Origin: Quinella sp. 2Q5
Lineage (GTDB): Bacteria; Bacillota; Negativicutes; Selenomonadales; Selenomonadaceae
Direction of reading: 5' to 3'
Length of the DNA stretch: 64,000 bases
Assembly: GCA_015206785.1 (NCBI GenBank)
Contig: JADEZQ010000009.1
Coordinates: 1 to 64,000 of the forward strand
How positions within the stretch are numbered: the stretch's first letter is position 1; every line of letters starts with the position of its first letter. Positions 1 through 64,000 of this stretch are shown piece after piece. A program made the position numbers and the translations under genes. The notes under the pieces are model-generated. The model had not been told where the DNA came from and made no database searches. It saw nothing but the letters and a program-made list of their open reading frames with translations.

Positions 1-546
1 GAGGAAAGCCTTCTCGAACTGCTCCTCTGTCATGGCAGGTCCCTTGGCGAGGTTTGCGGTGCCTCTTGCCAGTCTGCGGTTCACGATCTTCTTTGTGAGG
101 AAATTCCTGCAATCAGTGCCGTCGCAGTCGTCACAGCCCTGTTCGACCATGCTGTCCGTGACCAGTTCTTCGGGAAGATCCATCTTGACTCCCATGTCGC
201 ATACCAGAAGGTCTATTCCCCAGTACTTCGCCATGGAGCTTACTCCGGTCAGTCCTCTGGTGAAGTTGATGGTCTGTGAAAAAGTTACGGACTGAGGCGC
301 TGAAGCTACTCCTTCATCCACCACGCCGTTATCGGCACTGAAGATGGCCACCGCCTGTTTCTTCATGTCGTTCTTTACCAGTCCTGTTATACCGGCAAGC
401 CTTACCGTCATCTCCTCCAGGTCTCCGAGAGCTCCGGTGGGTTTGGCCAAAACTTCCTGTCTCGCTTCAGCGGCCTTCACCGCCTCCTGATCAAGATCTC
501 CCATCTCTTCTATGTCGTTTAATATCTCAAGTATTTTGCTGTTCAT
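1..546 (-). CDS. cobT: Nicotinate-nucleotide--dimethylbenzimidazole phosphoribosyltransferase, N-terminal part (runs off window start)
   Basis: Minus-strand translation from 546: MNSKILEILNDIEEMG...LAKPTGALGDLEEMTVRLAGI...AVAIFSADNGVVDEGVASAPQSVTF...VCDMGV...NRRLARGTANLAKGPAMTEEQFEKAF; matches CobT family motifs. Absent from the ORF track because it has no stop inside the window. Confidence 0.85.
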   Translation of the reverse strand, partial: MNSKILEILNDIEEMGDLDQEAVKAAEARQEVLAKPTGALGDLEEMTVRLAGITGLVKNDMKKQAVAIFSADNGVVDEGVASAPQSVTFSQTINFTRGLTGVSSMAKYWGIDLLVCDMGVKMDLPEELVTDSMVEQGCDDCDGTDCRNFLTKKIVNRRLARGTANLAKGPAMTEEQFEKAFL

Positions 547-576
547 CCTGTGTACCTTTCTGAACTCTCTGCTGAG

Positions 577-972
577 CTATATTTCTCCTATGTCTGTATA
601 TCCGTCGAGGAAGGCTGCCATCATCTGAAGGATGGTCTCGCATTTTCCTTTAGTCACCTCAACGTTAAGAGGCATGATGGGATCATGCAGAGACTTTCTC
701 AGAAGGCACCATCCTTTGACCTCCGGAAGGTCGAAGTTTATCCTTACGCCCTCGTAGTTCGGCTCCACCAGACTGAGTCCCCTGTCTTCCTTGGCCTTTA
801 CCCAGACTTTCAGTCCTGCCAGCACCTGATCTCCGTACACGGAGAAATCGCTGGCGTGGATGGGAAGTCTCACCTCTATTGCCTCCTTCGGCTCTTCGAG
901 GCTCGAGATCATGTCCCCTATATCCGCTCCCTTCTTATGGAGCTGAGCTCCTTTGATCACTATCTTGTCCAT
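577..972 (-). CDS. C-terminal domain fragment of a phosphomannomutase/phosphoglucomutase-type alpha-D-phosphohexomutase
   Basis: 131 aa; ...EPKEAIEVRLPI...DFSVYGDQVL...NYEGVRINFDLPEVKGWCLLRKSLHDPIMPLNVEVTKG... resembles the phosphohexomutase domain IV (NxEGVRVxF...GWxLLRxSxHDPxMPLNxES). Catalytic N-terminal domains are missing upstream. Confidence 0.6.
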   Translation of the reverse strand: MDKIVIKGAQLHKKGADIGDMISSLEEPKEAIEVRLPIHASDFSVYGDQVLAGLKVWVKAKEDRGLSLVEPNYEGVRINFDLPEVKGWCLLRKSLHDPIMPLNVEVTKGKCETILQMMAAFLDGYTDIGEI

Positions 973-1162
973 TATCCAACACCTTCTTTAAAGTTTTTAT
1001 TTGTTCTTCTTTTCCCATATCATATGCATTAATATTTTTTAAGTAATATAAAATAAGATATAAATTATATATTTTATGGAATATATCCAAAAAATTATGA
1101 TTAAAATATGTCTTTAGTTTCAATTAAATTGTCATAATAATTCAATAAAAATTTTAAAAAAA

Positions 1163-1235
1163 TGGAACAGGCGGGCATCGATCCCGCTGCCTCTTGCATG
1201 CTAAGCAAGCGCTCTACCATCTGAGCTACTATCCC
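1163..1235 (-). tRNA. tRNA-Ala (AGC), eukaryotic-type
   Basis: GGGATAGTAGCTCAGATGGTAGAGCGCTTGCTTAGCATGCAAGAGGCAGCGGGATCGATGCCCGCCTGTTCCA folds as a full cloverleaf (acceptor GGGATAG/CTGTTCC, anticodon loop TTAGCAT, T-arm GCGGG-ATCGATG-CCCGC). A box TAGCTCAGATGG, B box GGATCGATGCC, no encoded CCA, followed by TTTTTTT. Confidence 0.9.
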
Positions 1236-1348
1236 AGGCTATATTTTTATTAATTTTTGATATTATATATATTAATTCATTAATTTAATAAAAATTTAAT
1301 AAAATTATTAATAAGATTATTTTATTTTTCTTTTTAAATAATATAAAA

Positions 1349-4300
1349 TTAAAAAAATCTGATGCCGAAGAACTGCGCGTTGTTTTTGCCGACGGTGCCG
1401 CGTCCGTCGTCGAGGTCAACCAGAAGCGTGCCGTCGTAGTCGCTGAAGTCGACGCCGGAATTTTCGCCGATGTAAACGTCCTCTTTGCCGTCAGCTTTGA
1501 TGAACTCGCCTTCCTGCGCGATTGCGGCGTTGTAGGTCGTGCCGTCGAAAACTTTGAACTGCGCGAAGTCCGCGCCGTCGGCAACGTCTTCCAGAACCGT
1601 CGTGTCGCCGTCGGCAGTCTGGATCACGATGTCCTTGCCGTCGAAGAAACAGCTGAGCCCCGCAGTGTTGACGGAAACCGCGTCGCTCGTGTAATCGAAT
1701 CCGGTTTTGAAATTCGCAATGGCGTTGTCGCCGTCGTTGATGTCGACAATCGCGCCGTCGTCGCGTATGTAACGTTCGTCGTCCGGCGCAAGTTCGATGA
1801 CGTTGGAGCCTGCGCCCGCGTCGACGTGAGCACCCGCGCCCGCGTAAATCGTGTCGTCGCCCGCGCCGCTTTCAACCGTCGAATAACTTTCTGCGAAGAG
1901 GAGCAGGTCGTCCTTAACGTCCGAGGCGTCAAGCGCGTTACCTTCGGCGGTGTAACCGACCTTCTGCAAATCGCCGTCGCGGTCGTAGAAATTAATCAGG
2001 TCATTGGAGCCCATATCGATTTGCGCACTGCCGAGCGTGATTTTGCCGTCGTCGAGTTTGATTGCGCCGCGCTCGATCGCCGCCTCGATGTCGGCGTAAT
2101 TCGTGCCGAAACCGGATTTGGTCGAATGGTCGTAGCCTTCGAGCGTCATTTTGCCATCGAGCGGGAAGAGCCACGTGTTGCCGTCGCCCATGTTGACGTT
2201 GACGTGCCGGCCTTGGCTGACAATCGTGTCTCCGTCCGCGTCGATGTTGACCCAGGCTGGCGTGTCCTCGACGATTGCAAGGTCGTCGCCGTCAAGTTCA
2301 TGATTGAACCTGCCGCGACTTTCGCTACGGACGACGAACGTTTCGTCCGGCTTGAACCTGTCGATGAGTTCTTCGGTCGACGTCTGCTTGGTGATGAGCG
2401 GATTGCTCTCGTCGTAGATGTATGCGTCTTCGTCGCCGAGCCCGACAATCACGTCGCCCGCCTGAGCTTCCAACGTGACGACTTCCGTCGAATAAGTTCC
2501 AGCCTCGCCGACAGTCAAGCTTGCGCCTTCGTCCAGTCCGACGATTTCTTTGTTGCCGAACCAAACGCCGCCTTCTTTGTCGCCCGAAAGTTCCAGCCTG
2601 TTGCCGTTGAACGTCATGCTCGCGTTGGCCATCTGCACCCAAACCTTTTCGGGCGCGTCGGTGGTGATGGTGGCGTCGTACGCGCTGTAAACGCTGAGCG
2701 TGTCGTCCTTCGCGCTGATGTAGCCGTAGTCCAAGTAGCCTCCGACTTGAATGGCGGTGCCGTTGATCTTCGACACGCCGCCGAGTGACGAAATAAATGC
2801 GCTTTCGTCCACGTTGGACATTTCCAAACCGGTGTCGGTCGTCGCGATGCTGATGTCGTCGTCGCCGTGAACGATAATCTTGTCGCCGCCGTTGATTGTG
2901 ACGGGAGCCACGGTGAAGTCGCCGCGGATTGTGCCGGTCAAATCGTCTGCGCTTCTGATGAAACCTTCGCCGTTTTCAAAGTTCGCCTCAAGCACGACAC
3001 TGGAGTCGCCGGAGATGTTGTAGACGCGTTCGCCGATTGTGAAGTCGCCTTCGGTCTCGGTTTCGATGTTGAAATACTGCTCGGTCGCCTCGCCGTTTTC
3101 GATTGCGCCGCCCGTGATGGTTGAATCCGCACTAATGCCGCGAACCTTCTCCAAGCCTCCGGAGCTCGCCTGCACGCTGTAAGTGCTGTCGCCCGCCACC
3201 GCGAGTTTTTCCGTGAAGACATAGTCTTCGCCGCTGGTGCCCATTAGGAAGCCGTCCTCCGCGCCGGTGACGGTGACGCCGGAGGCAACGTCCTCAATGA
3301 GCTCGAAGGTCTTGCCGTTAACGGTGACTGAGCCTTTCTCATACAGCACGAAAGTTTCATCAGGATCGAAGCCCGTGACGTTGACGCCCGCGCCGATCTT
3401 GACGACGTCTTCGGTCAAGGTAACAGTTCCGTCGCCCGTGAAAGTCATGCCGTTGACGGTGACAGAGTCGTCGCCCGGCGTGAGAGCCAAGCCGTCGTCC
3501 GTGCCGGTCACTTCGACACCGTTCGCGGAAGTCTCAACCGTCTGCCCGTTGAGCGTGTAAGTGCCCGCTTCAGCAAGAACCAGCTCTGCCAGGTCATCTT
3601 TGCTGTTGAAGGTCGCGCCCGCAGACAGAATCGCTTTGCCCTCGTAGTTGTCGGTCAGTGTCGTGTCGTTGCGAATCTCCCAGAACTTACCGTCGGTCCA
3701 ATCGAGAATAGCCGAGCCATCGCCGATGATGTAGGCCGCGCTACTGTCGTCGTATTTAACGATGAGTTCGCTGCCGTCAACGGTCAAGGTCGCGTTGTAG
3801 CCTTCGTAGTCGGTGACGGAAATTTTCGTGCCGTCAGCGGCGGTGATGATCCCGTCCTTGAAGGTGAGCGAGCCATCGATTGCCGTGACGGTGATGATGT
3901 CTTGGTCGCCCGACGAAATGGTGATGTTGAGCGCGTCGGCAGAGGTCGGCGCGATGGTAAAGCTGTCGTCGCCGAACATGATTGCGTTGTCGATGTCGGC
4001 GGTCGCGGTTATCGTGGTGGTGACGCCGTTTTCCAAAGTGCCCATGATGGTCGTGCCCGCCGCCATGTTGAAGTTGTTGGTCTGTGCGTCAATGGTGAGC
4101 GTGCCCGCTGTGACAGCGATGGTTGAATCGTCCGAAGTAAAGCCCGTGACGCTGACGCCCGCGCCGATTGCGTGGTCGCCGTCGGCAGTGAGCGTGACGG
4201 AGCCTTCGCCCGTGAAGCTCAAGCCGTCGCAGGTTACAGCGTCGCTCACGGCAAGAACCATTCCGTTTGAAGTCACGCTAATTTGTACGCCTTCGGTCGT

Positions 4301-7300
4301 CGTGGTGAGTTTATGTCCGTTGATGACGTAATTGCCCGCTTCGCTCGTGGTGAACGTGAAGGGATTTCTCGGAGCAAGATCGGTCGAAACGGTTGTGCCC
4401 TCGGCAATGACGAAATTGAATGAACTTGCCGAGTTCGTTAACGTCACAGAACCGCCGGTGACGCTTACTGTCCTGTTCCAAGCGTTCAGCGAGAAGGACA
4501 TTTTTATAGTGCCCTCGTCCGAGCCGAAAACTATGCCCTCGCCGTTAAAGGTATGGTAAGCATCGCCGTCAATCGCCGAAATTTCCAAATCAAGAGGTCC
4601 GAACGACAAAGTTGTCATTTTCGCGGTCAGCGTGTTGCCTTCTTCAATCAGTACTTTGCCGGAATTGTACCACAGCGTGCCTTGAATGCTTCCATAAGTG
4701 AAAGACGATCCTGCGGACGTCGTCAACTTGACGTCAAGCTTGTCGTCGGTGGAGGTGATGCCCAAACCTTTTTCGGGGTCAAGGGCGATTGTGCCGCTTG
4801 AGCCGCGTGAAGTTATCGCGACTTCGTAGCCGTCTTCCCACTTGAGGTCAATGGTCGTGTCCTCTTCAAGGGAGACGTTGCCGCCGCGCTGATAAACGAT
4901 TGCGCCGTCAATGCCGATTGTCGCGGTGCGAGTGACGCCGTCGCGGGTGACAGACATTTGCAAATCGCCGTCGCCGCTTTCGGGAGCAATCCTCAAGCCG
5001 CCGCCGTCCGCCATAGAAATTGCGATGCTTGCGTCGCCGAGCGCGGTGAGAGAAATTTTTCTTTCGTCGGGTTGCGTCAAGGTTATCGTCGTGCCTTGGG
5101 TCAAGCCGAAGCTGTTTGTGAGGGGGTCGATGCTGATTGAGCCGCCGCTGACTTCCACGGTGCTGCTGAAGACTTCCGTGTCGCCGCGTTTGATGGAGAT
5201 GTCCAAAGAGCCGTCGCCTTCGCCGGGCTTGACGATGATCTTGCCGTTTTCGTCGGCGATAGCAATCGTTGCCTCGTCGTTGGTGGTGATGGAAACTTTT
5301 CGTTCGCCCATAGTCAAATCGACGGTCGTGCCCGCGGTGATGGAAATTTCTTGCTCATCAAGGTCGATGCCGACAGAGCCACCGCTGACTTCCACGGTGC
5401 TGCTGAAGACTTCCGTGTCGCCGCGTTTGATGGAGATGTCCAAAGAGCCGTCGTCTTCGCCCGGCGTCATCATGATCTTGCCATCAACCAGAGCTATGCT
5501 GATGCCGGCGTCGTCGTTGGCAGTGATCGAAATGGTGCGGTTGTTTCTGGTTATGGCGACGGTGGTGCCCGCGGTGATGGAAATTTCTTGCGTGGTGTTG
5601 TCGACGGTGATGGTGCCGCCGCTGACTTCCACTTCGCCGTCGAAAATTGTCGCGTCGCCGCGTTTGACGACGATATCGAGTGCGCCGTCGCCGTCGCCGG
5701 GCGTCAGCATGATTTTGCCGTCAACGACTCTAATGGAAATTTCGGCGTCGTCGGTGGGCGAGACGCTGACGGAATAGTCGTCGAAGCTAACGGTGGTTGA
5801 CGTGCCCTTGAGCAGTGAAAGTGTACCCGTCGACAAGTCGATTGAAGCCGCAGAGCCCGCCGCGAATTCCAGAGCGCCGTTGAAAATCTCCGCGTCGCCG
5901 ATCTCGCTGACGATGTTGAGCGAGCCGGCTTTGTCCGCGCTGAAGACGATTACCGAGCCTTCGGCGGCAACTTTGACGGCGGCGTCGTCGTTGGCGGTGG
6001 TGGTGATGGTCGACATACCCAAAGCCATTTGCAGGGACGTGCCTTCGGTCATGTAGAATCCCTGCGAAGCGAAGTCCAAACCGAGCGTGCCGTCGACAGC
6101 GATTTTGTTCTCAAAGAACGCTTGCCCGTCTTTGCCCAAGGAGATGACCATTGAATCATACTCTTTGTTCGGGAAGGCGAATTCAAGCTTCCCGTCGTAG
6201 AGGTTTGGCGAGAAGAGGAGTGACTTGCCGTCCGTCGTCGCCTTCAAAGTGTAGGCACTGCCGTTGTTGGCGGTGACGGTTAAGCTGACGAAAGAATCTT
6301 TTTCGGCGTAGGGACTTTCCGTGCCGACAAAGCCGAAGGTCTGAGCTTTCGAATTGTAGCTGACGATGCCGCCGAATTCCAAGGCCGCGTCTTTGATGAC
6401 AGTTTGCCCGTTGCGCACAATGGTCATGTTCAAAGCCGTGTCGGTGTCGGGTTTGATGTAGAATTCCCCGTCGGTGTCTCTGAAGTAGCTCAAGGTGACG
6501 TCTTCGGGCGCGGTGAGGGTGACGATTCGTCCGTTGCGCGTGAAAGAAATGCTCGTGCCCGCCGCGATGTCAATGGTTGCGTTCGCCGGGTCGATACTGA
6601 CCGAGCCGCCGCTGATATCGATGTCGTTGCTGAAGAGCGATTCGTCTTTGTTCTTGAACGTGACCTTGAGGGAGCTGCTGTCTTCGCCGGTCGTGAAGGT
6701 GATCTTGTTGTCGGCAAGGGTAATGGCAGCGGCAACGTCTTCGTTGGCGGTGACGGAAATGGAATCTTCTCCCTGCGTGAGGACGATGGTCGTGTCCTTG
6801 GTGAGTGAAACGGATTGCGTGGCGGGGTCGATGCTGACAGAGCCGCCGATGACTTCCACGGTGCTGCTGAAGACCTCCGTGTCGCCGCGTTTGATGGAGA
6901 TATCCAACGCGCCGTCGCCGTCGCCGGGTGTAATTGCGATTTTGCCGTCAACCAGAGCTATGTTGATGCCGGCGTCGTCGGTGGCAGTGATCGAAATGGT
7001 GCGGTCGTCTCTGGTTATGGCGATAGTCGTGTCCTTGAGGAGGGAGACGGATTGATCGGTGGGGTCGACGACGAATGAGCCGTTTATCGAAAGTTCGGCG
7101 TTGAAAACGGTCGTGCCGCCCTGTTTGACGTCGAAATCTACGGCGTAGCTATCAAAGGCTATGGTGACGTTCTGCCCGTCGGTGTTGAGCGTGGCGTTTA
7201 TAGCTTCGGGCGCGGTGAGCGTCATGTCAAGGCCATCGCCTATCATCTCAACTTGCGTGCCTGCAGTCACTGAAAGTTTTCCGCCGATCAAATCAATCGA

Positions 7301-8233
7301 CATCGAGCCTTCGGAAAGATTGAGCGTGCCGTTGAACAGCTCAATGCCCTTAGCTACGAACGAGTTCGTCAAGACCGCTTCACTGTCCGTGCTCGGCTTG
7401 AGTTGGACTCCCGCGGCAACGGTGTCGCCGCTTTCGTCGACGAAGAATTTGATTCCGTCAATGGTGCCGCCCTGTGCGCCGAAACTGATTGCGTAGTCCA
7501 GGATGTCGACTTTTAAGTCGCTGCCGTCGGAAAGCTCAAGAACTTTGCTTTTGGGGTCGTAGCTGATGCTGCCCGTGATTTCAACGGTAAATTCGTCTGA
7601 TGCCAGCTTCGTTGCGACGGCGATGAGTTTTGCCGCTGCCTCCTCGGGGATACCCAGAATGGTGGGCAACATCGATTCCAACGCCGCCAAAGTTTGCGCA
7701 ATTTCCTCCGGAAAAGACACCGTCGCCTTGACGGTCTCGGTCGTCTGGAAATTGGCTTTCGCGCCGTCGAAGGTCAGCCGTGCGCCATCGCGGGGAATGG
7801 TCAGCTTAACGCCAAACGGAATGTTCCCTGCTATCATCCCACTCATACCAAGGGTGCCCGAAGGCATAGTCAATCCGTTGGCGGAGTAAACGACAACGCC
7901 CGTCGTGTAGTTGATCGACGAATCACCGTAGCCGACCTTGATCGCGTCGCCGTCGGAAGTGCAGGTGAAGTTGAACGCCGTGTCGCCGACGAAATTTACC
8001 GCGGGGTCAGTTTTACCGGCAGGGGTCGCAGTGACCGTGCTGCTTGCAATGCCCGTGATTGCCGTTGTCGTGTAGACACCGTCGGTTTCGGTAGTTGTCG
8101 CCTTGAGGACTGCGCCCTCAATGTTCGCCGTGTAGTCGACGCCGTCAAGCGTGAACGTCTCGCTGGGTTTCAACGTGACCTGTCCGTCAGTCGTCTCAGC
8201 AAAACGTTGCAAGTCGAAGGTTAGATTGCCCAT
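1349..8233 (-). CDS. Giant repetitive beta-rich surface/secreted protein with short RTX-like stretch; probably 3'-truncated
   Basis: 2294 aa; N-terminus MGNLTFDLQRFAETT; ~79-aa repeats (TTIAITRNNRTISITANDDAGISIALVDGKI..PG.DDGSLDISIKRGDTEVFSSTVEVSGGS); RTX-like GAGDDTIYAGAGAHVDAGAGSN near the C-terminus; RBS AGGAGGTAAC upstream. Confidence 0.85.
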   Translation of the reverse strand: MGNLTFDLQRFAETTDGQVTLKPSETFTLDGVDYTANIEGAVLKATTTETDGVYTTTAITGIASSTVTATPAGKTDPAVNFVGDTAFNFTCTSDGDAIKVGYGDSSINYTTGVVVYSANGLTMPSGTLGMSGMIAGNIPFGVKLTIPRDGARLTFDGAKANFQTTETVKATVSFPEEIAQTLAALESMLPTILGIPEEAAAKLIAVATKLASDEFTVEITGSISYDPKSKVLELSDGSDLKVDILDYAISFGAQGGTIDGIKFFVDESGDTVAAGVQLKPSTDSEAVLTNSFVAKGIELFNGTLNLSEGSMSIDLIGGKLSVTAGTQVEMIGDGLDMTLTAPEAINATLNTDGQNVTIAFDSYAVDFDVKQGGTTVFNAELSINGSFVVDPTDQSVSLLKDTTIAITRDDRTISITATDDAGINIALVDGKIAITPGDGDGALDISIKRGDTEVFSSTVEVIGGSVSIDPATQSVSLTKDTTIVLTQGEDSISVTANEDVAAAITLADNKITFTTGEDSSSLKVTFKNKDESLFSNDIDISGGSVSIDPANATIDIAAGTSISFTRNGRIVTLTAPEDVTLSYFRDTDGEFYIKPDTDTALNMTIVRNGQTVIKDAALEFGGIVSYNSKAQTFGFVGTESPYAEKDSFVSLTVTANNGSAYTLKATTDGKSLLFSPNLYDGKLEFAFPNKEYDSMVISLGKDGQAFFENKIAVDGTLGLDFASQGFYMTEGTSLQMALGMSTITTTANDDAAVKVAAEGSVIVFSADKAGSLNIVSEIGDAEIFNGALEFAAGSAASIDLSTGTLSLLKGTSTTVSFDDYSVSVSPTDDAEISIRVVDGKIMLTPGDGDGALDIVVKRGDATIFDGEVEVSGGTITVDNTTQEISITAGTTVAITRNNRTISITANDDAGISIALVDGKIMMTPGEDDGSLDISIKRGDTEVFSSTVEVSGGSVGIDLDEQEISITAGTTVDLTMGERKVSITTNDEATIAIADENGKIIVKPGEGDGSLDISIKRGDTEVFSSTVEVSGGSISIDPLTNSFGLTQGTTITLTQPDERKISLTALGDASIAISMADGGGLRIAPESGDGDLQMSVTRDGVTRTATIGIDGAIVYQRGGNVSLEEDTTIDLKWEDGYEVAITSRGSSGTIALDPEKGLGITSTDDKLDVKLTTSAGSSFTYGSIQGTLWYNSGKVLIEEGNTLTAKMTTLSFGPLDLEISAIDGDAYHTFNGEGIVFGSDEGTIKMSFSLNAWNRTVSVTGGSVTLTNSASSFNFVIAEGTTVSTDLAPRNPFTFTTSEAGNYVINGHKLTTTTEGVQISVTSNGMVLAVSDAVTCDGLSFTGEGSVTLTADGDHAIGAGVSVTGFTSDDSTIAVTAGTLTIDAQTNNFNMAAGTTIMGTLENGVTTTITATADIDNAIMFGDDSFTIAPTSADALNITISSGDQDIITVTAIDGSLTFKDGIITAADGTKISVTDYEGYNATLTVDGSELIVKYDDSSAAYIIGDGSAILDWTDGKFWEIRNDTTLTDNYEGKAILSAGATFNSKDDLAELVLAEAGTYTLNGQTVETSANGVEVTGTDDGLALTPGDDSVTVNGMTFTGDGTVTLTEDVVKIGAGVNVTGFDPDETFVLYEKGSVTVNGKTFELIEDVASGVTVTGAEDGFLMGTSGEDYVFTEKLAVAGDSTYSVQASSGGLEKVRGISADSTITGGAIENGEATEQYFNIETETEGDFTIGERVYNISGDSSVVLEANFENGEGFIRSADDLTGTIRGDFTVAPVTINGGDKIIVHGDDDISIATTDTGLEMSNVDESAFISSLGGVSKINGTAIQVGGYLDYGYISAKDDTLSVYSAYDATITTDAPEKVWVQMANASMTFNGNRLELSGDKEGGVWFGNKEIVGLDEGASLTVGEAGTYSTEVVTLEAQAGDVIVGLGDEDAYIYDESNPLITKQTSTEELIDRFKPDETFVVRSESRGRFNHELDGDDLAIVEDTPAWVNIDADGDTIVSQGRHVNVNMGDGNTWLFPLDGKMTLEGYDHSTKSGFGTNYADIEAAIERGAIKLDDGKITLGSAQIDMGSNDLINFYDRDGDLQKVGYTAEGNALDASDVKDDLLLFAESYSTVESGAGDDTIYAGAGAHVDAGAGSNVIELAPDDERYIRDDGAIVDINDGDNAIANFKTGFDYTSDAVSVNTAGLSCFFDGKDIVIQTADGDTTVLEDVADGADFAQFKVFDGTTYNAAIAQEGEFIKADGKEDVYIGENSGVDFSDYDGTLLVDLDDGRGTVGKNNAQFFGIRFF
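4850..7100 (-). repeat. Coding tandem repeats, ~237 bp (79 aa) period
   Basis: Near-identical segments acttccacggtgctgctgaagacttccgtgtcgccgcgtttgatggagatgtccaa at 5151 and 5388, related at 5625 (237-bp spacing), another close copy at 6852. Confidence 0.8.
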
Positions 8234-8287
8234 GAAAAGTTACCTCCTATGAAAAACATGCAATGAGTATAGCACCGTTCACATTGC

Positions 8288-8332
8288 CACGCAAGAAAAA
8301 ATCCCGCGGTTTTGGTCGCGAGATTTGCTTTT
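8288..8332 (-). terminator. Rho-independent terminator downstream of rnj
   Basis: aaaaaatcccgcggttttggtcgcgagatttgctttt; imperfect GC-rich hairpin with T run on the minus strand, just beyond the RNase J stop. Confidence 0.5.
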
Positions 8333-8334
8333 GA

Positions 8335-10050
8335 TTACACTTCGACGATAATCGGTAAAATCATCGGGCGACGGCGCGTCTGTTCAAACAGGAACTGCGC
8401 CAGCGCGTCGCGTATGTTGAGCTTGATTGTCATCCAATCGGAAGTTTGGTCGTCCTTGCAACGTTTGAGAACGTGGAAGACACGGCTACGCGCATCCTCC
8501 ATGAGCCGTTCGGATTCGCGGACATAGACGAAGCCGCGCGAAACGATGTCCGGACCCGAAACGATTCTGCCGGTGGCGCGGTTCATGGTGACGACGACAA
8601 TCATTATGCCGTCTTGGGAGAGCTGTCGACGGTCGCGCATGACGATATTGCCCACGTCGCCGACGCCGAGCCCGTCAACCATGATGACGCCCGCTTGAAC
8701 ATGTCCGGCGATTTTGCCGCTGTCGCGTGTGAGTTCAATGACGGCACCGTTTTCGCCGAGCAGAATGTTTTCGCGGTTCATGCCCATCTCTTCGGCAAGT
8801 TTGGCGTGCGCGAACAGGTGATGCAGTTCGCCGTGGACGGGCATAAAAAATTTCGGCTTGACCAGGTTGTGAATCAGGCGCAATTCGTCGCGGGAGGCGT
8901 GACCCGAAACGTGAATGCCTTCTTCGCGGCGGTGAATGACATTGGCACCGAGCCGAAGCAGATTGTCCACGGTCTTGGCTACGAGTTTTTCATTGCCGGG
9001 GATCGGCGTTGCAGAGATGATGACGGTATCGCCGGGGATAACGTCAACTTGTCGGTGGTCGCTCATTGCCATGCGAGTGAGTGCGCTCATCGGTTCGCCC
9101 TGGCTGCCCGTGGTGATGATGACGATTTTGTTGGCGGGGTAGCTGCGGATGTCTTCCACGTCGATGATTGTGCCTTCGGGCGCGTGAATGTAACCTAGCT
9201 CCAGCGAGATGTTGACGACGTTGACCATGCTCCGACCCAGAATTGCCACGCGACGACGATAACGGATTGCCGTGTCGATTGCCTGCTGAATGCGGTGGAC
9301 ATTCGATGAGAACGTCGCCACGATGATTCTGCCCGTCGCGTTCTGAAAAACACGATTGAACGCCGCGCCGACAGTCCGTTCGCTGGCAGTGTGCCCTTCC
9401 TTCTCGGAGTTGGTTGAGTCCGCCATCAACAGCAACACGCCGCGTGCGCCAAGGTCAGCGAATCTGCGAAAGTCTGTCATCTTGCCGTCAATGGGCGTGT
9501 AGTCGAGCTTGAAGTCGCCCGTGTGCACAATCATTCCGACGGGAGTTTTGATTGACAGCCCGACACTGTCGGGAATGGAATGGTTCACGCGGATAAAGCC
9601 GACGCTGAAACAACCTACCGGCACGATCTCCCCGCCGGAGACTGCCCGCAAGTTTTTGCATTCCACGCCGTCTTCCTTGAGCCGCCCCGTCAAAATCCCC
9701 AGCGTCAGCTTCGTCCCGTAGACCGGCACGGAAAGTTTCTTCAAGATGTAAGGCAACGCTCCTATGTGGTCTTCGTGTCCGTGAGTCAGGATTATCGCCT
9801 TGAGGCAGTGTTTGTTTTCCATGACGTAGGTGATATCGGGGATAACCAGGTCTATGCCGAGCATATCGTTTTCGGGGAACATGAGCCCCGCGTCGATCAT
9901 AATCATTTCGTCGCCGTAGCGGATGATGGTCATGTTCTTGCCGATCTCGCCCAAGCCGCCCAGCGGGATAATTTTGAGTTTGTTGTCGCCTCGTTGGTCG
10001 CCTCTCAAATAAAATCTCCTCCTCGTGTGAAAATTTTTCCGAACTCTCAA
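8335..10050 (-). CDS. rnj: Ribonuclease J (start probably internal, ~10008)
   Basis: KIIPLGGLGEIGKNMTIIRYGDEMIMIDAGLMFP...ILTHGHEDHIGALPYIL...HTGDFKLD...HVSGHASRDELRLIHNLVKPKFFMPVHGE; metallo-beta-lactamase/beta-CASP RNase J signature. Confidence 0.95.
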   Translation of the reverse strand: MRVRKNFHTRRRFYLRGDQRGDNKLKIIPLGGLGEIGKNMTIIRYGDEMIMIDAGLMFPENDMLGIDLVIPDITYVMENKHCLKAIILTHGHEDHIGALPYILKKLSVPVYGTKLTLGILTGRLKEDGVECKNLRAVSGGEIVPVGCFSVGFIRVNHSIPDSVGLSIKTPVGMIVHTGDFKLDYTPIDGKMTDFRRFADLGARGVLLLMADSTNSEKEGHTASERTVGAAFNRVFQNATGRIIVATFSSNVHRIQQAIDTAIRYRRRVAILGRSMVNVVNISLELGYIHAPEGTIIDVEDIRSYPANKIVIITTGSQGEPMSALTRMAMSDHRQVDVIPGDTVIISATPIPGNEKLVAKTVDNLLRLGANVIHRREEGIHVSGHASRDELRLIHNLVKPKFFMPVHGELHHLFAHAKLAEEMGMNRENILLGENGAVIELTRDSGKIAGHVQAGVIMVDGLGVGDVGNIVMRDRRQLSQDGIMIVVVTMNRATGRIVSGPDIVSRGFVYVRESERLMEDARSRVFHVLKRCKDDQTSDWMTIKLNIRDALAQFLFEQTRRRPMILPIIVEV

Positions 10051-10129
10051 CGCTTACGGCATTGTATCAAATCGGCAGGGGCAATGCAATTTTTATTTTG
10101 ACCGCCAACTTCACCGGAGCCCGCGAAAA

Positions 10130-10158
10130 TTGACAACCTTCCGCCGCGCTTGTACAAT
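10130..10158 (+). promoter_or_regulatory. Sigma70-type promoter for argGH
   Basis: TTGACA (10130-10135), 17-nt spacer, TACAAT (10153-10158), ~45 bp before the argG start. Confidence 0.7.
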
Positions 10159-10202
10159 GCAAACGTCTTCGGACAAAAATTTTTTTGGAGGAGATCACTC
10201 AC

Positions 10203-11405
10203 ATGAAAGACACCGTCAAGAAAGTTGCACTCGCCTACAGCGGCGGGCTCGATACTTCGGTCATCATTCCGTGGCTCAAAGAAAATTACGGTTGCGAAGT
10301 CGTTGCGGTTTGCGCGGACGTCGGGCAGGGCGACGAACTCGATGCCGTGCACGACAAGGCTTTGGCTTCCGGCGCGTCCAAAGTTTTTATCGCCGACCTC
10401 ACGCGCGACTTCATCGAGAATTACATCTTCCCCACGCTCAAAGCCGGCGCGACCTACGAGGAAAAATATTTGCTCGGAACTTCTTTCGCACGCCCGATTA
10501 TCGCCAAACGTCTCGTGGAAATTGCGCTGGCTGAAGGTTGCGACGCTGTTGCTCACGGCGCGACCGGCAAGGGCAACGACCAAGTCCGCTTCGAACTCAC
10601 CGTCAAGGCTCTGGCTCCCGAACTCAAGATCATTGCTCCTTGGCGCGAATGGGATCTCGACAGCCGCGAAGCCGAAATCGAATACGCCAAAGCGCACAAC
10701 ATTCCGATTCCCACCGCCAACAAGACTTACAGCATGGACAGGAACATCTGGCACCTTTCGCACGAAGGCAGCGACCTTGAAGACCCGTGGAATGCGCCGC
10801 AGAACAAAATGTTCCTCATCAGCTGTGCCCCCGAAGACGCCCCCGATACGCCCGAAGAAGTCACCGTCGATTTTGAACGCGGCATTCCCGTCGCCGTCAA
10901 CGGTCAAAAACTCGGTGCGGTGGAATTGGTCACGCTCCTCAACGAAATCGGCGCACGCAACGGCGTCGGCATCGTCGATATCTGCGAAAACCGTCTGGTC
11001 GGCATGAAGAGCCGCGGCGTCTACGAAAATCCTGCCGGCTCGATTCTCTACTACGCTCATCGCGAACTGGAATATCTCTGCCTGGACCGCGCGACCTTCC
11101 ACTTCAAACAACACGTCGCCATCAAGTACGGCGAGCTGGTTTATGACGGCATGTGGTTCTGCCAACTGCGCGAGGCTCTTGCCGCGTTCGTCGACGAAAC
11201 TCAAAAGACCGTCACCGGCACCGTCCGCCTCAAGCTCTACAAAGGCAACATCATCAGCGCGGGCAGCAAGTCGCCGCATTCGCTCTACAGCCAAGAGTTC
11301 GTCACCTTCGAGCACGACGACGTTTATAATCAAGCCGACGCCACGGGCTTCATCAATCTGTTCGGTCTGCCGCTGAAAGTTCGCGCGTTGGTGAACAAGC
11401 AATGA
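10203..11405 (+). CDS. argG: Argininosuccinate synthase
   Basis: [43 protein letters not shown]...; SGGLDTS P-loop; RBS GGAGGAGAT upstream. Confidence 0.97.
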
Positions 11406-12787
11406 GCGAAAAGCTTTGGGGCGGACGGTTCGAGAAATCCACCGACGAAATGATCAACGACTTCCAAGCGTCGATAAACTTCGATAAGCGCATGTACCGC
11501 GAGGACATCGAAGGCTCCATTGCGCACGCGAAAATGCTTGCGGCGCAGGGGATCATCTCCGCCGAGGACGCCGACAAAATCTGCGCGGGCTTATCGAAGA
11601 TTCGCGAACGGATTGACGCGGGCGAGTTCGACTTCTCCGTCGCGCTTGAGGATATCCACATGAACATCGAGCAGGCTCTGACGGATTCAATCGGCGCGGC
11701 GGGCGGACGTCTTCACACGGCACGCAGTCGCAATGATCAGGTCGCGCTCGACACGCACCTTTACATGCGCCGTCAGGTTCGCGAAGTTCAGCGGCTGATT
11801 GTGCAACTGCAAGACGCGCTGGTCACCGCCGCCGAAAAAAATTCCGACGTCATCTTCCCCGGCTACACGCACCTTCAGCGCGCGCAACCGATTCTGTTCG
11901 CGCATCATCTGCTGGCGTATTTCTCCATGCTGCAACGAGACTTCGACAGGTTCAGCGGCGTCTACGAACGGGCGGACATCATGCCGCTGGGTGCGGGTGC
12001 TTTGGCGGGGACGACGTTGCCAATCGACCGACGCTTCGTCGCAAAGGAACTTGAATTCGCCGCGCTGTACTCGAACAGTTTGGACGCCGTCAGCGACCGC
12101 GACTACCTGCTGGAATTTTTGTCCGCCGCGTCGATTCTGATGGTGCACCTGTCGCGCTTGAGCGAAGAGATTATTTTGTGGTGCTCGCGGGAATTCTCGT
12201 TCGTGGAGTTGGACGACGCACATTGCACCGGCTCATCAATGATGCCGCAGAAAAAAAATCCCGACGTCCCCGAACTCGTCCGCGGCAAAGCCGGTCGCGT
12301 CATCGGTCACTTGATGGCACTGCTCACCACCGTCAAGGCTCTGCCGCTCGCCTACAACAAAGACCTGCAGGAGGACAAGGAAGGCGTGTTCGACGCGCTC
12401 GACACCGTGAAATTTTCGCTGGCGGTCTTCGCGCAGATTATCGCGGGCATGAAGGTTCGCCGCGAACAAATGCGCCGCGCCGTCGAAGAGGATTTCAGCA
12501 ACGCCACCGACCTTGCCGACTATCTCGTCCGAAAGAATATGCCCTTCCGCCAAGCGCACGCCGTCGCCGGAAAACTCGTTCACCATTGCATCGAACGCGG
12601 CGTTTGGCTGAAGGATTTGACGCTTGACGAAATGCGCACGTTCAGCAATTTGTTCGACGCCGACATTCACGACGCAATCCGCCCCGAAACATGTGTTGCC
12701 GCACGAAATTCTTTGGGTGGAACTTCGCCCGCGCAGGTCGCTGCCCAAATTCAATCGGCTCGCGCGTGGCTCGACAGTCACCGCTGA
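11402..12787 (+). CDS. argH: Argininosuccinate lyase
   Basis: [32 protein letters not shown]...[17 protein letters not shown]...[20 protein letters not shown]. Confidence 0.97.
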
Positions 12788-12799
12788 ATTCAATCGCGC

Positions 12800-12852
12800 A
12801 AAAAAAATTCCCCACCGTTCACGATGAGCGGCGGGGAAAATTTTTTTTCGGG
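12800..12852. terminator. Bidirectional terminator between argH and mtlD
   Basis: aaaaaaattccccaccgttcacgatgagcggcggggaaaatttttttt: GC hairpin flanked by A and T runs. Confidence 0.7.
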
Positions 12853-12867
12853 GATTGATGACGAATG

Positions 12868-14001
12868 TCAGAGGTTGGCTTTGATGAGCGCGAAGAGTTT
12901 GGAATCGGCGGCGGCACCCGTGAAGTGAGTTATCGCGGCGTCGATGCCGTTCGCCTTGATGAAGTCCTGAACTTCGACGGCTTCCTTATCCTCGGCGTAG
13001 TCGAACTTCAACGCGGCGGCGATGACCTTAGCCAGAGCGTTGGGAGTCTTGCCGCGTTCGAGAAGTTGCGTTGCGGGGCTGACGAGACGATCTGCGGCGG
13101 AGAGTTTGCGTTTCGGCCCGCGAGCCACGCGCGTCACTTCGTCGGAGAGGTTCGGGTTCTTGAAGCGGGTTTCGGTCGTGGCGACGTACTTGCCGTGAAC
13201 TTCGGGGTCGAAGCCGTATTTATCGATGAGCAACGCGGAGGTCTCTGCCCAAACTGCGCGGGCGGCGGCAACAATCTCGTCGTCCTGCATTGCGCGGCTC
13301 ATGTCGGTGTAGCCCTTCTGGTAAGCGAGGTAGGCAATCGACGCGTGACCGGTGTTGACGGTGAAGAGCTTGCGTTCGATGTACGCGCCGAGATTGTCGA
13401 CGAGCGTCATGCCTTTGATGGCGGGAATTTCACCGACGACGCCCTTGGAGTCAACGTCCCATTCGGCGTAGGGCTCAACCTTGACCAAAAGCTTCTCGTC
13501 GTTCTTCTGCAGGGGGACGATGCGATCAACCGCGGCGTCGGGGAAACCGATGAGCTTGTCGACCGCGGGCTTGATGTCGTCGGGCAGGTTGTCGTAGACG
13601 AAATTCTTCAGCACGGTGGAGCCGCCGACCATGTTCTCGCAAGCGATGATGTTGAGCGGTGTTTGATTGACGGCGACGCGCTTGACCAGACCCTTGGCGA
13701 TGTTGGGTGCGATGAACTTCAAGATGTTCGGACCGATGGCAGTCGTCACGATGTCGGCGTCGCAGATGGCGTCGAGCAGCGCGTCAAGATTCTCGTTGCT
13801 GTTGATTGCGCTGACGTTGGTGACCAAAGTTTTTTCCGCCGCGCCGAAGATTTGCACGTTGTACTTGCCGAGCGTGTTGATGTCGTTGACGAGCGGAGCC
13901 GCCACGTCCACGAACGTGATGTGATAGCCCGCCTGACTGAGCAACAAGCCGATGAAGCCGCGCCCGATGTTGCCCGCGCCGAAGTGTACAGCCTTCTTCA
14001 T
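12868..14001 (-). CDS. mtlD: Mannitol-1-phosphate 5-dehydrogenase
   Basis: MKKAVHFGAGNIGRGFIGLLLSQAGYHITFVDV...; Rossmann motif GAGNIGRGF typical of MtlD; next to mtlA. Confidence 0.95.
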   Translation of the reverse strand: MKKAVHFGAGNIGRGFIGLLLSQAGYHITFVDVAAPLVNDINTLGKYNVQIFGAAEKTLVTNVSAINSNENLDALLDAICDADIVTTAIGPNILKFIAPNIAKGLVKRVAVNQTPLNIIACENMVGGSTVLKNFVYDNLPDDIKPAVDKLIGFPDAAVDRIVPLQKNDEKLLVKVEPYAEWDVDSKGVVGEIPAIKGMTLVDNLGAYIERKLFTVNTGHASIAYLAYQKGYTDMSRAMQDDEIVAAARAVWAETSALLIDKYGFDPEVHGKYVATTETRFKNPNLSDEVTRVARGPKRKLSAADRLVSPATQLLERGKTPNALAKVIAAALKFDYAEDKEAVEVQDFIKANGIDAAITHFTGAAADSKLFALIKANL

Positions 14002-14013
14002 GTCGTTACCTCC

Positions 14014-15918
14014 TTAGCCCTTCGTGAACATATCGAAGAGAACTTGCGGATCCTTCGTGGTGTAAGCCTTCTGCAAATCTTCTTCGCTGTATTCCATGGT
14101 GATGGTCGCGAGATTGGCGATGATTGCCAGATGATCGTCGCCTTTGCCGGCGATGCCGACGATGAGGTGCGCGGTGTTTTCGTCGGAGAACTTGACGCCC
14201 TGCGGATATTGCATGACAACGAGACCGGTTTTGATGACGTGTTTCTTGACAGCGTTCTCACCGTGGGGAATGGCGATACCCTGCCCGATGTAGGTGGAGA
14301 TGTCGCGTTCGCGTGCCAACATGCCTTCGATGTATTCCTTCTCGACGTAGCCGCTCTTGAAGAGCAGTTCGCCCGCCGCACGAATCGCTTCTTCCTTGCT
14401 GACGGACTTCAAGCCGACCTTGACGTTGTCCTTGATAAGGACGCCTTCCTTGAGCGCGGTGGAAGCTTCTTCTTCGCCGCCGCCGTCAGACGCGGGAGCT
14501 TCGACGCCGCCGCCTTTGAGACGTTCGCTGATGATGTCGTAGACGTTGTTGTTGGTGAAGTCTTTAACCCAGATGTGTTCGGCTTGCGGAGAATCTGCGC
14601 GGGCACGTTCAGCAAGTTTCTCGTGGCTGACGACGATTTGCGCGTCCTTGGGAATGTTGCCGATTGCGAAGTTCTTGACGGTGATGTTCTTGTAGCCGTC
14701 CTTCTGGAGTTTCTTGCGAAGAGCCGCCGCGCCGAGAGCTGATGAGCCCATGCCCGCGTCGCAAGCGTAAGCGATGAATTTGATATCTTTGCCGGCAACT
14801 TGCGGTTCGCCTTCAACCGATTGACCCTTCGACGCCGCCTTCATTGCCTTCATGTTCGCCTGAGCCGCTTCGAGAGCGTCTTCCTTCTCCGCATCAGCCG
14901 CAGCCGTTGCTTTGATGAAGATTGACGAGACCGCGAAGCTTACACCGGCCGCCGCCGCGACAGCCGCAACGTTGGCGAAGTACGCGCCCGGAGCCGTCAT
15001 GGCCATAATCGCGATGAATGAGCCGGGAGCCGCGGGAGCAACCAGACCACCGTTGAGCATGGTGAGCGTGAAGACGCCGGTGACGCCGCCCGCCATAACC
15101 GCAAGGATCAGCGTGGGTTTCATGAGAACGTAGGGGAAATAGATTTCGTGAATGCCGCCGAAGAAGTGGATGATGACCGCGCCGGGAGCCGAGCCGCGAG
15201 CGTTGCCGACGCCGAACAGCGAGTATGCCAACAGCACGCCGAGACCGGGTCCGGGGTTCGATTCGATCATGAAGAAGACCGACTTGCCGACTTCCTGAGC
15301 TTGTTGCATGCCCAGCGGAGTGAAGACGCCGTGGTTGATTGCGTTGTTGAGGAACAGAATCTTTGCCGGCTCAACCAACAGCGAAACCAGCGGGAGCATA
15401 CCCGCGCTGACTATGGCACCGACCGCAGAGGCAAGCCCGTCCGTGATGCTTGAGACTATCGGACCGACGAAGCTGTAGGCCGCGCAGGCAAGCACGCCGC
15501 CGAGGATACCCGCCGAAAAGTTGTTGACCAACATCTCGAAGCCGCCGGGGATTGAATCTTGCGCCGCCTCGTCAAACTTCTTGATGACGATGCCGCCGAT
15601 GGGACCCATAATCATTGCGCCCATGAACATTGGGATATCCGTGCCGACGATGATGCCCGCCGTGGCGATTGCACCGACGACGCCGCCGCGGTGACCGTAG
15701 ACGACTTCGCCGCCCGTAAAGCCGATCAATGTCGGCAACAGCCATTTCGCCATTGGTCCGACAAGTTCCGCCAGACCCTCGTTGGGAATCCAGCCCGCGG
15801 GAATAAAGAGTGCTGTGATGAAACCCCAAGCAATGAACGCGCCGATATTGGGCATGACCATCGCGCTGAGGAATCGACCAAACTTTTGCATGGCCTCTTG
15901 CATGGATAACACCTCCAA
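14014..15918 (-). CDS. mtlA: PTS mannitol transporter EIICBA
   Basis: EIIC (QKFGRFLSAMVMPNIGAFIAWGFITALFIP), EIIB (KFIAYACDAGMGSSALGAAALRKKL), EIIA (YIGQGIAIPHGENAVKKHVIKTGLVVMQYPQGV). Confidence 0.95.
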   Translation of the reverse strand: MEVLSMQEAMQKFGRFLSAMVMPNIGAFIAWGFITALFIPAGWIPNEGLAELVGPMAKWLLPTLIGFTGGEVVYGHRGGVVGAIATAGIIVGTDIPMFMGAMIMGPIGGIVIKKFDEAAQDSIPGGFEMLVNNFSAGILGGVLACAAYSFVGPIVSSITDGLASAVGAIVSAGMLPLVSLLVEPAKILFLNNAINHGVFTPLGMQQAQEVGKSVFFMIESNPGPGLGVLLAYSLFGVGNARGSAPGAVIIHFFGGIHEIYFPYVLMKPTLILAVMAGGVTGVFTLTMLNGGLVAPAAPGSFIAIMAMTAPGAYFANVAAVAAAAGVSFAVSSIFIKATAAADAEKEDALEAAQANMKAMKAASKGQSVEGEPQVAGKDIKFIAYACDAGMGSSALGAAALRKKLQKDGYKNITVKNFAIGNIPKDAQIVVSHEKLAERARADSPQAEHIWVKDFTNNNVYDIISERLKGGGVEAPASDGGGEEEASTALKEGVLIKDNVKVGLKSVSKEEAIRAAGELLFKSGYVEKEYIEGMLARERDISTYIGQGIAIPHGENAVKKHVIKTGLVVMQYPQGVKFSDENTAHLIVGIAGKGDDHLAIIANLATITMEYSEEDLQKAYTTKDPQVLFDMFTKG

Positions 15919-16020
15919 AAAAACTTTTGTAAACCCTACGATGTGATTCTATCCGCCGTCGGCTCAATCGGCAAGCAAAACACCTTGCGCGCTGTCCGTA
16001 AATCCTGCGGACAAAATTGC

Positions 16021-16048
16021 TTGACAAGGTAACTTTGCAAGTTATAAT
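16021..16048 (+). promoter_or_regulatory. Sigma70-type promoter in the mtlA/GntR-regulator divergent region
   Basis: TTGACA (16021-16026), 16-nt spacer, TATAAT (16043-16048). Confidence 0.65.
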
Positions 16049-16106
16049 TAGCACAATATTTTTCAGCGTCATTTGAACACGTTTTCTATGGAAAGGACGT
16101 TGCCCT

Positions 16107-16838
16107 ATGGAAGTCGGCGAGGTTGTTGAGAAAAATTTCTTGCGCCCGATTGACAACACGTCGGTTGTACAACAAGTGATAGATCGTTTAACTTATGCGA
16201 TGATTTACAAAGAACTGCGACCGGGCGACAAGCTGCCAACCGAAATGGAATTGGCGGCAAGTTTCGGCGTCGGACGCAATTCCATCCGCGAGGCGATAAA
16301 AATTCTGGTCTCCTTCGGCGTGTTGGATATCCGACGACCCGAAGGAACGTTCGTTGCAAGCGGCTTCTCCGACAAGATGATTAACCCGTTGCTCTACGGC
16401 ATCATTCTCGATCAATCCGATTCAATCGATTCGCTCAAGGAACTGCGCGAGTGGGTGGACTTCGGCATTCTGGAATTGGCTATGGAAAAGGCGAAGGCGG
16501 AAGATATCTTCCACCTTGAGGAGCGGCTCAATAATCTGCTGACCGAAATCGACGGCGGCGACGCGCAGAAGGTTTTCGTTGCCGACGACGACTTTCACGA
16601 GGCAATCTCTGCCGCCGCGCACAATTCCCTGCTCGGACAAATCGCCAAGCTCGTGCGCACGTTGACCAGCGAAATGCGCATGCAGACCATCAGCAACATG
16701 CTCAAGCTCGGCAAGGGCGACGCCCTGAAAAAAGCTCACGAGGATCTGTTTGGAATCATTGATCACAAGAACGACGCGGCGGCGCGTCAATTGCTCGTCG
16801 AAGGATATTTCTACCGCTACAATGTCCTGCGCAAATGA
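16107..16838 (+). CDS. FadR/GntR-family transcriptional regulator
   Basis: ...VVQQVIDRLTYAMIYKELRPGDKLPTEMELAASFGVGRNSIREAIKILVSFGVLDIRRPEGTFVASGFSDKM; GntR wHTH and FCD-like C-terminus; divergent from mtlA. Confidence 0.9.
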   Translation: MEVGEVVEKNFLRPIDNTSVVQQVIDRLTYAMIYKELRPGDKLPTEMELAASFGVGRNSIREAIKILVSFGVLDIRRPEGTFVASGFSDKMINPLLYGIILDQSDSIDSLKELREWVDFGILELAMEKAKAEDIFHLEERLNNLLTEIDGGDAQKVFVADDDFHEAISAAAHNSLLGQIAKLVRTLTSEMRMQTISNMLKLGKGDALKKAHEDLFGIIDHKNDAAARQLLVEGYFYRYNVLRK

Positions 16839-16868
16839 TCCCGTTGTCTGCGCTCACTGAAATCGATA

Positions 16869-16897
16869 AAGCCCCGTCGCTTGGCGGGGCTTTTTGT
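16869..16897 (+). terminator. Rho-independent terminator
   Basis: aaagccccgtcgcttggcggggctttttgttt. Confidence 0.85.
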
Positions 16898-17005
16898 TTT
16901 ATGCTATTGGGGCGGGTGACAGCTCGCGACGGGCGGAACCGTCAATCGTGGCGAAATTTTTTGCGTAGGGCGATGGCGTTTGCTATAATCGACGCGGTGA
17001 TTGAC

Positions 17006-18766
17006 ATGAAGAAAATTTTTGACGCGCTGGCGATTTTGCTGACGGTCGCGGCGTTGATGAATCCTGCGAAAGTTTTTGCGGCGGACGGCTGGGCAATCGC
17101 GGCGGAAGCTCTCGGCGTCCTGGCGGCATACAATTCCACGCTGAGGGAGATGCTCGCGCTCGGCAACGATGTCAACGCGCAGATGTCCGTTCGCAAGCAG
17201 GATATAAAGACCAACGGTGCTGACCCGAACAAACGCGACGTCGAGCTCGTCAACTCGGTGATGGCTCGGCTCGTCAACGGCGGGCAATACGAACTGCGCG
17301 TGAACTCCCTGCCGTTCGTCTGGGGCGTCAATGACAGCGATAAGTTCAACGCCGCCTGTTACCCGATGAATTACATCAGCGTCAACCGCGGGCTGGTGCG
17401 CGGGCTCAATTGCGACGAGAATCAACTTGCCGCCGTTCTCGCCCACGAGATGACCCACGGCATTGAACAGCATTCGGCGAAAAGCTATGCACAGGCAGTC
17501 GCTCAACAGCTCGGCGCAATGATGATCGGCATCAACGCTGACCGCGGCAACAACATCGACTGGAGCAGGCTCGGCGCAATGGTTGACTACTCAATCGCAA
17601 AGAACATCAGCACGCCCGCCGAATACGAAGCAGACGAAGGCGGCTTTTACCTGATGACGACGGCGGGCTTCAACCCCGGCGGTGGTGCGGCGGCAATGCG
17701 TCGGCTGGATTATTACGTGCGATATGAGACGCGAGACTTTCTGGAGTTCGACGCGCACGACAAACCTTCCGAACAAACCTTCAGCGACCACCCCGATACC
17801 GAACGTCGCGAGGCAAAATTGTTGGAGCTGATGACCCGTTACGGCGGCGGGCACGTCGACGTTCGCAGGGACGGACGCGCCTATTTCGTGCGAATCGACG
17901 GGCGGGAAATTTTTTATTCCGTCAACATCGGCGACGACCCCAACTCTGCCGCCGTCAATGCCTACTACTTCGCGGGCGGGCTGAGCAAGGCTTTCCACGA
18001 CCACGACAGCGTTGAGGGTTGGAACTTTCGCCGCGTCGGCTCGACCACCGATTTCCTGACGGACGACTTTGCTTATCGCCAGGTTCGTGAGCTTTCTGCG
18101 ATGTACAATCTCGGCGACAAAGTTCAACAGCTCGTCGAAGCCGCCTATCGCAACGAAAGCCCGCAAATCCGTCAACGCATTCACGAGGCTGATTCAGCTC
18201 GCCGCGCCGCCTGGGAAAAAATTCGCGCCGAAGCTGACGGAGCCAAAGCTAAGGACGCCGAACGCCTTCGCATCAACGCCGACATCTACAACGACCACGG
18301 TCACGGCGAACTTGCTTTGGTGCAAATCGAACGCGCCATGCGTGCCGCCAATCAGAACGACGTCGCCGAATGTCTGGGCATTCGCGGACGCGCCAAGGCA
18401 ATCTGCGGCGACTATGACGGTGCTCTCATCGACGCCGACGCCGCCTGCGACCGTGACCCGAAGAATCTGTACAACTTCCTCAATCGTGCGGACGTTCGGC
18501 ATATGCGCGGCGAGATCGATTTGGCAATGGCGGACATCACCCGCGCACTGGCAATCGACGACAAAAACCCCGTCGCTTATCGTCTGCTCGGCGACATCCT
18601 CGACGAACAGGGCAAGAGTGTCGAAGCCGAAGACAGTTACCGCAAAGCCTACGCCCTGTCGAAAAAAAATCCGCACCTGATCCCGCTGACGTACCTGGAG
18701 AAGATTGACCCCGCCGCCGCCGAAAAACTTCGCAAGGTCAACGAGCAACACGACGCCAAATCCTGA
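17006..18766 (+). CDS. Secreted M48-family metalloprotease with C-terminal TPR repeats
   Basis: Signal peptide MKKIFDALAILLTVAALMNPAKVFA; zinc motif VLAHEMTHGIEQHS; EYEADEGGFYLM; TPR-like C-terminus. Internal ATG at 17006 preferred. Confidence 0.85.
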   Translation: MKKIFDALAILLTVAALMNPAKVFAADGWAIAAEALGVLAAYNSTLREMLALGNDVNAQMSVRKQDIKTNGADPNKRDVELVNSVMARLVNGGQYELRVNSLPFVWGVNDSDKFNAACYPMNYISVNRGLVRGLNCDENQLAAVLAHEMTHGIEQHSAKSYAQAVAQQLGAMMIGINADRGNNIDWSRLGAMVDYSIAKNISTPAEYEADEGGFYLMTTAGFNPGGGAAAMRRLDYYVRYETRDFLEFDAHDKPSEQTFSDHPDTERREAKLLELMTRYGGGHVDVRRDGRAYFVRIDGREIFYSVNIGDDPNSAAVNAYYFAGGLSKAFHDHDSVEGWNFRRVGSTTDFLTDDFAYRQVRELSAMYNLGDKVQQLVEAAYRNESPQIRQRIHEADSARRAAWEKIRAEADGAKAKDAERLRINADIYNDHGHGELALVQIERAMRAANQNDVAECLGIRGRAKAICGDYDGALIDADAACDRDPKNLYNFLNRADVRHMRGEIDLAMADITRALAIDDKNPVAYRLLGDILDEQGKSVEAEDSYRKAYALSKKNPHLIPLTYLEKIDPAAAEKLRKVNEQHDAKS

Positions 18767-18790
18767 AACCATCACCGCACCCGTCACCGA

Positions 18791-18917
18791 AGCTGATAAC
18801 GAGGCCGCCCATGGATGGGCGGCCGCCGGCATACGACGACGTGATGCGTCGTTGCCGGCTCGGAGGTCCTTTTCTTTGCTACTTTCTTTTGGACCAGCAA
18901 AAGAAAGTAGATCCAAA
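18791..18917. repeat. Multi-hairpin intergenic repeat, subfamily 1 (copy A)
   Basis: agctgataacgaggccgcccatggatgggcggccgccggcatacgacgacgtgatgcgtcgttgccggctcggaggtccttttctttgctactttcttttggaccagcaaaagaaagtagatccaaa; near-identical to 35949-36075 and 36143-36270. Confidence 0.9.
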
Positions 18918-18937
18918 ACACGAATGGAAGTGACGCA

Positions 18938-20083
18938 TTGAACACAATGACAACGCTTGAACCGTTCCCCGAAAGAATTTACGTAACGCGCCCGGTCTTC
19001 CCGACAATCGACGAAGTCACCGAGAAACTGCAAGACATCTGGCAATCGAAATGGCTGACGAACAACGGTCCGCAACACACCATGTTGGAACGGGAGCTGA
19101 CGGAATTCTTGCGCGTGCCGTGCCTGTCGCTGTTCAACAACGGAACGATTGCGCTGATGGTCGCCTGCCAAAGTCTGCGGCTTAGCGGAGAGGTCATCAC
19201 AACGCCGTTCACCTTCGCCGCCACGCCGCACGTTTTGAGCTGGAATAACATCACGCCGATTTTCTGCGACATCGACGCCGACACCATGAACATCGACGCC
19301 GACAAAATCGAATCAATGATAACGCCGCATACAACCGCAATCCTCGCTGTTCATGTCTTCGGCACGCCCTGCAACGTCGACAAGATTCAGGACGTCGCTG
19401 ACCGCTACGGGCTCAAGGTCGTCTATGACGCGGCGCATGCGTTCGGCGTGGAGATTGACGGGCGCGGCATCGGCACCTTCGGCGATATCTCCATGTTCAG
19501 CTTCCACGCCACGAAACTTTATCACACGCTCGAAGGCGGCGCGCTTGCAATGAACGACGTCAACGTCAAGCAACGGATTGACCTGCTGAAAAACTTCGGC
19601 ATCAAGAACGAGGAGGAAGTCGTCATGCCCGGCATCAACGGCAAGCTCGACGAAATTCGCGCTGCCATCGGGCGAATCATGCTCGGCTACGTGGAAGGCG
19701 AGAGGCTCAAGCGTCGACGGTTGCACGCGGTCTATGACGAAGAACTTGCCGGCGTCGACGGGCTGACGTTAATGCCGAAGACTGCCGCGGACGTGAAGCT
19801 GAATTGGCAGTATTACGTCGTGCGCGTGGACGAAAAAATTTTCGGCAGGTCGCGCGATTATGTCTACGACGAGCTGAGGAATTACAATGTCTTCGCGCGG
19901 AAATATTTCCATCCGTTGTGCAGCGAGTTCACCTGCTATCGTCAACTGAATTCGTCCGCCGTCGCCAATCTTCCGACAGCCAACGCCGTCGCCGGGCAGG
20001 TCTTGAGCTTGCCGATGTACGGTGCGCTTGCCGAAGACGACGTGCGAAAGATTTGCGCGCTCATCAAAAGTTTTCGTCGCTAA
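18938..20083 (+). CDS. DegT/DnrJ/EryC1/StrS-family PLP aminotransferase
   Basis: WLTNNGPQHTMLERELTEFL...SLFNNGTIALMVA...VITTPFTFAATPHVL...VVYDAAHAFGVEIDGRGIGTFGDISMFSFHATKLYHTLEGGAL. Confidence 0.93.
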   Translation: MNTMTTLEPFPERIYVTRPVFPTIDEVTEKLQDIWQSKWLTNNGPQHTMLERELTEFLRVPCLSLFNNGTIALMVACQSLRLSGEVITTPFTFAATPHVLSWNNITPIFCDIDADTMNIDADKIESMITPHTTAILAVHVFGTPCNVDKIQDVADRYGLKVVYDAAHAFGVEIDGRGIGTFGDISMFSFHATKLYHTLEGGALAMNDVNVKQRIDLLKNFGIKNEEEVVMPGINGKLDEIRAAIGRIMLGYVEGERLKRRRLHAVYDEELAGVDGLTLMPKTAADVKLNWQYYVVRVDEKIFGRSRDYVYDELRNYNVFARKYFHPLCSEFTCYRQLNSSAVANLPTANAVAGQVLSLPMYGALAEDDVRKICALIKSFRR

Positions 20084-20092
20084 GGAGGAGCA

Positions 20093-20398
20093 ATGACTCA
20101 CGACATCAACGTTTACATCTTGATTGCCAGCGCGGTGACGTTGGCGATAAAAATTCTGCCGCTGACTCTGATTCGCCGCGAGATCAAGAATGTGACGGTG
20201 CGTTCGTTCCTGCACTACGTCCCTTACGTCACGCTGGCGGTGATGACTTTCCCCGCGATAGTTCACGCCACGCAGTCGCCGATATCGGGCGCGGCGGCTC
20301 TGGTGGCGGGCATCGTCGCGGCATGGTTCGGCGCAAGCCTGTTCAAGGTCGCGGTGCTGTGTTGCTCGGTCGTCTTCGTCACGGAAATGTTCATTTGA
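20093..20398 (+). CDS. azlD: AzlD-family branched-chain amino acid transport protein
   Basis: ~101 aa, four predicted TM segments; IKILPLTLIRREIKN...FLHYVPYVTLAVMTFPAI pattern typical of AzlD. Confidence 0.75.
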   Translation: MTHDINVYILIASAVTLAIKILPLTLIRREIKNVTVRSFLHYVPYVTLAVMTFPAIVHATQSPISGAAALVAGIVAAWFGASLFKVAVLCCSVVFVTEMFI

Positions 20399-20427
20399 GC
20401 GCAAAAAAAATAACCGCCTTGCAAGCG

Positions 20428-21441
20428 TCAATCGATAATCGCGCCGCCGATAACTTCGTCGCCGTCGTAGAAGACAATCGACTGCCCCGGCGTGACTGCG
20501 CGTTGAGGGTCGGTGAAGGTGACGCGCAAATTTTTTTCAACGGTGCATTCGGCGGGCTTTGAGCCGTAACGAATCTTCGCGTGCAAAATTTTCGGCAAGG
20601 TCGGCTCATAAATCCAATGGACGTCGCCGGCAGTCAAGGTCGTGGTGAAAAGTTCATCGCCCTCGCCGACGACGACTTGACGGTTGGCAACGTCGAGGCG
20701 GGTGACGTAGAGCGGGTGAGAGTGGGCAATGCCGAGCCCGCGGCGTTGACCGATGGTGTAGCCGCAGACGCCGCAGTGTTGTCCGAGAATTTTTCCGTCA
20801 GCGTCGACGATTGAACCCGCCCTAAGAGCTTCGGCGTCGGGTGCACGGTCAGCAATGAAGCGGCGGTAATCGTCGTCGGGCACAAAGCAAATCTCTTGGC
20901 TGTCGGACTTGTGAGCGGTCGGCAAATTTTTTTCGGCTGCCAATCGTCTGACGTCGTCCTTGGAAAAATTTCCGAGCGGCAAAAGAATTCGCGCGAGCTT
21001 GTCGGGCGTGAGGTTGTAGAGCACGTACGATTGATCCTTGCCAACATCTTTGGCACGCTTGAGCCGGAACCTTGAGCCCTCATTGACGACGCGAGCATAA
21101 TGACCGGTCGCCAGGAAGTGAGCACCGAGGCTCGTTGCGAAGTCGAACAGTGCGCCGAATTTTATTTCGCGGTTGCAACGGACGCAGGGATTGGGCGTGC
21201 GCCCGCGCAGATACTCCGCGACGAAATAGTCAACGACCTCACGGCGGAAGGCGGAGCGCATGTCCACGACGTGATGACGAATGCCGAGGGTTTCGCATAC
21301 ATTTCGGGCGTCGTCAAAATTTTGCGCGTCGTCGAGCTGCATGGTCACGCCCTCGACGTCGAAGCCTCCTTCCAACAAAAGAGCCGCGGTCAACGAGCTG
21401 TCAACGCCTCCGCTCATTGCCGCGGCAACTTTAAACTTCAT
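20428..21441 (-). CDS. mnmA: tRNA-specific 2-thiouridylase
   Basis: MKFKVAAAMSGGVDSSLTAALLLEGGFDVEGVTMQL...TPNPCVRCNREIKFGALFDFA...CGVCGYTIGQRRGLGIA. ORF-track start at 21582 extends into a repeat; 21441 ATG preferred. Confidence 0.95.
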   Translation of the reverse strand: MKFKVAAAMSGGVDSSLTAALLLEGGFDVEGVTMQLDDAQNFDDARNVCETLGIRHHVVDMRSAFRREVVDYFVAEYLRGRTPNPCVRCNREIKFGALFDFATSLGAHFLATGHYARVVNEGSRFRLKRAKDVGKDQSYVLYNLTPDKLARILLPLGNFSKDDVRRLAAEKNLPTAHKSDSQEICFVPDDDYRRFIADRAPDAEALRAGSIVDADGKILGQHCGVCGYTIGQRRGLGIAHSHPLYVTRLDVANRQVVVGEGDELFTTTLTAGDVHWIYEPTLPKILHAKIRYGSKPAECTVEKNLRVTFTDPQRAVTPGQSIVFYDGDEVIGGAIID

Positions 21442-21470
21442 GTTGATGCCTCCAATACGATGACGCTTGA

Positions 21471-21690
21471 GGCCGACGTGATGTCGGCCCGCCGCCGTAT
21501 GACGACCAAGGATGGCGTCATAGGCGGCACGAGCGGTTTCGGGTAGCGCGGACGTTTCGTTGGTAGACGGTATCCGCCCCACGCGCAGTGGCGAGTTTCT
21601 TTGCTACTTTCTTTCCTCGGTGAAAGAAAGTAGAACACGAAACATCAAAGTAGATCACAAAACATCAAAGTAGATCCTGAACGTCAAAGC
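21471..21690. repeat. Multi-hairpin intergenic repeat, subfamily 2 (copy D) with terminal ~20-bp micro-repeats
   Basis: ggccgacgtgatgtcggcccgccgccgtatgacgaccaaggatggcgtcataggcggc...ctactttctttcctcggtgaaagaaagtag then (acgaaacatcaaagtagatc)(acaaaacatcaaagtagatc); near-identical to 48301-48490. Confidence 0.9.
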
Positions 21691-21706
21691 GAATGATAAA
21701 CCCGAT

Positions 21707-22987
21707 TTACGCACGAGCAGGAGCAGGCGCGGCGGGCTTAGGCGTCTCATAAATATCAGTGTGCAGATATTCGCTCTTGATGACGTCGTCGCCATTATAC
21801 CAGAGCCGATAAAGCGAATTGCCGTCGAGCACGACAGAGATATCCGCGCCGCCCAGGTCTGCCTTCGTGCCGAGGACGTAGACGCTGATAGTTGAGCCGT
21901 AAGCCTCGGCGATGAGATAAACATTATGCGGCAGGTCGTTGCGGAATTTGAAATCAATCTGCCCGTCGGCAACGGTGGCGTCGCGCCCATAACCGATATA
22001 CGACGATTGGAAATAATGCGGCGTGCGTTCGGTCGGCGTCAAGCCCGCGAGCAACACTGCGTTATACAGCGTGGAGCTGACCTGACAGACCCCGCCGCCA
22101 TAGTCAATGTCCGCCTTTCCGTTGATGATGACGCCCGCCATCTTGTAGCCCTTGTCCCAGGTGCGTTCGCCAACTGTGTCGTTGAAAGAGAATGTCCACG
22201 AGGGACGGACGATTTTGTTGCTGATGGAATTGGCCGCGAGCCAGATATTGTCGCCGCGGTCGCCGGGATAATAATAAGTGCTGTAAGTTCCGAGGATCGA
22301 ATCGATTGCCGCGATGTCTTCGGTGGTGATGAACGGGGCAACGTCTTCGGGCTCAAGGTCGATGACGCCGCGGGGCAGGTCCAGCGTCGTCAAGGGTTCG
22401 TTCAAACTTGCGGCGAGCTTTTCGACGTTGAGCTTCTTGCCGATGACGCCGGGAAATTTTTCGACGACGTTGCCGTCAGCAATCTTGCACAGCGCGTTGA
22501 CGGGGTCGCGGTTGACTTTGGCGGCGATGGCGTTGAGTTTCTCGTTGAGCAACGCGGCATCATATTGCGCGGTGATGTGGACGTTGCGGCCGTTGAGGAA
22601 GCAGCGCACCTGTTCGTTGAAGTTGCCGACAGCCGAGCCGCCGCGCCCGTAGCCGAACGCCTCCTGAGCCGCCTTGTCGATTTGCGGGGTCAGAGCAATC
22701 TCTTCGGGCGTGACTTCAAACTCCTGCCCCTCGTAGCGGAAAGTGAGCGGGTGAATTTTTTGCGCGGCGATGTTGGTGAAAATTTTTTCCGCGCCGAACC
22801 TGTCGAGCCCGCCGATTGGTTGACCCTCAACACGCACGCCCGGGACGATTGTGTTTCCGTCCGCCACAGAATCCGAAATTGCCAACGTCCCCACGCCGAC
22901 GAAAGCCACCGTCGCCGCAGCGACAGCCGCGCCCTTCGTCGAGAGAAAATTTTTTAGGTTGAACTTTTGAACTTCCGAAGTCTCCAC
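21707..22987 (-). CDS. VanW-family protein (membrane-anchored)
   Basis: N-terminal TM; YYPGDRGDNIWLAANSISNKIVRPSWTFSFNDTVGERTWDKGYKMAGVIINGKADIDYGGGVCQVSSTLYNAVLLAGL: VanW signature. Confidence 0.88.
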   Translation of the reverse strand: METSEVQKFNLKNFLSTKGAAVAAATVAFVGVGTLAISDSVADGNTIVPGVRVEGQPIGGLDRFGAEKIFTNIAAQKIHPLTFRYEGQEFEVTPEEIALTPQIDKAAQEAFGYGRGGSAVGNFNEQVRCFLNGRNVHITAQYDAALLNEKLNAIAAKVNRDPVNALCKIADGNVVEKFPGVIGKKLNVEKLAASLNEPLTTLDLPRGVIDLEPEDVAPFITTEDIAAIDSILGTYSTYYYPGDRGDNIWLAANSISNKIVRPSWTFSFNDTVGERTWDKGYKMAGVIINGKADIDYGGGVCQVSSTLYNAVLLAGLTPTERTPHYFQSSYIGYGRDATVADGQIDFKFRNDLPHNVYLIAEAYGSTISVYVLGTKADLGGADISVVLDGNSLYRLWYNGDDVIKSEYLHTDIYETPKPAAPAPARA

Positions 22988-23042
22988 AAAAATTTCGCCT
23001 CCCTAATTTATCCACGCCATTATAACCGAGAAAATTTTTTTA

Positions 23043-26000
23043 TCAAACACTTTGCGCCAAAATGTCGGCGAGCTTGGCTTCGAACGCGCGGCAATACTTC
23101 ATCGGGTCGAGCGCGGCGGACTGCAAGAACATAGCGCGAAGATTTTTGTGCAGGGCGTCTAGGGTTTCGGTGTCGTTGGCTAAGGCGACGGCGGTTTGAA
23201 TGTAGGCTTCGACGCTGTTGACGGAAAGTTCGCCGAGCCCGATGCTGTTGAGGATGCTTTTGCCGAAGCGAGTGGAATGACGTTCGCCGAAGAAATTTAT
23301 GACGGGCACGCCCATATACAGCGCGTCGAGGGTCGTTGCGCCGCCGACGTAAGGGTAAGCGTCCAGAATGATGTCCACCGCGCTGATGGCACCGAAATAA
23401 TCATGCACGGCGGGGCGAATGGTCACGCGTTCCATGTCGCAGCCGATGGACTTCATCTTGTCGAAGAGGACGTCGACTGTGCGGTTGCTGATGAATTCTT
23501 GCGCACGCATCAAAAGTTTGGCATTCGGCACGCGGCGCAAGATTTCAGCCCAGATGGCTAGCATGTCGTCGTTGATTTTCATGTAGCGGCAGATGGTGCC
23601 GAAGGTGACGTAGCCGTTGCTCAGGCAGGGTGCACCCGTCGCGGCGGGCAAATCTTCGCGGCGGGCGTAGCTGAACTGCGCGGGCATGTACAAAAGTTTC
23701 TCGGCGAAAAATTTTTCGTGCTCACCAGGCGGATCGAGAACGTCGTCGGTGATGAAATAGTCGACGTCGCTGAGCCCAGTCGTCGACATGTAACCGATGC
23801 CGCTGATTTGCACGGGCGCGGGTCGATGAGCCAGAGCCCCCAAGCCGTTGTAGCCGGTGTGCCCCGCCAAATCAATGGCGACGTCAATTTCATCAGCGAA
23901 AATTTTTTCGGCAAGCTCCTCGTCCGTCAAGCTCTGCACGTCAACGAAATGTTCAACGCCGCGCCGATAAAATTCCGTGAACTCGTCATCTTCGGGGTTG
24001 CGGCTGTAGCAGGTGACTTCGAACTTTGCGCGGTCGTGGCAGCTGACGAAGCCGAAGACTACGGCGAACGCCGCGTGCTTGCGAAAATCCCCGCTGATGT
24101 AGCCGATGCGAATGCGTTCGTGGTGATGACGGCGGGGCGTGAACTTTTCCACGTCGCCAAAAATTTTCCCGTAATCGAAATGCGGCGCAGTCAGCTCCTC
24201 GCTCGAAAGATCCAGGAAGTGCAAACTCAACAGCACAGAATCGAAGAGTTCACGCCGCCGCGAAGGCTTCTGCGCCAGCTCAAACGCCCGCTCGTAATTC
24301 TGCACCGCCTCCACGTGATGACCGTTGTTCTGCGCGTACTTGGCAAGCTTGGCGTGGAACTCGGCGAGGATGTCCGCGGAAAAATTTTCAACCTCGCCCG
24401 AAGCGTACAGATGATCAATCGCCGCGCGAATGTTTTCGTAGGCACCGATGTTGTCGTCGAGATTGAAGCGGCGGTCGGCTATGGTGACGAGAAGTTTGGT
24501 GTCGCGCACGGCGTCGACGCTCGCGGCAAGCTCGGCGAAGTAGAGCGTGCGCTTGAAGTCGACGCGATTGAAGCGACTTTTGCCGGGCTTGACTTCCAGC
24601 GACAGATACAACGACGCCCGCCGATAAAATTCTCGCGCCTCGGCAATCGTCAACGGCGGCGGCTCCTGCGGGAAGATGGGCAACGGTTTCTTATCGACGT
24701 ACGCGCGGAAAATTTTTTCGTACGCCTGCTCAATCTCGCCCATGTAAATCGCGTCGTTCATCACGGGCGACTCTTCCATCCGCCGCCGCAAAGTCAAATG
24801 CAACTCGCGAAGGCGTTGGCGGTCGTTGGCAAGGGCGACGGCTTTGGCAACGTATTCGTCCGCACTGAAGGCGCAAAAATCTTCCAGCCCCATGTTCATC
24901 AGCAACGAATAGCCGAAGCGCGAATTGTGCCGTTCGCCGACGAGAGTGATGACGGGCGCACCCATGTACAGCGCGTCGCAGGTGGTGCCGCCGCCGGGAT
25001 AGGGGAAGGTGTCCAGCGCGATGTCGACGCGTTCATAGCAACGGACGTAGTCAATCTCATCAGGCTCGCAGGTCACGCGGTCGAGATCAATTCCCGCCGC
25101 ACGCATTCGTTCACGAGCACGATTCCCGCCGAAATTTTCACGGAAGACGGCGGCTTTGAGATACAGGCGGCTGTTGGGAACGGCGTCCAAGATTTTCGCC
25201 CACAACGTCAACATCTTGTCGGTAACCTTGCAGAAATTGTTGAAGCTGCCGAACGTGACGAAACCGTTGGCGACGCACGGCGCGGGCGTCACGTGATGAG
25301 AGGCGTCGTGCCAGACGTAGCAGAAGTGGCTGTGTTGCAGGCGCAGAATTTTTTCGGTGAAGAACTTTTCGTTGAGCCCTTCGGGGTCGGTGAACTTGTC
25401 GGCGATGAAGTAATCGACGGTATCAAGTCCGGTTGTCGACATGTAGCCGATGCCGCTGATTTGAATGGGCGCGGGCTTATACGCCAGCACGTCCAATGAA
25501 TTGTTGCCCGTGTGCCCCGCCAGGTCGACGAGGATATCAATTTCGTCGGCGAGGATTTGGTCGGCAACGGTGCGTGCGGTTTTGTCGAGGATATCGCGGA
25601 AGCCGTCAACATTGGCGGCGAACTGTCGGGTGATGTGGTCGGCGGCGTTGTTGGCATAGATGAAGACTTCGAAGCGCGTCTTGTCGTAGCTGGTAAAGAA
25701 GTGTGCGCTGAAGAAGGCGACGACGTGGAAGCGGACGTCGGGGGAGATGTAGCCGATGCGGATTTTTTTGTGGCGGGCGTGACGGGCGCGGTTGTGTTTG
25801 AAGCGGGGAATGTGCGCCAGAAGTTTTCCGAAGCCACGTGCCGCGTCGAACAGCTCTTCGCGGGTGACGGGCAGGTTGTGCAGGTTGAACAGGAAGTTGC
25901 CGTATTCTTCGCGGCGAATGTTCTCTGCCTGAGCATATTGAGCCGTGCCGACAAGCGAGCTGATATCTTGCAGGGCGTTGGCTCTGTAATACTCGATTGC

Positions 26001-27440
26001 CTTCGCCACGTTGCCCGTCAAACGATACGTCTGCCCCAAGACGTTGCGGGTGATCATCGTCGAAACCAAGTCTCCGCCGCCATGAGCCAGCGACCGCTCG
26101 GCGAAACGAATGCATTCAATTTGGTTGCCGCGCAAATGCCACACACGCGCCCGCAACATCAGCCGCAGAGCCGACGGCGGAAAATTTTTCTCCAGCCACG
26201 TGACGACTTCGTCCGCCGCGTCTGCCATGCGGTAATCGATGTAGAGCGTGGCAATTCGTTCGAGGGGCTCAGGGTCTTCGGGCTTGAGCGCGAAAATTTT
26301 TTCAGCCGTGCGCAAGAGCCGTTCCTTGTCGTGGAAAAGTTCGCGAACCTGAATCAGCTCCGCCGTCAGCTCGGAAATTTTGCGGCGTCTCTCGTCGGGC
26401 GTGAGCGGAATTTTTTCCGACCACTCGTCGATAAGTTTGCGCGCGCGAATTTGTTCTTCCTCGGTGAACGTCGACGGCTCGAACCTTTCAGCACCGCTCG
26501 TCACTTCAGCCAGAGCACGGCGCATTTCGTTCACGGCGGCGCGAAAATCTCCACGCTCGGCAAAAATTTCTGCAAGGCTCGCGGCAAATTCGGGCACGTG
26601 CGGATAATCGGCGACGGCTTCCTTCAAACGAGCGATGTAATCTTCGCGGCGGGCTGAATCCTTCGACAGGACGTCGAGCAAAATTTTCAGCGGGCGCGTC
26701 GACAGGCTGTGTCCAATCGTCTCGACATGCAACCGCGCAAATTTCTCGGCGTTGACCAAATCGCCCAAACCGTAGTAGCAATCGGCAAGGTAAGCGTAAG
26801 TTCGTTCGGGCTTGTCGGAAGTCGTCAGCTCGTCGAGCAGGAGCTTGAGGTTGCGTTCAAATTTGGCGCGGACAATCGTCGACGAATAGCCCGTGTGCCA
26901 AAGCGTCAACATCTCGGCGGGAATCATGGCAACGTTCGTCAAAGGCTCGTCGCCGCGATAAATGGTCTCGTGGATTTTGCCGACGTAACGGACGTCCGCC
27001 TTGGCGAAGATTCTAAGCAACGGGCTCGCCTCGATGATTTTGTTGCCGTTGTCAGCGTCGACGTTGACCAGATGAACGAACAGCCCCGCGAAATTTTTTG
27101 CACGGGCAAGCTTTATGGCTCGGCGCAGATTCTTTGCGGTGTCGTTGACAAAAAACTCGTCGGCATCAAGGAAGACAATCCAATTGCCGGTTGCTTCGCG
27201 CAGGGCGACATTGCGCGGCGTGGAGAAGTCGTCTTGCCAGGGTTCATGAAAAATCCTCGCGCCAAATTCCTCGGCGACGGCAACGGTGCCATCAACCGAA
27301 CCGGTATCGACCACGATGATTTCGTCGACATGCCCCGCCAAACTTTCCAGCGAACGGCGCAAATCGTCCGCGGCGTCGCGAACCATATAGCACGCAGAAA
27401 TTTTCAACCTGTCGACCGTCTTTGCCTTGCGCTTGACCAA
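23043..27440 (-). CDS. Giant glycosyltransferase: N-terminal GT2 domain plus TPR region and two SPINDLY/OGT-like (GT41-type) modules
   Basis: GT2: LKISACYMVRDAADDLRRSLESLAGHVDEIIVVDTGSVDGT...FLDADEFF. Two OGT modules, RIGYISPDVRFH... with QISGIGYMSTTGLDTVDYFIAD, and RIGYISGDFRKHA... with QISGIGYMSTTGLSDVDYFITD, each ending in GGTTCDALYMGAPVITL / GGATTLDALYMGVPVINF. Likely TTG start near 27440. Confidence 0.88.
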   Translation of the reverse strand: MVKRKAKTVDRLKISACYMVRDAADDLRRSLESLAGHVDEIIVVDTGSVDGTVAVAEEFGARIFHEPWQDDFSTPRNVALREATGNWIVFLDADEFFVNDTAKNLRRAIKLARAKNFAGLFVHLVNVDADNGNKIIEASPLLRIFAKADVRYVGKIHETIYRGDEPLTNVAMIPAEMLTLWHTGYSSTIVRAKFERNLKLLLDELTTSDKPERTYAYLADCYYGLGDLVNAEKFARLHVETIGHSLSTRPLKILLDVLSKDSARREDYIARLKEAVADYPHVPEFAASLAEIFAERGDFRAAVNEMRRALAEVTSGAERFEPSTFTEEEQIRARKLIDEWSEKIPLTPDERRRKISELTAELIQVRELFHDKERLLRTAEKIFALKPEDPEPLERIATLYIDYRMADAADEVVTWLEKNFPPSALRLMLRARVWHLRGNQIECIRFAERSLAHGGGDLVSTMITRNVLGQTYRLTGNVAKAIEYYRANALQDISSLVGTAQYAQAENIRREEYGNFLFNLHNLPVTREELFDAARGFGKLLAHIPRFKHNRARHARHKKIRIGYISPDVRFHVVAFFSAHFFTSYDKTRFEVFIYANNAADHITRQFAANVDGFRDILDKTARTVADQILADEIDILVDLAGHTGNNSLDVLAYKPAPIQISGIGYMSTTGLDTVDYFIADKFTDPEGLNEKFFTEKILRLQHSHFCYVWHDASHHVTPAPCVANGFVTFGSFNNFCKVTDKMLTLWAKILDAVPNSRLYLKAAVFRENFGGNRARERMRAAGIDLDRVTCEPDEIDYVRCYERVDIALDTFPYPGGGTTCDALYMGAPVITLVGERHNSRFGYSLLMNMGLEDFCAFSADEYVAKAVALANDRQRLRELHLTLRRRMEESPVMNDAIYMGEIEQAYEKIFRAYVDKKPLPIFPQEPPPLTIAEAREFYRRASLYLSLEVKPGKSRFNRVDFKRTLYFAELAASVDAVRDTKLLVTIADRRFNLDDNIGAYENIRAAIDHLYASGEVENFSADILAEFHAKLAKYAQNNGHHVEAVQNYERAFELAQKPSRRRELFDSVLLSLHFLDLSSEELTAPHFDYGKIFGDVEKFTPRRHHHERIRIGYISGDFRKHAAFAVVFGFVSCHDRAKFEVTCYSRNPEDDEFTEFYRRGVEHFVDVQSLTDEELAEKIFADEIDVAIDLAGHTGYNGLGALAHRPAPVQISGIGYMSTTGLSDVDYFITDDVLDPPGEHEKFFAEKLLYMPAQFSYARREDLPAATGAPCLSNGYVTFGTICRYMKINDDMLAIWAEILRRVPNAKLLMRAQEFISNRTVDVLFDKMKSIGCDMERVTIRPAVHDYFGAISAVDIILDAYPYVGGATTLDALYMGVPVINFFGERHSTRFGKSILNSIGLGELSVNSVEAYIQTAVALANDTETLDALHKNLRAMFLQSAALDPMKYCRAFEAKLADILAQSV

Positions 27441-27543
27441 AATGCTCCCGCCTCTCGTAAAAATTTTTCGCCGCCATTCTACTGCACGCAAAAAAAAATT
27501 TCCACAGCCGCCGCTCGACCGTGGACAAAAATTTTCTGCGCCG

Positions 27544-28926
27544 TCACAAACCTTTGGCGATGAATTCTTTCTGGTACTCGAAGCACTCGCCCGCAATGTC
27601 CTTGCTGAGAATCACCAGGCACAGCAGATTCGGTATCGCCATCAGACCGTTCATGGTGTCGGAGAAATTCCAGACGACGTCAAGCGTTTGCGTTGCGCCG
27701 ATGAACGTGATGAGGCTGAAGACGACGCGGTAGCCGATGATGACGGCGCGGTTGCTGACCAGATATTCCAGAGACTTTTCGCCGTAATATTCCCAACCGA
27801 GAATCGTCGAGTATGCGAACAGAGCCAGCGCGATTGAAACGATGTACTTTGCGCCTTCGCCGTAGACCGTGCTGAAAGCCAGAATCGTCAGCGGCGCACC
27901 GGAAACGAGCTTGCCCGTCGCGGGATCGATTGTGCCGAGGACGCCGCTGCTCGCGATGACCAGCCCCGTCAGGAAGCAGATGATCATTGTGTCGAAGAAG
28001 GTGCCCGTCATGTTGACGTAACCTTGACGCGAAGCGTGGTCGGTGCGAGCGGCAGCCGCAGCTATCGGCGCGGAACCCAAGCCCGCCTCGTTGCTGAAGA
28101 CGCCGCGTGCCACGCCCCAACGCATTGCCGTCAACATGCTGGCGATAATCGAACCGCCGACGCCGCCTGCGACAGCTTCCGTGCTGAACGCCATCTGGAA
28201 CATTGTAGCCAAACCGCCGGGCACGTTCTTGAAGTTGACGATGACAATTATCACCGTGAACAGAATGTAGAAGAACGCCATGCTCGGCACGATGAAGCTG
28301 GAGACCTTGCCGATGGATCGAACGCCGCGAATCAAAACCGCCATTGAGCACACGACCAAGATTACGCCCGTCATTTCGTTTGACCAGCCGAAGCTTGAGT
28401 TGAACGCGGAACTGATTGAGTTCGCTTGCGTCATGTTGCCTATGCCGAACGATGCACACACTGCAAACAGCGCGAACAGCGTCGCCATCACCTTGCCGAA
28501 GGTGCCGCCGATGCCGTTCTTCATTGCGTACATTGGACCGCCCGCCATCTCGCCGACGGAATTCGTTTCGCGATACTTGACGGCAAGGACAGATTCGGCG
28601 TATTTGGTCGACAAGCCGAACGCCGCGCTGATCCACATCCAAACAATCGCGCCCGGTCCGCCAAGAACCATTGCAGTCGCCACGCCGACGATGTTGCCCG
28701 TGCCGACCGTCGCGCTAAGTGCCGTCATCAGCGATTGGAACGGAGACAGGTCGCCTTCCTTGTCCGTCTTATGCAGCATAATCATTTTGATTGCGTACCA
28801 CAGATTTATCCACGGCAAAAACTTCAATCGAATCGTCAGGAAGATGCCCGTGCCGACAAGGAATGCCAGCATTATCGGTCCCCAGACGAAGTCGTTTACG
28901 TCAGTCAGCAGTTGCTCTAAATCCAT
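27544..28926 (-). CDS. Alanine/glycine:cation symporter (AGCS family)
   Basis: MDLEQLLTDVNDFVWGPIMLAFLVGTGIFLTIRLKFLPW...ALSATVGTGNIVGVATAMVLGGPGAIVWMWISAAFGLSTKYAE...GVARGVFSNEAGLGSAPIA. Confidence 0.95.
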   Translation of the reverse strand: MDLEQLLTDVNDFVWGPIMLAFLVGTGIFLTIRLKFLPWINLWYAIKMIMLHKTDKEGDLSPFQSLMTALSATVGTGNIVGVATAMVLGGPGAIVWMWISAAFGLSTKYAESVLAVKYRETNSVGEMAGGPMYAMKNGIGGTFGKVMATLFALFAVCASFGIGNMTQANSISSAFNSSFGWSNEMTGVILVVCSMAVLIRGVRSIGKVSSFIVPSMAFFYILFTVIIVIVNFKNVPGGLATMFQMAFSTEAVAGGVGGSIIASMLTAMRWGVARGVFSNEAGLGSAPIAAAAARTDHASRQGYVNMTGTFFDTMIICFLTGLVIASSGVLGTIDPATGKLVSGAPLTILAFSTVYGEGAKYIVSIALALFAYSTILGWEYYGEKSLEYLVSNRAVIIGYRVVFSLITFIGATQTLDVVWNFSDTMNGLMAIPNLLCLVILSKDIAGECFEYQKEFIAKGL

Positions 28927-29101
28927 CAATATCCCTCCTGAAATAAAGCGACAGAACTTCAACGATGGAAATTATATTGAATTTGATATAAGCTGTCAAA
29001 TCTCACGCAGGGGCGCGATGATTTTTGCACGATTGAGTTGCACGGGCAACGGCGGCTTAATTTGCGCAATGATATAATCAGCCAAAATTATCAGAGGAGG
29101 C

Positions 29102-29485
29102 TTGAGGCTTGTGCGGAAGATTTTTCTGGCTGTAATGCTCGTCGGTTTCGTTGCCTATGCGGGCTTGAACCTTGCCGAGAGCGTCACGCCCTACGTCACG
29201 ATTGCCGAGGCGCGCTCCGGCTTGAACGGCGTGCAAGTCAAAGGTCTGCTCGATAAAAATTTTGCCCCCGTGCAGACCTGCGACGAGTTCAGCTTCAGTT
29301 TGATGGACGAGGAGACCGGCGAGACTATGCGCGTGAAGTTTGACGGCATCAAGCCCGACCAATTCGACGAGGCATATCACATCGTCGCCGTCGGCAAATA
29401 CGACACGACCGACGACAGCTTCCACGCCAAAAAACTTTTGATCAAGTGCCCGTCCAAATACGAGGGGCAAAGACCTCAAGCTTGA
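29102..29485 (+). CDS. ccmE: Cytochrome c maturation protein CcmE-like, with CxxxY motif
   Basis: N-terminal TM plus OB-like domain; SGLNGVQVKGLLDKNF...FDGIKPDQFDEAYHIVAVGKYDTTDDSFHAKKLLIKCPSKYEGQ; CPSKY in the heme-binding position; followed by ccmF. Confidence 0.85.
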   Translation: MRLVRKIFLAVMLVGFVAYAGLNLAESVTPYVTIAEARSGLNGVQVKGLLDKNFAPVQTCDEFSFSLMDEETGETMRVKFDGIKPDQFDEAYHIVAVGKYDTTDDSFHAKKLLIKCPSKYEGQRPQA

Positions 29486-29491
29486 GGGGGA

Positions 29492-31435
29492 ATGCTTTTG
29501 ACGGGAAATTTCTTGTTAGGCGCGGGCTTGGCGGCGGCTCTGGCTCTGACGGCTGTGTGTCTGGCGCAAAAGATTCCGTCGGCGCGGCTCGTCAAGGCTC
29601 TGGCGGCTTCGTCGGCTGTGGCAATCGCGGCGGCAAGCCTGTACCTTTGGCTGTTGATCTTTGAAAACGATTTCGGCGTTGAGTACGTCGCGGCATATTC
29701 GTCGACGACGCTGCCGACGCTATACAAAATTTCGGCGTTTTGGGCGGGGCAACAGGGCTCGTTCTTGCTGTGGCTGCTGATTCACGCAGTGGCGGGCGTG
29801 GCGTTGACATTGCGGCGAACATCGGCGGCGGCGTTGGGAATTTTTTTCCTGATGCAAAGTGTGCTGACGTTGCCCGTGCTGATGAAGTCACCGTTCGCCG
29901 AAAACCCCGTCGAAGTCCTTGAAGGCGCGGGGCTCAATCCTCTGCTGCAAGATTTTTGGATGGCGATTCACCCGCCGATAATCTTCGTCGGTTACGCGTT
30001 GCTGGCGGTGCCGTTTGCGCTGTCAATCGGTGCGCTGCTGACGGAAACTGCGTCGCGTGAATGGCTGGGGGAAGCTCGGCTCTGGACGCTGACGGCGTGG
30101 GCGTTCCTCGGTGCGGGAATTTTCGTCGGCGGCTATTGGGCATACAAAGTTCTCGGCTGGGGCGGCTATTGGGGCTGGGACCCCGTGGAGAATTCGTCGC
30201 TGGTGCCCTGGCTGATGGCGGCGGTGCTGTTGCACATGCTGAACCTGTCTCGCAAGCGTGCGGCGGTTTTGGTCGCGGCTCATGCGGCGGCGACTTTCAC
30301 CTACGCGCTGGTAATCTACGGCACGTTCCTGACGCGTTCGGGCGTCCTCGGCGACTTCTCTGTTCATTCGTTCGCCGGCACGTCCGTCGGCTCGGCAATC
30401 GCCCTGATAAACGCTCTCGTGCTCATCGGCGGGCTGACGGTCTTGCTCATCAAAGCCAAAGACCTGCCGCAGGGCTCGATGTACGACGCGCACAGCTCGG
30501 CACCGTTCGCAGTGTTGCTCGGCTGCCTGCTGATAATCTTCGTCGCGGCAATCGTCTGGGTCGGAATGTCCATGCCGCTGTTGACGCAGCTCGTCGGAGA
30601 AGCGGCGGCGGTCGATACGGACTTCTACGTCAAATCCACAGCACCAATCGCGGCGGCTATCGCGGCTCTGATGTTGTGGACGTTCGCCAAGTTCGCGCGG
30701 ACAATTTCGTTCGGCGGAAAAATCGCGCACGTCGGCTTCCTGCTGATGCTCGCGGCAATCGTCGTCTCGTCCACCGGCGAAACCGTCACGAATGAATTCA
30801 AACCGCAGACCGCCGTTCAAATTGCCGGACACGAAATAATTTACGAGGGGCAAGTCTTCAGCCCAGATGAACGCGAAAAATTTTACGTCTACACCGTTGA
30901 CGGCGAGGCTGTCCGTGCGCTGACGAAGTTGCGATCCAATGGCACTGACGCCGCCCGCGAACCCGCCATCACGAAAACTTTCGGCGGCGATATCTACATC
31001 GCTCCTCACGCCGCAAAAGTCGAGCAAATCGCCGAGCTGGTGCTCACGAAAAATCTTTTCGCTATGGACGGCGAGTTCGGCTACGTCTTCGAGGACGCGC
31101 ACATCGATTACGACGACAACCATCAGCCGATTCAGGCGACGGCGTCAATCACGATAACCGACGGCGAAGTCAACGAAGTCATTCACCCGCTGATAACTGT
31201 CACGGCAGACGGCGGCTCGTCCAAAGCGATTGAAGTTCTCGACGGACGGCGGCGCGTGCGTTTGACGGGGATATCGGGCGACCTGGACAAAGCTCGCCTG
31301 GAAATCTTGCCGACACTGCAAACCATATCGAACATGCCGATAACGACGACAGTCACCACCAAGCCTTTGATCTGGCTCCTGTGGCTGAGCGTCGCGGCAA
31401 TCTGTTTGGGAACGTTGATATCAATTCGGAAATAA
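29492..31435 (+). CDS. ccmF: Cytochrome c heme lyase / cytochrome c-type biogenesis protein CcmF
   Basis: Multi-TM; FWAGQQGSFLLWLLIHA, MAIHPPIIFVGYALLAVPFALSIGALL, GWGGYWGWDPVENSSLVPWLMAAVLLHML (tryptophan-rich WWD-type motif). Confidence 0.92.
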   Translation: MLLTGNFLLGAGLAAALALTAVCLAQKIPSARLVKALAASSAVAIAAASLYLWLLIFENDFGVEYVAAYSSTTLPTLYKISAFWAGQQGSFLLWLLIHAVAGVALTLRRTSAAALGIFFLMQSVLTLPVLMKSPFAENPVEVLEGAGLNPLLQDFWMAIHPPIIFVGYALLAVPFALSIGALLTETASREWLGEARLWTLTAWAFLGAGIFVGGYWAYKVLGWGGYWGWDPVENSSLVPWLMAAVLLHMLNLSRKRAAVLVAAHAAATFTYALVIYGTFLTRSGVLGDFSVHSFAGTSVGSAIALINALVLIGGLTVLLIKAKDLPQGSMYDAHSSAPFAVLLGCLLIIFVAAIVWVGMSMPLLTQLVGEAAAVDTDFYVKSTAPIAAAIAALMLWTFAKFARTISFGGKIAHVGFLLMLAAIVVSSTGETVTNEFKPQTAVQIAGHEIIYEGQVFSPDEREKFYVYTVDGEAVRALTKLRSNGTDAAREPAITKTFGGDIYIAPHAAKVEQIAELVLTKNLFAMDGEFGYVFEDAHIDYDDNHQPIQATASITITDGEVNEVIHPLITVTADGGSSKAIEVLDGRRRVRLTGISGDLDKARLEILPTLQTISNMPITTTVTTKPLIWLLWLSVAAICLGTLISIRK

Positions 31436-31458
31436 TTTTCACGGAAGGAGGTAACGAG

Positions 31459-31938
31459 ATGTGCATTAAGGATTTGCTTGAGAAACACACGCTCAAATGT
31501 CTGGCGGGCGGCTTCGTCGTCGGAGTGCTGGCTGTCGGCGTGGGAATGGGTTTCCTTCATGCGTCGGGCACGAAAACTTTCTGCGGGCAGTGCCATTCCA
31601 TGAAGCACGAAGCGGCGACGTTTGAAGTCTCCAGCCACCGCGAACTGGACTGCGTGGAATGTCACCTGCCGCACGACAACACCGCCCATTACTTGTTCGA
31701 GAAGGGACGCACCGGCATGGTCGACATGTATCACGAGATTATGCGCGACTACCCCGAACGCATTAAGCTCGACGCCGACGCCCGCAAGATGGTCAGCGAA
31801 AACTGCCTGCGTTGCCACGAATCGACGATGTCTTACGTCGACAGCGCACCCGGCGAAGATCAGAACAATTGCTTGAAGTGCCACAGCAGAATCGCGCACG
31901 GCTCGAATCATTTGGAAGGGGGTATTAAAGTTGACTAA
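31459..31938 (+). CDS. nrfH: NrfH-type membrane-anchored tetraheme cytochrome c
   Basis: N-terminal TM; heme motifs CGQCH, CVECH, CLRCH, CLKCH; immediately upstream of nrfA. Confidence 0.92.
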   Translation: MCIKDLLEKHTLKCLAGGFVVGVLAVGVGMGFLHASGTKTFCGQCHSMKHEAATFEVSSHRELDCVECHLPHDNTAHYLFEKGRTGMVDMYHEIMRDYPERIKLDADARKMVSENCLRCHESTMSYVDSAPGEDQNNCLKCHSRIAHGSNHLEGGIKVD

Positions 31939-33325
31939 GATGCAGAAATACATCGCGGGAGCACTGGTCTTGTGCGTGGCATTCTTCGGGATACTCTTCG
32001 CCAGAGTCATTGCCAAACCCGCGACAAAATTTGAGCTTGCCAAAATTCCCGAAGACCAAAAATTAACGCGCATGGGTTACGCCGAGGCTTACCCGTTGCA
32101 GTTCAATTCGTTCAAGATGAACATGGACAAAGCTCCGTCCCCGACGGGTTTCGGCGGCGCGGACGCTTACTCACACTTGACGGAACAGCCCGAAGAGATT
32201 GAGCTGTTCAAGGGCTACAAGTTCTCGATTCAATACGACGACGACCGCGGGCATTGGTATGCGGGCGAAGATATTCTGAACTCCAAACGTCGCCCCGGTC
32301 AGCTCGGCTCGTGCATTGTCTGCAAAGGCTCGGCGATGTACGACATGTTCTACAAGGAAAGCGGCTGGGAATTCGCGTCCAAGCCGTTCGATGAGATTGC
32401 AGGTCAAATCAAAGACGACGAATGGTTTGGCTGCTCAACATGCCACGACCCCGACACGATGCAACTGCGCGTTTACAACCAAGGCTTCATTGAATCGATG
32501 GCTGAACTCGGCGTCGACGTGAGCAAGGCGTCGCATAACGAGATGCGCGCTTACGTCTGCGGTCAGTGCCACAACGAATACTACTTCAAGAAGAAGGAAG
32601 ACGGACGCGTTCACATGCCCTTTGCCAACGGTCTCGGTCCCGAAGAAGAATTCAAGTATTATCACGACGGACACGACCCGAAGTTTGATGCGGACTGGAT
32701 TCACCCCGACAGCGGCGCGGCGATGTTGAAGGTTCAGCACCCCGACTTTGAATGCTGGACGGATTCGGTGCACGCGCTCAACGGCGTCACCTGCGTGGAT
32801 TGCCACATGCCCTACATGCGCAAGGACGGTCAAAAGTACACGTCGCACTGGATGACGCACCCGCTCAAACACTATGACACGGGTTGCGCCAAATGCCACG
32901 ACGAATCTTATGAGACGATGCTTCACCGCGTGCAGACGATTAACGATAACACGTTCAAGCTCCAACGCATTGCCGGACAGACGACCGCCCGCGCTCACAA
33001 AGTCATCAAAGCCGCGAAGCTCGCCGGTGCAACCGACGAACAGCTTGCCAACGCTCGTCAGCTCGTGCGTGAGGCGCAGTGGTATTGGGATTGGGTTGCC
33101 GCCGAAAACGGCATGGGCTTCCACAACCCCGATAAGATTATGAAGTCGCTGGGCTTGTCGATTGACGCGGCGCACAGAGCAATCGAATCCGCGACGGCTG
33201 CAGTCAAAGGCGGCGAACTGGCGATTGAGCCTATGCCGACCGAACCGTTCACGGATACGAAGTTCCCCGACGCAATCGCGCCCGGTGCACCGGCTCCTGC
33301 TCCTGCACCGGCTCCCGCGCAGTAA
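31931..33325 (+). CDS. nrfA: Ammonia-forming cytochrome c nitrite reductase
   Basis: Catalytic CIVCK plus CSTCH, CGQCH, CVDCH and CAKCH; IHPDSGAAMLKVQHPDFECW; CXXCK/CXXCH pattern of NrfA. Confidence 0.96.
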   Translation: MTKMQKYIAGALVLCVAFFGILFARVIAKPATKFELAKIPEDQKLTRMGYAEAYPLQFNSFKMNMDKAPSPTGFGGADAYSHLTEQPEEIELFKGYKFSIQYDDDRGHWYAGEDILNSKRRPGQLGSCIVCKGSAMYDMFYKESGWEFASKPFDEIAGQIKDDEWFGCSTCHDPDTMQLRVYNQGFIESMAELGVDVSKASHNEMRAYVCGQCHNEYYFKKKEDGRVHMPFANGLGPEEEFKYYHDGHDPKFDADWIHPDSGAAMLKVQHPDFECWTDSVHALNGVTCVDCHMPYMRKDGQKYTSHWMTHPLKHYDTGCAKCHDESYETMLHRVQTINDNTFKLQRIAGQTTARAHKVIKAAKLAGATDEQLANARQLVREAQWYWDWVAAENGMGFHNPDKIMKSLGLSIDAAHRAIESATAAVKGGELAIEPMPTEPFTDTKFPDAIAPGAPAPAPAPAPAQ

Positions 33326-33341
33326 ATCATCCGACGAAAAT

Positions 33342-33380
33342 AAATTTTCCGCCACTCGACTTGAGCGGCGGTTTTTTTTA
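33342..33380 (+). terminator. Rho-independent terminator after nrfA
   Basis: aaattttccgccactcgacttgagcggcggttttttttat. Confidence 0.75.
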
Positions 33381-33405
33381 TACTGGCGGCGAAGGAGTTG
33401 ATATC

Positions 33406-34008
33406 ATGGACACAGCACGCGACGAGCTGAAAAAAATTTTGGACGCCATCAACGCCCGCGACGCTGAAAAATTTTTCGCACGCGTCGACCTCAAGCCGCT
33501 CACTGACGTTGCATACGACGAGGCGACCGACGTGCTTGCCGACAACTGCGACAAGTTTCACGCGCTCTATCCGAAGGATCTGTTCTTCAAGTTCGGAGCG
33601 ACCGTTCTGCGCTTCTATAACGAAAAATTTCGCGGCGTGCACCTGGGGCTGATTCATCGGGTCATCGCCGCATACTTCGACGGCAGCTTCCGCGACGCAA
33701 AAAACTTTTCGTCCACGCCGATAAAATTTCTCGCGGCGGAGCTGGTGAATTTGCTTGCCGCCGTGCACGCGGACATCGGCGACGAAAAAATTTCCGGCAC
33801 GACGGCGACGGTTGAGGTCAAGATGGTTGGCGACGCCTCGGACTATGGGCGAATGATCGGCGCGCTGAATTTCGTCGTGGAGTTTGCTCGCGACGGCGAC
33901 GGCTGGCGGCTGAAGAAGATTGTCAACGTTGAAGAACTCGTTCCGCCGATACTCGACATCGCCGAAAGATTTTGGCCGGCTTCGTGGGATTTGGGTATCA
34001 AGCTTTGA
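33406..34008 (+). CDS. Hypothetical protein (SnoaL/NTF2-like size; function not recognised)
   Basis: ATG at 33406 with upstream gaaggag; 200 aa MDTARDELKKILDAINARDAEKFFARVDLKPLTD...; no confident family. Confidence 0.6.
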   Translation: MDTARDELKKILDAINARDAEKFFARVDLKPLTDVAYDEATDVLADNCDKFHALYPKDLFFKFGATVLRFYNEKFRGVHLGLIHRVIAAYFDGSFRDAKNFSSTPIKFLAAELVNLLAAVHADIGDEKISGTTATVEVKMVGDASDYGRMIGALNFVVEFARDGDGWRLKKIVNVEELVPPILDIAERFWPASWDLGIKL

Positions 34009-34888
34009 CGACGCCCGCAAGGTTGAAGCTCGGCACAAACGCGACGTCGGCGGTCTTGCCCGTCTGAATGAAGCAGTTGGTCACGCCGATATCGATTGCG
34101 TGTTCGACGACGGATTGATATTCGAACGTGGTGAGCGTGCGGCGAAGCTGGCGGAAGTCGGCGGCTCGGTGCAGAGGCGTGTACTGATTCATCAGGCTGA
34201 GAAAAATTTTGTCGCCGAAGGTGGCGTGCAACCTGTCGACGATCTTCATGGCGTCGCGGCGGAAATTCGGCAACACCAGGTGACGGACGATAACCCCGCG
34301 CGTCATCAGCCCGCCATCAATCTGCGCGGCACCGACCAGCTCAAACATCTTTTCCACGGCGGCGAAGGCGACAGCTGAGTAATTCGGCGCGGCGGAAAAT
34401 TTTTCGGCAACGGCGTCGTCAGCGTACTTCACGTCGGGCAGGAAGACGTCCACGCGCCCGCGCAACATCTCCAGCGTCGAAATGTTTTCGTAGGCGTTGG
34501 AATTCCACACGACCGGCAACTTCAGCCCGCGACCTTTGGCAATGTCAATCGCCGCGCAGATTTTGTCGGCAAAATGCGTCGGAGTCACCAGCTCGATGTT
34601 CGCCGCACCACGAAGTTGTTGCTCGATGAAAATTTCCGCCAGCCGCTCGACCGTGATGTCCACGCCGAAATTTTTTTGGCTGATGGAAAAGTTTTGGCAG
34701 TAGACACAGCGCAGGTTGCACCCCGTGAAAAAAATCGTGCCCGCGCCGTTTTCACCGACGAGACACGGTTCTTCCCAACGGTGCAGACTCACCAGCGCGA
34801 CCCGTAAATTTTCGCCTGCTCCGCAAAATCCGCGACGCCCTATACGATCCACTCGGCACCGCCGCGGACAAAGTTCACACGGCTCCAT
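33998..34888 (-). CDS. Radical SAM protein, PflA-like (pyruvate formate-lyase activating enzyme-related)
   Basis: MEPCELCPRRCRVDRIGRRGFCGAG...GAGTIFFTGCNLRCVYCQNFSISQ (CxxxCxxC) ...ELVTPTHFADKICAAI...LPVVWNSNAYE. Confidence 0.9.
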   Translation of the reverse strand: MEPCELCPRRCRVDRIGRRGFCGAGENLRVALVSLHRWEEPCLVGENGAGTIFFTGCNLRCVYCQNFSISQKNFGVDITVERLAEIFIEQQLRGAANIELVTPTHFADKICAAIDIAKGRGLKLPVVWNSNAYENISTLEMLRGRVDVFLPDVKYADDAVAEKFSAAPNYSAVAFAAVEKMFELVGAAQIDGGLMTRGVIVRHLVLPNFRRDAMKIVDRLHATFGDKIFLSLMNQYTPLHRAADFRQLRRTLTTFEYQSVVEHAIDIGVTNCFIQTGKTADVAFVPSFNLAGVVKA

Positions 34889-34892
34889 AAAA

Positions 34893-35066
34893 TCACCTCG
34901 CGAATATTTTATCACGCGGCAAAAATTTTTCGAGGAGGACATTTCCATAAGCAACGACGAATTGTACGCCGTCCATCTGCAACAAAAAGCTGCGGCGAAA
35001 GAAACCGGCAATGACGAACATCAACGGCACGAGCTGCATTATCCTGCGGGAAGTCTTTCGGCACAT
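34893..35066 (-). CDS. Possible small ORF or gene remnant (57 aa), hydrophobic
   Basis: MCRKTSRRIMQLVPLMFVIAGFFRRSFLLQMDGVQFVVAYGNVLLEKFLPRDKIFAR*; stops just before the radical SAM start; below the ORF-track length cut-off. Confidence 0.25.
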   Translation of the reverse strand: MCRKTSRRIMQLVPLMFVIAGFFRRSFLLQMDGVQFVVAYGNVLLEKFLPRDKIFAR

Positions 35067-35126
35067 TCGCGACAGCGTGAAAAATTTTCGTGAGTCGGAA
35101 TTAAATCCGCGAGTCTCGGCAAGATT

Positions 35127-35876
35127 TTGTCGCGCGGCAGGAAATTTTCCACGGCGGCAGAATTAGTCGACAGAAAAATTTTTGGACAGGTGATTCCGTT
35201 GAAAGACAAGCTCGCAAACATCTTGCGCAAGATACGAAACGTCGTGCTGGCGGCTCTGCTGTTGACGGCACTAATCATCGGGGGCTTCACGGCGGCGGTG
35301 AAGTTCGACGCGCTGACCACGGACGATGTCGCCATGCTAAACGAGGAGCTGGGGCTATATCGGTTGCCCTTCGTCGGCAACGGCAGATATTTCGAAGTGC
35401 CCGAAGGAGTCGAGTGGCCGCCGCCCGAACCGGAGCCTGAATCCGAACCGGAGCCTGAGCCTCCTGCGCCGCCGCCAGAACCTAAGCCCGTTGAACAGCC
35501 CAAGCCCGTCGACAAACCCAAGCCCGTTGACAAGCCCAAGGAAGTCAAAATTGACCGCAAGGCAATCGATGAACAGCGCGCCAAACGTGAGGCAGAAGAG
35601 AAGAAGCGCGTCGCTCGTCTGGCAAAAATTTATGAGGCGATGAAACCCGAAGCCGCCGCCAACGCTCTGGTCAATGTCGATTGGGACACGACGGTTTTGA
35701 TCCTCCAGCGCATGAGCGAAGATTCAGTAGCCGAGATCCTGTCGAAGATGGAGCCGACCGCCGCGGCGCAGCTGACTGAAATGCTCTACGCCGCCACGCA
35801 ACGCCGAGTGACCACGCCTTCGGACACAATGCGCGGCGAACCCGTCACCACGCCCGAACAAATCGCGGCGCAATAA
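35127..35876 (+). CDS. MotE-like / MgtE-N-domain-like protein with TM and Pro/Glu-rich linker
   Basis: TM VVLAALLLTALIIGGFTAAV; PEPEPESEPEPEPPAPPPEPKPVEQPKPVDKPKPVDKPKE; C-terminus IYEAMKPEAAANALVNVDWDTTVLILQRMSEDSVAEILSKMEPTAAAQLTEML. True start may be internal (~35190-35205). Confidence 0.7.
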   Translation: MSRGRKFSTAAELVDRKIFGQVIPLKDKLANILRKIRNVVLAALLLTALIIGGFTAAVKFDALTTDDVAMLNEELGLYRLPFVGNGRYFEVPEGVEWPPPEPEPESEPEPEPPAPPPEPKPVEQPKPVDKPKPVDKPKEVKIDRKAIDEQRAKREAEEKKRVARLAKIYEAMKPEAAANALVNVDWDTTVLILQRMSEDSVAEILSKMEPTAAAQLTEMLYAATQRRVTTPSDTMRGEPVTTPEQIAAQ

Positions 35877-35881
35877 TCGCA

Positions 35882-35919
35882 AACAAAAACCCCGACAACG
35901 CGTCGGGGAATTTTTTTGG
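35882..35919 (+). terminator. Rho-independent terminator
   Basis: aaacaaaaaccccgacaacgcgtcggggaattttttt. Confidence 0.85.
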
Positions 35920-35948
35920 CGTCAACGCCTAACGCCACCCGTATCCTT

Positions 35949-36075
35949 AGCTGATAACGAGGCCGCCCATGGACGGGCGGCCGCCGGCATACGACGACGT
36001 GATGCGTCGTTGCCGGCTCGGAGGTCCTTTTCTTTGCTACTTTCTTTTGGACCCGCAAAAGAAAGTAGATCTAAA
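35949..36075. repeat. Multi-hairpin intergenic repeat, subfamily 1 (copy B)
   Basis: Near-identical to 18791-18917 and 36143-36270. Confidence 0.9.
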
Positions 36076-36142
36076 CGCCAACGCAGTGAGCAACGACAGA
36101 TACCGTCACCAACCGCCGCTGTCAACCGTCACCCGTTTCCTT

Positions 36143-36270
36143 AGCTGATAACGAGGCCGCCCATGGACGGGCGGCCGCCGGCATACGACGACGTGATGCG
36201 TCGTTGCCGGCTCGTAGGTCCTTTTCTTTGCTACTTTCTTTTGGACCCGCAAAAGAAAGTAGATCCAAAT
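36143..36270. repeat. Multi-hairpin intergenic repeat, subfamily 1 (copy C), tandem to copy B
   Basis: Start-to-start spacing 194 bp from copy B; both preceded by ttagctgataacgaggcc. Confidence 0.9.
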
Positions 36271-36296
36271 GCAAACGCAGTCAGCGACAAAATTCT

Positions 36297-37076
36297 TCAC
36301 GTATAGGAGCCGACGATATATCCGCCGTCCACGAAAAAATTTTGCCCCGTAATCCACGCCGCCCGCTCGCTCAGCAGGAACAAAATCATCCCCGCCACGT
36401 CGCGCGCAGTGCCCGGTCCCAGCAGCTGTCGCGAAGCCGTCTGCTCGCCCACCGACGCCGCGTAGTCGCCGCTCATCATCTCGGTCTTGACGGGCGCGGG
36501 TGCCACGGAATTTATGCGGTGCTTGCCGCGAATGATTTCCTTTGCGAAAGATTTGACTGCCGATTGGATTGCCGCCTTCGCCGCCGAATACGCGAACAGC
36601 CCCTTGCCCGCGAAGTCCCCCGCCGTCGAACTCATCAGCACGAAGGAGCCGCCGCCGTCGGAGAATTTTTTTCGCGTCGCCGCCTGCAAGAAGTTCACCG
36701 CGCCCCAAAAGCTCGTGTCGAAAATTTTTCTGGCAAGCAATGTGTCGAACGAATGAAGCGGCGTGAGCCCCCAGATGCCCGCCGAATACAGCCCGCCGTT
36801 GATTCTGCCGACCGCGCCGGTGAAGTTGCCCAGAACCTGCGCCCAATCGTCGGGGGTGGCGGTGAGGACGTCGAGTTGCTCGGTGAAAATCTTTGGCGGG
36901 CGTTTGACGAGGCTGACGGGTGAATTGGTCTTCAGCTCGTTGAGCCGCTCCAAATTCCTGCCGATAGCCAAAACGTTTGCGCCGCCGTTTGAAAGCTCAA
37001 GCGTCACTTGCCGACCGATGCCGCTGGAAGCACCGACGACGACAAAATTTTTTTCCGTGAAGTCGAAAGTAACCAT
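36297..37076 (-). CDS. SDR-family oxidoreductase
   Basis: FDFTEKNFVVVGASSGIGRQVTLELSNGGANVLAIGRN...YSAAKAAIQSAVKSFAKEI...NSVAPAPVKTEM. Confidence 0.93.
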   Translation of the reverse strand: MVTFDFTEKNFVVVGASSGIGRQVTLELSNGGANVLAIGRNLERLNELKTNSPVSLVKRPPKIFTEQLDVLTATPDDWAQVLGNFTGAVGRINGGLYSAGIWGLTPLHSFDTLLARKIFDTSFWGAVNFLQAATRKKFSDGGGSFVLMSSTAGDFAGKGLFAYSAAKAAIQSAVKSFAKEIIRGKHRINSVAPAPVKTEMMSGDYAASVGEQTASRQLLGPGTARDVAGMILFLLSERAAWITGQNFFVDGGYIVGSYT

Positions 37077-37085
37077 GTTTGCCCC

Positions 37086-38246
37086 CTAAACGAACCTGCA
37101 GACGTGATCGATGGCGATGTCCGAGAAGCCGTAAGCCTCCGCCTTGGTGAGCCGACCGTTGCACACGTCGGAAATTTTTTCCAGCAAGACAGAGCCCGCG
37201 TCGGCAATCGTCAATCGTCCGTCGATTATGGGGCTCAAGTCGACGTCGATGTTGTCTTCCATCCACGAAAAAGTTTTTGCGTTGGCGGTGACCTTGAGCA
37301 CGGGGACGATGGCGTTGCCGGTGGGAGTGCCGCGACCGGTGGTGAAGATTATGGCGTTGCAACCGGCGGCGACCATGCTCGTGACGGACGAGATGTCATA
37401 GCCCGCCGTGTCCATGACGATTGCGCCGCGTTTGGTCGGACGTTCAGCTTGGTTGAGAACTTCGACGATGGGACGCGTGCCGCCCTTGCGAATGCAGCCG
37501 AGACTTTTTTCGTCGATGGTGGACAAGCCGCCGTCCTTGTTGCCGGGCGTCGGCTGACCTGCACGACAATCCTGACCCGCCGCTTTGAGATGAGCCTCGT
37601 AGTCCGTGCAGATTTGAATGATTCGGTTGTGAAGTTCGGGAGTCGCCGCACGTTTGGCAAGGACGTGTTCGCCGCCGATCCATTCGATGGATTCGCTCAT
37701 CAATGTCGACGCGCCCAAATCAATCAGCCTGTCGCTCAATTCGCCGACCGCGGGGTTGGAGGCGATGCCGCTCGTTGCGTCCGAGCCGCCGCATTCGATG
37801 CCGAGCAGCAGCTCCGAGATGTCGCACTCAACGCGCCGCTGAAGATTTGCTTGAGCCGACATATCTCGCGCGGCACGAACCGCCTGTTCGATGGTCTTGA
37901 GCGTGCCGCCGACTTCTTGAATGCCGAACGAGACGACGGGCTTGGAAGTCATGCACTGAATCTTTTCGCGGAGCTTAGCGTGAGGAACTGTTTCACAGCC
38001 GAGCCCGATGATGACCACGCCGAAGACGTTCGGGTTGCAGGCGAAGCCCGTCAAAATTTTTTGCGAGATGTCCGTGTTCGCCGCGACGTCCGAGCAGCCG
38101 CTGTTGAAGACGATATTCACCGCGCCGCGAACTTGACTTGCAACGATGCGACAGGTCTCTGAGCCGCAAGCACAAGTCGGCAGAATCAGCACGTGGTTGC
38201 GAATGCCCGCACGACCGTCAGCTCGTTTGTATCCCCAAAAGTTCAT
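37086..38246 (-). CDS. UxaA-family hydro-lyase, large (catalytic) subunit
   Basis: MNFWGYKRADGRAGIRNHVLILPTCACGSETCRIVA...VVIIGLGCETVP...LLGIECGGSDATSGIASNPAVGELSDRLI...FTTGRGTPTGNAIVPVLKVTAN. Confidence 0.92.
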   Translation of the reverse strand: MNFWGYKRADGRAGIRNHVLILPTCACGSETCRIVASQVRGAVNIVFNSGCSDVAANTDISQKILTGFACNPNVFGVVIIGLGCETVPHAKLREKIQCMTSKPVVSFGIQEVGGTLKTIEQAVRAARDMSAQANLQRRVECDISELLLGIECGGSDATSGIASNPAVGELSDRLIDLGASTLMSESIEWIGGEHVLAKRAATPELHNRIIQICTDYEAHLKAAGQDCRAGQPTPGNKDGGLSTIDEKSLGCIRKGGTRPIVEVLNQAERPTKRGAIVMDTAGYDISSVTSMVAAGCNAIIFTTGRGTPTGNAIVPVLKVTANAKTFSWMEDNIDVDLSPIIDGRLTIADAGSVLLEKISDVCNGRLTKAEAYGFSDIAIDHVCRFV

Positions 38247-38255
38247 GAGCTCACC

Positions 38256-38540
38256 TCAAATCATTTCGCCGGAATAATCGCGCGGCACGCTGAAAATATT
38301 TTCGTGCGACACCCACGCGCCGCAGTCGATGTCCGCCGCCGCCTGTCCGATGATCTCGCCGTACTTGATGACGTGAGAGCCGCGAGGAATTTTTTTCAAC
38401 GCGACCTTGTGCCAGGCGGGAATGTCTTCGTTGCAGACGAGAGAGCCGCCGCCGAGGACGTTGACCGTGTCGCCCGCCGGAGCCGGGGCCGTGCAGGTTG
38501 CAACGTTGTCTTTGGCGTCGAGCAGGATTGCGTTGGTCAC
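38256..38540 (-). CDS. UxaA-family small subunit (SAF domain)
   Basis: GTG start at 38540 overlapping the ACP stop (GTGA); VTNAILLDAKDNVATCTAPAPAGDTVNV...DIPAWHKVALKKIPRGSHVIKYGEIIGQAAADIDCGAWVSHEN: SAF/altronate dehydratase N-domain. Confidence 0.88.
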   Translation of the reverse strand: MTNAILLDAKDNVATCTAPAPAGDTVNVLGGGSLVCNEDIPAWHKVALKKIPRGSHVIKYGEIIGQAAADIDCGAWVSHENIFSVPRDYSGEMI

Positions 38541-38764
38541 GATGCGTCGCCCCCCGTCAGCCTGAACAAATCGCCCACCGTCGAAGCCGATTTGATGTCG
38601 TCGGGCGAAATTTTTTTTGTCAGCGTCGTCTTGCACCACGAGAAGAACGCCACCATGCTGAGCGAATCCCAATCCGCCACGTCCGAAAGTTTTGTCGACA
38701 GATTGAGCGCGGCGTCGGTGTCCATCAATTCCGTGAGCTTCGCTACGAATTCATCAGCCGTCAT
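38537..38764 (-). CDS. Acyl carrier protein
   Basis: 75 aa; KLSDVADWDSLSMVAFFSWC with DSL phosphopantetheine site; ACP-like size and charge. Confidence 0.85.
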   Translation of the reverse strand: MTADEFVAKLTELMDTDAALNLSTKLSDVADWDSLSMVAFFSWCKTTLTKKISPDDIKSASTVGDLFRLTGGDAS

Positions 38765-38776
38765 GAAAATTTCCTC

Positions 38777-39412
38777 CTATATCTCCGCGGACGGGTTGCC
38801 GAAGACCGTGACGCCCGCCCGAACTTTTTTCAGCACCACCGAGCCCGCACCGACCGTCGCGCCGTCAGCTACACGAGCCCGCGGCAAGATGATTGCGCCG
38901 CTGCCGACGAGAACCTCCGCGCCGATTTGGCAGGAGCCCGATATCGCGGCGTGCGGCATAATGCAACTGAAGTCGCCGAGCTGCGAGTCGTGACCGATTG
39001 TTGAGGCGACGTTGACCGCGACGAAATTGCCGAGGCGTGCGCCGTCACCGACAACGACCTGCGGGCAGACGATAACTCCGCGACCGAGCTCAACCGTCGG
39101 CATGATGTTCGCGCTGAGGCTGATGACGTTGACGAAGTTTCCGCCGCGAGCAGAAATTTTTTCCGCCAGATGCCGACGAGCCTTCGGCGTGCCAACCGCA
39201 ACAGTGAACACGTCTTGAGCGCAGATGTCGTAGCTGTCGATGTCGCCGAGAACTTTGGCGGGCAAGCGTGCGTATTCGGCGGCGGAAAGTTTAACGTCGC
39301 CGTCGATGAAACCTTTGATGCGCCATTCAGAGCCGAAGCCGTGAGATTGGTGCGCGTGCCAGAAAACTTCGCGAGCAAAGCCTCCGCAACCGACGATGAT
39401 CAGATTCTTCAT
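38777..39412 (-). CDS. NeuD/PglD-family sugar O-/N-acyltransferase (left-handed beta-helix)
   Basis: MKNLIIVGCGGFAREVFWHAHQ...GFIDGD...VAVGTPKARRHLAEKI...ISLSANIMPTVELGRGVIVCPQVVVGDGARLGNFVAVNVASTIGHDSQLGDFSCIMPHAAISG. Confidence 0.92.
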   Translation of the reverse strand: MKNLIIVGCGGFAREVFWHAHQSHGFGSEWRIKGFIDGDVKLSAAEYARLPAKVLGDIDSYDICAQDVFTVAVGTPKARRHLAEKISARGGNFVNVISLSANIMPTVELGRGVIVCPQVVVGDGARLGNFVAVNVASTIGHDSQLGDFSCIMPHAAISGSCQIGAEVLVGSGAIILPRARVADGATVGAGSVVLKKVRAGVTVFGNPSAEI

Positions 39413-39518
39413 GGAGCCGCCCCCTTCGCCGAAAGTTTATCACAAAAAATTTTCTTCGCAATATCCGCCGCGGTCTGTTATAATCGGCGCGTGACTTTGA
39501 CCAAGAGGAGTGCTGACG

Positions 39519-40319
39519 ATGATAAAATTATTCGTGACGGACATTGACGGAACGCTTTTGCCGACGGGCGCGGCAGTCTCACCTGCGAACGTGCAGGCGG
39601 TGCAAGAGATGGTTGCCGCGGGCGTGAAGGTTGCAATCGCCACGGGGCGGATGTATTCGGCGGCGTTGGCGGTGGCGGCTCAGCTGAAAGTTCCCGTGCC
39701 GATAATCGCTTACAACGGCGCGCTTATCAAATCGTCGGCGGGCGAAGTTCTGCACACTCACTTCATGGACGAGGCGGACGTTCTTCGGCTGATAAATTTT
39801 TTTGCTGAACGCGATCATCACATTCAGAGCTACGTCGACGACATTCTTTACGTGCCCGAACGCAACGAGGGCGTCGAATATTACGAGGAAGTCATTCACG
39901 TCAAGGCGGTCACCGTCGGCTGGGATGGTCTTCGTCAACGCACGCGCGGCGTCACAAAACTTTTGACCGTTTCGTTTGACCGCGACGCGCTCATCGCTGA
40001 CATGGAAGCCGTTCGCAAAAATTTCGGCGACCGCGTGGAAGTCACCCACTCCAACGTTCGCTTCGGAGAGTTCATGGCAAAGGGCGTCACTAAGGCGGGC
40101 GCGATTGAAATTCTCGCGAAGAAGTTCGGCGTGGACATCGCGGACGTTCTCGCCATCGGCGACAGCGAAAACGATCTGCCAATGTTGAAGGCGGCCGGCG
40201 TCGGCGTGGCAATGGGCAACGCTCAACCCAACGTCAAGGCGGCCTGCCGATTCATCACCGACACCTGCGAACGCGACGGCTTTGCCAAGGCAGTGCACGA
40301 TTACGTTTTGAAGGACTGA
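39519..40319 (+). CDS. Cof-type HAD-superfamily phosphatase
   Basis: MIKLFVTDIDGTLLPTG...VKVAIATGRM...VTKAGAIEILAKKFGVDIADVLAIGDSENDLPMLKAAGVGVAMGNA. Confidence 0.93.
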   Translation: MIKLFVTDIDGTLLPTGAAVSPANVQAVQEMVAAGVKVAIATGRMYSAALAVAAQLKVPVPIIAYNGALIKSSAGEVLHTHFMDEADVLRLINFFAERDHHIQSYVDDILYVPERNEGVEYYEEVIHVKAVTVGWDGLRQRTRGVTKLLTVSFDRDALIADMEAVRKNFGDRVEVTHSNVRFGEFMAKGVTKAGAIEILAKKFGVDIADVLAIGDSENDLPMLKAAGVGVAMGNAQPNVKAACRFITDTCERDGFAKAVHDYVLKD

Positions 40320-40325
40320 TTCGCA

Positions 40326-41234
40326 ATGGAAGACAACATCATCACCGACGGCGCGGGTGAATCTTCGCGCCTAATCATCGTCACGGGCATGAGCGGTAGC
40401 GGCAAAACTCAGGCGTGCCGATATCTCGAAGACCTTGGATATTTTTGCGTGGATAACTTGCCGCCCGTGTTCATCCCGAAATTTGTGGAGCTTTGCACGC
40501 ACGCGACGGGTCACTTCAACCGCATGGTGTTCGTCGTCGATACGCGCAGCCGAGAATTTTTTGACGACCTGGTTCAAGTGCTCGACGACATGGACAAGGC
40601 GAATCAGGATTACGAAATGCTGTTCATGGACGCCGCAGACGATGTGATTATCCGCCGCTACAAGGAGACGCGCCGCCGCCATCCAATGGCACCTTCGACC
40701 AGAATTTCCGACGGCGTCTTCAAGGAACGCAAGCGTTTGGAAGGTGTTCGTTCGAAGGCGACATACATTATCGACACGTCGAACTTGTTGCGGGCGGAGC
40801 TGCGCGAAAAAATTCAGCGGCTCTTCGGCAACAGCGACGGCGACAGCATGAATATTTCGGTGCTGAGCTTCGGCTTCAAGTTCGGAATGCCTCTTGATGC
40901 CGACATGGTGCTTGATGTGCGCTTCCTGCCCAATCCGTTCTATATCAGCGAACTGCGCCACAAGAGCGGCTCGGTGCCGGAAGTCGCAGCCTACATCGAA
41001 GAGAAACCCGTCACGCAGGACTACCTAAAGCGGCTCGATTCATTCGTTGATTTCCTCGTGCCGCAATACGTTCGCGAAGGCAAAAGTCAGCTCGTCATTG
41101 CCATCGGTTGCACGGGCGGAATGCACCGCAGCGTTTTCGTCGCCAAACACATCTACGAACTTTTGGCGCGCAAAGGCTACAGCGTCAACCTTGAGCACCG
41201 AGACCTTATGAAGAACGACGTTTGGGAAGTCTGA
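40326..41234 (+). CDS. rapZ: RNase adapter protein / P-loop nucleotide-binding protein RapZ (YvcJ)
   Basis: LIIVTGMSGSGKTQACRYLEDLGYFCVDNLPP...FGFKFGMPLDADMVLDVRFLPNP...IAIGCTGGMHRSVFVA. Confidence 0.96.
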   Translation: MEDNIITDGAGESSRLIIVTGMSGSGKTQACRYLEDLGYFCVDNLPPVFIPKFVELCTHATGHFNRMVFVVDTRSREFFDDLVQVLDDMDKANQDYEMLFMDAADDVIIRRYKETRRRHPMAPSTRISDGVFKERKRLEGVRSKATYIIDTSNLLRAELREKIQRLFGNSDGDSMNISVLSFGFKFGMPLDADMVLDVRFLPNPFYISELRHKSGSVPEVAAYIEEKPVTQDYLKRLDSFVDFLVPQYVREGKSQLVIAIGCTGGMHRSVFVAKHIYELLARKGYSVNLEHRDLMKNDVWEV

Positions 41235-41244
41235 GGAGCGATTC

Positions 41245-42534
41245 ATGTTCCACCTGTTGAAATGGTTTTATCCGGGCATGCGGATGAAACGCTGGCTGTT
41301 GCTCTTCGCGGTCGGGGTGATGATGTTCAGCTTCGGCGGCGCACTGGTCATCAACTACGAGTATCTTGGTCGCGCTGAAGAAGAAATCTTCATGCTGGTC
41401 TACCGCACGTTCGGCAGCTACAATTACGCGGTCACGGCTTTCGTCGGCATTGCCATTGTCGTCGTCGGCGCGTGTATGATGCTCTGGGCAACGCGATCAA
41501 TCATCCGTTCGATTATCGCCGCGCTGATCCCTGACCGATCCGAAAAGCTCGTTGATTTGATTTATCGCGAACGCAAGCTCGGACGCGGTCCCGCAGTCAC
41601 GGTTATCGGCGGCGGGCACGGCTTGAGCGTTCTTCTGCGCGGGATAAAATCTTCCACGAACAATGTCTCGGCGGTGGTCACGGTTGCCGACGACGGCGGC
41701 AGTTCGGGGCGTCTGCGCGAGGAGCTGGGTATTATTCCGCCCGGAGACTTGCGCAATTGCCTGGTCGCCCTGGCGGACACCGAACCGTTGATGGAAAAAC
41801 TTTTCCAATATCGCTTCGAAGGTGACACCGCGCTTGCAGGTCACAGCTTCGGCAATCTGTTCATCGCGGCAATGAACGAGGTCACCGGCGACATGGAAAC
41901 CGCGCTGAAGGAATCTTCGAAGGTTTTGGCGGTCAAAGGTCGCGTCATTCCCGCCAGCAAGCAGAGCGTGCGCCTTGATGCTCTGATGAACGACGGCACC
42001 GTCGTCGAGGGCGAATCGCAAATCCCCGAAGCTCACAAAAAAATTCGCCGCGTGCAGCTCTACCCAAAACGAGTGCAAGCCGTCCCCGCCGCATTGGACG
42101 CCATCGAATCCGCCGACGCAATTATCCTCGGCCCCGGCAGTTTGTACACCAGCATTATGCCCAACCTTCTGGTTGAGGACGTCGCCCGCACTTTGCGCAA
42201 ATCCAAGGCGATAAAGATTTACATCTGCAACGTTTTGACACAGCCGGGCGAGACCGACAACTATTCCGCCTCCCAACACGCCAAGGCAATTCTGGACCAC
42301 ACAGGCCACGGCGCGATTGATTACGTGCTGGTCAATTCCACGCCGATACCCGAAGAGCTTTGGCGAGGCAGCGGCTCGACGCCCGTCGAAATTGACGAGG
42401 ACAAAGTCAACGCGCTGGGCATGGGGCTGATTAAAGCCGACCTGGTCAGCAACACCGAATTCGGACGCCACGACCCCGACAAACTCTGCGCCGCCGTCAT
42501 GAAAATTATCTACAGCTTCGGAGGGAAACGTTGA
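41245..42534 (+). CDS. yvcK: YvcK/MgfK-family (CofD-like) gluconeogenesis factor
   Basis: VTVIGGGHGLSVLLRGIKSSTNNVSAVVTVADDGGSSGRLREELGIIPPGDLRNCLVAL...LGPGSLYTSIMPNLLV; in the rapZ-yvcK-whiA cluster. Confidence 0.95.
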   Translation: MFHLLKWFYPGMRMKRWLLLFAVGVMMFSFGGALVINYEYLGRAEEEIFMLVYRTFGSYNYAVTAFVGIAIVVVGACMMLWATRSIIRSIIAALIPDRSEKLVDLIYRERKLGRGPAVTVIGGGHGLSVLLRGIKSSTNNVSAVVTVADDGGSSGRLREELGIIPPGDLRNCLVALADTEPLMEKLFQYRFEGDTALAGHSFGNLFIAAMNEVTGDMETALKESSKVLAVKGRVIPASKQSVRLDALMNDGTVVEGESQIPEAHKKIRRVQLYPKRVQAVPAALDAIESADAIILGPGSLYTSIMPNLLVEDVARTLRKSKAIKIYICNVLTQPGETDNYSASQHAKAILDHTGHGAIDYVLVNSTPIPEELWRGSGSTPVEIDEDKVNALGMGLIKADLVSNTEFGRHDPDKLCAAVMKIIYSFGGKR

Positions 42535-43442
42535 TGCCGTCTTATGCGCAGGAAGTCAAAAACGAACTGGCTCACCGCCCCGAAGACGATGTCGGTTGCC
42601 AACGCGCCGAGTTCGTCGCTATGCTCCACGCCGCACGCAAAGTTGACGGGCGAATCGATTTCACCACGACCAACGCCGCCGTCGCCAGACGGCTCATCAC
42701 GCTGGGAAAAATTTTTCTGCCCAACGTCAAGCCCGAAGTCGCCGCCGTCCGCCGAAAGAAACTGCTAAAGAATCTCGTCTATGCCGTGCGATTCGTGGCG
42801 GCGGGCGAGGTGCAAAACTTCTTCGACGCACTCGACACGACAGAACTGCTCAAACGCACGCGCTTCAAGGTCGCCTACCTGCGCGGAGCATTTTTGTCGG
42901 GCGGCACGGTCAATCGCCCCGAAGCGTCGTATTTCCTGCAAATCGTGTCGTTGACGCAGTATTGGGCGCAATTCGTTCGGCGGCTGATGGAAAAGCTGGA
43001 CTTCCCCGCCAAAGTCTACGAACGCAAGAAAAAATTCGTCGTGTGGCTGCGTGATGCCGACTCTGTTTGCGATTTCCTCGGTATGCTCGGTGCTTCGGCC
43101 GCCGTCGAAAGATTTGAGATCGCCCGCAACGTCAAGGAAGTTCGCATGCAGGTCAATCGTATCGTCAACTTGGAAACCGCCGCGCTGAATAAATCCGTCG
43201 ACGCCTGTCAGGGTCAGCTTGCCGACATAAAACTTCTGCGCGAACACGGCGTTGCCGTCAGCCCGAAACTTCAGCAAGCAATGGCTCTGCGGCTGGACAA
43301 CCCGACTGCCACCACGCGCGAGCTTGCGAAAAAAATCGGCATGAGCCAACCCGGCTTGCTCTACCGCTTCCACATGCTAAACCGCTTGGCGAACAACGTG
43401 CGGCGTCAAATGCTTCACGAAAAAAATAATTGGAGGTCTTGA
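42531..43442 (+). CDS. whiA: DNA-binding protein WhiA
   Basis: MPSYAQEVKNELAHRPED...YLRGAFLSGGTVNRPEASYFLQIVS; C-terminal HTH; conserved order. Confidence 0.95.
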   Translation: MMPSYAQEVKNELAHRPEDDVGCQRAEFVAMLHAARKVDGRIDFTTTNAAVARRLITLGKIFLPNVKPEVAAVRRKKLLKNLVYAVRFVAAGEVQNFFDALDTTELLKRTRFKVAYLRGAFLSGGTVNRPEASYFLQIVSLTQYWAQFVRRLMEKLDFPAKVYERKKKFVVWLRDADSVCDFLGMLGASAAVERFEIARNVKEVRMQVNRIVNLETAALNKSVDACQGQLADIKLLREHGVAVSPKLQQAMALRLDNPTATTRELAKKIGMSQPGLLYRFHMLNRLANNVRRQMLHEKNNWRS

Positions 43443-43455
43443 AAATATGCAAGGC

Positions 43456-43947
43456 ATGAGTGCCGCCTTCACGACAGATTTTTTGATATCGTTCGCGCTG
43501 GTCGCGATAATCTTGGTAATGCTTGGCATGATCATCAATTTGTATTCGGAGCTGTCCACGATAAAGACGCGCTATAAACGCATGATGGGCGGCGCGGAAG
43601 GCTCAAGCATTGAACAGATGTTGGCGGCGCACAGTGCCGAGGTCACAACTGCCGTCAACGAATACAAGGTGTTGCGTAACCGCGTGGAAGATTTGGACGA
43701 ACTGGTCAGGAGTTCTCTGGCGCGCGTGGCAGTCATTCACTTCGACGCCTTCGAGAAGACCGGTCAGGGCTTGAGCTGGTGCGTCGCGCTGCTCGACCGC
43801 AACGACAACGGCGTCGTGTTCTCGTCCATCTGCGGCGAAGAGACCGAGCGCAGTTACGTCAAGCCCATCGAAGGCGGGCTCGTCTCGTCGAAATACAAAC
43901 TCACCCGCGAAGAGTCACAGGCACTTGCTCAGGCAATGCGGGGCTAG
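43456..43947 (+). CDS. DUF4446-family membrane protein
   Basis: N-terminal TM; VEDLDELVRSSLARVAVIHFDAFEKTGQGLSWCVALLDRNDNGVVFSSICGEETERSYVKPIEGG; pattern of DUF4446. Confidence 0.8.
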   Translation: MSAAFTTDFLISFALVAIILVMLGMIINLYSELSTIKTRYKRMMGGAEGSSIEQMLAAHSAEVTTAVNEYKVLRNRVEDLDELVRSSLARVAVIHFDAFEKTGQGLSWCVALLDRNDNGVVFSSICGEETERSYVKPIEGGLVSSKYKLTREESQALAQAMRG

Positions 43948-43956
43948 GAGGTTTTT

Positions 43957-45129
43957 ATGGCAGAAAAAAATTCACCGCCGACGGAGAAAGTCGAGACCTA
44001 CACAATCACCGTCACGGGCGGCGACAAACGACGCATGATTAATCTGTCGTCGGGGATGTTCAGATTCGCCGTGGCAAGCGTGATAATCTTCGCCGTGCTC
44101 TTGGTTGGGACGGCGGCATTCTCGTTTTACAGCGCACTGCGCATGCAACGCGACTCCGCGACGATTCAGGAAGTTCAACAGGCGGCGGAGCTTAGGCAGG
44201 AGCAACTGTTGACGCTGTCGAAGAAGGCGGACGCGCTCAACGAAACGATTCAGAATCTGGCGCAACAGGAGAAGGAACTTCGCATTCAAGCCGGACTCAA
44301 TCCGCCGAAGGAAGATGCACCTGCCGACGCTCAACCTGCTGATGCTAAACCTGCCGACGCTCAACCTGCCGACGCCAAACCTGCCGACGCTAAACCTGCT
44401 GATGCTAAACCTGCTGACGACAAGCCGCGCGAAGGTCAGGGCGGTCCCGTCGGTGAATTGGACATCGCTGAAGTTTCCGAGGCGTTGGACATGTTGGAGG
44501 CGAAGGTCAGCACGCGGCGCGACAGCCTGAACGATTTCCAAACCGAGCTCAAACATCGGCGCGAACAGATGGCACGCGGCGCGGCAGTCGCCGGCAGCTA
44601 CACGCCAGGTTCAAGCGGCTGGTCATCGCCCGCAAGCAGCGGCTACGACTTCAGCAACGGTCTGCCGATCATTCCCGCGGCGGGTTCAATCCCTGCGCCA
44701 GGCTCGTTCCCGTTCGATCCGAGTTTGATTGGCGGCAGCGGCGCGGCTGATTCGCACATCCCGTCCATCTGGCCAACGACGGGCGAGGTCACGTCGCCTT
44801 ACGGACTGCGCTGGGGCGGCACGGACTTCCACCCGGGCATCGACATCGCCAACGACATGGGCACGCCCATCGTCGCAACCGCGGACGGCGTCGTCGATTA
44901 TGCCGGCTGGAACAGCGGCGGCTATGGCAACATGGTCGACATAGACCACGGCAACGGAATTATGACGCGCTACGGTCACGCCTCTCAAGTCGTCGTCAGC
45001 GCAGGTCAGCACGTCAAACGCGGTCAGCTCATCGCTTACATGGGCTCGACAGGCTTCAGCACAGGGCCGCACGTCCATTACGAAGTTCACGTCAACGGCA
45101 ATCGCGTCAATCCCATCAGTTATCTTTAA
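43957..45129 (+). CDS. M23-family peptidase (murein endopeptidase-like) with TM, coiled coil and Ala/Pro/Asp repeat linker
   Basis: WPTTGEVTSPYGLRWGGTDFHPGIDIANDMGTPIVATADGVVDYAGWNSGGYGNMVDIDHGNGIMTRYGHASQ...GSTGFSTGPHVHYEV. Confidence 0.93.
   Translation: MAEKNSPPTEKVETYTITVTGGDKRRMINLSSGMFRFAVASVIIFAVLLVGTAAFSFYSALRMQRDSATIQEVQQAAELRQEQLLTLSKKADALNETIQNLAQQEKELRIQAGLNPPKEDAPADAQPADAKPADAQPADAKPADAKPADAKPADDKPREGQGGPVGELDIAEVSEALDMLEAKVSTRRDSLNDFQTELKHRREQMARGAAVAGSYTPGSSGWSSPASSGYDFSNGLPIIPAAGSIPAPGSFPFDPSLIGGSGAADSHIPSIWPTTGEVTSPYGLRWGGTDFHPGIDIANDMGTPIVATADGVVDYAGWNSGGYGNMVDIDHGNGIMTRYGHASQVVVSAGQHVKRGQLIAYMGSTGFSTGPHVHYEVHVNGNRVNPISYL
44324..44425 (+). repeat. 15-bp coding tandem repeat (PADAQ/PADAK)n
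   Basis: cctgccgacgctcaa / cctgctgatgctaaa / ... about seven units encoding PADAQPADAKPADAQPADAKPADAKPADAKPADDK. Confidence 0.9.
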
Positions 45130-45141
45130 GGAGGCAGCACA

Positions 45142-46021
45142 TCGAAAAAGTTCGTCACACTCATCAAATAAATTCACGAAGAACGCTATTCCAAAGTCCT
45201 CGAAAACGTCATGGTCAGGAAGATCCCCGTCGTCTTCGCGGCTCTCACGCCACTTGCCGACGCCATAGAGACCGCCAACGATTTTTGCAAGCAGGGATTG
45301 AATATCGCCTTCCTCGCCGTCATGGATAGCACCCCCAGTCAACCTTGATTACGACGTGATTCGCATGAGCAAGGTCTCGCAGCTCTATCCGCAACCTGAA
45401 TTCGTCTTCGTGTTGGACAATAATGCTACCATGCGGTTCGCGATAAAGAAGTTCCCAAAGTCTAAAGTCATCTTCATTCGCAGCGACGCCGACTACTACG
45501 AAAGCTTTATGACGCACCTGCCCGAACTGCAAGACTTCTACGAGTCGCTCATCGACGAACGGTCCCGCGAAACTTTCTGCGGCTATTGGCTCGGTCGCAT
45601 CTCAAATCAGTTCGCCCATTTCGTCCACACCTACGAATCGCATCACCTGATGGGCGGCTTCATTCCCCCGCGCGGCGGCACCGTCATTGAGGCGGGTGCT
45701 TACGACGGAGGAACCGCGACGATTTTCACCGAGCTGGGCTACAAGGTCTACACCTTCGAGATGGACAAAATTAATTTCGCCGCCACTGAACCCGTTGCCG
45801 CGGAAAAAAATTTCGTCCTGGAAAATTTCGGGCTCGGTGCTTACAAACATACCGAACACTACAACCCGACAGGAAAGAACTGGACGAAACTCGGCGGCGG
45901 AGAAGATACGCCCGAAGACGTTCCAAGAGATTTTTCCGACAAGATGATAAAATTTTTGACGTCGTTGGGTTTGGAGCCCGACGACAGGAAGCACGTTGAA
46001 TGCGTTCTGTTCGCCCGATAA
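45142..46021 (+). pseudogene. Decayed FkbM-type methyltransferase-like gene
   Basis: KFVTLIK*IHEERYSKVLENVMVRKIPVVFAALTPLADAIETANDFCKQGLNIAFLAVMDSTPSQP* (stops at 45169 and 45346) then in another frame LDYDVIRMSKVSQLYPQPEFVFVLDNN...GTVIEAGAYDGGTATIFTELGYKVYTFEMDKINFAATEPVAAEKNFVLENFGLG; shift near a C5 run at ~45332; no start codon after the RBS. Confidence 0.75.
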
Positions 46022-46034
46022 CCTGACATAAACA

Positions 46035-46072
46035 CGGCAGCCCGCCTCAGCGATGAGACGGGCTGTTTTAGT
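46035..46072. terminator. Rho-independent terminator
   Basis: cggcagcccgcctcagcgatgagacgggctgttttagttt. Confidence 0.75.
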
Positions 46073-46073
46073 T

Positions 46074-48266
46074 TCAATCGGTCGTCAGAGGGTCAATGTC
46101 GATTTGAACGTCGTCACGGCGGTGGAGATTGTGCCGGCGCAAAAAAATTCTCACGGCGGACAAATCCTGCGACTTAATCAGCACGGCGAAGCGGAAGGCG
46201 TCGCGGTATCGGGCGACGGCGGCTCTGATGGGACCGAAAATTTTTTGGCGGGCGGAATTTTTTTCGGCGAAGTCGGTGCGGAAGGCGGCGACGATTTCTT
46301 TGGCGCGGGCTTTGGTCTTGAGTTCGTCGTTGCCTGTGACGATGAGCTTGACCAGCCGACAGAACGGCGGGAAAAAAACTTCGCGTCGCTGGGGAAGCTC
46401 GGCGGCGAAAAATTTTTCGTAGTCCTGCTCGCAACCGAAACGAATGGCAGGTGCGTCGACGTCGTAAGCCTGAACGATGACGTGCCCCGGCAAGTCCGCT
46501 CGACCTGCTCGACCCGCCGCCTGCGTGATTAGCTCGAAGCAACCTTCTGCCGCGCGAAAGTTTGCGAAGCTCAAAGCCGCGTCAGCACTGAGCACACCGA
46601 CCGCCGTGACGGATTGGATGTCGTGACCGCGGGCGACCATTTGCGTGCCGAAGAGGATATCGTATTCGTGGGCGGCGAAGGCGTCCAAAATTTTTTTGTG
46701 ACCGAACTTGCCGGCGGTGGAGTCTCTGTCCATGCGCAGAACCTTCGCGGCGGGCAAGGCGGTCTTCAAGGCGCGTTCAAGCTTCTCGGTGCCCGTGCCC
46801 AAAAATTTTATGTGATGACTGCCGCAAGTTGGGCAAACGTCCGGCGGGGTGGATTCGACATTGCAGCGGTGGCAAATCAATTTTCCGTCCGCGTGATAAG
46901 TCATCGGCATTGAGCAATCCGGACAACGACAGACTTCGCCGCACGCCCTGCACATCACCACCGTCGACCAGCCGCGCCGATTCAAAAGCAAGATCGCCTG
47001 TTGAGAGTCCGCCAAAGTTTTCTTGAGCAGCTCGACCAGCGCACGGCTCAGCACGCTGCGATTGCCCGCCTTGAGCTCGCCGCGCATGTCGACGCATTGC
47101 ACGGAGGGCAGAGGATTGTTGAGCACGCGCCACGGCATTGACAGATACATCAGCTCTCCGTGAGTGGCTCGGTAAAAATTTTCCAGGCTCGGCGTGGCTG
47201 AACCGAAGACGACTGCCGCCTCGTGGAAGCGGGCAAATTCTTCGGCGACGATGCGTGCGTGATAGCGCGGGGCAGTCTCCTGCTTGTAAGAGGTGTCCTG
47301 TTCCTCGTCGACGACAATCAAGCCGACGTTGTCGATGGGCGTGAACAATGCGCTTCGTGCGCCGATGACGATGCCGACTTCGCCCGTGCGGATTCGGTGG
47401 AAAGCGTCGCTTCGTTCGTTGGGGCTGAGGCGGCTGTGAATGACCGCAACGTCAGCAAAGTGCGCCTTGAAGTTTTCGACAGCTTGACCCGTCAGAGCAA
47501 TCTCAGGCACCAGAACAATCACGCGCCGCCCCAGGAGCCTGGCGATCTTTGCCAGCTCGATGTAGACCTGCGTCTTGCCGGAACCCGTCACGCCGTGCAG
47601 AAGGAAGCCTTGGAACTTGCGCGCCGCCAAAAATTTTTCCACCGCCGCAATCGCCGCGACCTGCTCGTCCGTCAGCTCGAACGACTTCGGCACGGGCTTT
47701 ATAGCGGCGTAGCTGTCGCGAAGGACGCGCCGTTGCTCCTCGACGATTATGCCCGCGTCGATTAAAATTTTCACTGTTCCCCGCAAGATTTTGTGTTCGG
47801 ACAGTTGAGCCGCCCGAAGGGAGCCATGCTCGGCAATCAGCCGCAAAAGTTTGAGTTGCGCGGGTTTGGACGAAAAATTTTTCTCGTCGAAGTCTTTAAC
47901 GATTTTGAGGACGCGTTCGAATTTGGCGACAAGCTTTCGAGCGCGCCCCGACATGAACAGCCCCATCGTCTGTGACAGCGGGCACATGTAAAACTCCGCC
48001 AGCCACCGCGCCTCGTGCATCATCGCCGGTGTGAACCACGGCTCGGAATCAATGACCGCGGCAACGTCCTTGAGCTTGAAGCCGAAGTCTGTGTCGTCGT
48101 CGACATCGTGCACGCTCATAACAAAGCCGTCAACCTTCCGCCTGCCGAACTCGACCACCACACGCCAACCCGCCGTCAGGAAACTCAGACTTTCGGGTAC
48201 CCGATATGTAAAGTTCTGATCAATACTGTTGGCAGTCACGTTGACGCAAACCTCAGCAATCTTCAT
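46074..48266 (-). CDS. priA: Primosomal protein N' (replication restart helicase)
   Basis: LLHGVTGSGKTQVYIELAKIARLLGRRVIVLVPEIALTGQ...VVDEEQDTSYKQETAPRYHARIVAEEFARFHEAAVVFGSATPSLE; CxxC zinc clusters. ATG at 48266 preferred over 48296. Confidence 0.96.
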   Translation of the reverse strand: MKIAEVCVNVTANSIDQNFTYRVPESLSFLTAGWRVVVEFGRRKVDGFVMSVHDVDDDTDFGFKLKDVAAVIDSEPWFTPAMMHEARWLAEFYMCPLSQTMGLFMSGRARKLVAKFERVLKIVKDFDEKNFSSKPAQLKLLRLIAEHGSLRAAQLSEHKILRGTVKILIDAGIIVEEQRRVLRDSYAAIKPVPKSFELTDEQVAAIAAVEKFLAARKFQGFLLHGVTGSGKTQVYIELAKIARLLGRRVIVLVPEIALTGQAVENFKAHFADVAVIHSRLSPNERSDAFHRIRTGEVGIVIGARSALFTPIDNVGLIVVDEEQDTSYKQETAPRYHARIVAEEFARFHEAAVVFGSATPSLENFYRATHGELMYLSMPWRVLNNPLPSVQCVDMRGELKAGNRSVLSRALVELLKKTLADSQQAILLLNRRGWSTVVMCRACGEVCRCPDCSMPMTYHADGKLICHRCNVESTPPDVCPTCGSHHIKFLGTGTEKLERALKTALPAAKVLRMDRDSTAGKFGHKKILDAFAAHEYDILFGTQMVARGHDIQSVTAVGVLSADAALSFANFRAAEGCFELITQAAGRAGRADLPGHVIVQAYDVDAPAIRFGCEQDYEKFFAAELPQRREVFFPPFCRLVKLIVTGNDELKTKARAKEIVAAFRTDFAEKNSARQKIFGPIRAAVARYRDAFRFAVLIKSQDLSAVRIFLRRHNLHRRDDVQIDIDPLTTD

Positions 48267-48300
48267 GCAGTCGCCTCCGGAAAAAATTATCGCCACTTAA

Positions 48301-48490
48301 GGCCGACGTGATGTCGGCCCGCCGCCGTATGACGACCAAGGATGGCGTCATAGGCGGCACGAGCGTCTACGGGTAAGCGCGGACGTTTCGTTGGTGGACG
48401 GTATCCGCCCCGCGCGCAGCGGCGAGTTTCTTTGCTACTTTCTTTCCTCGGTGAAAGAAAGTAGATCACGAAACGTAAAAGTAAATCCTG
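48301..48490. repeat. Multi-hairpin intergenic repeat, subfamily 2 (copy E)
   Basis: ggccgacgtgatgtcggcccgccgccgtatgacgaccaaggatggcgtcataggcggcacgagcg...ctactttctttcctcggtgaaagaaagtagatc; near-identical to 21471-21690. Confidence 0.9.
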
Positions 48491-48599
48491 AAAGTAGAAC
48501 AACACTTCGCCGACAAAAACCGAAAACATTCTACGCGAAAATTTTTGCGCGGGCAAGATTTTATGCTATAATCGCCGCGAAAGGAGCAGAAGATTTTCC

Positions 48600-49331
48600 A
48601 TGAAAGACATTCTCGACGTTCACGTCCACACCACCGCAAGCGGGCACGCTTACTCAACCCTCGGCGAATGCATCGTTGCCGCCAAGCGCAAAGGTCTCAA
48701 GCTCATCGGCATAGCTGACCACGCGCCGCTAATGCCCGGTGCCACGCACGATTTCTATTACCTGAACTTCAAAGTCATCCGCCGCGAACAAGACGACCTG
48801 CGTGTCGCAATGGGCGCGGAGCTGAATATAATCGACTACTCAGGCAGCACCGACCTTCCCGCGCAAATTCTCAAACGCATCGACTACGCAATCGCCAGCC
48901 TGCACAACCCCTGCATCGATCCAGGTTCGTTGGAAGAAAACACCGCCGCCATCATCGGCGCAATGCGCAACCCCCACGTCGTCATCATCGGTCACCCCGA
49001 CAACCCCGGCTTTCCCGCCGACTATGACGCCATCGCCCGCGCTGCCCGCGACAATCACGTTCTGCTCGAAATCAACAACAGCTCGTATTATCCCGGCGGA
49101 CACCGCGCAGGTTCCATCGAGACGGCGGCTTTGATGTTGGCGGCGTGCAAAAAGTTCGGCACGGAAATTATCATGGGCTCGGACGCTCACGTCGAACAGG
49201 ACGTCGGTAACCACGAGATGAGTCAAAAACTTTTGGCGGACAACAATTTCCCCGCCGACCTCGTCATAAATTCAAGCGTCGAAAAATTTCTTGAGCGCGT
49301 CGCCTACAGAAAGTCTCTCGCGCCGAAATGA
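48600..49331 (+). CDS. PHP-domain phosphatase/phosphoesterase (YcdX-like)
   Basis: ILDVHVHTTASGHAYSTLGECIVAAKRKGLKLIGIADHAPLMPGATH...HVVIIGHPDNPGF...IIMGSDAHVEQDVGN. Confidence 0.92.
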   Translation: MKDILDVHVHTTASGHAYSTLGECIVAAKRKGLKLIGIADHAPLMPGATHDFYYLNFKVIRREQDDLRVAMGAELNIIDYSGSTDLPAQILKRIDYAIASLHNPCIDPGSLEENTAAIIGAMRNPHVVIIGHPDNPGFPADYDAIARAARDNHVLLEINNSSYYPGGHRAGSIETAALMLAACKKFGTEIIMGSDAHVEQDVGNHEMSQKLLADNNFPADLVINSSVEKFLERVAYRKSLAPK

Positions 49332-49347
49332 AAGGAGCGTACAAATT

Positions 49348-50805
49348 TTGTTGGTTCATGAAATCATAAACCGCGGGCACGACACGGACATCGCCGTCGT
49401 CGACGAAGGTCGCACCATCACCTACGCGCAGCTGAAGCAGGAAATTGTTCGCTACCGCAACCGCCTGCACGCCGTCGGCATCCGCATGGGCGACCGCGTC
49501 GGAATTTTTTCCCGCAACAGCCTCGAATTCGTCTACGCTTACTTCGCCGCCGCCTCGCTCGGCGCAATCAACGTCCCGATAAATTTTCAGCTCAGCCCGC
49601 GCGAAACCGCTTACATCCTCAAGAACGCCGGCGTTGAACATCTGTTGACGCACGAGCCGTTGACCTTCGACGAAAAATTTTCGCTCACTCAACACGACCT
49701 GGCGACCTTCGGCAATGAAGACGCGCCCGAAGCTCCGCCGCTACCTGCTGACTTCGACGAGCATTCACCCTGCGCGATTATCTACACTTCCGGCACAACG
49801 GGCAATCCCAAAGGCGCGGTTCTCTCGCACAAAAATCTCGTGCACAACGCTTGGCAATGCAGCGTCTTCAAGTGCACACGCGATTGCAAAGTCCTTTGCG
49901 TCTTGCCGATGTATCACTGCTTCGGCTGGACGTGCACCGTGCTCAACACATTCTATCGCGGCGCGGCTCTGCACGTCATGCGCGTCTTCAAGCCCAAGGA
50001 CATGATCGACATGGTGCGCGACCAGCAGATAACCGACGTCATTGTCGTGCCGTCGATCTTCAAGCTCGTCACCGCCCTCGCCAAGCCCGACGACTTCCGC
50101 AGTGTTCGCTTCGCAATGAGCGGCGGGACGACTTTGCCCGACAAAATCGTCGAGGAATTCACGAAAAAATTCGGGCTCACCGTTGCCGAAGGTTACGGGC
50201 TGTCCGAGGCGTCGCCCTGTGTGTTTTTGACAACGCACGGCAAGGAACGTCGCGGCTCTTGCGGACAGAAGCTTGACGGCGAAGAGATTCGTATCGTCGA
50301 CGAGGACGGGCGCGATGTTGCTGACGGCGAGGTCGGTGAAGTTCTCGTTCGCGGCGGACAAGTCATGCTCGGCTATTGGAAGAACCCCGAAGCCACCGCT
50401 GAAGCTCTCGACGCGGACGGCTGGCTCCACACCGGCGACGTCGGCAAAGTCGACGCGGACGGCTACTACTACATCGTCAACCGCATCAAGGAAATGATCA
50501 TCAGCATGGGCGAGAACATTTATCCCCGCGAGGTCGAAGAGGTCGTCTATCAGTTCCGCGGCATCAAGGACGCTGCTGTCGTCGGCGTGGACGACAAATT
50601 GCGCGGGCAGGTCGGCGCGTGTTTCTATGAGGTTGTTGACGGAATGACTGTCGACGCCCGCGAGCTCAAGAAGTTTTTGCAGAAGAACCTTGCGCTGTAC
50701 AAAATCCCCCGCGAGTTTCACGAGCTTAAAGAAATCCCGCGCACGTCCACGGGAAAAATTTCCAAGCGACAGATCCTCGAAGACTATCTGGCGGCGAAAG
50801 GTTGA
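49348..50805 (+). CDS. AMP-dependent acyl-CoA synthetase / long-chain fatty acid-CoA ligase family
   Basis: CAIIYTSGTTGNPKGAVLSHKNLVHN; VAEGYGLSEASP; GWLHTGDVGKVDADGYYYIVNRIKEMIISMGENIYPREVEE; TTG start after AAAGGAGCG. Confidence 0.94.
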   Translation: MLVHEIINRGHDTDIAVVDEGRTITYAQLKQEIVRYRNRLHAVGIRMGDRVGIFSRNSLEFVYAYFAAASLGAINVPINFQLSPRETAYILKNAGVEHLLTHEPLTFDEKFSLTQHDLATFGNEDAPEAPPLPADFDEHSPCAIIYTSGTTGNPKGAVLSHKNLVHNAWQCSVFKCTRDCKVLCVLPMYHCFGWTCTVLNTFYRGAALHVMRVFKPKDMIDMVRDQQITDVIVVPSIFKLVTALAKPDDFRSVRFAMSGGTTLPDKIVEEFTKKFGLTVAEGYGLSEASPCVFLTTHGKERRGSCGQKLDGEEIRIVDEDGRDVADGEVGEVLVRGGQVMLGYWKNPEATAEALDADGWLHTGDVGKVDADGYYYIVNRIKEMIISMGENIYPREVEEVVYQFRGIKDAAVVGVDDKLRGQVGACFYEVVDGMTVDARELKKFLQKNLALYKIPREFHELKEIPRTSTGKISKRQILEDYLAAKG

Positions 50806-50811
50806 TCCCAA

Positions 50812-51339
50812 TTGCCCATAACCGAGGAACAACTTGAAACTCTCTTCGCCTTCATCGACGGGCACCCCGCCGCGCAAATTGACAGCCGCCTGACTCTGCC
50901 GATAACCGCCGACAACTTCAAGGAACGCTTCAATGTCGAGATGATTCCGATTGTGCGACGCCTGGACCTTGACGACGACAGGACTGTCACGAAAAATTTT
51001 TTCCTGCTCAATGATTGGCAGACACGCACGACGACGGACGGGAAAATTTTCCTGAACGTCTTCGGCAACAGCGCGGCGATTGAAGTCGTGACCGACGACA
51101 GCGACCGCATAAAGTTCGTGCTGTGCGCCTTCAGCCAACCCGAAACGCCCGACGAAAAAACTTTGGCGTCGATGGTTCTGGTGACGCTGACGAAAGTTCT
51201 GTTGCCGACGGACGACGTCGAAAGCTTCCTGCGCAAGCTGCCCGCGGTCGGCAACATGATTGTCGGCGACATGGAGTTTTCGCTGACGAAGTTCAACGGC
51301 TTGACGCTGATATTGGCGGCGAAGGGGGGTGTGCTTTGA
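50812..51339 (+). CDS. Hypothetical protein (paralogue of the next gene)
   Basis: MPITEEQLETLFAFIDGHPAAQIDSRLTLPITADNFKERFNV...TVTKNFFLLNDWQTRTTTDGKIFLNVFGNSAAIEVVTDDSDRIKFV; non-ATG start. Confidence 0.75.
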   Translation: MPITEEQLETLFAFIDGHPAAQIDSRLTLPITADNFKERFNVEMIPIVRRLDLDDDRTVTKNFFLLNDWQTRTTTDGKIFLNVFGNSAAIEVVTDDSDRIKFVLCAFSQPETPDEKTLASMVLVTLTKVLLPTDDVESFLRKLPAVGNMIVGDMEFSLTKFNGLTLILAAKGGVL

Positions 51340-51914
51340 AGAAAATTTTTGCGGCGATCTTCGCGATGATGTTGATGGTCGGTCACGTGGAAGCGGCGGA
51401 CTTCACGCCCGCGCAGGTCGATAAAATTTTTGAACTCACCGTGAACAATCCCGCCGTCGCTGCGGACGCCGCGTTGCCTTTCGACGCCGCCACCTTCCAA
51501 CAGAATTACAACGCCTTCATGATGAACTTTATCGTCGACGTCGGCACGGGCGAAGAAATTTCCGTCCTGCAGAAAATTTTTCTGCTCAACGGCGCGACTG
51601 TCACCTTGCACGACGAGGGCACCGTCTTCACGAAAAATTTTTTGAACCGCGCGGCAATCGTCGGGCTAAGCGACAGCAACGGCAGGCTCAAGGTGCTCAA
51701 CCTGTTCGCCGTGCAAGTGGAGGGTAGGGACGACGCGCTCTTTCACGCGCTGATTCTGCAGGCGTTCATCAGGGCGGTGACTCCCGACTTCGACTCGACG
51801 TCGTTGCTGAGAGCCGTGAAAAAAAATCCCACCGCGCCCGTCGTCCACAACGGCATTAGCTACACAATCACCCGCGACGAAAACTTGAACATCGTCACCG
51901 CCGTCGCCGAATAA
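51336..51914 (+). CDS. Hypothetical secreted protein (paralogue of preceding gene)
   Basis: Signal peptide (L/M)KKIFAAIFAMMLMVGHVEAA; shares ADAALPFDAATFQQNYNAFM...KIFLLNGATVTLHDEGTVFTKNFLNRAAIVGLSDSNGRLKVL layout with 50812-51339. Confidence 0.75.
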   Translation: MKKIFAAIFAMMLMVGHVEAADFTPAQVDKIFELTVNNPAVAADAALPFDAATFQQNYNAFMMNFIVDVGTGEEISVLQKIFLLNGATVTLHDEGTVFTKNFLNRAAIVGLSDSNGRLKVLNLFAVQVEGRDDALFHALILQAFIRAVTPDFDSTSLLRAVKKNPTAPVVHNGISYTITRDENLNIVTAVAE

Positions 51915-51952
51915 AAAAAAATCCCCGCACGTCACGGGAATTTTTTTTTGCG
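51914..51952. terminator. Bidirectional Rho-independent terminator
   Basis: aaaaaaaaatccccgcacgtcacgggaattttttttt. Confidence 0.75.
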
Positions 51953-51953
51953 C

Positions 51954-52757
51954 TCAACGTTTCATCCAGCCGAACTCCTCGAAGCTCTGTCGCCAGGCAA
52001 TGCGCTCGTAAAAATCTTTCATGGTCGTTTGCGTGTGGAAGATGGGCACGCGCTCCAACGCGAAGAAATTGCTGCCGCGGTCGACGATGCCGTATTTGAT
52101 GGTGAACGCGCCCTTGTAGCCGAGGTCTTGGGCGATGCCGGCGATATGCAGATTGTAAGTGCCCGTCGGATACGCCATGAACTCAATCGGGTGACCGAGC
52201 TGTTCTTCAAGCAAATTCTTCGAGTTCAACAGCTCACTGCGGATTTCGTCGTCGGGCAGCTCCTCAAGCTTCGGGTGCGTCAGCGTGTGCGATTGAATAG
52301 TCACGCCGCCCGATTCCATTTCGCGCAGCTGATCCCAGTTCATGTAGTTGGGGTATTGACCGGTGAACGCGGGGATAACGAAAATCGTCGCGCGCAAGCC
52401 GTACTTCTTGAGGATTGGGAACGCGTTGGTGTAGTTGTCGATGTAGCCGTCGTCGAAGGTGATGAGCACGGGGCGCGGCGGCAGTTCCAGTTCGCCGTTG
52501 AGACCCGCGTACAATTCGTCGGGCGTTATCGTCACGCAACCGCTGTCGACGAGGAATTTCATCTGCGCATCAAAATCCGCCACGGGCACGGCAAGCGACG
52601 AATGCTTATCGTCGACCTGATGATAGTTCAGCACCAAAATCTTCGGACCGGCGGCAATGGCGTTTATCTCGGCGGCGGACTGCGCTTGAGATTTGTAGAC
52701 GCTCGCGCCCGACACAATCAGCACAACCGTCAGCGCGAGGAGAAAAATTTTTTTCAT
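51954..52757 (-). CDS. Secreted polysaccharide deacetylase
   Basis: MKKIFLLALTVVLIVSGASVYKSQA; ILVLNYHQVD; PVLITFDDGYIDNYTNAFPILKKYGLRATIFVIPAF; IQSHTLTHPKLEEL: NodB domain. The 594-aa track ORF is an antisense extension. Confidence 0.93.
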   Translation of the reverse strand: MKKIFLLALTVVLIVSGASVYKSQAQSAAEINAIAAGPKILVLNYHQVDDKHSSLAVPVADFDAQMKFLVDSGCVTITPDELYAGLNGELELPPRPVLITFDDGYIDNYTNAFPILKKYGLRATIFVIPAFTGQYPNYMNWDQLREMESGGVTIQSHTLTHPKLEELPDDEIRSELLNSKNLLEEQLGHPIEFMAYPTGTYNLHIAGIAQDLGYKGAFTIKYGIVDRGSNFFALERVPIFHTQTTMKDFYERIAWRQSFEEFGWMKR

Positions 52758-52886
52758 AGCAACGTTCCTTTGCAAGTGGTCTGCCCGAATAATTCTTCCG
52801 CCGCGAAAAATTTCCTGCCGAAGCCCGACGCTTGCCCGACGCCGCCGATTGGTGTAGACTTGGCAAAAACTTTGGAGGCTGATAGC

Positions 52887-53750
52887 ATGTCGGCAAAAAT
52901 TTTGTACGGCAAGGAATTCGCGGAGAAGATCAAGGAATCTGCGCGGCGTGAGGTCGAACGGCTCAAGAACGATTTCGGAGTGACGGCGGGGCTTGCGGTC
53001 ATCATCGTCGGGGAAAATCCCGCCTCGCAAGTCTACGTTCGCAACAAGCACAAAACCTGCGAAGAGCTCGGCATCGTCTCGGAGGTCATCGCCTTGCCCG
53101 AAGACACGACCAAAGACGCGTTGCTCGCCAAAATCGACGAACTCAACATCAACCCGAACATTCACGGGATATTGGTGCAACTGCCACTGCCCGCCGCCAT
53201 CAAAGCGCACTCGGAGGAAATTTTGAACCGAATTGATCCGCGCAAAGATGTCGACGGCTTCCACCCCGTCAACGTCGGCAAGCTCGTCATCGGGACGCCC
53301 GCGCTCGTTCCATGCACACCCGCCGGTTGCGTGGAAATGCTCGACCTTGCGGGCATTGATATCGACGGCAAACGCGCAGTCATCATCGGGCGCAGCAACA
53401 TCGTCGGCAAGCCGCTGCTTCATCTGCTGATGGCTCGCCACGCAACGGTTACCGTCTGCCACACTCACACGAAGAATCTTGCGGAAGTCGCGCGCGAAGG
53501 TGAAATTCTCGTTGCGGCGTCCGGCAAACCCAAACTCGTCACGGCGGACATGATTCGCCCCGGCGCAACCGTCATCGACGTTGGCATCAATCGCATCGCG
53601 CCGAAGAAGTTGGTCGGCGACGTGGACTTCGACGCGGCGGTTGACATTGCCGGCGCGATAACTCCCGTGCCCGGCGGCGTCGGCTTGCTCACGGTCGCCA
53701 TGCTCATGAAGAACGTCGTCAAGGCGGCGCGATTGCAACTTGAGGCGTGA
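52887..53750 (+). CDS. folD: Bifunctional methylenetetrahydrofolate dehydrogenase/methenyltetrahydrofolate cyclohydrolase
   Basis: MSAKILYGKEFAEKIKESARREVERLKN...VGENPASQVYVRNKHKTCEELGI...HGILVQLPLP...DVDGFHPVNVGKL...VIGRSNIVGKPLLHLL...PVPGGVGLLTVAMLMKN. Confidence 0.97.
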   Translation: MSAKILYGKEFAEKIKESARREVERLKNDFGVTAGLAVIIVGENPASQVYVRNKHKTCEELGIVSEVIALPEDTTKDALLAKIDELNINPNIHGILVQLPLPAAIKAHSEEILNRIDPRKDVDGFHPVNVGKLVIGTPALVPCTPAGCVEMLDLAGIDIDGKRAVIIGRSNIVGKPLLHLLMARHATVTVCHTHTKNLAEVAREGEILVAASGKPKLVTADMIRPGATVIDVGINRIAPKKLVGDVDFDAAVDIAGAITPVPGGVGLLTVAMLMKNVVKAARLQLEA

Positions 53751-53752
53751 AG

Positions 53753-54922
53753 ATGTTCATCGTGCTGGTAGCTCTGCTTTTGGCGGCGGTGATGGCGGTC
53801 GCGCTCGTGTCGATAAAATTCCTCTTCGACGATCATCTGGTCAAGCGTCTCTACCGACTGTTCGCGCTGGCTGACCTTGCGGTTATCGGCATCATCGTCG
53901 GCGGCTGGGCTGTGCGTGACGTGGTGCCCGCCTGGTTCGTGACGACCTTCGGCAGCTTCGCGACGGTCTTCATGATGGCGCAACTCATGTGCGGCGTGAT
54001 GGTCGGCGTTGCCCTCGGCGTGCGGCTCGTCTACAGAAAGTTTCACCGCCCGACGAAGTTCGATCCTTCGCGGCGAAAAGTTCTCGCGCACGGAATGATT
54101 TACCCGCTGTTGAGTTTCGCGCTCGCCGCTTACGGCAACCGAATCGAAAGAAATTCCGACGTGGAAAATTTTTTCGACGTGCCCATAAAAAATCTGCCGC
54201 CCGACCTCGAAGGTTTTCGCCTCGCGCAGATATCCGACATTCATCTCGGTGCACATTTCTCGTTGGAACGGCTGACCGGTCTCCTGCAACGAATCGCTGA
54301 CAGCAAGCCCGACCTGCTCGCAATCACCGGCGACATCTTCGACGACGTGCCCATGAATCCCGCCGCCATAAAGATAGTCGACGCCTTCACCGACAAGTTC
54401 AAGTTCGGCATCTGGTACATCCACGGCAACCACGAACACTTCCGCGGCATCCGCGCGATTGAGGAGGCTCTGGCGCAGACGAAGATTCACGTGCTGATTA
54501 ATCGTTCGGAATGCGTAACCTCCAAGCTCTACGTCCTCGGTGTCGACTATCCGCCGCGTGCGCCGGTAATGAGCTCGAACGACGAGGAGCGTGCGAAAAT
54601 TTTTGCCGAAGCCCGAAAGAATTTCGTCGACCGTGCAGAGGAAGGCGTGCCCGAAGACGCCGTCAAGATTCTGCTCGCGCACCATCCCGAATTCATTGAC
54701 GACGGTGCCGAAAGAAATTTCCCGCTCACGCTCACCGGTCACACTCACGGCGGGCAAATCGGTATCTTCGGCGTGCCGCTGTTGCCGGTCTTCAAATACA
54801 CGCGCGGCATCGTTCGCAACGGCGACTCGATTGGCTACGTTCACGTCGGCAACGGCAGTTGGTTCCCGTTCAGACTAGGCTGCCCGCCGGAAATCGCTTA
54901 CTTCACGCTCAAAGGTGCCTGA
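53753..54922 (+). CDS. Membrane metallophosphoesterase (YaeI/YkuE-like)
   Basis: N-terminal TMs; LAQISDIHLGAHFSLERL...AITGDIFDD...IHGNHEH...LTGHTHGGQIGIFGVPLLP. Confidence 0.92.
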   Translation: MFIVLVALLLAAVMAVALVSIKFLFDDHLVKRLYRLFALADLAVIGIIVGGWAVRDVVPAWFVTTFGSFATVFMMAQLMCGVMVGVALGVRLVYRKFHRPTKFDPSRRKVLAHGMIYPLLSFALAAYGNRIERNSDVENFFDVPIKNLPPDLEGFRLAQISDIHLGAHFSLERLTGLLQRIADSKPDLLAITGDIFDDVPMNPAAIKIVDAFTDKFKFGIWYIHGNHEHFRGIRAIEEALAQTKIHVLINRSECVTSKLYVLGVDYPPRAPVMSSNDEERAKIFAEARKNFVDRAEEGVPEDAVKILLAHHPEFIDDGAERNFPLTLTGHTHGGQIGIFGVPLLPVFKYTRGIVRNGDSIGYVHVGNGSWFPFRLGCPPEIAYFTLKGA

Positions 54923-54923
54923 C

Positions 54924-55622
54924 ATGGAACGACTGCAAAAGCTCATCGCGCGCGCGGGCATATGTTCACGGCGCAGGGCGGAAGAACTCATCACATCTGG
55001 GCGCGTGGCTGTCGACGGGCAAATCGTCACGGAGCTCGGTGCCAAAGCCGACGTCCATCAAAAAATCCGCGTCGACGGCAAGGAGCTGACATTCGGCGCG
55101 GAAAAAATTTATCTGCTCGTGAACAAGCCGCGCGGTTACATCTGCACCGCAAGCGACGACCGCGGACGCAAGACCGTGCTCGATTTGCTCGGCGAAAATT
55201 TTTCCGAACGCGTCTATCCCGTCGGCAGGCTCGACTTCGATTCGGAAGGGCTGATTCTGCTGACCAACGACGGCGACTTGACCAACGCGCTGATTCATCC
55301 GCGATACGGCGTCTCGAAAACTTACCGCGTGAAAATTTCCGGCGACATCACCGCCGACAAACTCGAACGCCTCCGCGCGGGCATTGAGCTTGACGACGGA
55401 CCGACTGCGCCCGCCGAAGTTCATCAGTTCGGCGCGGACACGGTCGACATCACCATTCGCGAGGGACGCAATCGGCAGGTGCGGCGAATGTTCGCGGCGG
55501 TCGGTTGCAACGTCAAACGTCTGCGCCGAATCAGATTCGCGGGTCTGACGTTGAGCGGCGTGCCCGTCGGCAAGTTCCGTGCGCTGACGGCTGACGAGGT
55601 CGCTGCGCTGAAAAAACTTTGA
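54924..55622 (+). CDS. RsuA/RluB-family pseudouridine synthase
   Basis: MERLQKLIARAGICSRRRAEELITSGRVAVDG (S4) ...LVNKPRGYICTASDDRGRKTVLDLL...YPVGRLDFDSEGLILLTNDGDL...EGRNRQVRRMFAAVG. Confidence 0.95.
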   Translation: MERLQKLIARAGICSRRRAEELITSGRVAVDGQIVTELGAKADVHQKIRVDGKELTFGAEKIYLLVNKPRGYICTASDDRGRKTVLDLLGENFSERVYPVGRLDFDSEGLILLTNDGDLTNALIHPRYGVSKTYRVKISGDITADKLERLRAGIELDDGPTAPAEVHQFGADTVDITIREGRNRQVRRMFAAVGCNVKRLRRIRFAGLTLSGVPVGKFRALTADEVAALKKL

Positions 55623-55626
55623 CGCA

Positions 55627-55855
55627 AACAAAAACACCCGTCAACAACGGCGGGGCAAACGTGACGTTTGATCCTGATGTCGCGCCGCAACGCACGAGAT
55701 ATCGAACGTTGTCGCCGCGCTCAAACAAAAACCCCCCGTCAACACGGCGGGGCAAACGTGACGTTTGATCCTGATGTCGCGCCGCAACGCACGAGATATC
55801 AAACGTTGTCGCCGCGCTCAAACAAAAACCCCGTCAACACGGCGGGGGAATTTTT
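55627..55855 (+). repeat. Tandemly duplicated terminator-containing unit (~97-bp period, ~2.4 copies)
   Basis: caaacaaaaacNcccgtcaacNacggcggggcaaacgtgacgtttgatcctgatgtcgcgccgcaacgcacgagatatcRaacgttgtcgccgcgct repeated at ~55627 and ~55723, third partial copy from ~55819 ending in the final hairpin. Confidence 0.9.
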
Positions 55856-57077
55856 ATTGCTCAAGCAGCGTTCCCATCAGCTCGAAAGGGTCATCGAACT
55901 TTTTGACGACGTGGAAAATTTTTGGGTGGACGTCGACGCTGTGTGTGGTTTGCGTCGTGAACCAGCCGACGAACTTGATCAAGGTGTCTTCGTCGTCAAG
56001 ACCCATGTGCACCAGCGAAAACGCTATCAGCTCAAAAATTTTGCAGGTCGTCACGAAGACGGTGAAGTTGTTGGCGATGCTCTCGGTGAAACGCCACGGG
56101 TAGCAATTGAGGAAAAGATCGTTGACGAAATAATTTTCCAGGAACGCGGCGTATCGTTCGGCAAAAATTTTTCGTTCATCAGCCAGCCGCGCAAAGTTGT
56201 CGCTGACGGCGCGAATGGAGACAAAATTATTTTCGTCGGGATTCAAGCCGAGGGTGTCTGACACGGCGTTTAGAAATCTGCCCTGCCTTGAGGAATTGCT
56301 GTAAATTTCGTTGAAGAGCGTCAGAATCAGCCGCACGAATTTTTTCTCATCGAAGCGCACGCTTGCCAACATCCGCGGCACCTGCCGGGCAAAAAACTTT
56401 TTCGACTCGTACGTCTCGATTAATCTGTTCAGGTTGTCGATTAGGATTGGCACCTGCGCGGCGGTGAACTTGCCGTCGCCGATAATTTCGCCGAGCCTGT
56501 CGCAGAAGAAGCCCATGACGATGAGGCGTTGGTCAATCGTTAGCGTGCGCTCCTGCATGATGGAGATCAGAGCCACCTGAACTTCAAGCATGTGTTCGGC
56601 AAAGCCCTCGGTTGACTCGACGTTGGCAATGCCGATTTTGCCGCCGTGGGAATGAATTTCTTCGGGCACCTCGACGAATTCGAAGCGCATCGGTTCATCG
56701 CTGAACAGAGCCGTTTGAGCCGCCACGGGGCACGTCATTGACAGCGACCGCTCAAAAAATTTCCCGAAGCCTTTGGTGTAGCGCGGGTATGTCGTGCAGG
56801 TGTCGGACAGAAAATCTTCGCCGTGCTCGCGCTGAATGCTGCACAGGTTGTCCGCCGTGAGGAAGGGGCAGTGTCCGTTCTCGTCCATGTTGATGACGTG
56901 TGCTTTGCCGAGGGGGTTCAAGTGCTCAATGATTCCATCCAGCCGCGAATATTTTTCGTAGGTCTTCGCGTCAATGACAACGTGCCAGTGTCCGCAACAG
57001 TGTGCGCCGCATTTGGAGCCGTCGCATTTGAAGCGACTGACATATTCGGGTTGGAAGTACAGATACGTCGACGCCAT
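55854..57077 (-). CDS. fliB: FliB-like (flagellin) lysine-N-methylase family protein
   Basis: MASTYLYFQPEYVSRFKCDGSKCGAHCCGHWHVVIDAKTYEKY...CPFLTADNLCSIQREHGEDFLSDTCTTYPRYT: cysteine-rich FliB N-terminus. Confidence 0.85.
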   Translation of the reverse strand: MASTYLYFQPEYVSRFKCDGSKCGAHCCGHWHVVIDAKTYEKYSRLDGIIEHLNPLGKAHVINMDENGHCPFLTADNLCSIQREHGEDFLSDTCTTYPRYTKGFGKFFERSLSMTCPVAAQTALFSDEPMRFEFVEVPEEIHSHGGKIGIANVESTEGFAEHMLEVQVALISIMQERTLTIDQRLIVMGFFCDRLGEIIGDGKFTAAQVPILIDNLNRLIETYESKKFFARQVPRMLASVRFDEKKFVRLILTLFNEIYSNSSRQGRFLNAVSDTLGLNPDENNFVSIRAVSDNFARLADERKIFAERYAAFLENYFVNDLFLNCYPWRFTESIANNFTVFVTTCKIFELIAFSLVHMGLDDEDTLIKFVGWFTTQTTHSVDVHPKIFHVVKKFDDPFELMGTLLEQ

Positions 57078-58108
57078 CAAACCATCTCGTTTGCAATCAT
57101 GTATTCGGCGATTTGCAGGGCGTTGAGCGCGGCACCTTTGCGAATCTGGTCGCCGCAGACCCAAAGGTTGAGCCCGTGGTCAATCGAAAAATCTTTGCGG
57201 ATTCTGCCGACTTCGACCGCGTCCTTGCCGGAAGTCTCCAGCGGCTGAGGATAAATCATTTCGGCGGGATTGTCGCGAACGATGACGCCGGGGAATTTCT
57301 CCAACGCGGCGCGGGCGTCGTCAACGGAAACATCGTCGGCGAACTCGACGTTGACGCTTTCGGCGTGGCTGCGATAGACCGGCACGCGAATCGTCGTGGC
57401 GGTGACCTTCAAGGCGTCGTCCTCCATAATCTTGCGCGTCTCGTCGACCATCTTCATTTCCTCCTTGGTGTAGCGGTTGTCCATGAAGATATCAATCTGC
57501 GGCAGAAGGTTCGACGCAATTTGATAGTGCTTGTCGAGCTTGGCGACGGGCAAAACTTTCGGCGTGACCTCTTCGCCGCGAGCCAGAGCCTCCAGCTGAG
57601 TCTTGAGCTCGTCCATGCCTTCGCGACCCGCGCCGCTGACTGCCTGATACGTCGACACGACCACGCGTTTGATTGGCGAGATGTTGTACAGCGGCTTGAG
57701 AGCCATGACCATGATAATCGTTGAGCAGTTCGGGTTGGCGATGATGCCTTTGTGCCGAGCGATTGCCTGCGGGTTGACTTCGGGCACGACGAGCGGAACG
57801 TTCGGATCCATGCGGAAGTTCGACGAATTGTCGATGACGACTGCGCCCGCCTTCACCGCCGCGGGTGCGAAGAGTTTGCTTGCCGCGCCGCCCGCGAACA
57901 GCGCGAATTGCACGCCGTCAAACGAATGCTCCGTCGTCTCCTCGACAGTGTATTCGCGACCCATGAACGAAATTTTTTTGCCGGCTGACCGACTCGACGC
58001 CAGAAGTTTGAGTTCGCCGAAGGGAAAGCCGCGTTCTTCGATGAGCCGCAGAAATTCCTGACCGACCGCGCCCGTTGCCCCGACGATTGCCGTGTTGTAT
58101 CGTTTCAT
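57077..58108 (-). CDS. asd: Aspartate-semialdehyde dehydrogenase
   Basis: MKRYNTAIVGATGAVGQEFLRLIEERGFPFGELKLLASSRSAGKK...IANPNCSTIIMVMAL...YQAVSGAGREGMDEL. Confidence 0.96.
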   Translation of the reverse strand: MKRYNTAIVGATGAVGQEFLRLIEERGFPFGELKLLASSRSAGKKISFMGREYTVEETTEHSFDGVQFALFAGGAASKLFAPAAVKAGAVVIDNSSNFRMDPNVPLVVPEVNPQAIARHKGIIANPNCSTIIMVMALKPLYNISPIKRVVVSTYQAVSGAGREGMDELKTQLEALARGEEVTPKVLPVAKLDKHYQIASNLLPQIDIFMDNRYTKEEMKMVDETRKIMEDDALKVTATTIRVPVYRSHAESVNVEFADDVSVDDARAALEKFPGVIVRDNPAEMIYPQPLETSGKDAVEVGRIRKDFSIDHGLNLWVCGDQIRKGAALNALQIAEYMIANEMV

Positions 58109-58242
58109 AAAGTTTGCCTCCTCGAAAAGTTTCAAACGTCATTGTATCTGCGCGGCGGCGAATGTCAAGGTTGGGGCTTGCGGCGGGAAAATTTTTCTGC
58201 GATAATCGGCGGCGTAAGAATTTCTGCGAAGAGGCGATCAGC

Positions 58243-59886
58243 TTGACCAAGACAGTTATCAGCGAAAGGTTCCGTTCGGTGTTCGTGGCGTCAATTGCGT
58301 CAATGGCAATATCCTACGTGCTGATATCGACGGATAACATTGTGGCGGGGCAGTTCATCGACGACGACGCCGTTGCCGCAATGACGCTCGTCTCGCCGAT
58401 AATGACGCTGGTGCTGTTTTTGAGCTACATGGTTGCCGACGGGCTGGCGATGATGTTTTCATACGCAAAGGGTCGCAATGATCAACTCAAGGCGAACGAA
58501 CTGTTCGGTATGGGCGCAATCGTCACGGCTCTGACGGGCTTGGCGGTGACTGTAATCCTAATCGTCGGGCGCGAGGAAATTCTGTCGATGTGGAATATTT
58601 CCCCCGCGCTGATGACTTATGCCGACGACTATTATCGCGGGCTGATGTTCGTCGCGTTGCCGTGCATGTTGAACGTCTACTTCTACACCATCTACGTCGC
58701 CGAGGGCGAGGAAAATATTTGCGTCAAAGCCTCCGCCGCAATGTTCGTCGTCAACGTCGTGCTCGACATCGTGTTAGGGCGTTGGATTGGCGTCGTCGGC
58801 ATCGGCATCGCTACCGTCGTCGGCAACCTGGTCAGCTTCCTGTTTCACCTGCCGTATCTGTTCAGCGAAAACTGTCGGCTCAAGTTCGTGCGCTACTTCG
58901 ACCGCCGCGAGCTGTGTCAGGGAATTTTCTACAGCTGGTATCATTCAATGGACACCCTGTGCCTGGCTCTGTTGCCGATAATTTTTTCCGAGTTCGTCAT
59001 CTTCCGTTTCGGCGAAAGTCATTTGATTGTCGTGAGCGTCATCGTCAACATGCTCACGTTGCTGATTGCAATTTACACCGGCATCGTCGATTGCCTTCAG
59101 CCCATGGTCTGCCAATATCACGCCGAAGGTGCGCTCCACAGCGTGACGAAAACTATGCGTCTGGGAATAAACTCAACCGTCGCCGTCACGCTCGTTATAA
59201 TCGTGCTAAGCTTCGTCTTCGCGGAATTTCTGCCGGGGCTCTTCGGCGTTGGTCGCAGTGAACCACTCTACGCCGAGGCTGTGCACGCCGTGCGAATCTT
59301 TATGCCGTTCACCGTCTTCCTCGGCGTCACGCTCATGCTGGGCAACTACTACATCTACGTCGAGCGGCTGAGCTTGGGCGCGGAAGTGAAGTTGCTGTTG
59401 CTTCTGATTTTGCCGAGCGCGGGAATGAGCGCGGGCTTCTTCGGCATGCAAATGATGTGGATCGGCGTCGGCGTATCGTTCATCGTCGCGCTGATTGTAA
59501 CCCGACTTTTGACGCGCAAGGAGCACGATTTGTTGCTCATCGACGCAGAAAAAATTTCTCGTCAATTTTCTTTGGACATCCCGCCGAAGTTTGAGAGCCG
59601 CGCAGAATTTTTGTCGGCAGTGGAAAAATTTTTCGCACGCATCAATTTCGACGACGGACGGAAAATTTTTCTGACTGACATCGCCGCGCAGGTGTTCGAC
59701 GTGTACGCTGCCCAAAGTGAAAAATTTCAGCTGGAGGTCTCGATTATCCCCGCCGCCGACAAAACGACGCTCATCTTCCGCGACAACGGCACCCCCCGCA
59801 ATTACGACGACATCACGCTCGAAAACGTGCGCGAAAAAAATTACATGATTAGCGGCGACGAAAACAAATTGGTCGTTGTCGCGTAA
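58243..59886 (+). CDS. MATE-family efflux transporter with C-terminal ATPase-like cytosolic extension
   Basis: LTKTVISERFRSVFVASIASMAISYVLISTDNIVAGQFIDDDAVAAMTLVSPIMTLVLFLSYMVADGLAMMFSYAKG; C-terminal ~115 aa soluble tail with LIFRDNGTPRNYDD, resembling an HATPase G1-type motif; TTG start. Confidence 0.85.
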   Translation: MTKTVISERFRSVFVASIASMAISYVLISTDNIVAGQFIDDDAVAAMTLVSPIMTLVLFLSYMVADGLAMMFSYAKGRNDQLKANELFGMGAIVTALTGLAVTVILIVGREEILSMWNISPALMTYADDYYRGLMFVALPCMLNVYFYTIYVAEGEENICVKASAAMFVVNVVLDIVLGRWIGVVGIGIATVVGNLVSFLFHLPYLFSENCRLKFVRYFDRRELCQGIFYSWYHSMDTLCLALLPIIFSEFVIFRFGESHLIVVSVIVNMLTLLIAIYTGIVDCLQPMVCQYHAEGALHSVTKTMRLGINSTVAVTLVIIVLSFVFAEFLPGLFGVGRSEPLYAEAVHAVRIFMPFTVFLGVTLMLGNYYIYVERLSLGAEVKLLLLLILPSAGMSAGFFGMQMMWIGVGVSFIVALIVTRLLTRKEHDLLLIDAEKISRQFSLDIPPKFESRAEFLSAVEKFFARINFDDGRKIFLTDIAAQVFDVYAAQSEKFQLEVSIIPAADKTTLIFRDNGTPRNYDDITLENVREKNYMISGDENKLVVVA

Positions 59887-59898
59887 GGAGGAATCTTT

Positions 59899-61158
59899 AT
59901 GGATGGATTCACCACGAAAAAATTTTATCCGCTGCGCCCCGTGCAACGCTGGCTGGTCGATACCCACTTCAACAAGGCAAAGTCCACCATGATGAACATC
60001 GGCGGGCTGTTCAAACTTTCGCACGCCATCGACATGAATCGCCTTTCCATCGCCATCAACAACGTTCTGCACGCGTACGACATCTTCCGTTGCCGGTTTG
60101 TCTTCCACCCCGAAACCAGCGACCTGTGTCAGATTTTTGACGGCGAGATCACTCCCGTGAAAGTTGAACACATCAGCGACGAAGAGTTTGCCGAGCGCAT
60201 TAACAAACTGCGCGAACCCTACCGAATCATCAACAAGCCGCTGTGGCGAATTTATCTCTTCCAGACGCCGACGGCTAAATATATGTTCGGCGACTTCTAT
60301 CACGCGGTTATGGACGGCGTGGCGGCGTCGTTCTTGCTGTGGCGCGAAATCGATATGGCATACCGCGGGCGCAAAAGAAATCTGCCCAAGCCGAGCTATG
60401 CCGCCTACGTCGAGGAGGAAGCTTCCATTCCGCCCGAAGCCCTTGCCGAAGGTCACGCCTATTGGAAGAAGATGCTTGCGCACTTCGACAAAAGCAAACA
60501 CCTGCCGCCCGTCAAAGTCAGCGGCGTGGCGGCCTGGACGCAGGGCACCTTCGATTACGAGCTCAAAAATATTTTCAACGAATTCTTCCGCAGCACGCAC
60601 GTCAACGAAAACAATTTCTTCCTCGGCGCGACGATGTTGACGCTTGCAAAAATCACCGGCACCGGCGAAGCCGTTATGAGCCGCGTGAACAACGGACGCA
60701 CCAATTCTCACGAACGGCGCATGATGGGCTTGATGCTCGAACAACTTCCCTGCGCGTGGAACTTTGCCAATGACATGCCCGTTGCGGAATTCCTCGACAA
60801 GCTCGAAGGTCAGATTCACATCGGCACGAAATATCGCAAGAGCTTGGATATCGTCTACAACGAGGGGCTTGAGGACGACAGCGTCAGCTTCATCTTCCAG
60901 AAAAATATTTACACCAACTTCGTCTTCTGCGACACGCCCGTCGAAATTGTTTATCTGCCGCCCAACGAAATCTCCGCCGTGGAAAACGCGCTCGACGTCG
61001 AAATCAACATCGAGGACACGGGAAAATATTCGCTTTATCTGGATTACGACGCCAGCCGCTATTCCGAAGCCGAGATGAAAAATTTTGCCGAGACTTTGGA
61101 CACGGTCGTCAAGGCAATGCAAAATCTGTCGCGGCGCACGTCAGACATCTTGCGCTGA
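59899..61158 (+). CDS. Stand-alone condensation-domain-like (NRPS C-domain/acyltransferase superfamily) protein
   Basis: YPLRPVQRWLVDTHFNKAKSTMMNIGGLFKLSHAIDMNRLSIAINNVLHAYDIFRCRFVF...GDFYHAVMDGVAASFLLWREI (HxxxDG active-site motif) ...FFLGATMLTLAKITG. Confidence 0.8.
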   Translation: MDGFTTKKFYPLRPVQRWLVDTHFNKAKSTMMNIGGLFKLSHAIDMNRLSIAINNVLHAYDIFRCRFVFHPETSDLCQIFDGEITPVKVEHISDEEFAERINKLREPYRIINKPLWRIYLFQTPTAKYMFGDFYHAVMDGVAASFLLWREIDMAYRGRKRNLPKPSYAAYVEEEASIPPEALAEGHAYWKKMLAHFDKSKHLPPVKVSGVAAWTQGTFDYELKNIFNEFFRSTHVNENNFFLGATMLTLAKITGTGEAVMSRVNNGRTNSHERRMMGLMLEQLPCAWNFANDMPVAEFLDKLEGQIHIGTKYRKSLDIVYNEGLEDDSVSFIFQKNIYTNFVFCDTPVEIVYLPPNEISAVENALDVEINIEDTGKYSLYLDYDASRYSEAEMKNFAETLDTVVKAMQNLSRRTSDILR

Positions 61159-61179
61159 ATCGTTCGCCACGTTCCACGC

Positions 61180-61217
61180 AAAAAGCCCCCTTCCGCACGG
61201 GAAGAGGGCTTTTCGAT
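61180..61217. terminator. Bidirectional Rho-independent terminator
   Basis: aaaaagcccccttccgcacgggaagagggctttt. Confidence 0.8.
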
Positions 61218-61232
61218 TTGCGCGGGTGAAAA

Positions 61233-62486
61233 TTATTCGGCGGCACGCGGCGTCAAGTCCGATGCCTTGAGCGTGCCGAGTTTCCTTCGTTCAGCAAACT
61301 CAGCCGTGGCAGTGAACAGCGCGTCGCTCGAAGAATTCAGAGCAGTCTCGCACGAATCCTGTAGCACGCCGATGATGAAGCCGACGCCGACGACTTGCAT
61401 TGCCAGGTTGTTGTCGATGCCGAAGCTTGAGCAGGCGACGGGTATCAAAAGCAGCGAGCCGCCCGCCACGCCCGAAGCACCGCACGCGCCGACAGTCGAG
61501 ATTATGCACAGGAGCAACGCGGTCGGCATGTCGACGTAGATGTCCAACGTGTGCGCCGCCGCCAAACTCAGCACGGCGATGGTAATCGACGCGCCCGCCA
61601 TGTTAATCGTCGCGCCCAGCGGAATGGATATCGAGTACAAATCTTCGTTGAGTCCGAGGCGTTTGCAAAGGCTCATGTTCACGGGGATATTCGCCGCGCT
61701 TGAACGGGTGAAGAACGCGTAAATGCCGCTTTCACGCAACGTTGCCAGCACCAGCGGATATGGATTCATTCTCAGCTTGATGAAGACTATCAGCGGGTTC
61801 ATGATCAGTGCCACGGAGAAGAACGCGCCGAGCAATACCGCAAGCAGTTTCGCATAGCCGAGCAGAGCGTCCAAGCCGCTTGTGGCGATGGCGTCGGCGA
61901 CCAGACCCATGATGCCGAACGGCGCGAATCTGATTACCCACTGCACCACTTTGGTCACGGCTTTGGCAAGGTCACCGAGCACGGTGTGAACTTCTTTGCC
62001 TGCATGACGGAACGCCAAGCCGAGTATCACGCCCCAAGCAAGGATGCCGATGTAATTCGCCGTCGTGAGCGCGTGAATCGGGTTGTCGACGACGTTCATG
62101 ATGACGTTCTGCAAAACTTCAATGATGCCGCCGGGCGGGCTGATGGACGTGTCGGGGTCAATCTGCAACTTGAGTTTTGTTGGGAACAGGAACGACGCCG
62201 TCACCGCCACCAAAGACGCCAGGAACGTCCCGATGACGTAGAGCTGAATTATCGGCTTCATTGTCGCGTTGGATTCGGAATGCTGGCTCATGGCGTTCAT
62301 TACCAGCACGAAGACCAGAATCGGCGCCACGCCCTTCAACGCGTTGACGAAGAGCTTGCCGAAAACCGCAATGACCGGCACCAAAAACGGCACGAACAAC
62401 GCCAACACAATTCCGATTACAAGACCCACGGCGATTAGCTTTATCAGCGCAGTCTCGCCGTAGATCTTCGTGACTTTGGATAACAT
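61233..62486 (-). CDS. sstT: Serine/threonine:Na+ symporter (dicarboxylate/amino acid:cation symporter family)
   Basis: [40 protein letters not shown]...[51 protein letters not shown]...[23 protein letters not shown]. Confidence 0.94.
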
Positions 62487-62559
62487 GTGCACCCTCCTCA
62501 AAAAAAAAATTCGGTTGCATTATACAACCGATTCGGTCAATCTGCAAAGTTTTTGTGCT

Positions 62560-63057
62560 TCAATCAGTCTCTGTCGCTGTCGGCACGCCGATTAGCTCGT
62601 CGACCCAAGCGGTGATTTCTTCGGGCGTCTTGCCGCAGACGCAGACAAGTTCGCTGATTAAAATCTGCCGCGACAAATCCAACAGCCGCCGCTCGCCGCT
62701 GGAAATTTTCTTCTTGCTGTTCTGTCGGGAAAGGTTTCGGGCAATCGCCGCCGCGTCAAAAATATTTCCCGTCTTGAGCCGTTCAAGGTTCGTGTGGAAA
62801 CGTTTGTTCCAGCTGCCTTGCATTTGATCGGTCTCGTCCGTGAGAACTTCCACAACGTCTTTGACTTGCTCGGGTGTTATCAACGGGCGCAGACCCGCTT
62901 CCTCAACTTTGTCCACGGGCAGCATAAGTTTCATGTTGCCCATAGGAAGGCGAAAGACATAGTATGAGCTGACGACGCCGCCGACCTCGTCGGTTTCGAT
63001 TCCCGTGATTTCCCCGGCACCGTGCATAGGATAGACAACTTTATCGCCGATGTTCAA
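62560..63057 (-). CDS. CarD-family transcriptional regulator
   Basis: LNIGDKVVYPMHGAGEITGIETDEVGGVVSSYYVFRLPMGNMKLMLPVDKVEEAGLRPLI: CarD/CdnL N-domain; TTG start. Confidence 0.94.
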   Translation of the reverse strand: MNIGDKVVYPMHGAGEITGIETDEVGGVVSSYYVFRLPMGNMKLMLPVDKVEEAGLRPLITPEQVKDVVEVLTDETDQMQGSWNKRFHTNLERLKTGNIFDAAAIARNLSRQNSKKKISSGERRLLDLSRQILISELVCVCGKTPEEITAWVDELIGVPTATETD

Positions 63058-63183
63058 CTTATGCCACCTCCTGCCCAAAAATTTTCACGGACAGTTTATC
63101 AAACTCAACGCGCAATGTAAAGCTTGACGCGGCGGGAGAATTGCTTTACATTGCCCGCAAAGAATGTTTGAGGAGGCGTGTCA

Positions 63184-63875
<692 letters not shown>

Positions 63876-63879
<4 letters not shown>

Positions 63880-64000
63880 ACACGACGATAAGCTTTGAAC
63901 CCGACACGCTGACGATTGACGACGATTTGTTGACGGAACTTCTTCGCGCGGCGGACGTCGTCGGGAAAATTTACGGCGCGGAAAATTCCGAGTTGAGCAT
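63876..64000 (+). CDS. ybeY: Probable endoribonuclease YbeY, N-terminal part (runs off window end)
   Basis: LNTTISFEPDTLTIDDDLLTELLRAADVVGKIYGAENSELSI...; overlaps the phoH stop (ATTGA), canonical phoH-ybeY order. Confidence 0.7.

What the first reader, a model, noticed from the sequence alone, without database searches (positions are those of the whole stretch)
1155..1240. Eukaryotic-type tRNA-Ala(AGC) with A box, B box and Pol III-like T-run on a bacterial contig
The minus-strand cloverleaf has anticodon AGC, A54 in the T loop (ATCGATG), A box TAGCTCAGATGG, B box GGATCGATGCC, no encoded CCA, and TTTTTTT directly after the discriminator base. This resembles plant/protist cytosolic tRNA-Ala(AGC), not bacterial tRNA-Ala(TGC/GGC). 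It indicates that the flanking AT-rich DNA comes from a eukaryote (ciliate, anaerobic fungus or plant feed are candidates; inference) or, much less likely, was captured by a bacterium.
Basis: partly seen in the sequence, partly recalled or inferred. Interest (0 to 1): 0.72.

Follow-up and report, generated by a model that had tools for sequence, protein, structure and literature searches.

The report
Protist tRNA on chimeric contig end
An ordinary eukaryotic alanine tRNA gene, probably from a gut ciliate or similar protist, has been artificially joined between DNA of two unrelated gut bacteria at the end of a contig, so it is an assembly artefact and says nothing new about bacteria.

Summary
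Window 1163-1235 (minus) is a well-formed tRNA-Ala(AGC) with the full eukaryote-only signature of that tRNA: A34, G15/A48, A54/A58, A16, U17, G60, no encoded CCA. Of 398 Bacillota genomes searched for the signature, only this one matches; the two nearest hits differ at exactly base 34, 48 and 54. The tRNA sits in a ~390-base AT-rich segment (about 967-1360), and a gene is broken at each edge. On the right, a 2,294-aa Negativicutes protein stops where homologues in 14 same-genus genomes run on for 287-347 residues. On the left, a clostridial phosphohexomutase-like gene begins in mid-gene, at the same base against three independent ruminant-gut MAGs. So the contig joins a clostridial, a eukaryotic and a Negativicutes piece within 1.4 kb of its end. 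Another contig of the same MAG (C25) ends in ~3.4 kb of AT-rich DNA encoding a eukaryotic PP2A-type phosphatase, joined inside a truncated dctM gene; a third (C7) starts with 1.2 kb of foreign AT-rich DNA. Verdict: a genuine eukaryotic tRNA gene, but not a feature of the bacterium; it is a read or assembly chimera. A ciliate-like protist is the likeliest source (inference); fungi are disfavoured because the A48/A54 signature was not observed in them.

The parts
1163..1235 (-). tRNA-Ala(AGC) gene, eukaryotic type (A48, A54, A34, no encoded CCA)
   Evidence: ARAGORN, Rfam RF00005 58 bits, position check, eukaryote-only signature
1156..1162 (-). T7 run directly after the discriminator base, possible Pol III terminator
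   Evidence: sequence; weak, since T-runs are common in these flanks
968..1360 (.). AT-rich eukaryotic segment containing the tRNA (flanks 16% and 6.5% GC); edges accurate to a few bases
   Evidence: composition; left edge from homology start in three MAGs, right edge from the truncated ORF
968..1017 (-). possible start of the next eukaryotic gene (MGKEEQIKTLKKVLDNG...), cut by the left junction; may be chance
   Evidence: open frame; no homology test possible at this length
577..967 (-). C-terminal part of a clostridial phosphohexomutase-like gene; its apparent ATG at 972 is not the gene's start
   Evidence: full-length homologue in L004; homology begins at window 967 in G456, G457 and G458
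1..546 (-). N-terminal part of a clostridial cobT-like gene, cut by the contig end
   Evidence: Pfam DBI_PRT; 80-88% identity to ruminant-gut Bacillota MAGs
1361..8233 (-). Negativicutes large protein gene, truncated at its C-terminal end by the right junction (ORF runs to 1349 by chance)
   Evidence: homologues in 14 same-genus genomes continue 287-347 aa beyond the break

Best explanation
The segment at about 968-1360 is nuclear DNA of a gut eukaryote, most likely a rumen or gut ciliate or a similar AT-rich protist. It holds an ordinary tRNA-Ala(AGC) gene whose internal A and B boxes would drive Pol III transcription, and whose A34 would become inosine, in its own cell. It was joined artificially (library preparation, a chimeric read, or the assembler) between a clostridial fragment (1-967) and the Negativicutes contig (from 1361), in the last 1.4 kb of contig C22. 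In the bacterium it does nothing, because it is not part of that genome. Shown here: tRNA identity, eukaryote-only signature, the two gene breaks, the three-way composition, the contig-end position, and eukaryotic genes at another contig end of the same MAG. Inferred: ciliate origin, Pol III use, and which step made the chimera.
For: Signature A34 + R15/A48 + A54/A58 + R16, U17, R60, reported as eukaryote-only (PMC7566577); only this genome of 398 Bacillota matches it. Both flanking genes broken at the segment's edges: right, homologues in 14 genomes run on 287-347 aa; left, homology starts at base 967 in three MAGs whose gene is intact. The flanks belong to different bacterial groups. Position 1.2 kb from a contig end. 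C25 ends in eukaryotic DNA (PP2A-type phosphatase E = 4.9e-108, TORTIFOLIA1 domain) joined inside a truncated dctM; C7 starts with 1.2 kb at 18-26% GC. No like locus in 36 same-genus genomes.
Against: No reads were available, so the chimera is shown by anatomy, not by coverage. The eukaryote itself was not identified: no eukaryotic collection was on hand, and viral-contig searches found nothing. No telomere repeat (CCCCAA/TTGGGG) occurs in the C25 tail.
Confidence: 0.95

Rival explanations
1. Real horizontal transfer: the Negativicutes bacterium captured eukaryotic DNA with the tRNA gene, together with a clostridial fragment, by rearrangement into its large-protein gene.
For: The three pieces lie on one contig in a MAG listed as 0% contaminated.
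Against: Needs two unrelated donors at one spot, both neighbouring genes destroyed, and chance placement at a contig end. C25 and C7 of the same MAG show the same kind of foreign end. No relative has it.
Confidence: 0.015
2. A bacterial or phage tRNA-Ala(AGC) that evolved A34, A48 and A54 on its own within an AT-rich bacterial segment.
For: Bacterial tRNA-Ala genes are up to 80% identical to it, and A34 tRNAs for other amino acids exist in some Bacillota, e.g. tRNA-Leu(IAG) in Lactobacillales (PMC13249217, abstract).
Against: None of 397 other Bacillota genomes has the combination; it is reported as absent from bacteria and archaea. No exact match to the tRNA core in 2.9 million viral contigs. 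It lacks the encoded CCA that 76 of 83 tRNA predictions in the fetched loci carry (five of the other seven are copies of this very tRNA).
Confidence: 0.02
3. Chimera as in the best explanation, but the eukaryotic piece comes from another source: plant feed, the animal host, an anaerobic fungus, or a non-ciliate protist.
For: Human and Drosophila tRNA-Ala(AGC) share A34, A48 and A54 with it, so the tRNA does not single out ciliates. Plant tRNA-Ala(AGC) has A54 too, as far as I recall (own knowledge, not tested).
Against: Flanks of 6.5-16% GC fit AT-rich protists or anaerobic fungi better than animals or most plants (own knowledge), and fungi lack the signature. The C25 tail (23% GC, standard code) resembles the trichostome ciliate Muniziella cunhai, 25.7% GC with standard code (PMC11316547), although it need not come from the same eukaryote.
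Confidence: 0.25

Closest known systems
Eukaryotic cytosolic tRNA-Ala(AGC) with R15/A48 and A54/A58 pairs (Westhof et al. 2020, PMC7566577)
   Same: Anticodon AGC, G3:U70, G15/A48, A54/A58, purines at 16 and 60, U17, no encoded CCA; 83.6% and 82.2% identity to a human and a Drosophila gene
   Different: Acceptor stem differs (GGGATAG/CTGTTCC); G30=C40 instead of the G30oU40 of some insects; very AT-rich flanks
Bacterial tRNA-Ala(GGC/CGC) of Bacillota, including this MAG's own tRNA-Ala(GGC)
   Same: Cloverleaf, G3:U70 and much of the D and anticodon arms; 75-80% identity
   Different: Bacterial genes have G34 or C34, C48, T54 and an encoded CCA
Chimeric contigs in MAGs (the problem addressed by GUNC, PMC8201837, abstract)
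   Same: Pieces of different lineages joined within a contig of a bin that passes marker-gene checks
   Different: Here the foreign parts are short ends, partly eukaryotic, with few genes or none complete; whether GUNC would flag them was not tested

Membership tests
Eukaryotic cytosolic tRNA-Ala(AGC) | tRNA cloverleaf with anticodon AGC (A34) | tested here: met
Eukaryotic cytosolic tRNA-Ala(AGC) | G3:U70 alanine identity pair | tested here: met
Eukaryotic cytosolic tRNA-Ala(AGC) | R15/A48 and A54/A58 together, with purine 16, U17 and purine 60 | tested here: met
   positions; definition (PMC7566577); none of 397 other Bacillota genomes matches
Eukaryotic cytosolic tRNA-Ala(AGC) | No encoded CCA; internal A and B boxes; T-run terminator | tested here: met
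   sequence; B box has A54 in place of T54; T-run weak given the AT-rich flanks
Eukaryotic cytosolic tRNA-Ala(AGC) | Higher score with a eukaryotic than a bacterial tRNA model (tRNAscan-SE) | not testable with these tools
   tRNAscan-SE models not available
Bacterial tRNA-Ala | G34/T34/C34, C48, T54 | tested here: not met
   A34, A48, A54; bacterial comparison
Fungal tRNA-Ala (anaerobic fungus as source) | No A48/A54 pairs; C30=G40 | tested here: not met
   window has A48, A54 and G30=C40; fungal state from PMC7566577, where Neocallimastigomycota are not named in the text read
Chimeric contig | Neighbouring genes interrupted at the junctions and flanks from different organisms | tested here: met
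Chimeric contig | Loss of spanning reads or a coverage step at the junctions | not testable with these tools
   no reads held

The most novel reading that the evidence does not exclude
The locus is real: a Negativicutes cell carries a eukaryotic tRNA-Ala(AGC) gene taken from a gut protist, with a clostridial fragment beside it, and so could have an A34 (inosine) alanine decoder unknown in bacteria.
Probability: 0.015. Interest if true: 0.8.

Novelty: not a real feature. Interest (0 to 1): 0.1.

Why it matters
For the biology of the bacterium it does not matter. For quality control it does: a MAG listed with 0% contamination has contig ends made of eukaryotic and foreign bacterial DNA, so genes near its contig ends, and any horizontal transfer claimed from them, should be distrusted. 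The combination A34 + A48 + A54 in a tRNA-Ala is a cheap and specific flag for eukaryotic DNA in bacterial assemblies.

Tried and rejected
(1) That contig C20's end holds the missing C-terminus of the 2,294-aa protein: its terminal fragment appears to include a stretch equivalent to one the window already has, and shares no overlap with it; rejected. (2) Overlaps between the window's first 3 kb and 80 contig-terminal stretches: only short AT-rich or repeat matches. (3) Finding the eukaryote in viral contigs by tRNA pattern or by the C25 phosphatase: nothing. (4) C8 and C16 ends and C3 start are also low in GC; C8 and C16 carry bacterial-looking ORFs and no clear join, so they are not counted as chimeras; C3 was fetched but not examined further. 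(5) Literature search for printed tRNA sequences: long strings gave nothing, shorter ones gave a human and a Drosophila tRNA-Ala(AGC). (6) RF00005 and tRNA searches of the clostridial MAGs gave only partial matches (bases 132-171 of the query) to the window tRNA, i.e. ordinary tRNAs.

Full report
What was claimed and what is there. ARAGORN reports exactly one tRNA in the window, tRNA-Ala(AGC) at 1162-1236 minus, and Rfam RF00005 matches 1163-1235 minus over its full length with 58 bits, E = 6.4e-10. All stem pairs form, with G3:U70 and U5:G68 as the only wobbles. No CCA is encoded, and seven T follow the discriminator base. The T-run is weak evidence, because the flanks are 16% and 6.5% GC and T-runs are common there.

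Is it eukaryotic? Overall identity does not decide it. Bacterial tRNA-Ala genes from related genomes are 75-80% identical to it, against 83.6% for human tRNA-Ala-AGC-10-1 (sequence printed in PMC10620816) and 82.2% for a Drosophila tRNA-Ala(AGC) copy (printed in PMC9020824; comparison). The diagnostic positions do decide it. Westhof et al. 2020 (PMC7566577) report that tRNA-Ala(AGC) of many eukaryotes has the paired changes R15/A48 and A54/A58, with an added U17 and purines at 16 and 60. [quoted passage not shown] The window tRNA has A34, G15, A16, U17, A48, A54, A58 and G60. A pattern fixing the anticodon, A48 and A54 within the surrounding arms, with up to three mismatches allowed, was run on 398 Bacillota genomes. 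The only exact match is this MAG. The two hits with three mismatches are tRNA-Ala(CGC) genes that differ at base 34, position 48 and position 54, precisely the diagnostic ones.

Where it sits. The window is bases 1-64,000 of contig C22 (69,546 bases) of a MAG of 1.82 Mb in 42 contigs, listed as 79% complete and 0% contaminated. The tRNA is thus about 1.2 kb from a contig end. The sequence there falls into three parts: 1-~967 (52% GC), ~968-1360 (AT-rich around the tRNA) and 1361 onward (57% GC).

The left part is clostridial. It encodes the start of a cobT-like gene (Pfam DBI_PRT) that is 88%, 81% and 80% identical in protein to uncultured Bacillota RUG12614, RGIG1576 (goat abomasum) and RUG12385. 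Before it lies a 131-aa ORF, which is only the C-terminal part of a phosphohexomutase-like gene; the full gene stands directly before cobT in RUG12614. Aligned to three of these MAGs, homology begins in every case at window base 967 (query base 394). The ATG at 972 is therefore not the gene's real start.

The right part is the MAG's own genome. Its first gene (1349-8233 minus) reads as a 2,294-aa protein ending in ...NAQFFGIRFF. In 14 genomes of the same genus the homologous protein continues for 287-347 residues beyond this point; the few other, weaker matches are partial alignments that end earlier in the query. The gene is cut at about 1361.

So both neighbours are broken exactly at the edges of the AT-rich segment, and they come from different bacteria. 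One transfer event cannot easily produce this; a chimera can.

Is this a habit of the assembly? I scanned 80 terminal stretches of this MAG's contigs. Contig C25 ends with about 3.4 kb at 23% GC. That tail encodes a 304-aa PP2A-type serine/threonine phosphatase (best PDB match PP2A catalytic subunit, E = 4.9e-108) and an Asn-rich protein with a TORTIFOLIA1 C-terminal domain, both eukaryotic in kind. The join falls inside a dctM gene of which only profile positions 313-413 of 413 remain. Contig C7 starts with about 1.2 kb at 18-26% GC and jumps to 60% near base 1190. Foreign contig ends are therefore recurrent here. Which step produced them (ligation, chimeric reads or the assembler) cannot be told without reads.

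Which eukaryote? Not settled. The low GC of the flanks, and the compact, AT-rich, standard-code genes of C25's tail, resemble gut trichostome ciliates: Muniziella cunhai is 25.7% GC, uses the standard code and stops mostly with TAA (PMC11316547). That C25's tail and this segment come from the same eukaryote is an assumption. Relatives of the clostridial piece come from ruminants, where ciliates are abundant (PMC10284877, abstract). Fungi are disfavoured by the tRNA signature. No eukaryotic collection was on hand, and viral-contig searches were empty.

Verdict. The tRNA is a genuine, ordinary eukaryotic gene. Its presence on a bacterial contig is an artefact. Novelty is marked 'not a real feature' because what made the finding notable, the bacterial linkage, is not real.

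Noticed in passing
L156:8080-11512 (contig C25 of the same MAG, about 20079-23511): About 3.4 kb of 23% GC eukaryotic DNA (PP2A-type phosphatase, TORTIFOLIA1-domain protein, Asn-rich ORFs) joined inside a truncated dctM gene at a contig end.
   Followed up: yes
L159:1-1190 (contig C7 start of the same MAG): 1.2 kb of 18-26% GC DNA with three short ORFs; two tested have no Pfam match. It joins abruptly to 60% GC Negativicutes DNA at a polysaccharide-deacetylase-like gene; looks like a third foreign contig end, source unknown.
   Followed up: partly
L113 and L157 (contig C8 end), L121 and L158 (contig C16 end), L070 and L160 (contig C3 start): Further contig ends with GC of 33-47%, well below the MAG's ~57%; could be mobile elements or more foreign DNA.
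   Followed up: partly
window 1349-8233 minus: Very large repetitive protein beginning MGNLTFDLQRFAE, with no Pfam match in the truncated 2,294 aa; the genus has many paralogues with a conserved C-terminal region.
   Followed up: partly
L004:1626-3170; L005 and L006 around 3150-4000: In ruminant-gut Clostridiales a phosphohexomutase-like gene lies directly before a divergent cobT with a Cys-rich insert; in two relatives another gene lies between them.
   Followed up: no

Follow-up and report, generated by a model that had tools for sequence, protein, structure and literature searches.

In Pseudomonas syringae, N-(3-hydroxybutanoyl)-viosamine for the flagellin glycan is made by a viosamine island whose genes vioA, vioM, vioT, vioS, vioB, vioR and acp encode, respectively, an aminotransferase, a methyltransferase, a 1173-aa glycosyltransferase, a KASIII, an acetyltransferase, a 3-oxoacyl-ACP reductase and an acyl carrier protein (PMC3927599). 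Related genes are found in the flagellin glycosylation island of P. aeruginosa PAK. A second group of described relatives comprises the galactarate dehydratase GarD (6u7l) and the altronate dehydratase UxaA, which have the same domain architecture as the SAF and UxaA chains of the present locus taken together.

The window analysed here, a stretch of 64,000 nucleotides from Quinella sp. 2Q5, carries a five-gene cassette (Table 1) in which a NeuD/VioB-type acyltransferase, a small dedicated ACP and a FabG-like SDR are clustered, as are vioB, acp and vioR in the P. syringae island. Like the island, the Quinella genome also encodes an aminotransferase, a methyltransferase, a KASIII and a giant glycosyltransferase. 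In contrast to the island, the vioS (KASIII) function lies outside the cluster, with SAF-UxaA in its place, and the other functions are dispersed over the chromosome. We consider it likely, though by no means settled, that the cassette represents a Quinella form of the VioB-ACP-VioR module for N-acylation of an amino sugar, with a captured two-subunit dehydratase, SAF/UxaA, lodged between the ACP and SDR genes. The original prediction, that no standard pathway is known to have exactly this set, is true of all five genes together but not of NeuD, ACP and SDR, three of the five, which form a known set. Such a reading would link an unexplained cassette, from a genus that is abundant in the rumen but uncultured, with an already characterised pathway for hydroxyacylated amino sugars; it also predicts that Quinella has a viosamine-like sugar on its surface.

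Table 1. Features of the cassette, its boundary and a candidate pathway gene on the same contig.
Feature	Position	Strand	Details
NeuD/PglD/VioB-type left-handed beta-helix acyltransferase (vioB-like)	38777..39412	-	211 aa; His141 in conserved GHD
Dedicated acyl carrier protein (ACP)	38537..38764	-	75 aa; phosphopantetheine site Ser34 in WDSLS
SAF-domain small subunit, UxaA/GarD-type dehydratase	38256..38540	-	94 aa; GTG start
UxaA/GarD-type catalytic subunit	37086..38246	-	386 aa
FabG-like SDR (vioR-like, presumed 3-oxoacyl-ACP reductase)	36297..37076	-	259 aa; Ser150 / Tyr163-xxx-Lys167
162-nt structured dispersed repeat, two direct copies	35933-36094, 36127-36288	.	directly after SDR stop
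DegT/DnrJ/EryC1 aminotransferase, candidate vioA function	18947..20083	+	closest to DesI (dTDP-4-dehydro-6-deoxyglucose 4-aminotransferase); same contig, unlinked

All the ORFs, gaps and gene families of the predicted row of five packed genes on one strand were borne out. The intergenic distances from NeuD through ACP, SAF and UxaA to SDR are 12, -4, 9 and 9 nt, the negative value being a 4-nt overlap of the ACP stop codon (TGA) with the GTG start of SAF, and in several relatives SAF and UxaA are fused in frame. Each of the five genes is under purifying selection (median dN/dS 0.06-0.20), which rules out decay of the cassette following loss of KASIII. The repeat pair is the boundary of the cassette and has no part in its function.

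SAF-UxaA occurs with at least one other cassette gene in 22 other Quinella-type loci, a recurrence beyond chance, and in at least four flanking contexts. ACP immediately precedes SAF in 15 loci, with the stop/start overlap present in 11, and UxaA adjoins SDR in 17. Two genomes (G022 and G048) have kept NeuD, ACP and SDR but lost UxaA, which is dispensable there; in the NeuD-ACP-SDR set of a further genome (G025), no gene intervenes between ACP and SDR. Gene order is strongly shuffled in Quinella genomes, with cassette elements split or inverted in eight loci (L005, L007, L008, L011, L013, L014, L015 and L022) and an MmeI-type R-M gene separating ACP from SAF in three. Scattering of the genes among relatives, named at the outset as a sign against a functional unit, is therefore seen in part, NeuD-ACP, SAF-UxaA and SDR lying apart or inverted in several genomes. 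This shuffling lends some weight to the idea that a glycan acylation module and an unrelated catabolic dehydratase came to share an operon purely by chromosome rearrangement, with no benefit from their linkage. We nevertheless regard that as improbable, since the unit recurs in different contexts with its internal spacing and overlap conserved, suggesting that co-expression has been maintained. The persistence of the ACP-SAF and UxaA-SDR pairs in genomes so strongly shuffled also weighs against our favoured reading, in which the dehydratase has no part in the acylation, as a mere passenger should have come apart from the other genes more frequently.

The family assignments of NeuD, ACP and SDR are those of an amino-sugar acylation module. 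NeuD passes the cut-off of TIGR03570 (NeuD/PglB/VioB; 181.4 bits against 160.8), its best solved relative is VioB (7txp, E 1.5e-27), and its closest characterised relatives, namely VioB, PglD and perosamine N-acetyltransferase, are amino-sugar N-acyltransferases. The ACP falls slightly below its Pfam cut-off; its fold is borne out by the predicted structure (pLDDT 90.7), for which the nearest solved structures are nearly all carrier proteins, and Ser34 is invariant among the aligned ACPs. The SDR has an adh_short_C2 domain, FabG-like matches and an S-YxxxK site, and is presumed from these features to be of the 3-oxoacyl-ACP reductase type.

In seven sister genomes that do not have UxaA, the slot between ACP and SDR is filled by a KASIII of the VioS type. 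Occupancy of the slot is mutually exclusive, with UxaA in one clade and KASIII in the sister sets, and a tblastn search found no KASIII remnants in the UxaA-type cassettes. Five NeuD-ACP-KASIII-SDR sets (L085, L086, L088, L090 and L100) retain the same gene order and have orthologous NeuD (57-60% identity), ACP (49-54%) and SDR (60-67%). Unlike the window cassette, these sets have KASIII in place of SAF-UxaA and are embedded among glf, glycosyltransferase, Wzm or Wzt genes; most KASIII-type sets sit in surface-polysaccharide loci marked by such genes. More distant Quinella sets consist of a GNAT acyltransferase with ACP, SDR and KASIII, and one of them (L094) carries FdtA and a sugar aminotransferase. 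As far as we have found, a swap of KASIII for a sugar-acid dehydratase is undescribed in the literature, the rest of the set being mostly of a known kind.

The window cassette itself is flanked by a cytochrome c552 region, an MgtE_N-domain (MotE-like) gene and a HAD hydrolase, with no glycan export or polymer genes next to it, such linkage being confined to the KASIII-type sets. A polysaccharide or flagellar association within the window was accordingly rejected: the flanking genes are unrelated, and the MgtE_N/MotE-like gene (35190-35876) is the sole motility-like neighbour. This position outside any glycan locus, together with the variety of hexapeptide acyltransferases, could be taken to mean that NeuD, ACP and SDR acylate something other than an amino-sugar nucleotide, such as the hydroxyl of a lipid-linked sugar or a protein. 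We assign this very little probability, given the N-acylation of amino sugars by the closest characterised NeuD relatives, the orthologous sets in polysaccharide loci and the FdtA and sugar aminotransferase of the related set. The predicted transfer of an ACP-borne hydroxyacyl group to a sugar is thus well supported for NeuD, ACP and SDR, at the level of gene content, by the match to vioB, acp and vioR and by the KASIII-type sets in polysaccharide loci.

The SAF subunit (PF08666) and the catalytic subunit (GD_AH_second and GD_AH_C domains) belong to the UxaA/GarD dehydratase family. GarD activity was rejected as the function of UxaA, the scores being 47 and 230 bits against a cut-off of 730.85 for the GarD equivalog TIGR03248; the cassette proteins also differ from GarD and the altronate enzyme in their split chains and genome context. 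Homologues in Selenomonadales, Synergistales, Lachnospiraceae and Oscillospiraceae share approximately 80-91% identity with UxaA. In the tree, the cassette UxaA sequences group in a single clade (support 100/100), next to sequences of Selenomonadaceae that do not belong to the cassette. SAF-UxaA entered the ACP-SDR slot once, from a dehydratase found elsewhere in operons with LysR and dicarboxylate-transporter genes, and repeated invasion of the slot is unnecessary given the single clade. Of 181 alignment columns invariant outside the cassette, four vary within the cassette UxaA, all conservatively.

That a UxaA-type dehydratase occupies a fixed slot in which sister sets have KASIII raises the question of whether the acyl group has changed or a catabolic enzyme has been captured by a glycan operon. 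Under the first alternative, SAF-UxaA would replace KASIII functionally: its dehydration of a polyhydroxy acid would yield an oxo-acid (oxaloacetate from tartrate, say, or 2-oxo-4-hydroxybutyrate from a C4 aldonate), which the SDR would reduce to a hydroxy-acid. The ACP would carry this product and NeuD would transfer it, so that the sugar would bear another acyl group. The mutually exclusive occupancy of the slot is consistent with this, as are the missing KASIII remnants, the translational coupling of ACP and SAF and the correlated protein distances of ACP, SAF and UxaA. A general precedent exists in O antigens, whose amino sugars can be N-acylated with hydroxy-acids, as with 3-deoxy-tetronate in V. 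cholerae O1. However, the cassette encodes no enzyme that would charge the ACP with a free acid, UxaA is nearly unchanged from the enzymes of the LysR/dicarboxylate-transporter operons and is dispensable in two genomes, and the SDR and NeuD show almost no change in specificity relative to the KASIII-type sets. Few positions in SDR, ACP and NeuD are group-specific, and these, with a short SDR loop insertion at about residues 53-58, led us to reject altered SDR/NeuD specificity in the UxaA-type sets. Functional replacement is therefore unlikely, and it is doubtful that in one rumen Quinella clade the dehydratase has assumed the role of KASIII and yields a new sugar acyl group, such as malyl or 2,4-dihydroxybutyryl, from a hydroxy-dicarboxylic or sugar acid via a dedicated ACP.

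We favour an otherwise ordinary module for hydroxyacyl amino sugars that has captured a dehydratase, because UxaA is nearly unchanged, few changes in NeuD, ACP or SDR are tied to it and two genomes have lost it. According to this model, a KASIII encoded on contig C39 would condense acyl-CoA with malonyl-ACP to 3-oxoacyl-ACP, which the SDR would reduce to 3-hydroxyacyl-ACP. With this 3-hydroxyacyl group NeuD would then acylate the amino group of a viosamine-like sugar, a nucleotide-activated 4-amino-4,6-dideoxyhexose supplied by the DesI-like aminotransferase, and a large GT2/RgpF glycosyltransferase would add the acylated sugar to a glycan of the cell surface or of flagellin. SAF-UxaA would be co-expressed with the acylation genes while catalysing no chemical step of acylation; most likely it still dehydrates a free hydroxy-acid, as its ancestor did, and our guess at the substrate is a small aldarate, for instance tartrate. 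The captured dehydratase thus probably stands outside the acyl chemistry, contrary to the suggestion that the lyase takes part in it, against which the presence of KASIII elsewhere in the genome also speaks.

The aminotransferase of this scheme scores 322 bits with TIGR04427 (DesI), below the cut-off of 650, with PseC next at 215, and its best solved relative is 2po3. On contig C39 a methyltransferase, the KASIII and the giant GT2/RgpF glycosyltransferase form a cluster. The C39-type KASIII is also present in genomes that have no cassette, and because no canonical FabH was found in the genus it may serve fatty-acid initiation; its use in the acylation pathway is therefore something that we infer.

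Outside Quinella, SAF and UxaA lie in many loci beside LysR and dicarboxylate-transporter (SDF or CitMHS) genes, none of which adjoin the window cassette. Operons of this type in Lachnospiraceae, Oscillospiraceae and Synergistales, with a divergent LysR gene, encode the same two-subunit enzyme (catalytic chain 79-85% identical) and, unlike the Quinella cassette, have no ACP, NeuD or orthologous SDR. The literature yielded nothing relevant on UxaA in connection with flagellin glycosylation, tartrate dehydratase or gut bacteria, and tartrate, altronate and acyl carrier protein all go unmentioned in the main text of the Quinella genome paper. The LysR-transporter operons look catabolic, and the highly conserved SAF/UxaA pair that they carry in many gut Firmicutes and Synergistetes is an uncharacterised dehydratase of interest in itself.

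The NeuD-type acyltransferase, ACP, SAF, UxaA and SDR genes of the original prediction are all present as ORFs on the minus strand at the coordinates proposed, on contig C22 of a 1.82-Mb MAG that is 79% complete and that its relatives place in a Quinella-like genus of Selenomonadaceae, and in that order their intergenic gaps are 12, -4, 9 and 9 nt. The families named for them also held: the first gene scores above the NCBIfam cut-off for NeuD/PglB/VioB, and a SAF domain, two GD_AH domains and an SDR were recovered. The Pfam score of the ACP lies just under threshold; its AlphaFold model is a confident four-helix fold (pLDDT 90.7), almost all the solved structures closest to it are of carrier proteins, and Ser34 in its WDSLS motif is invariant among 18 aligned ACPs.

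Features discussed in the text
Position	Feature	Remark
39412-36297	five-gene cassette	minus strand
35933-36094	162-nt repeat copy	directly after cassette
36127-36288	162-nt repeat copy	directly after cassette
18778-18917	162-nt repeat copy	upstream of DesI-like aminotransferase
18947-20083	DegT aminotransferase	top score DesI, but below equivalog cut-off
23043-27386	1447-aa protein	GT2 domain, TPRs and OGT-like GT41 domain
L007:3491-6235	MmeI-type restriction-modification gene	between ACP and SAF
L098:4645-8352	1235-aa gene	weak MreB-like match; directly 3' of NeuD-ACP in G022

Scanning GTDB genomes with the catalytic subunit UxaA gave 259 related places, of which the best 80 were analysed. 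These are of two kinds, 25 loci in Quinella and close kin, with UxaA identity of 87-91%, versus 55 others. SAF-UxaA occurs with one or more of NeuD, ACP and SDR in the window and in 22 of the 25. The set is whole and uninterrupted in the window and in L009, L012, L016, L017, L021 and L024; four loci (L025, L030, L031, L033) have ACP-SAF-UxaA-SDR with no NeuD nearby, and NeuD-ACP is inverted in L011. All genes are present in L019 and L020, where, as in L007 (three genomes together), an MmeI-type gene splits ACP from SAF. SAF immediately follows ACP in 15 loci, overlapping it in 11, and the SDR adjoins UxaA in 17. The flanks vary between loci and presumably comprise, from our reading of the sequences, HAD/RapZ-type genes, dapB...aroC, argC-argJ and others.

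When each cassette gene was searched in 80 relatives, some carried NeuD, ACP and SDR without UxaA. In seven of them (G002, G004, G006, G011, G023, G029, G043) the slot between ACP and SDR holds a beta-ketoacyl-ACP synthase III (KASIII) of ~336-342 aa with Cys, His and Asn preserved at LGCSG, LHQAN and GNTSS, the motifs expected of it, and most of these sets sit amid glf, glycosyltransferase, Wzm or Wzt genes. The slot is empty in G025, where the SDR comes straight after the ACP. In L093-L096, more distant sets of the genus, ACP and SDR occur together with a GNAT-type acyltransferase and KASIII; FdtA and a DegT aminotransferase are also present in L094.

Cassette UxaA proteins form a single clade (support 100/100) next to those of Selenomonas and Schwartzia. 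The SDR and NeuD trees each split UxaA-type from KASIII-type sets, with G022 and G048, which lack UxaA, inside the UxaA-type group. Because KASIII occurs in both sister and more distant sets, we infer that KASIII was lost once and SAF-UxaA gained once, UxaA being lost later in G022 and G048. Purifying selection acts on each of the five, with median dN/dS of 0.16 (NeuD), 0.13 (ACP), 0.20 (SAF), 0.06 (UxaA) and 0.11 (SDR), values that are rough as synonymous distances are high, near 1.

A NeuD-ACP-SDR module is already known in kind; the open-access papers searched contained no description of the exchange seen here, in which a UxaA-type dehydratase takes the place of the module's KASIII in a single bacterial clade. 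The P. syringae viosamine island encodes an aminotransferase (vioA), a methyltransferase (vioM), a 1173-aa glycosyltransferase (vioT), a KASIII (vioS), an acetyltransferase (vioB), a 3-oxoacyl-ACP reductase (vioR) and acp, and its flagellin product, N-(3-hydroxy-1-oxobutyl)-viosamine, is supported by MS of mutants (PMC3927599). NeuD, ACP and SDR of the window are counterparts of vioB, acp and vioR. For the DegT aminotransferase of the window the top-scoring family is DesI, which is a dTDP-4-dehydro-6-deoxyglucose aminotransferase, though the score stays below the equivalog cut-off, and the closest solved relative is 2po3; another contig of the genome, C39, carries a methyltransferase, a KASIII and a 1444-aa GT2/RgpF glycosyltransferase in one row. 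With these, dispersed candidates exist for all seven island functions. G017 has its aminotransferase, KASIII and glycosyltransferase genes side by side. Since this genome has flagellin-family genes, and Quinella genomes reportedly carry flagellar as well as surface-polymer genes (PMC9585023), the acceptor could be either flagellin or a surface polymer. That NeuD-ACP-SDR acylates something other than an amino sugar nucleotide is very improbable. The 1447-aa protein of the window is a separate candidate protein O-glycosyltransferase. Canonical FabH above the TIGR00747 cut-off was absent from 30 genomes of the Quinella-type genus (G000), whereas each of 19 genomes searched from elsewhere in the class had it; the 30 have only glycan-type KASIII genes (~215 bits or less), one nearly universal, which may serve fatty-acid initiation.

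The cassette is probably a viosamine-like acylation module with a captured dehydratase. The exact exchange with KASIII in the slot and the translational overlap with ACP, kept across rearranged genomes, argue for a link between SAF-UxaA and the module. Pure accident of linkage is quite unlikely. The same exchange would suit a UxaA that provides a new acyl group, which we consider unlikely: SAF-UxaA is almost unchanged from catabolic-operon enzymes (4 of 181 UxaA columns invariant outside Quinella vary inside it, conservatively and in few sequences), its partners are not re-specialised (few group-specific positions separate SDR, NeuD and ACP of UxaA-type from those of KASIII-type sets), and it can be lost while they stay, all of which argues against an acyl-chemistry step. 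The cassette has no enzyme for loading a free acid onto ACP.

The other 55 of the best 80 loci (Synergistales, Lachnospiraceae, Oscillospiraceae, Selenomonas, others) are without NeuD and ACP. There SAF-UxaA is often paired with a divergent LysR gene and followed by an SDF or CitMHS dicarboxylate-type transporter, with an esterase or Oxidored_FMN-family reductase in some cases. This layout resembles tartrate operons such as ttdR-ttdABT; tartrate is a putative substrate. Operons of LysR, SAF-UxaA, transporter and esterase (L026-L084) are common and strongly conserved in gut Firmicutes/Synergistetes, and their dehydratase perhaps acts on tartrate or its cinnamoyl esters.

The 162-nt repeat forms strong hairpins (folding z-score -5.2), and no Rfam family reached its threshold. 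Loci of relatives have only partial matches to it. About 46 long copies, 88-100% identical, occur in this 1.8-Mb genome, and the repeat could drive gene shuffling.
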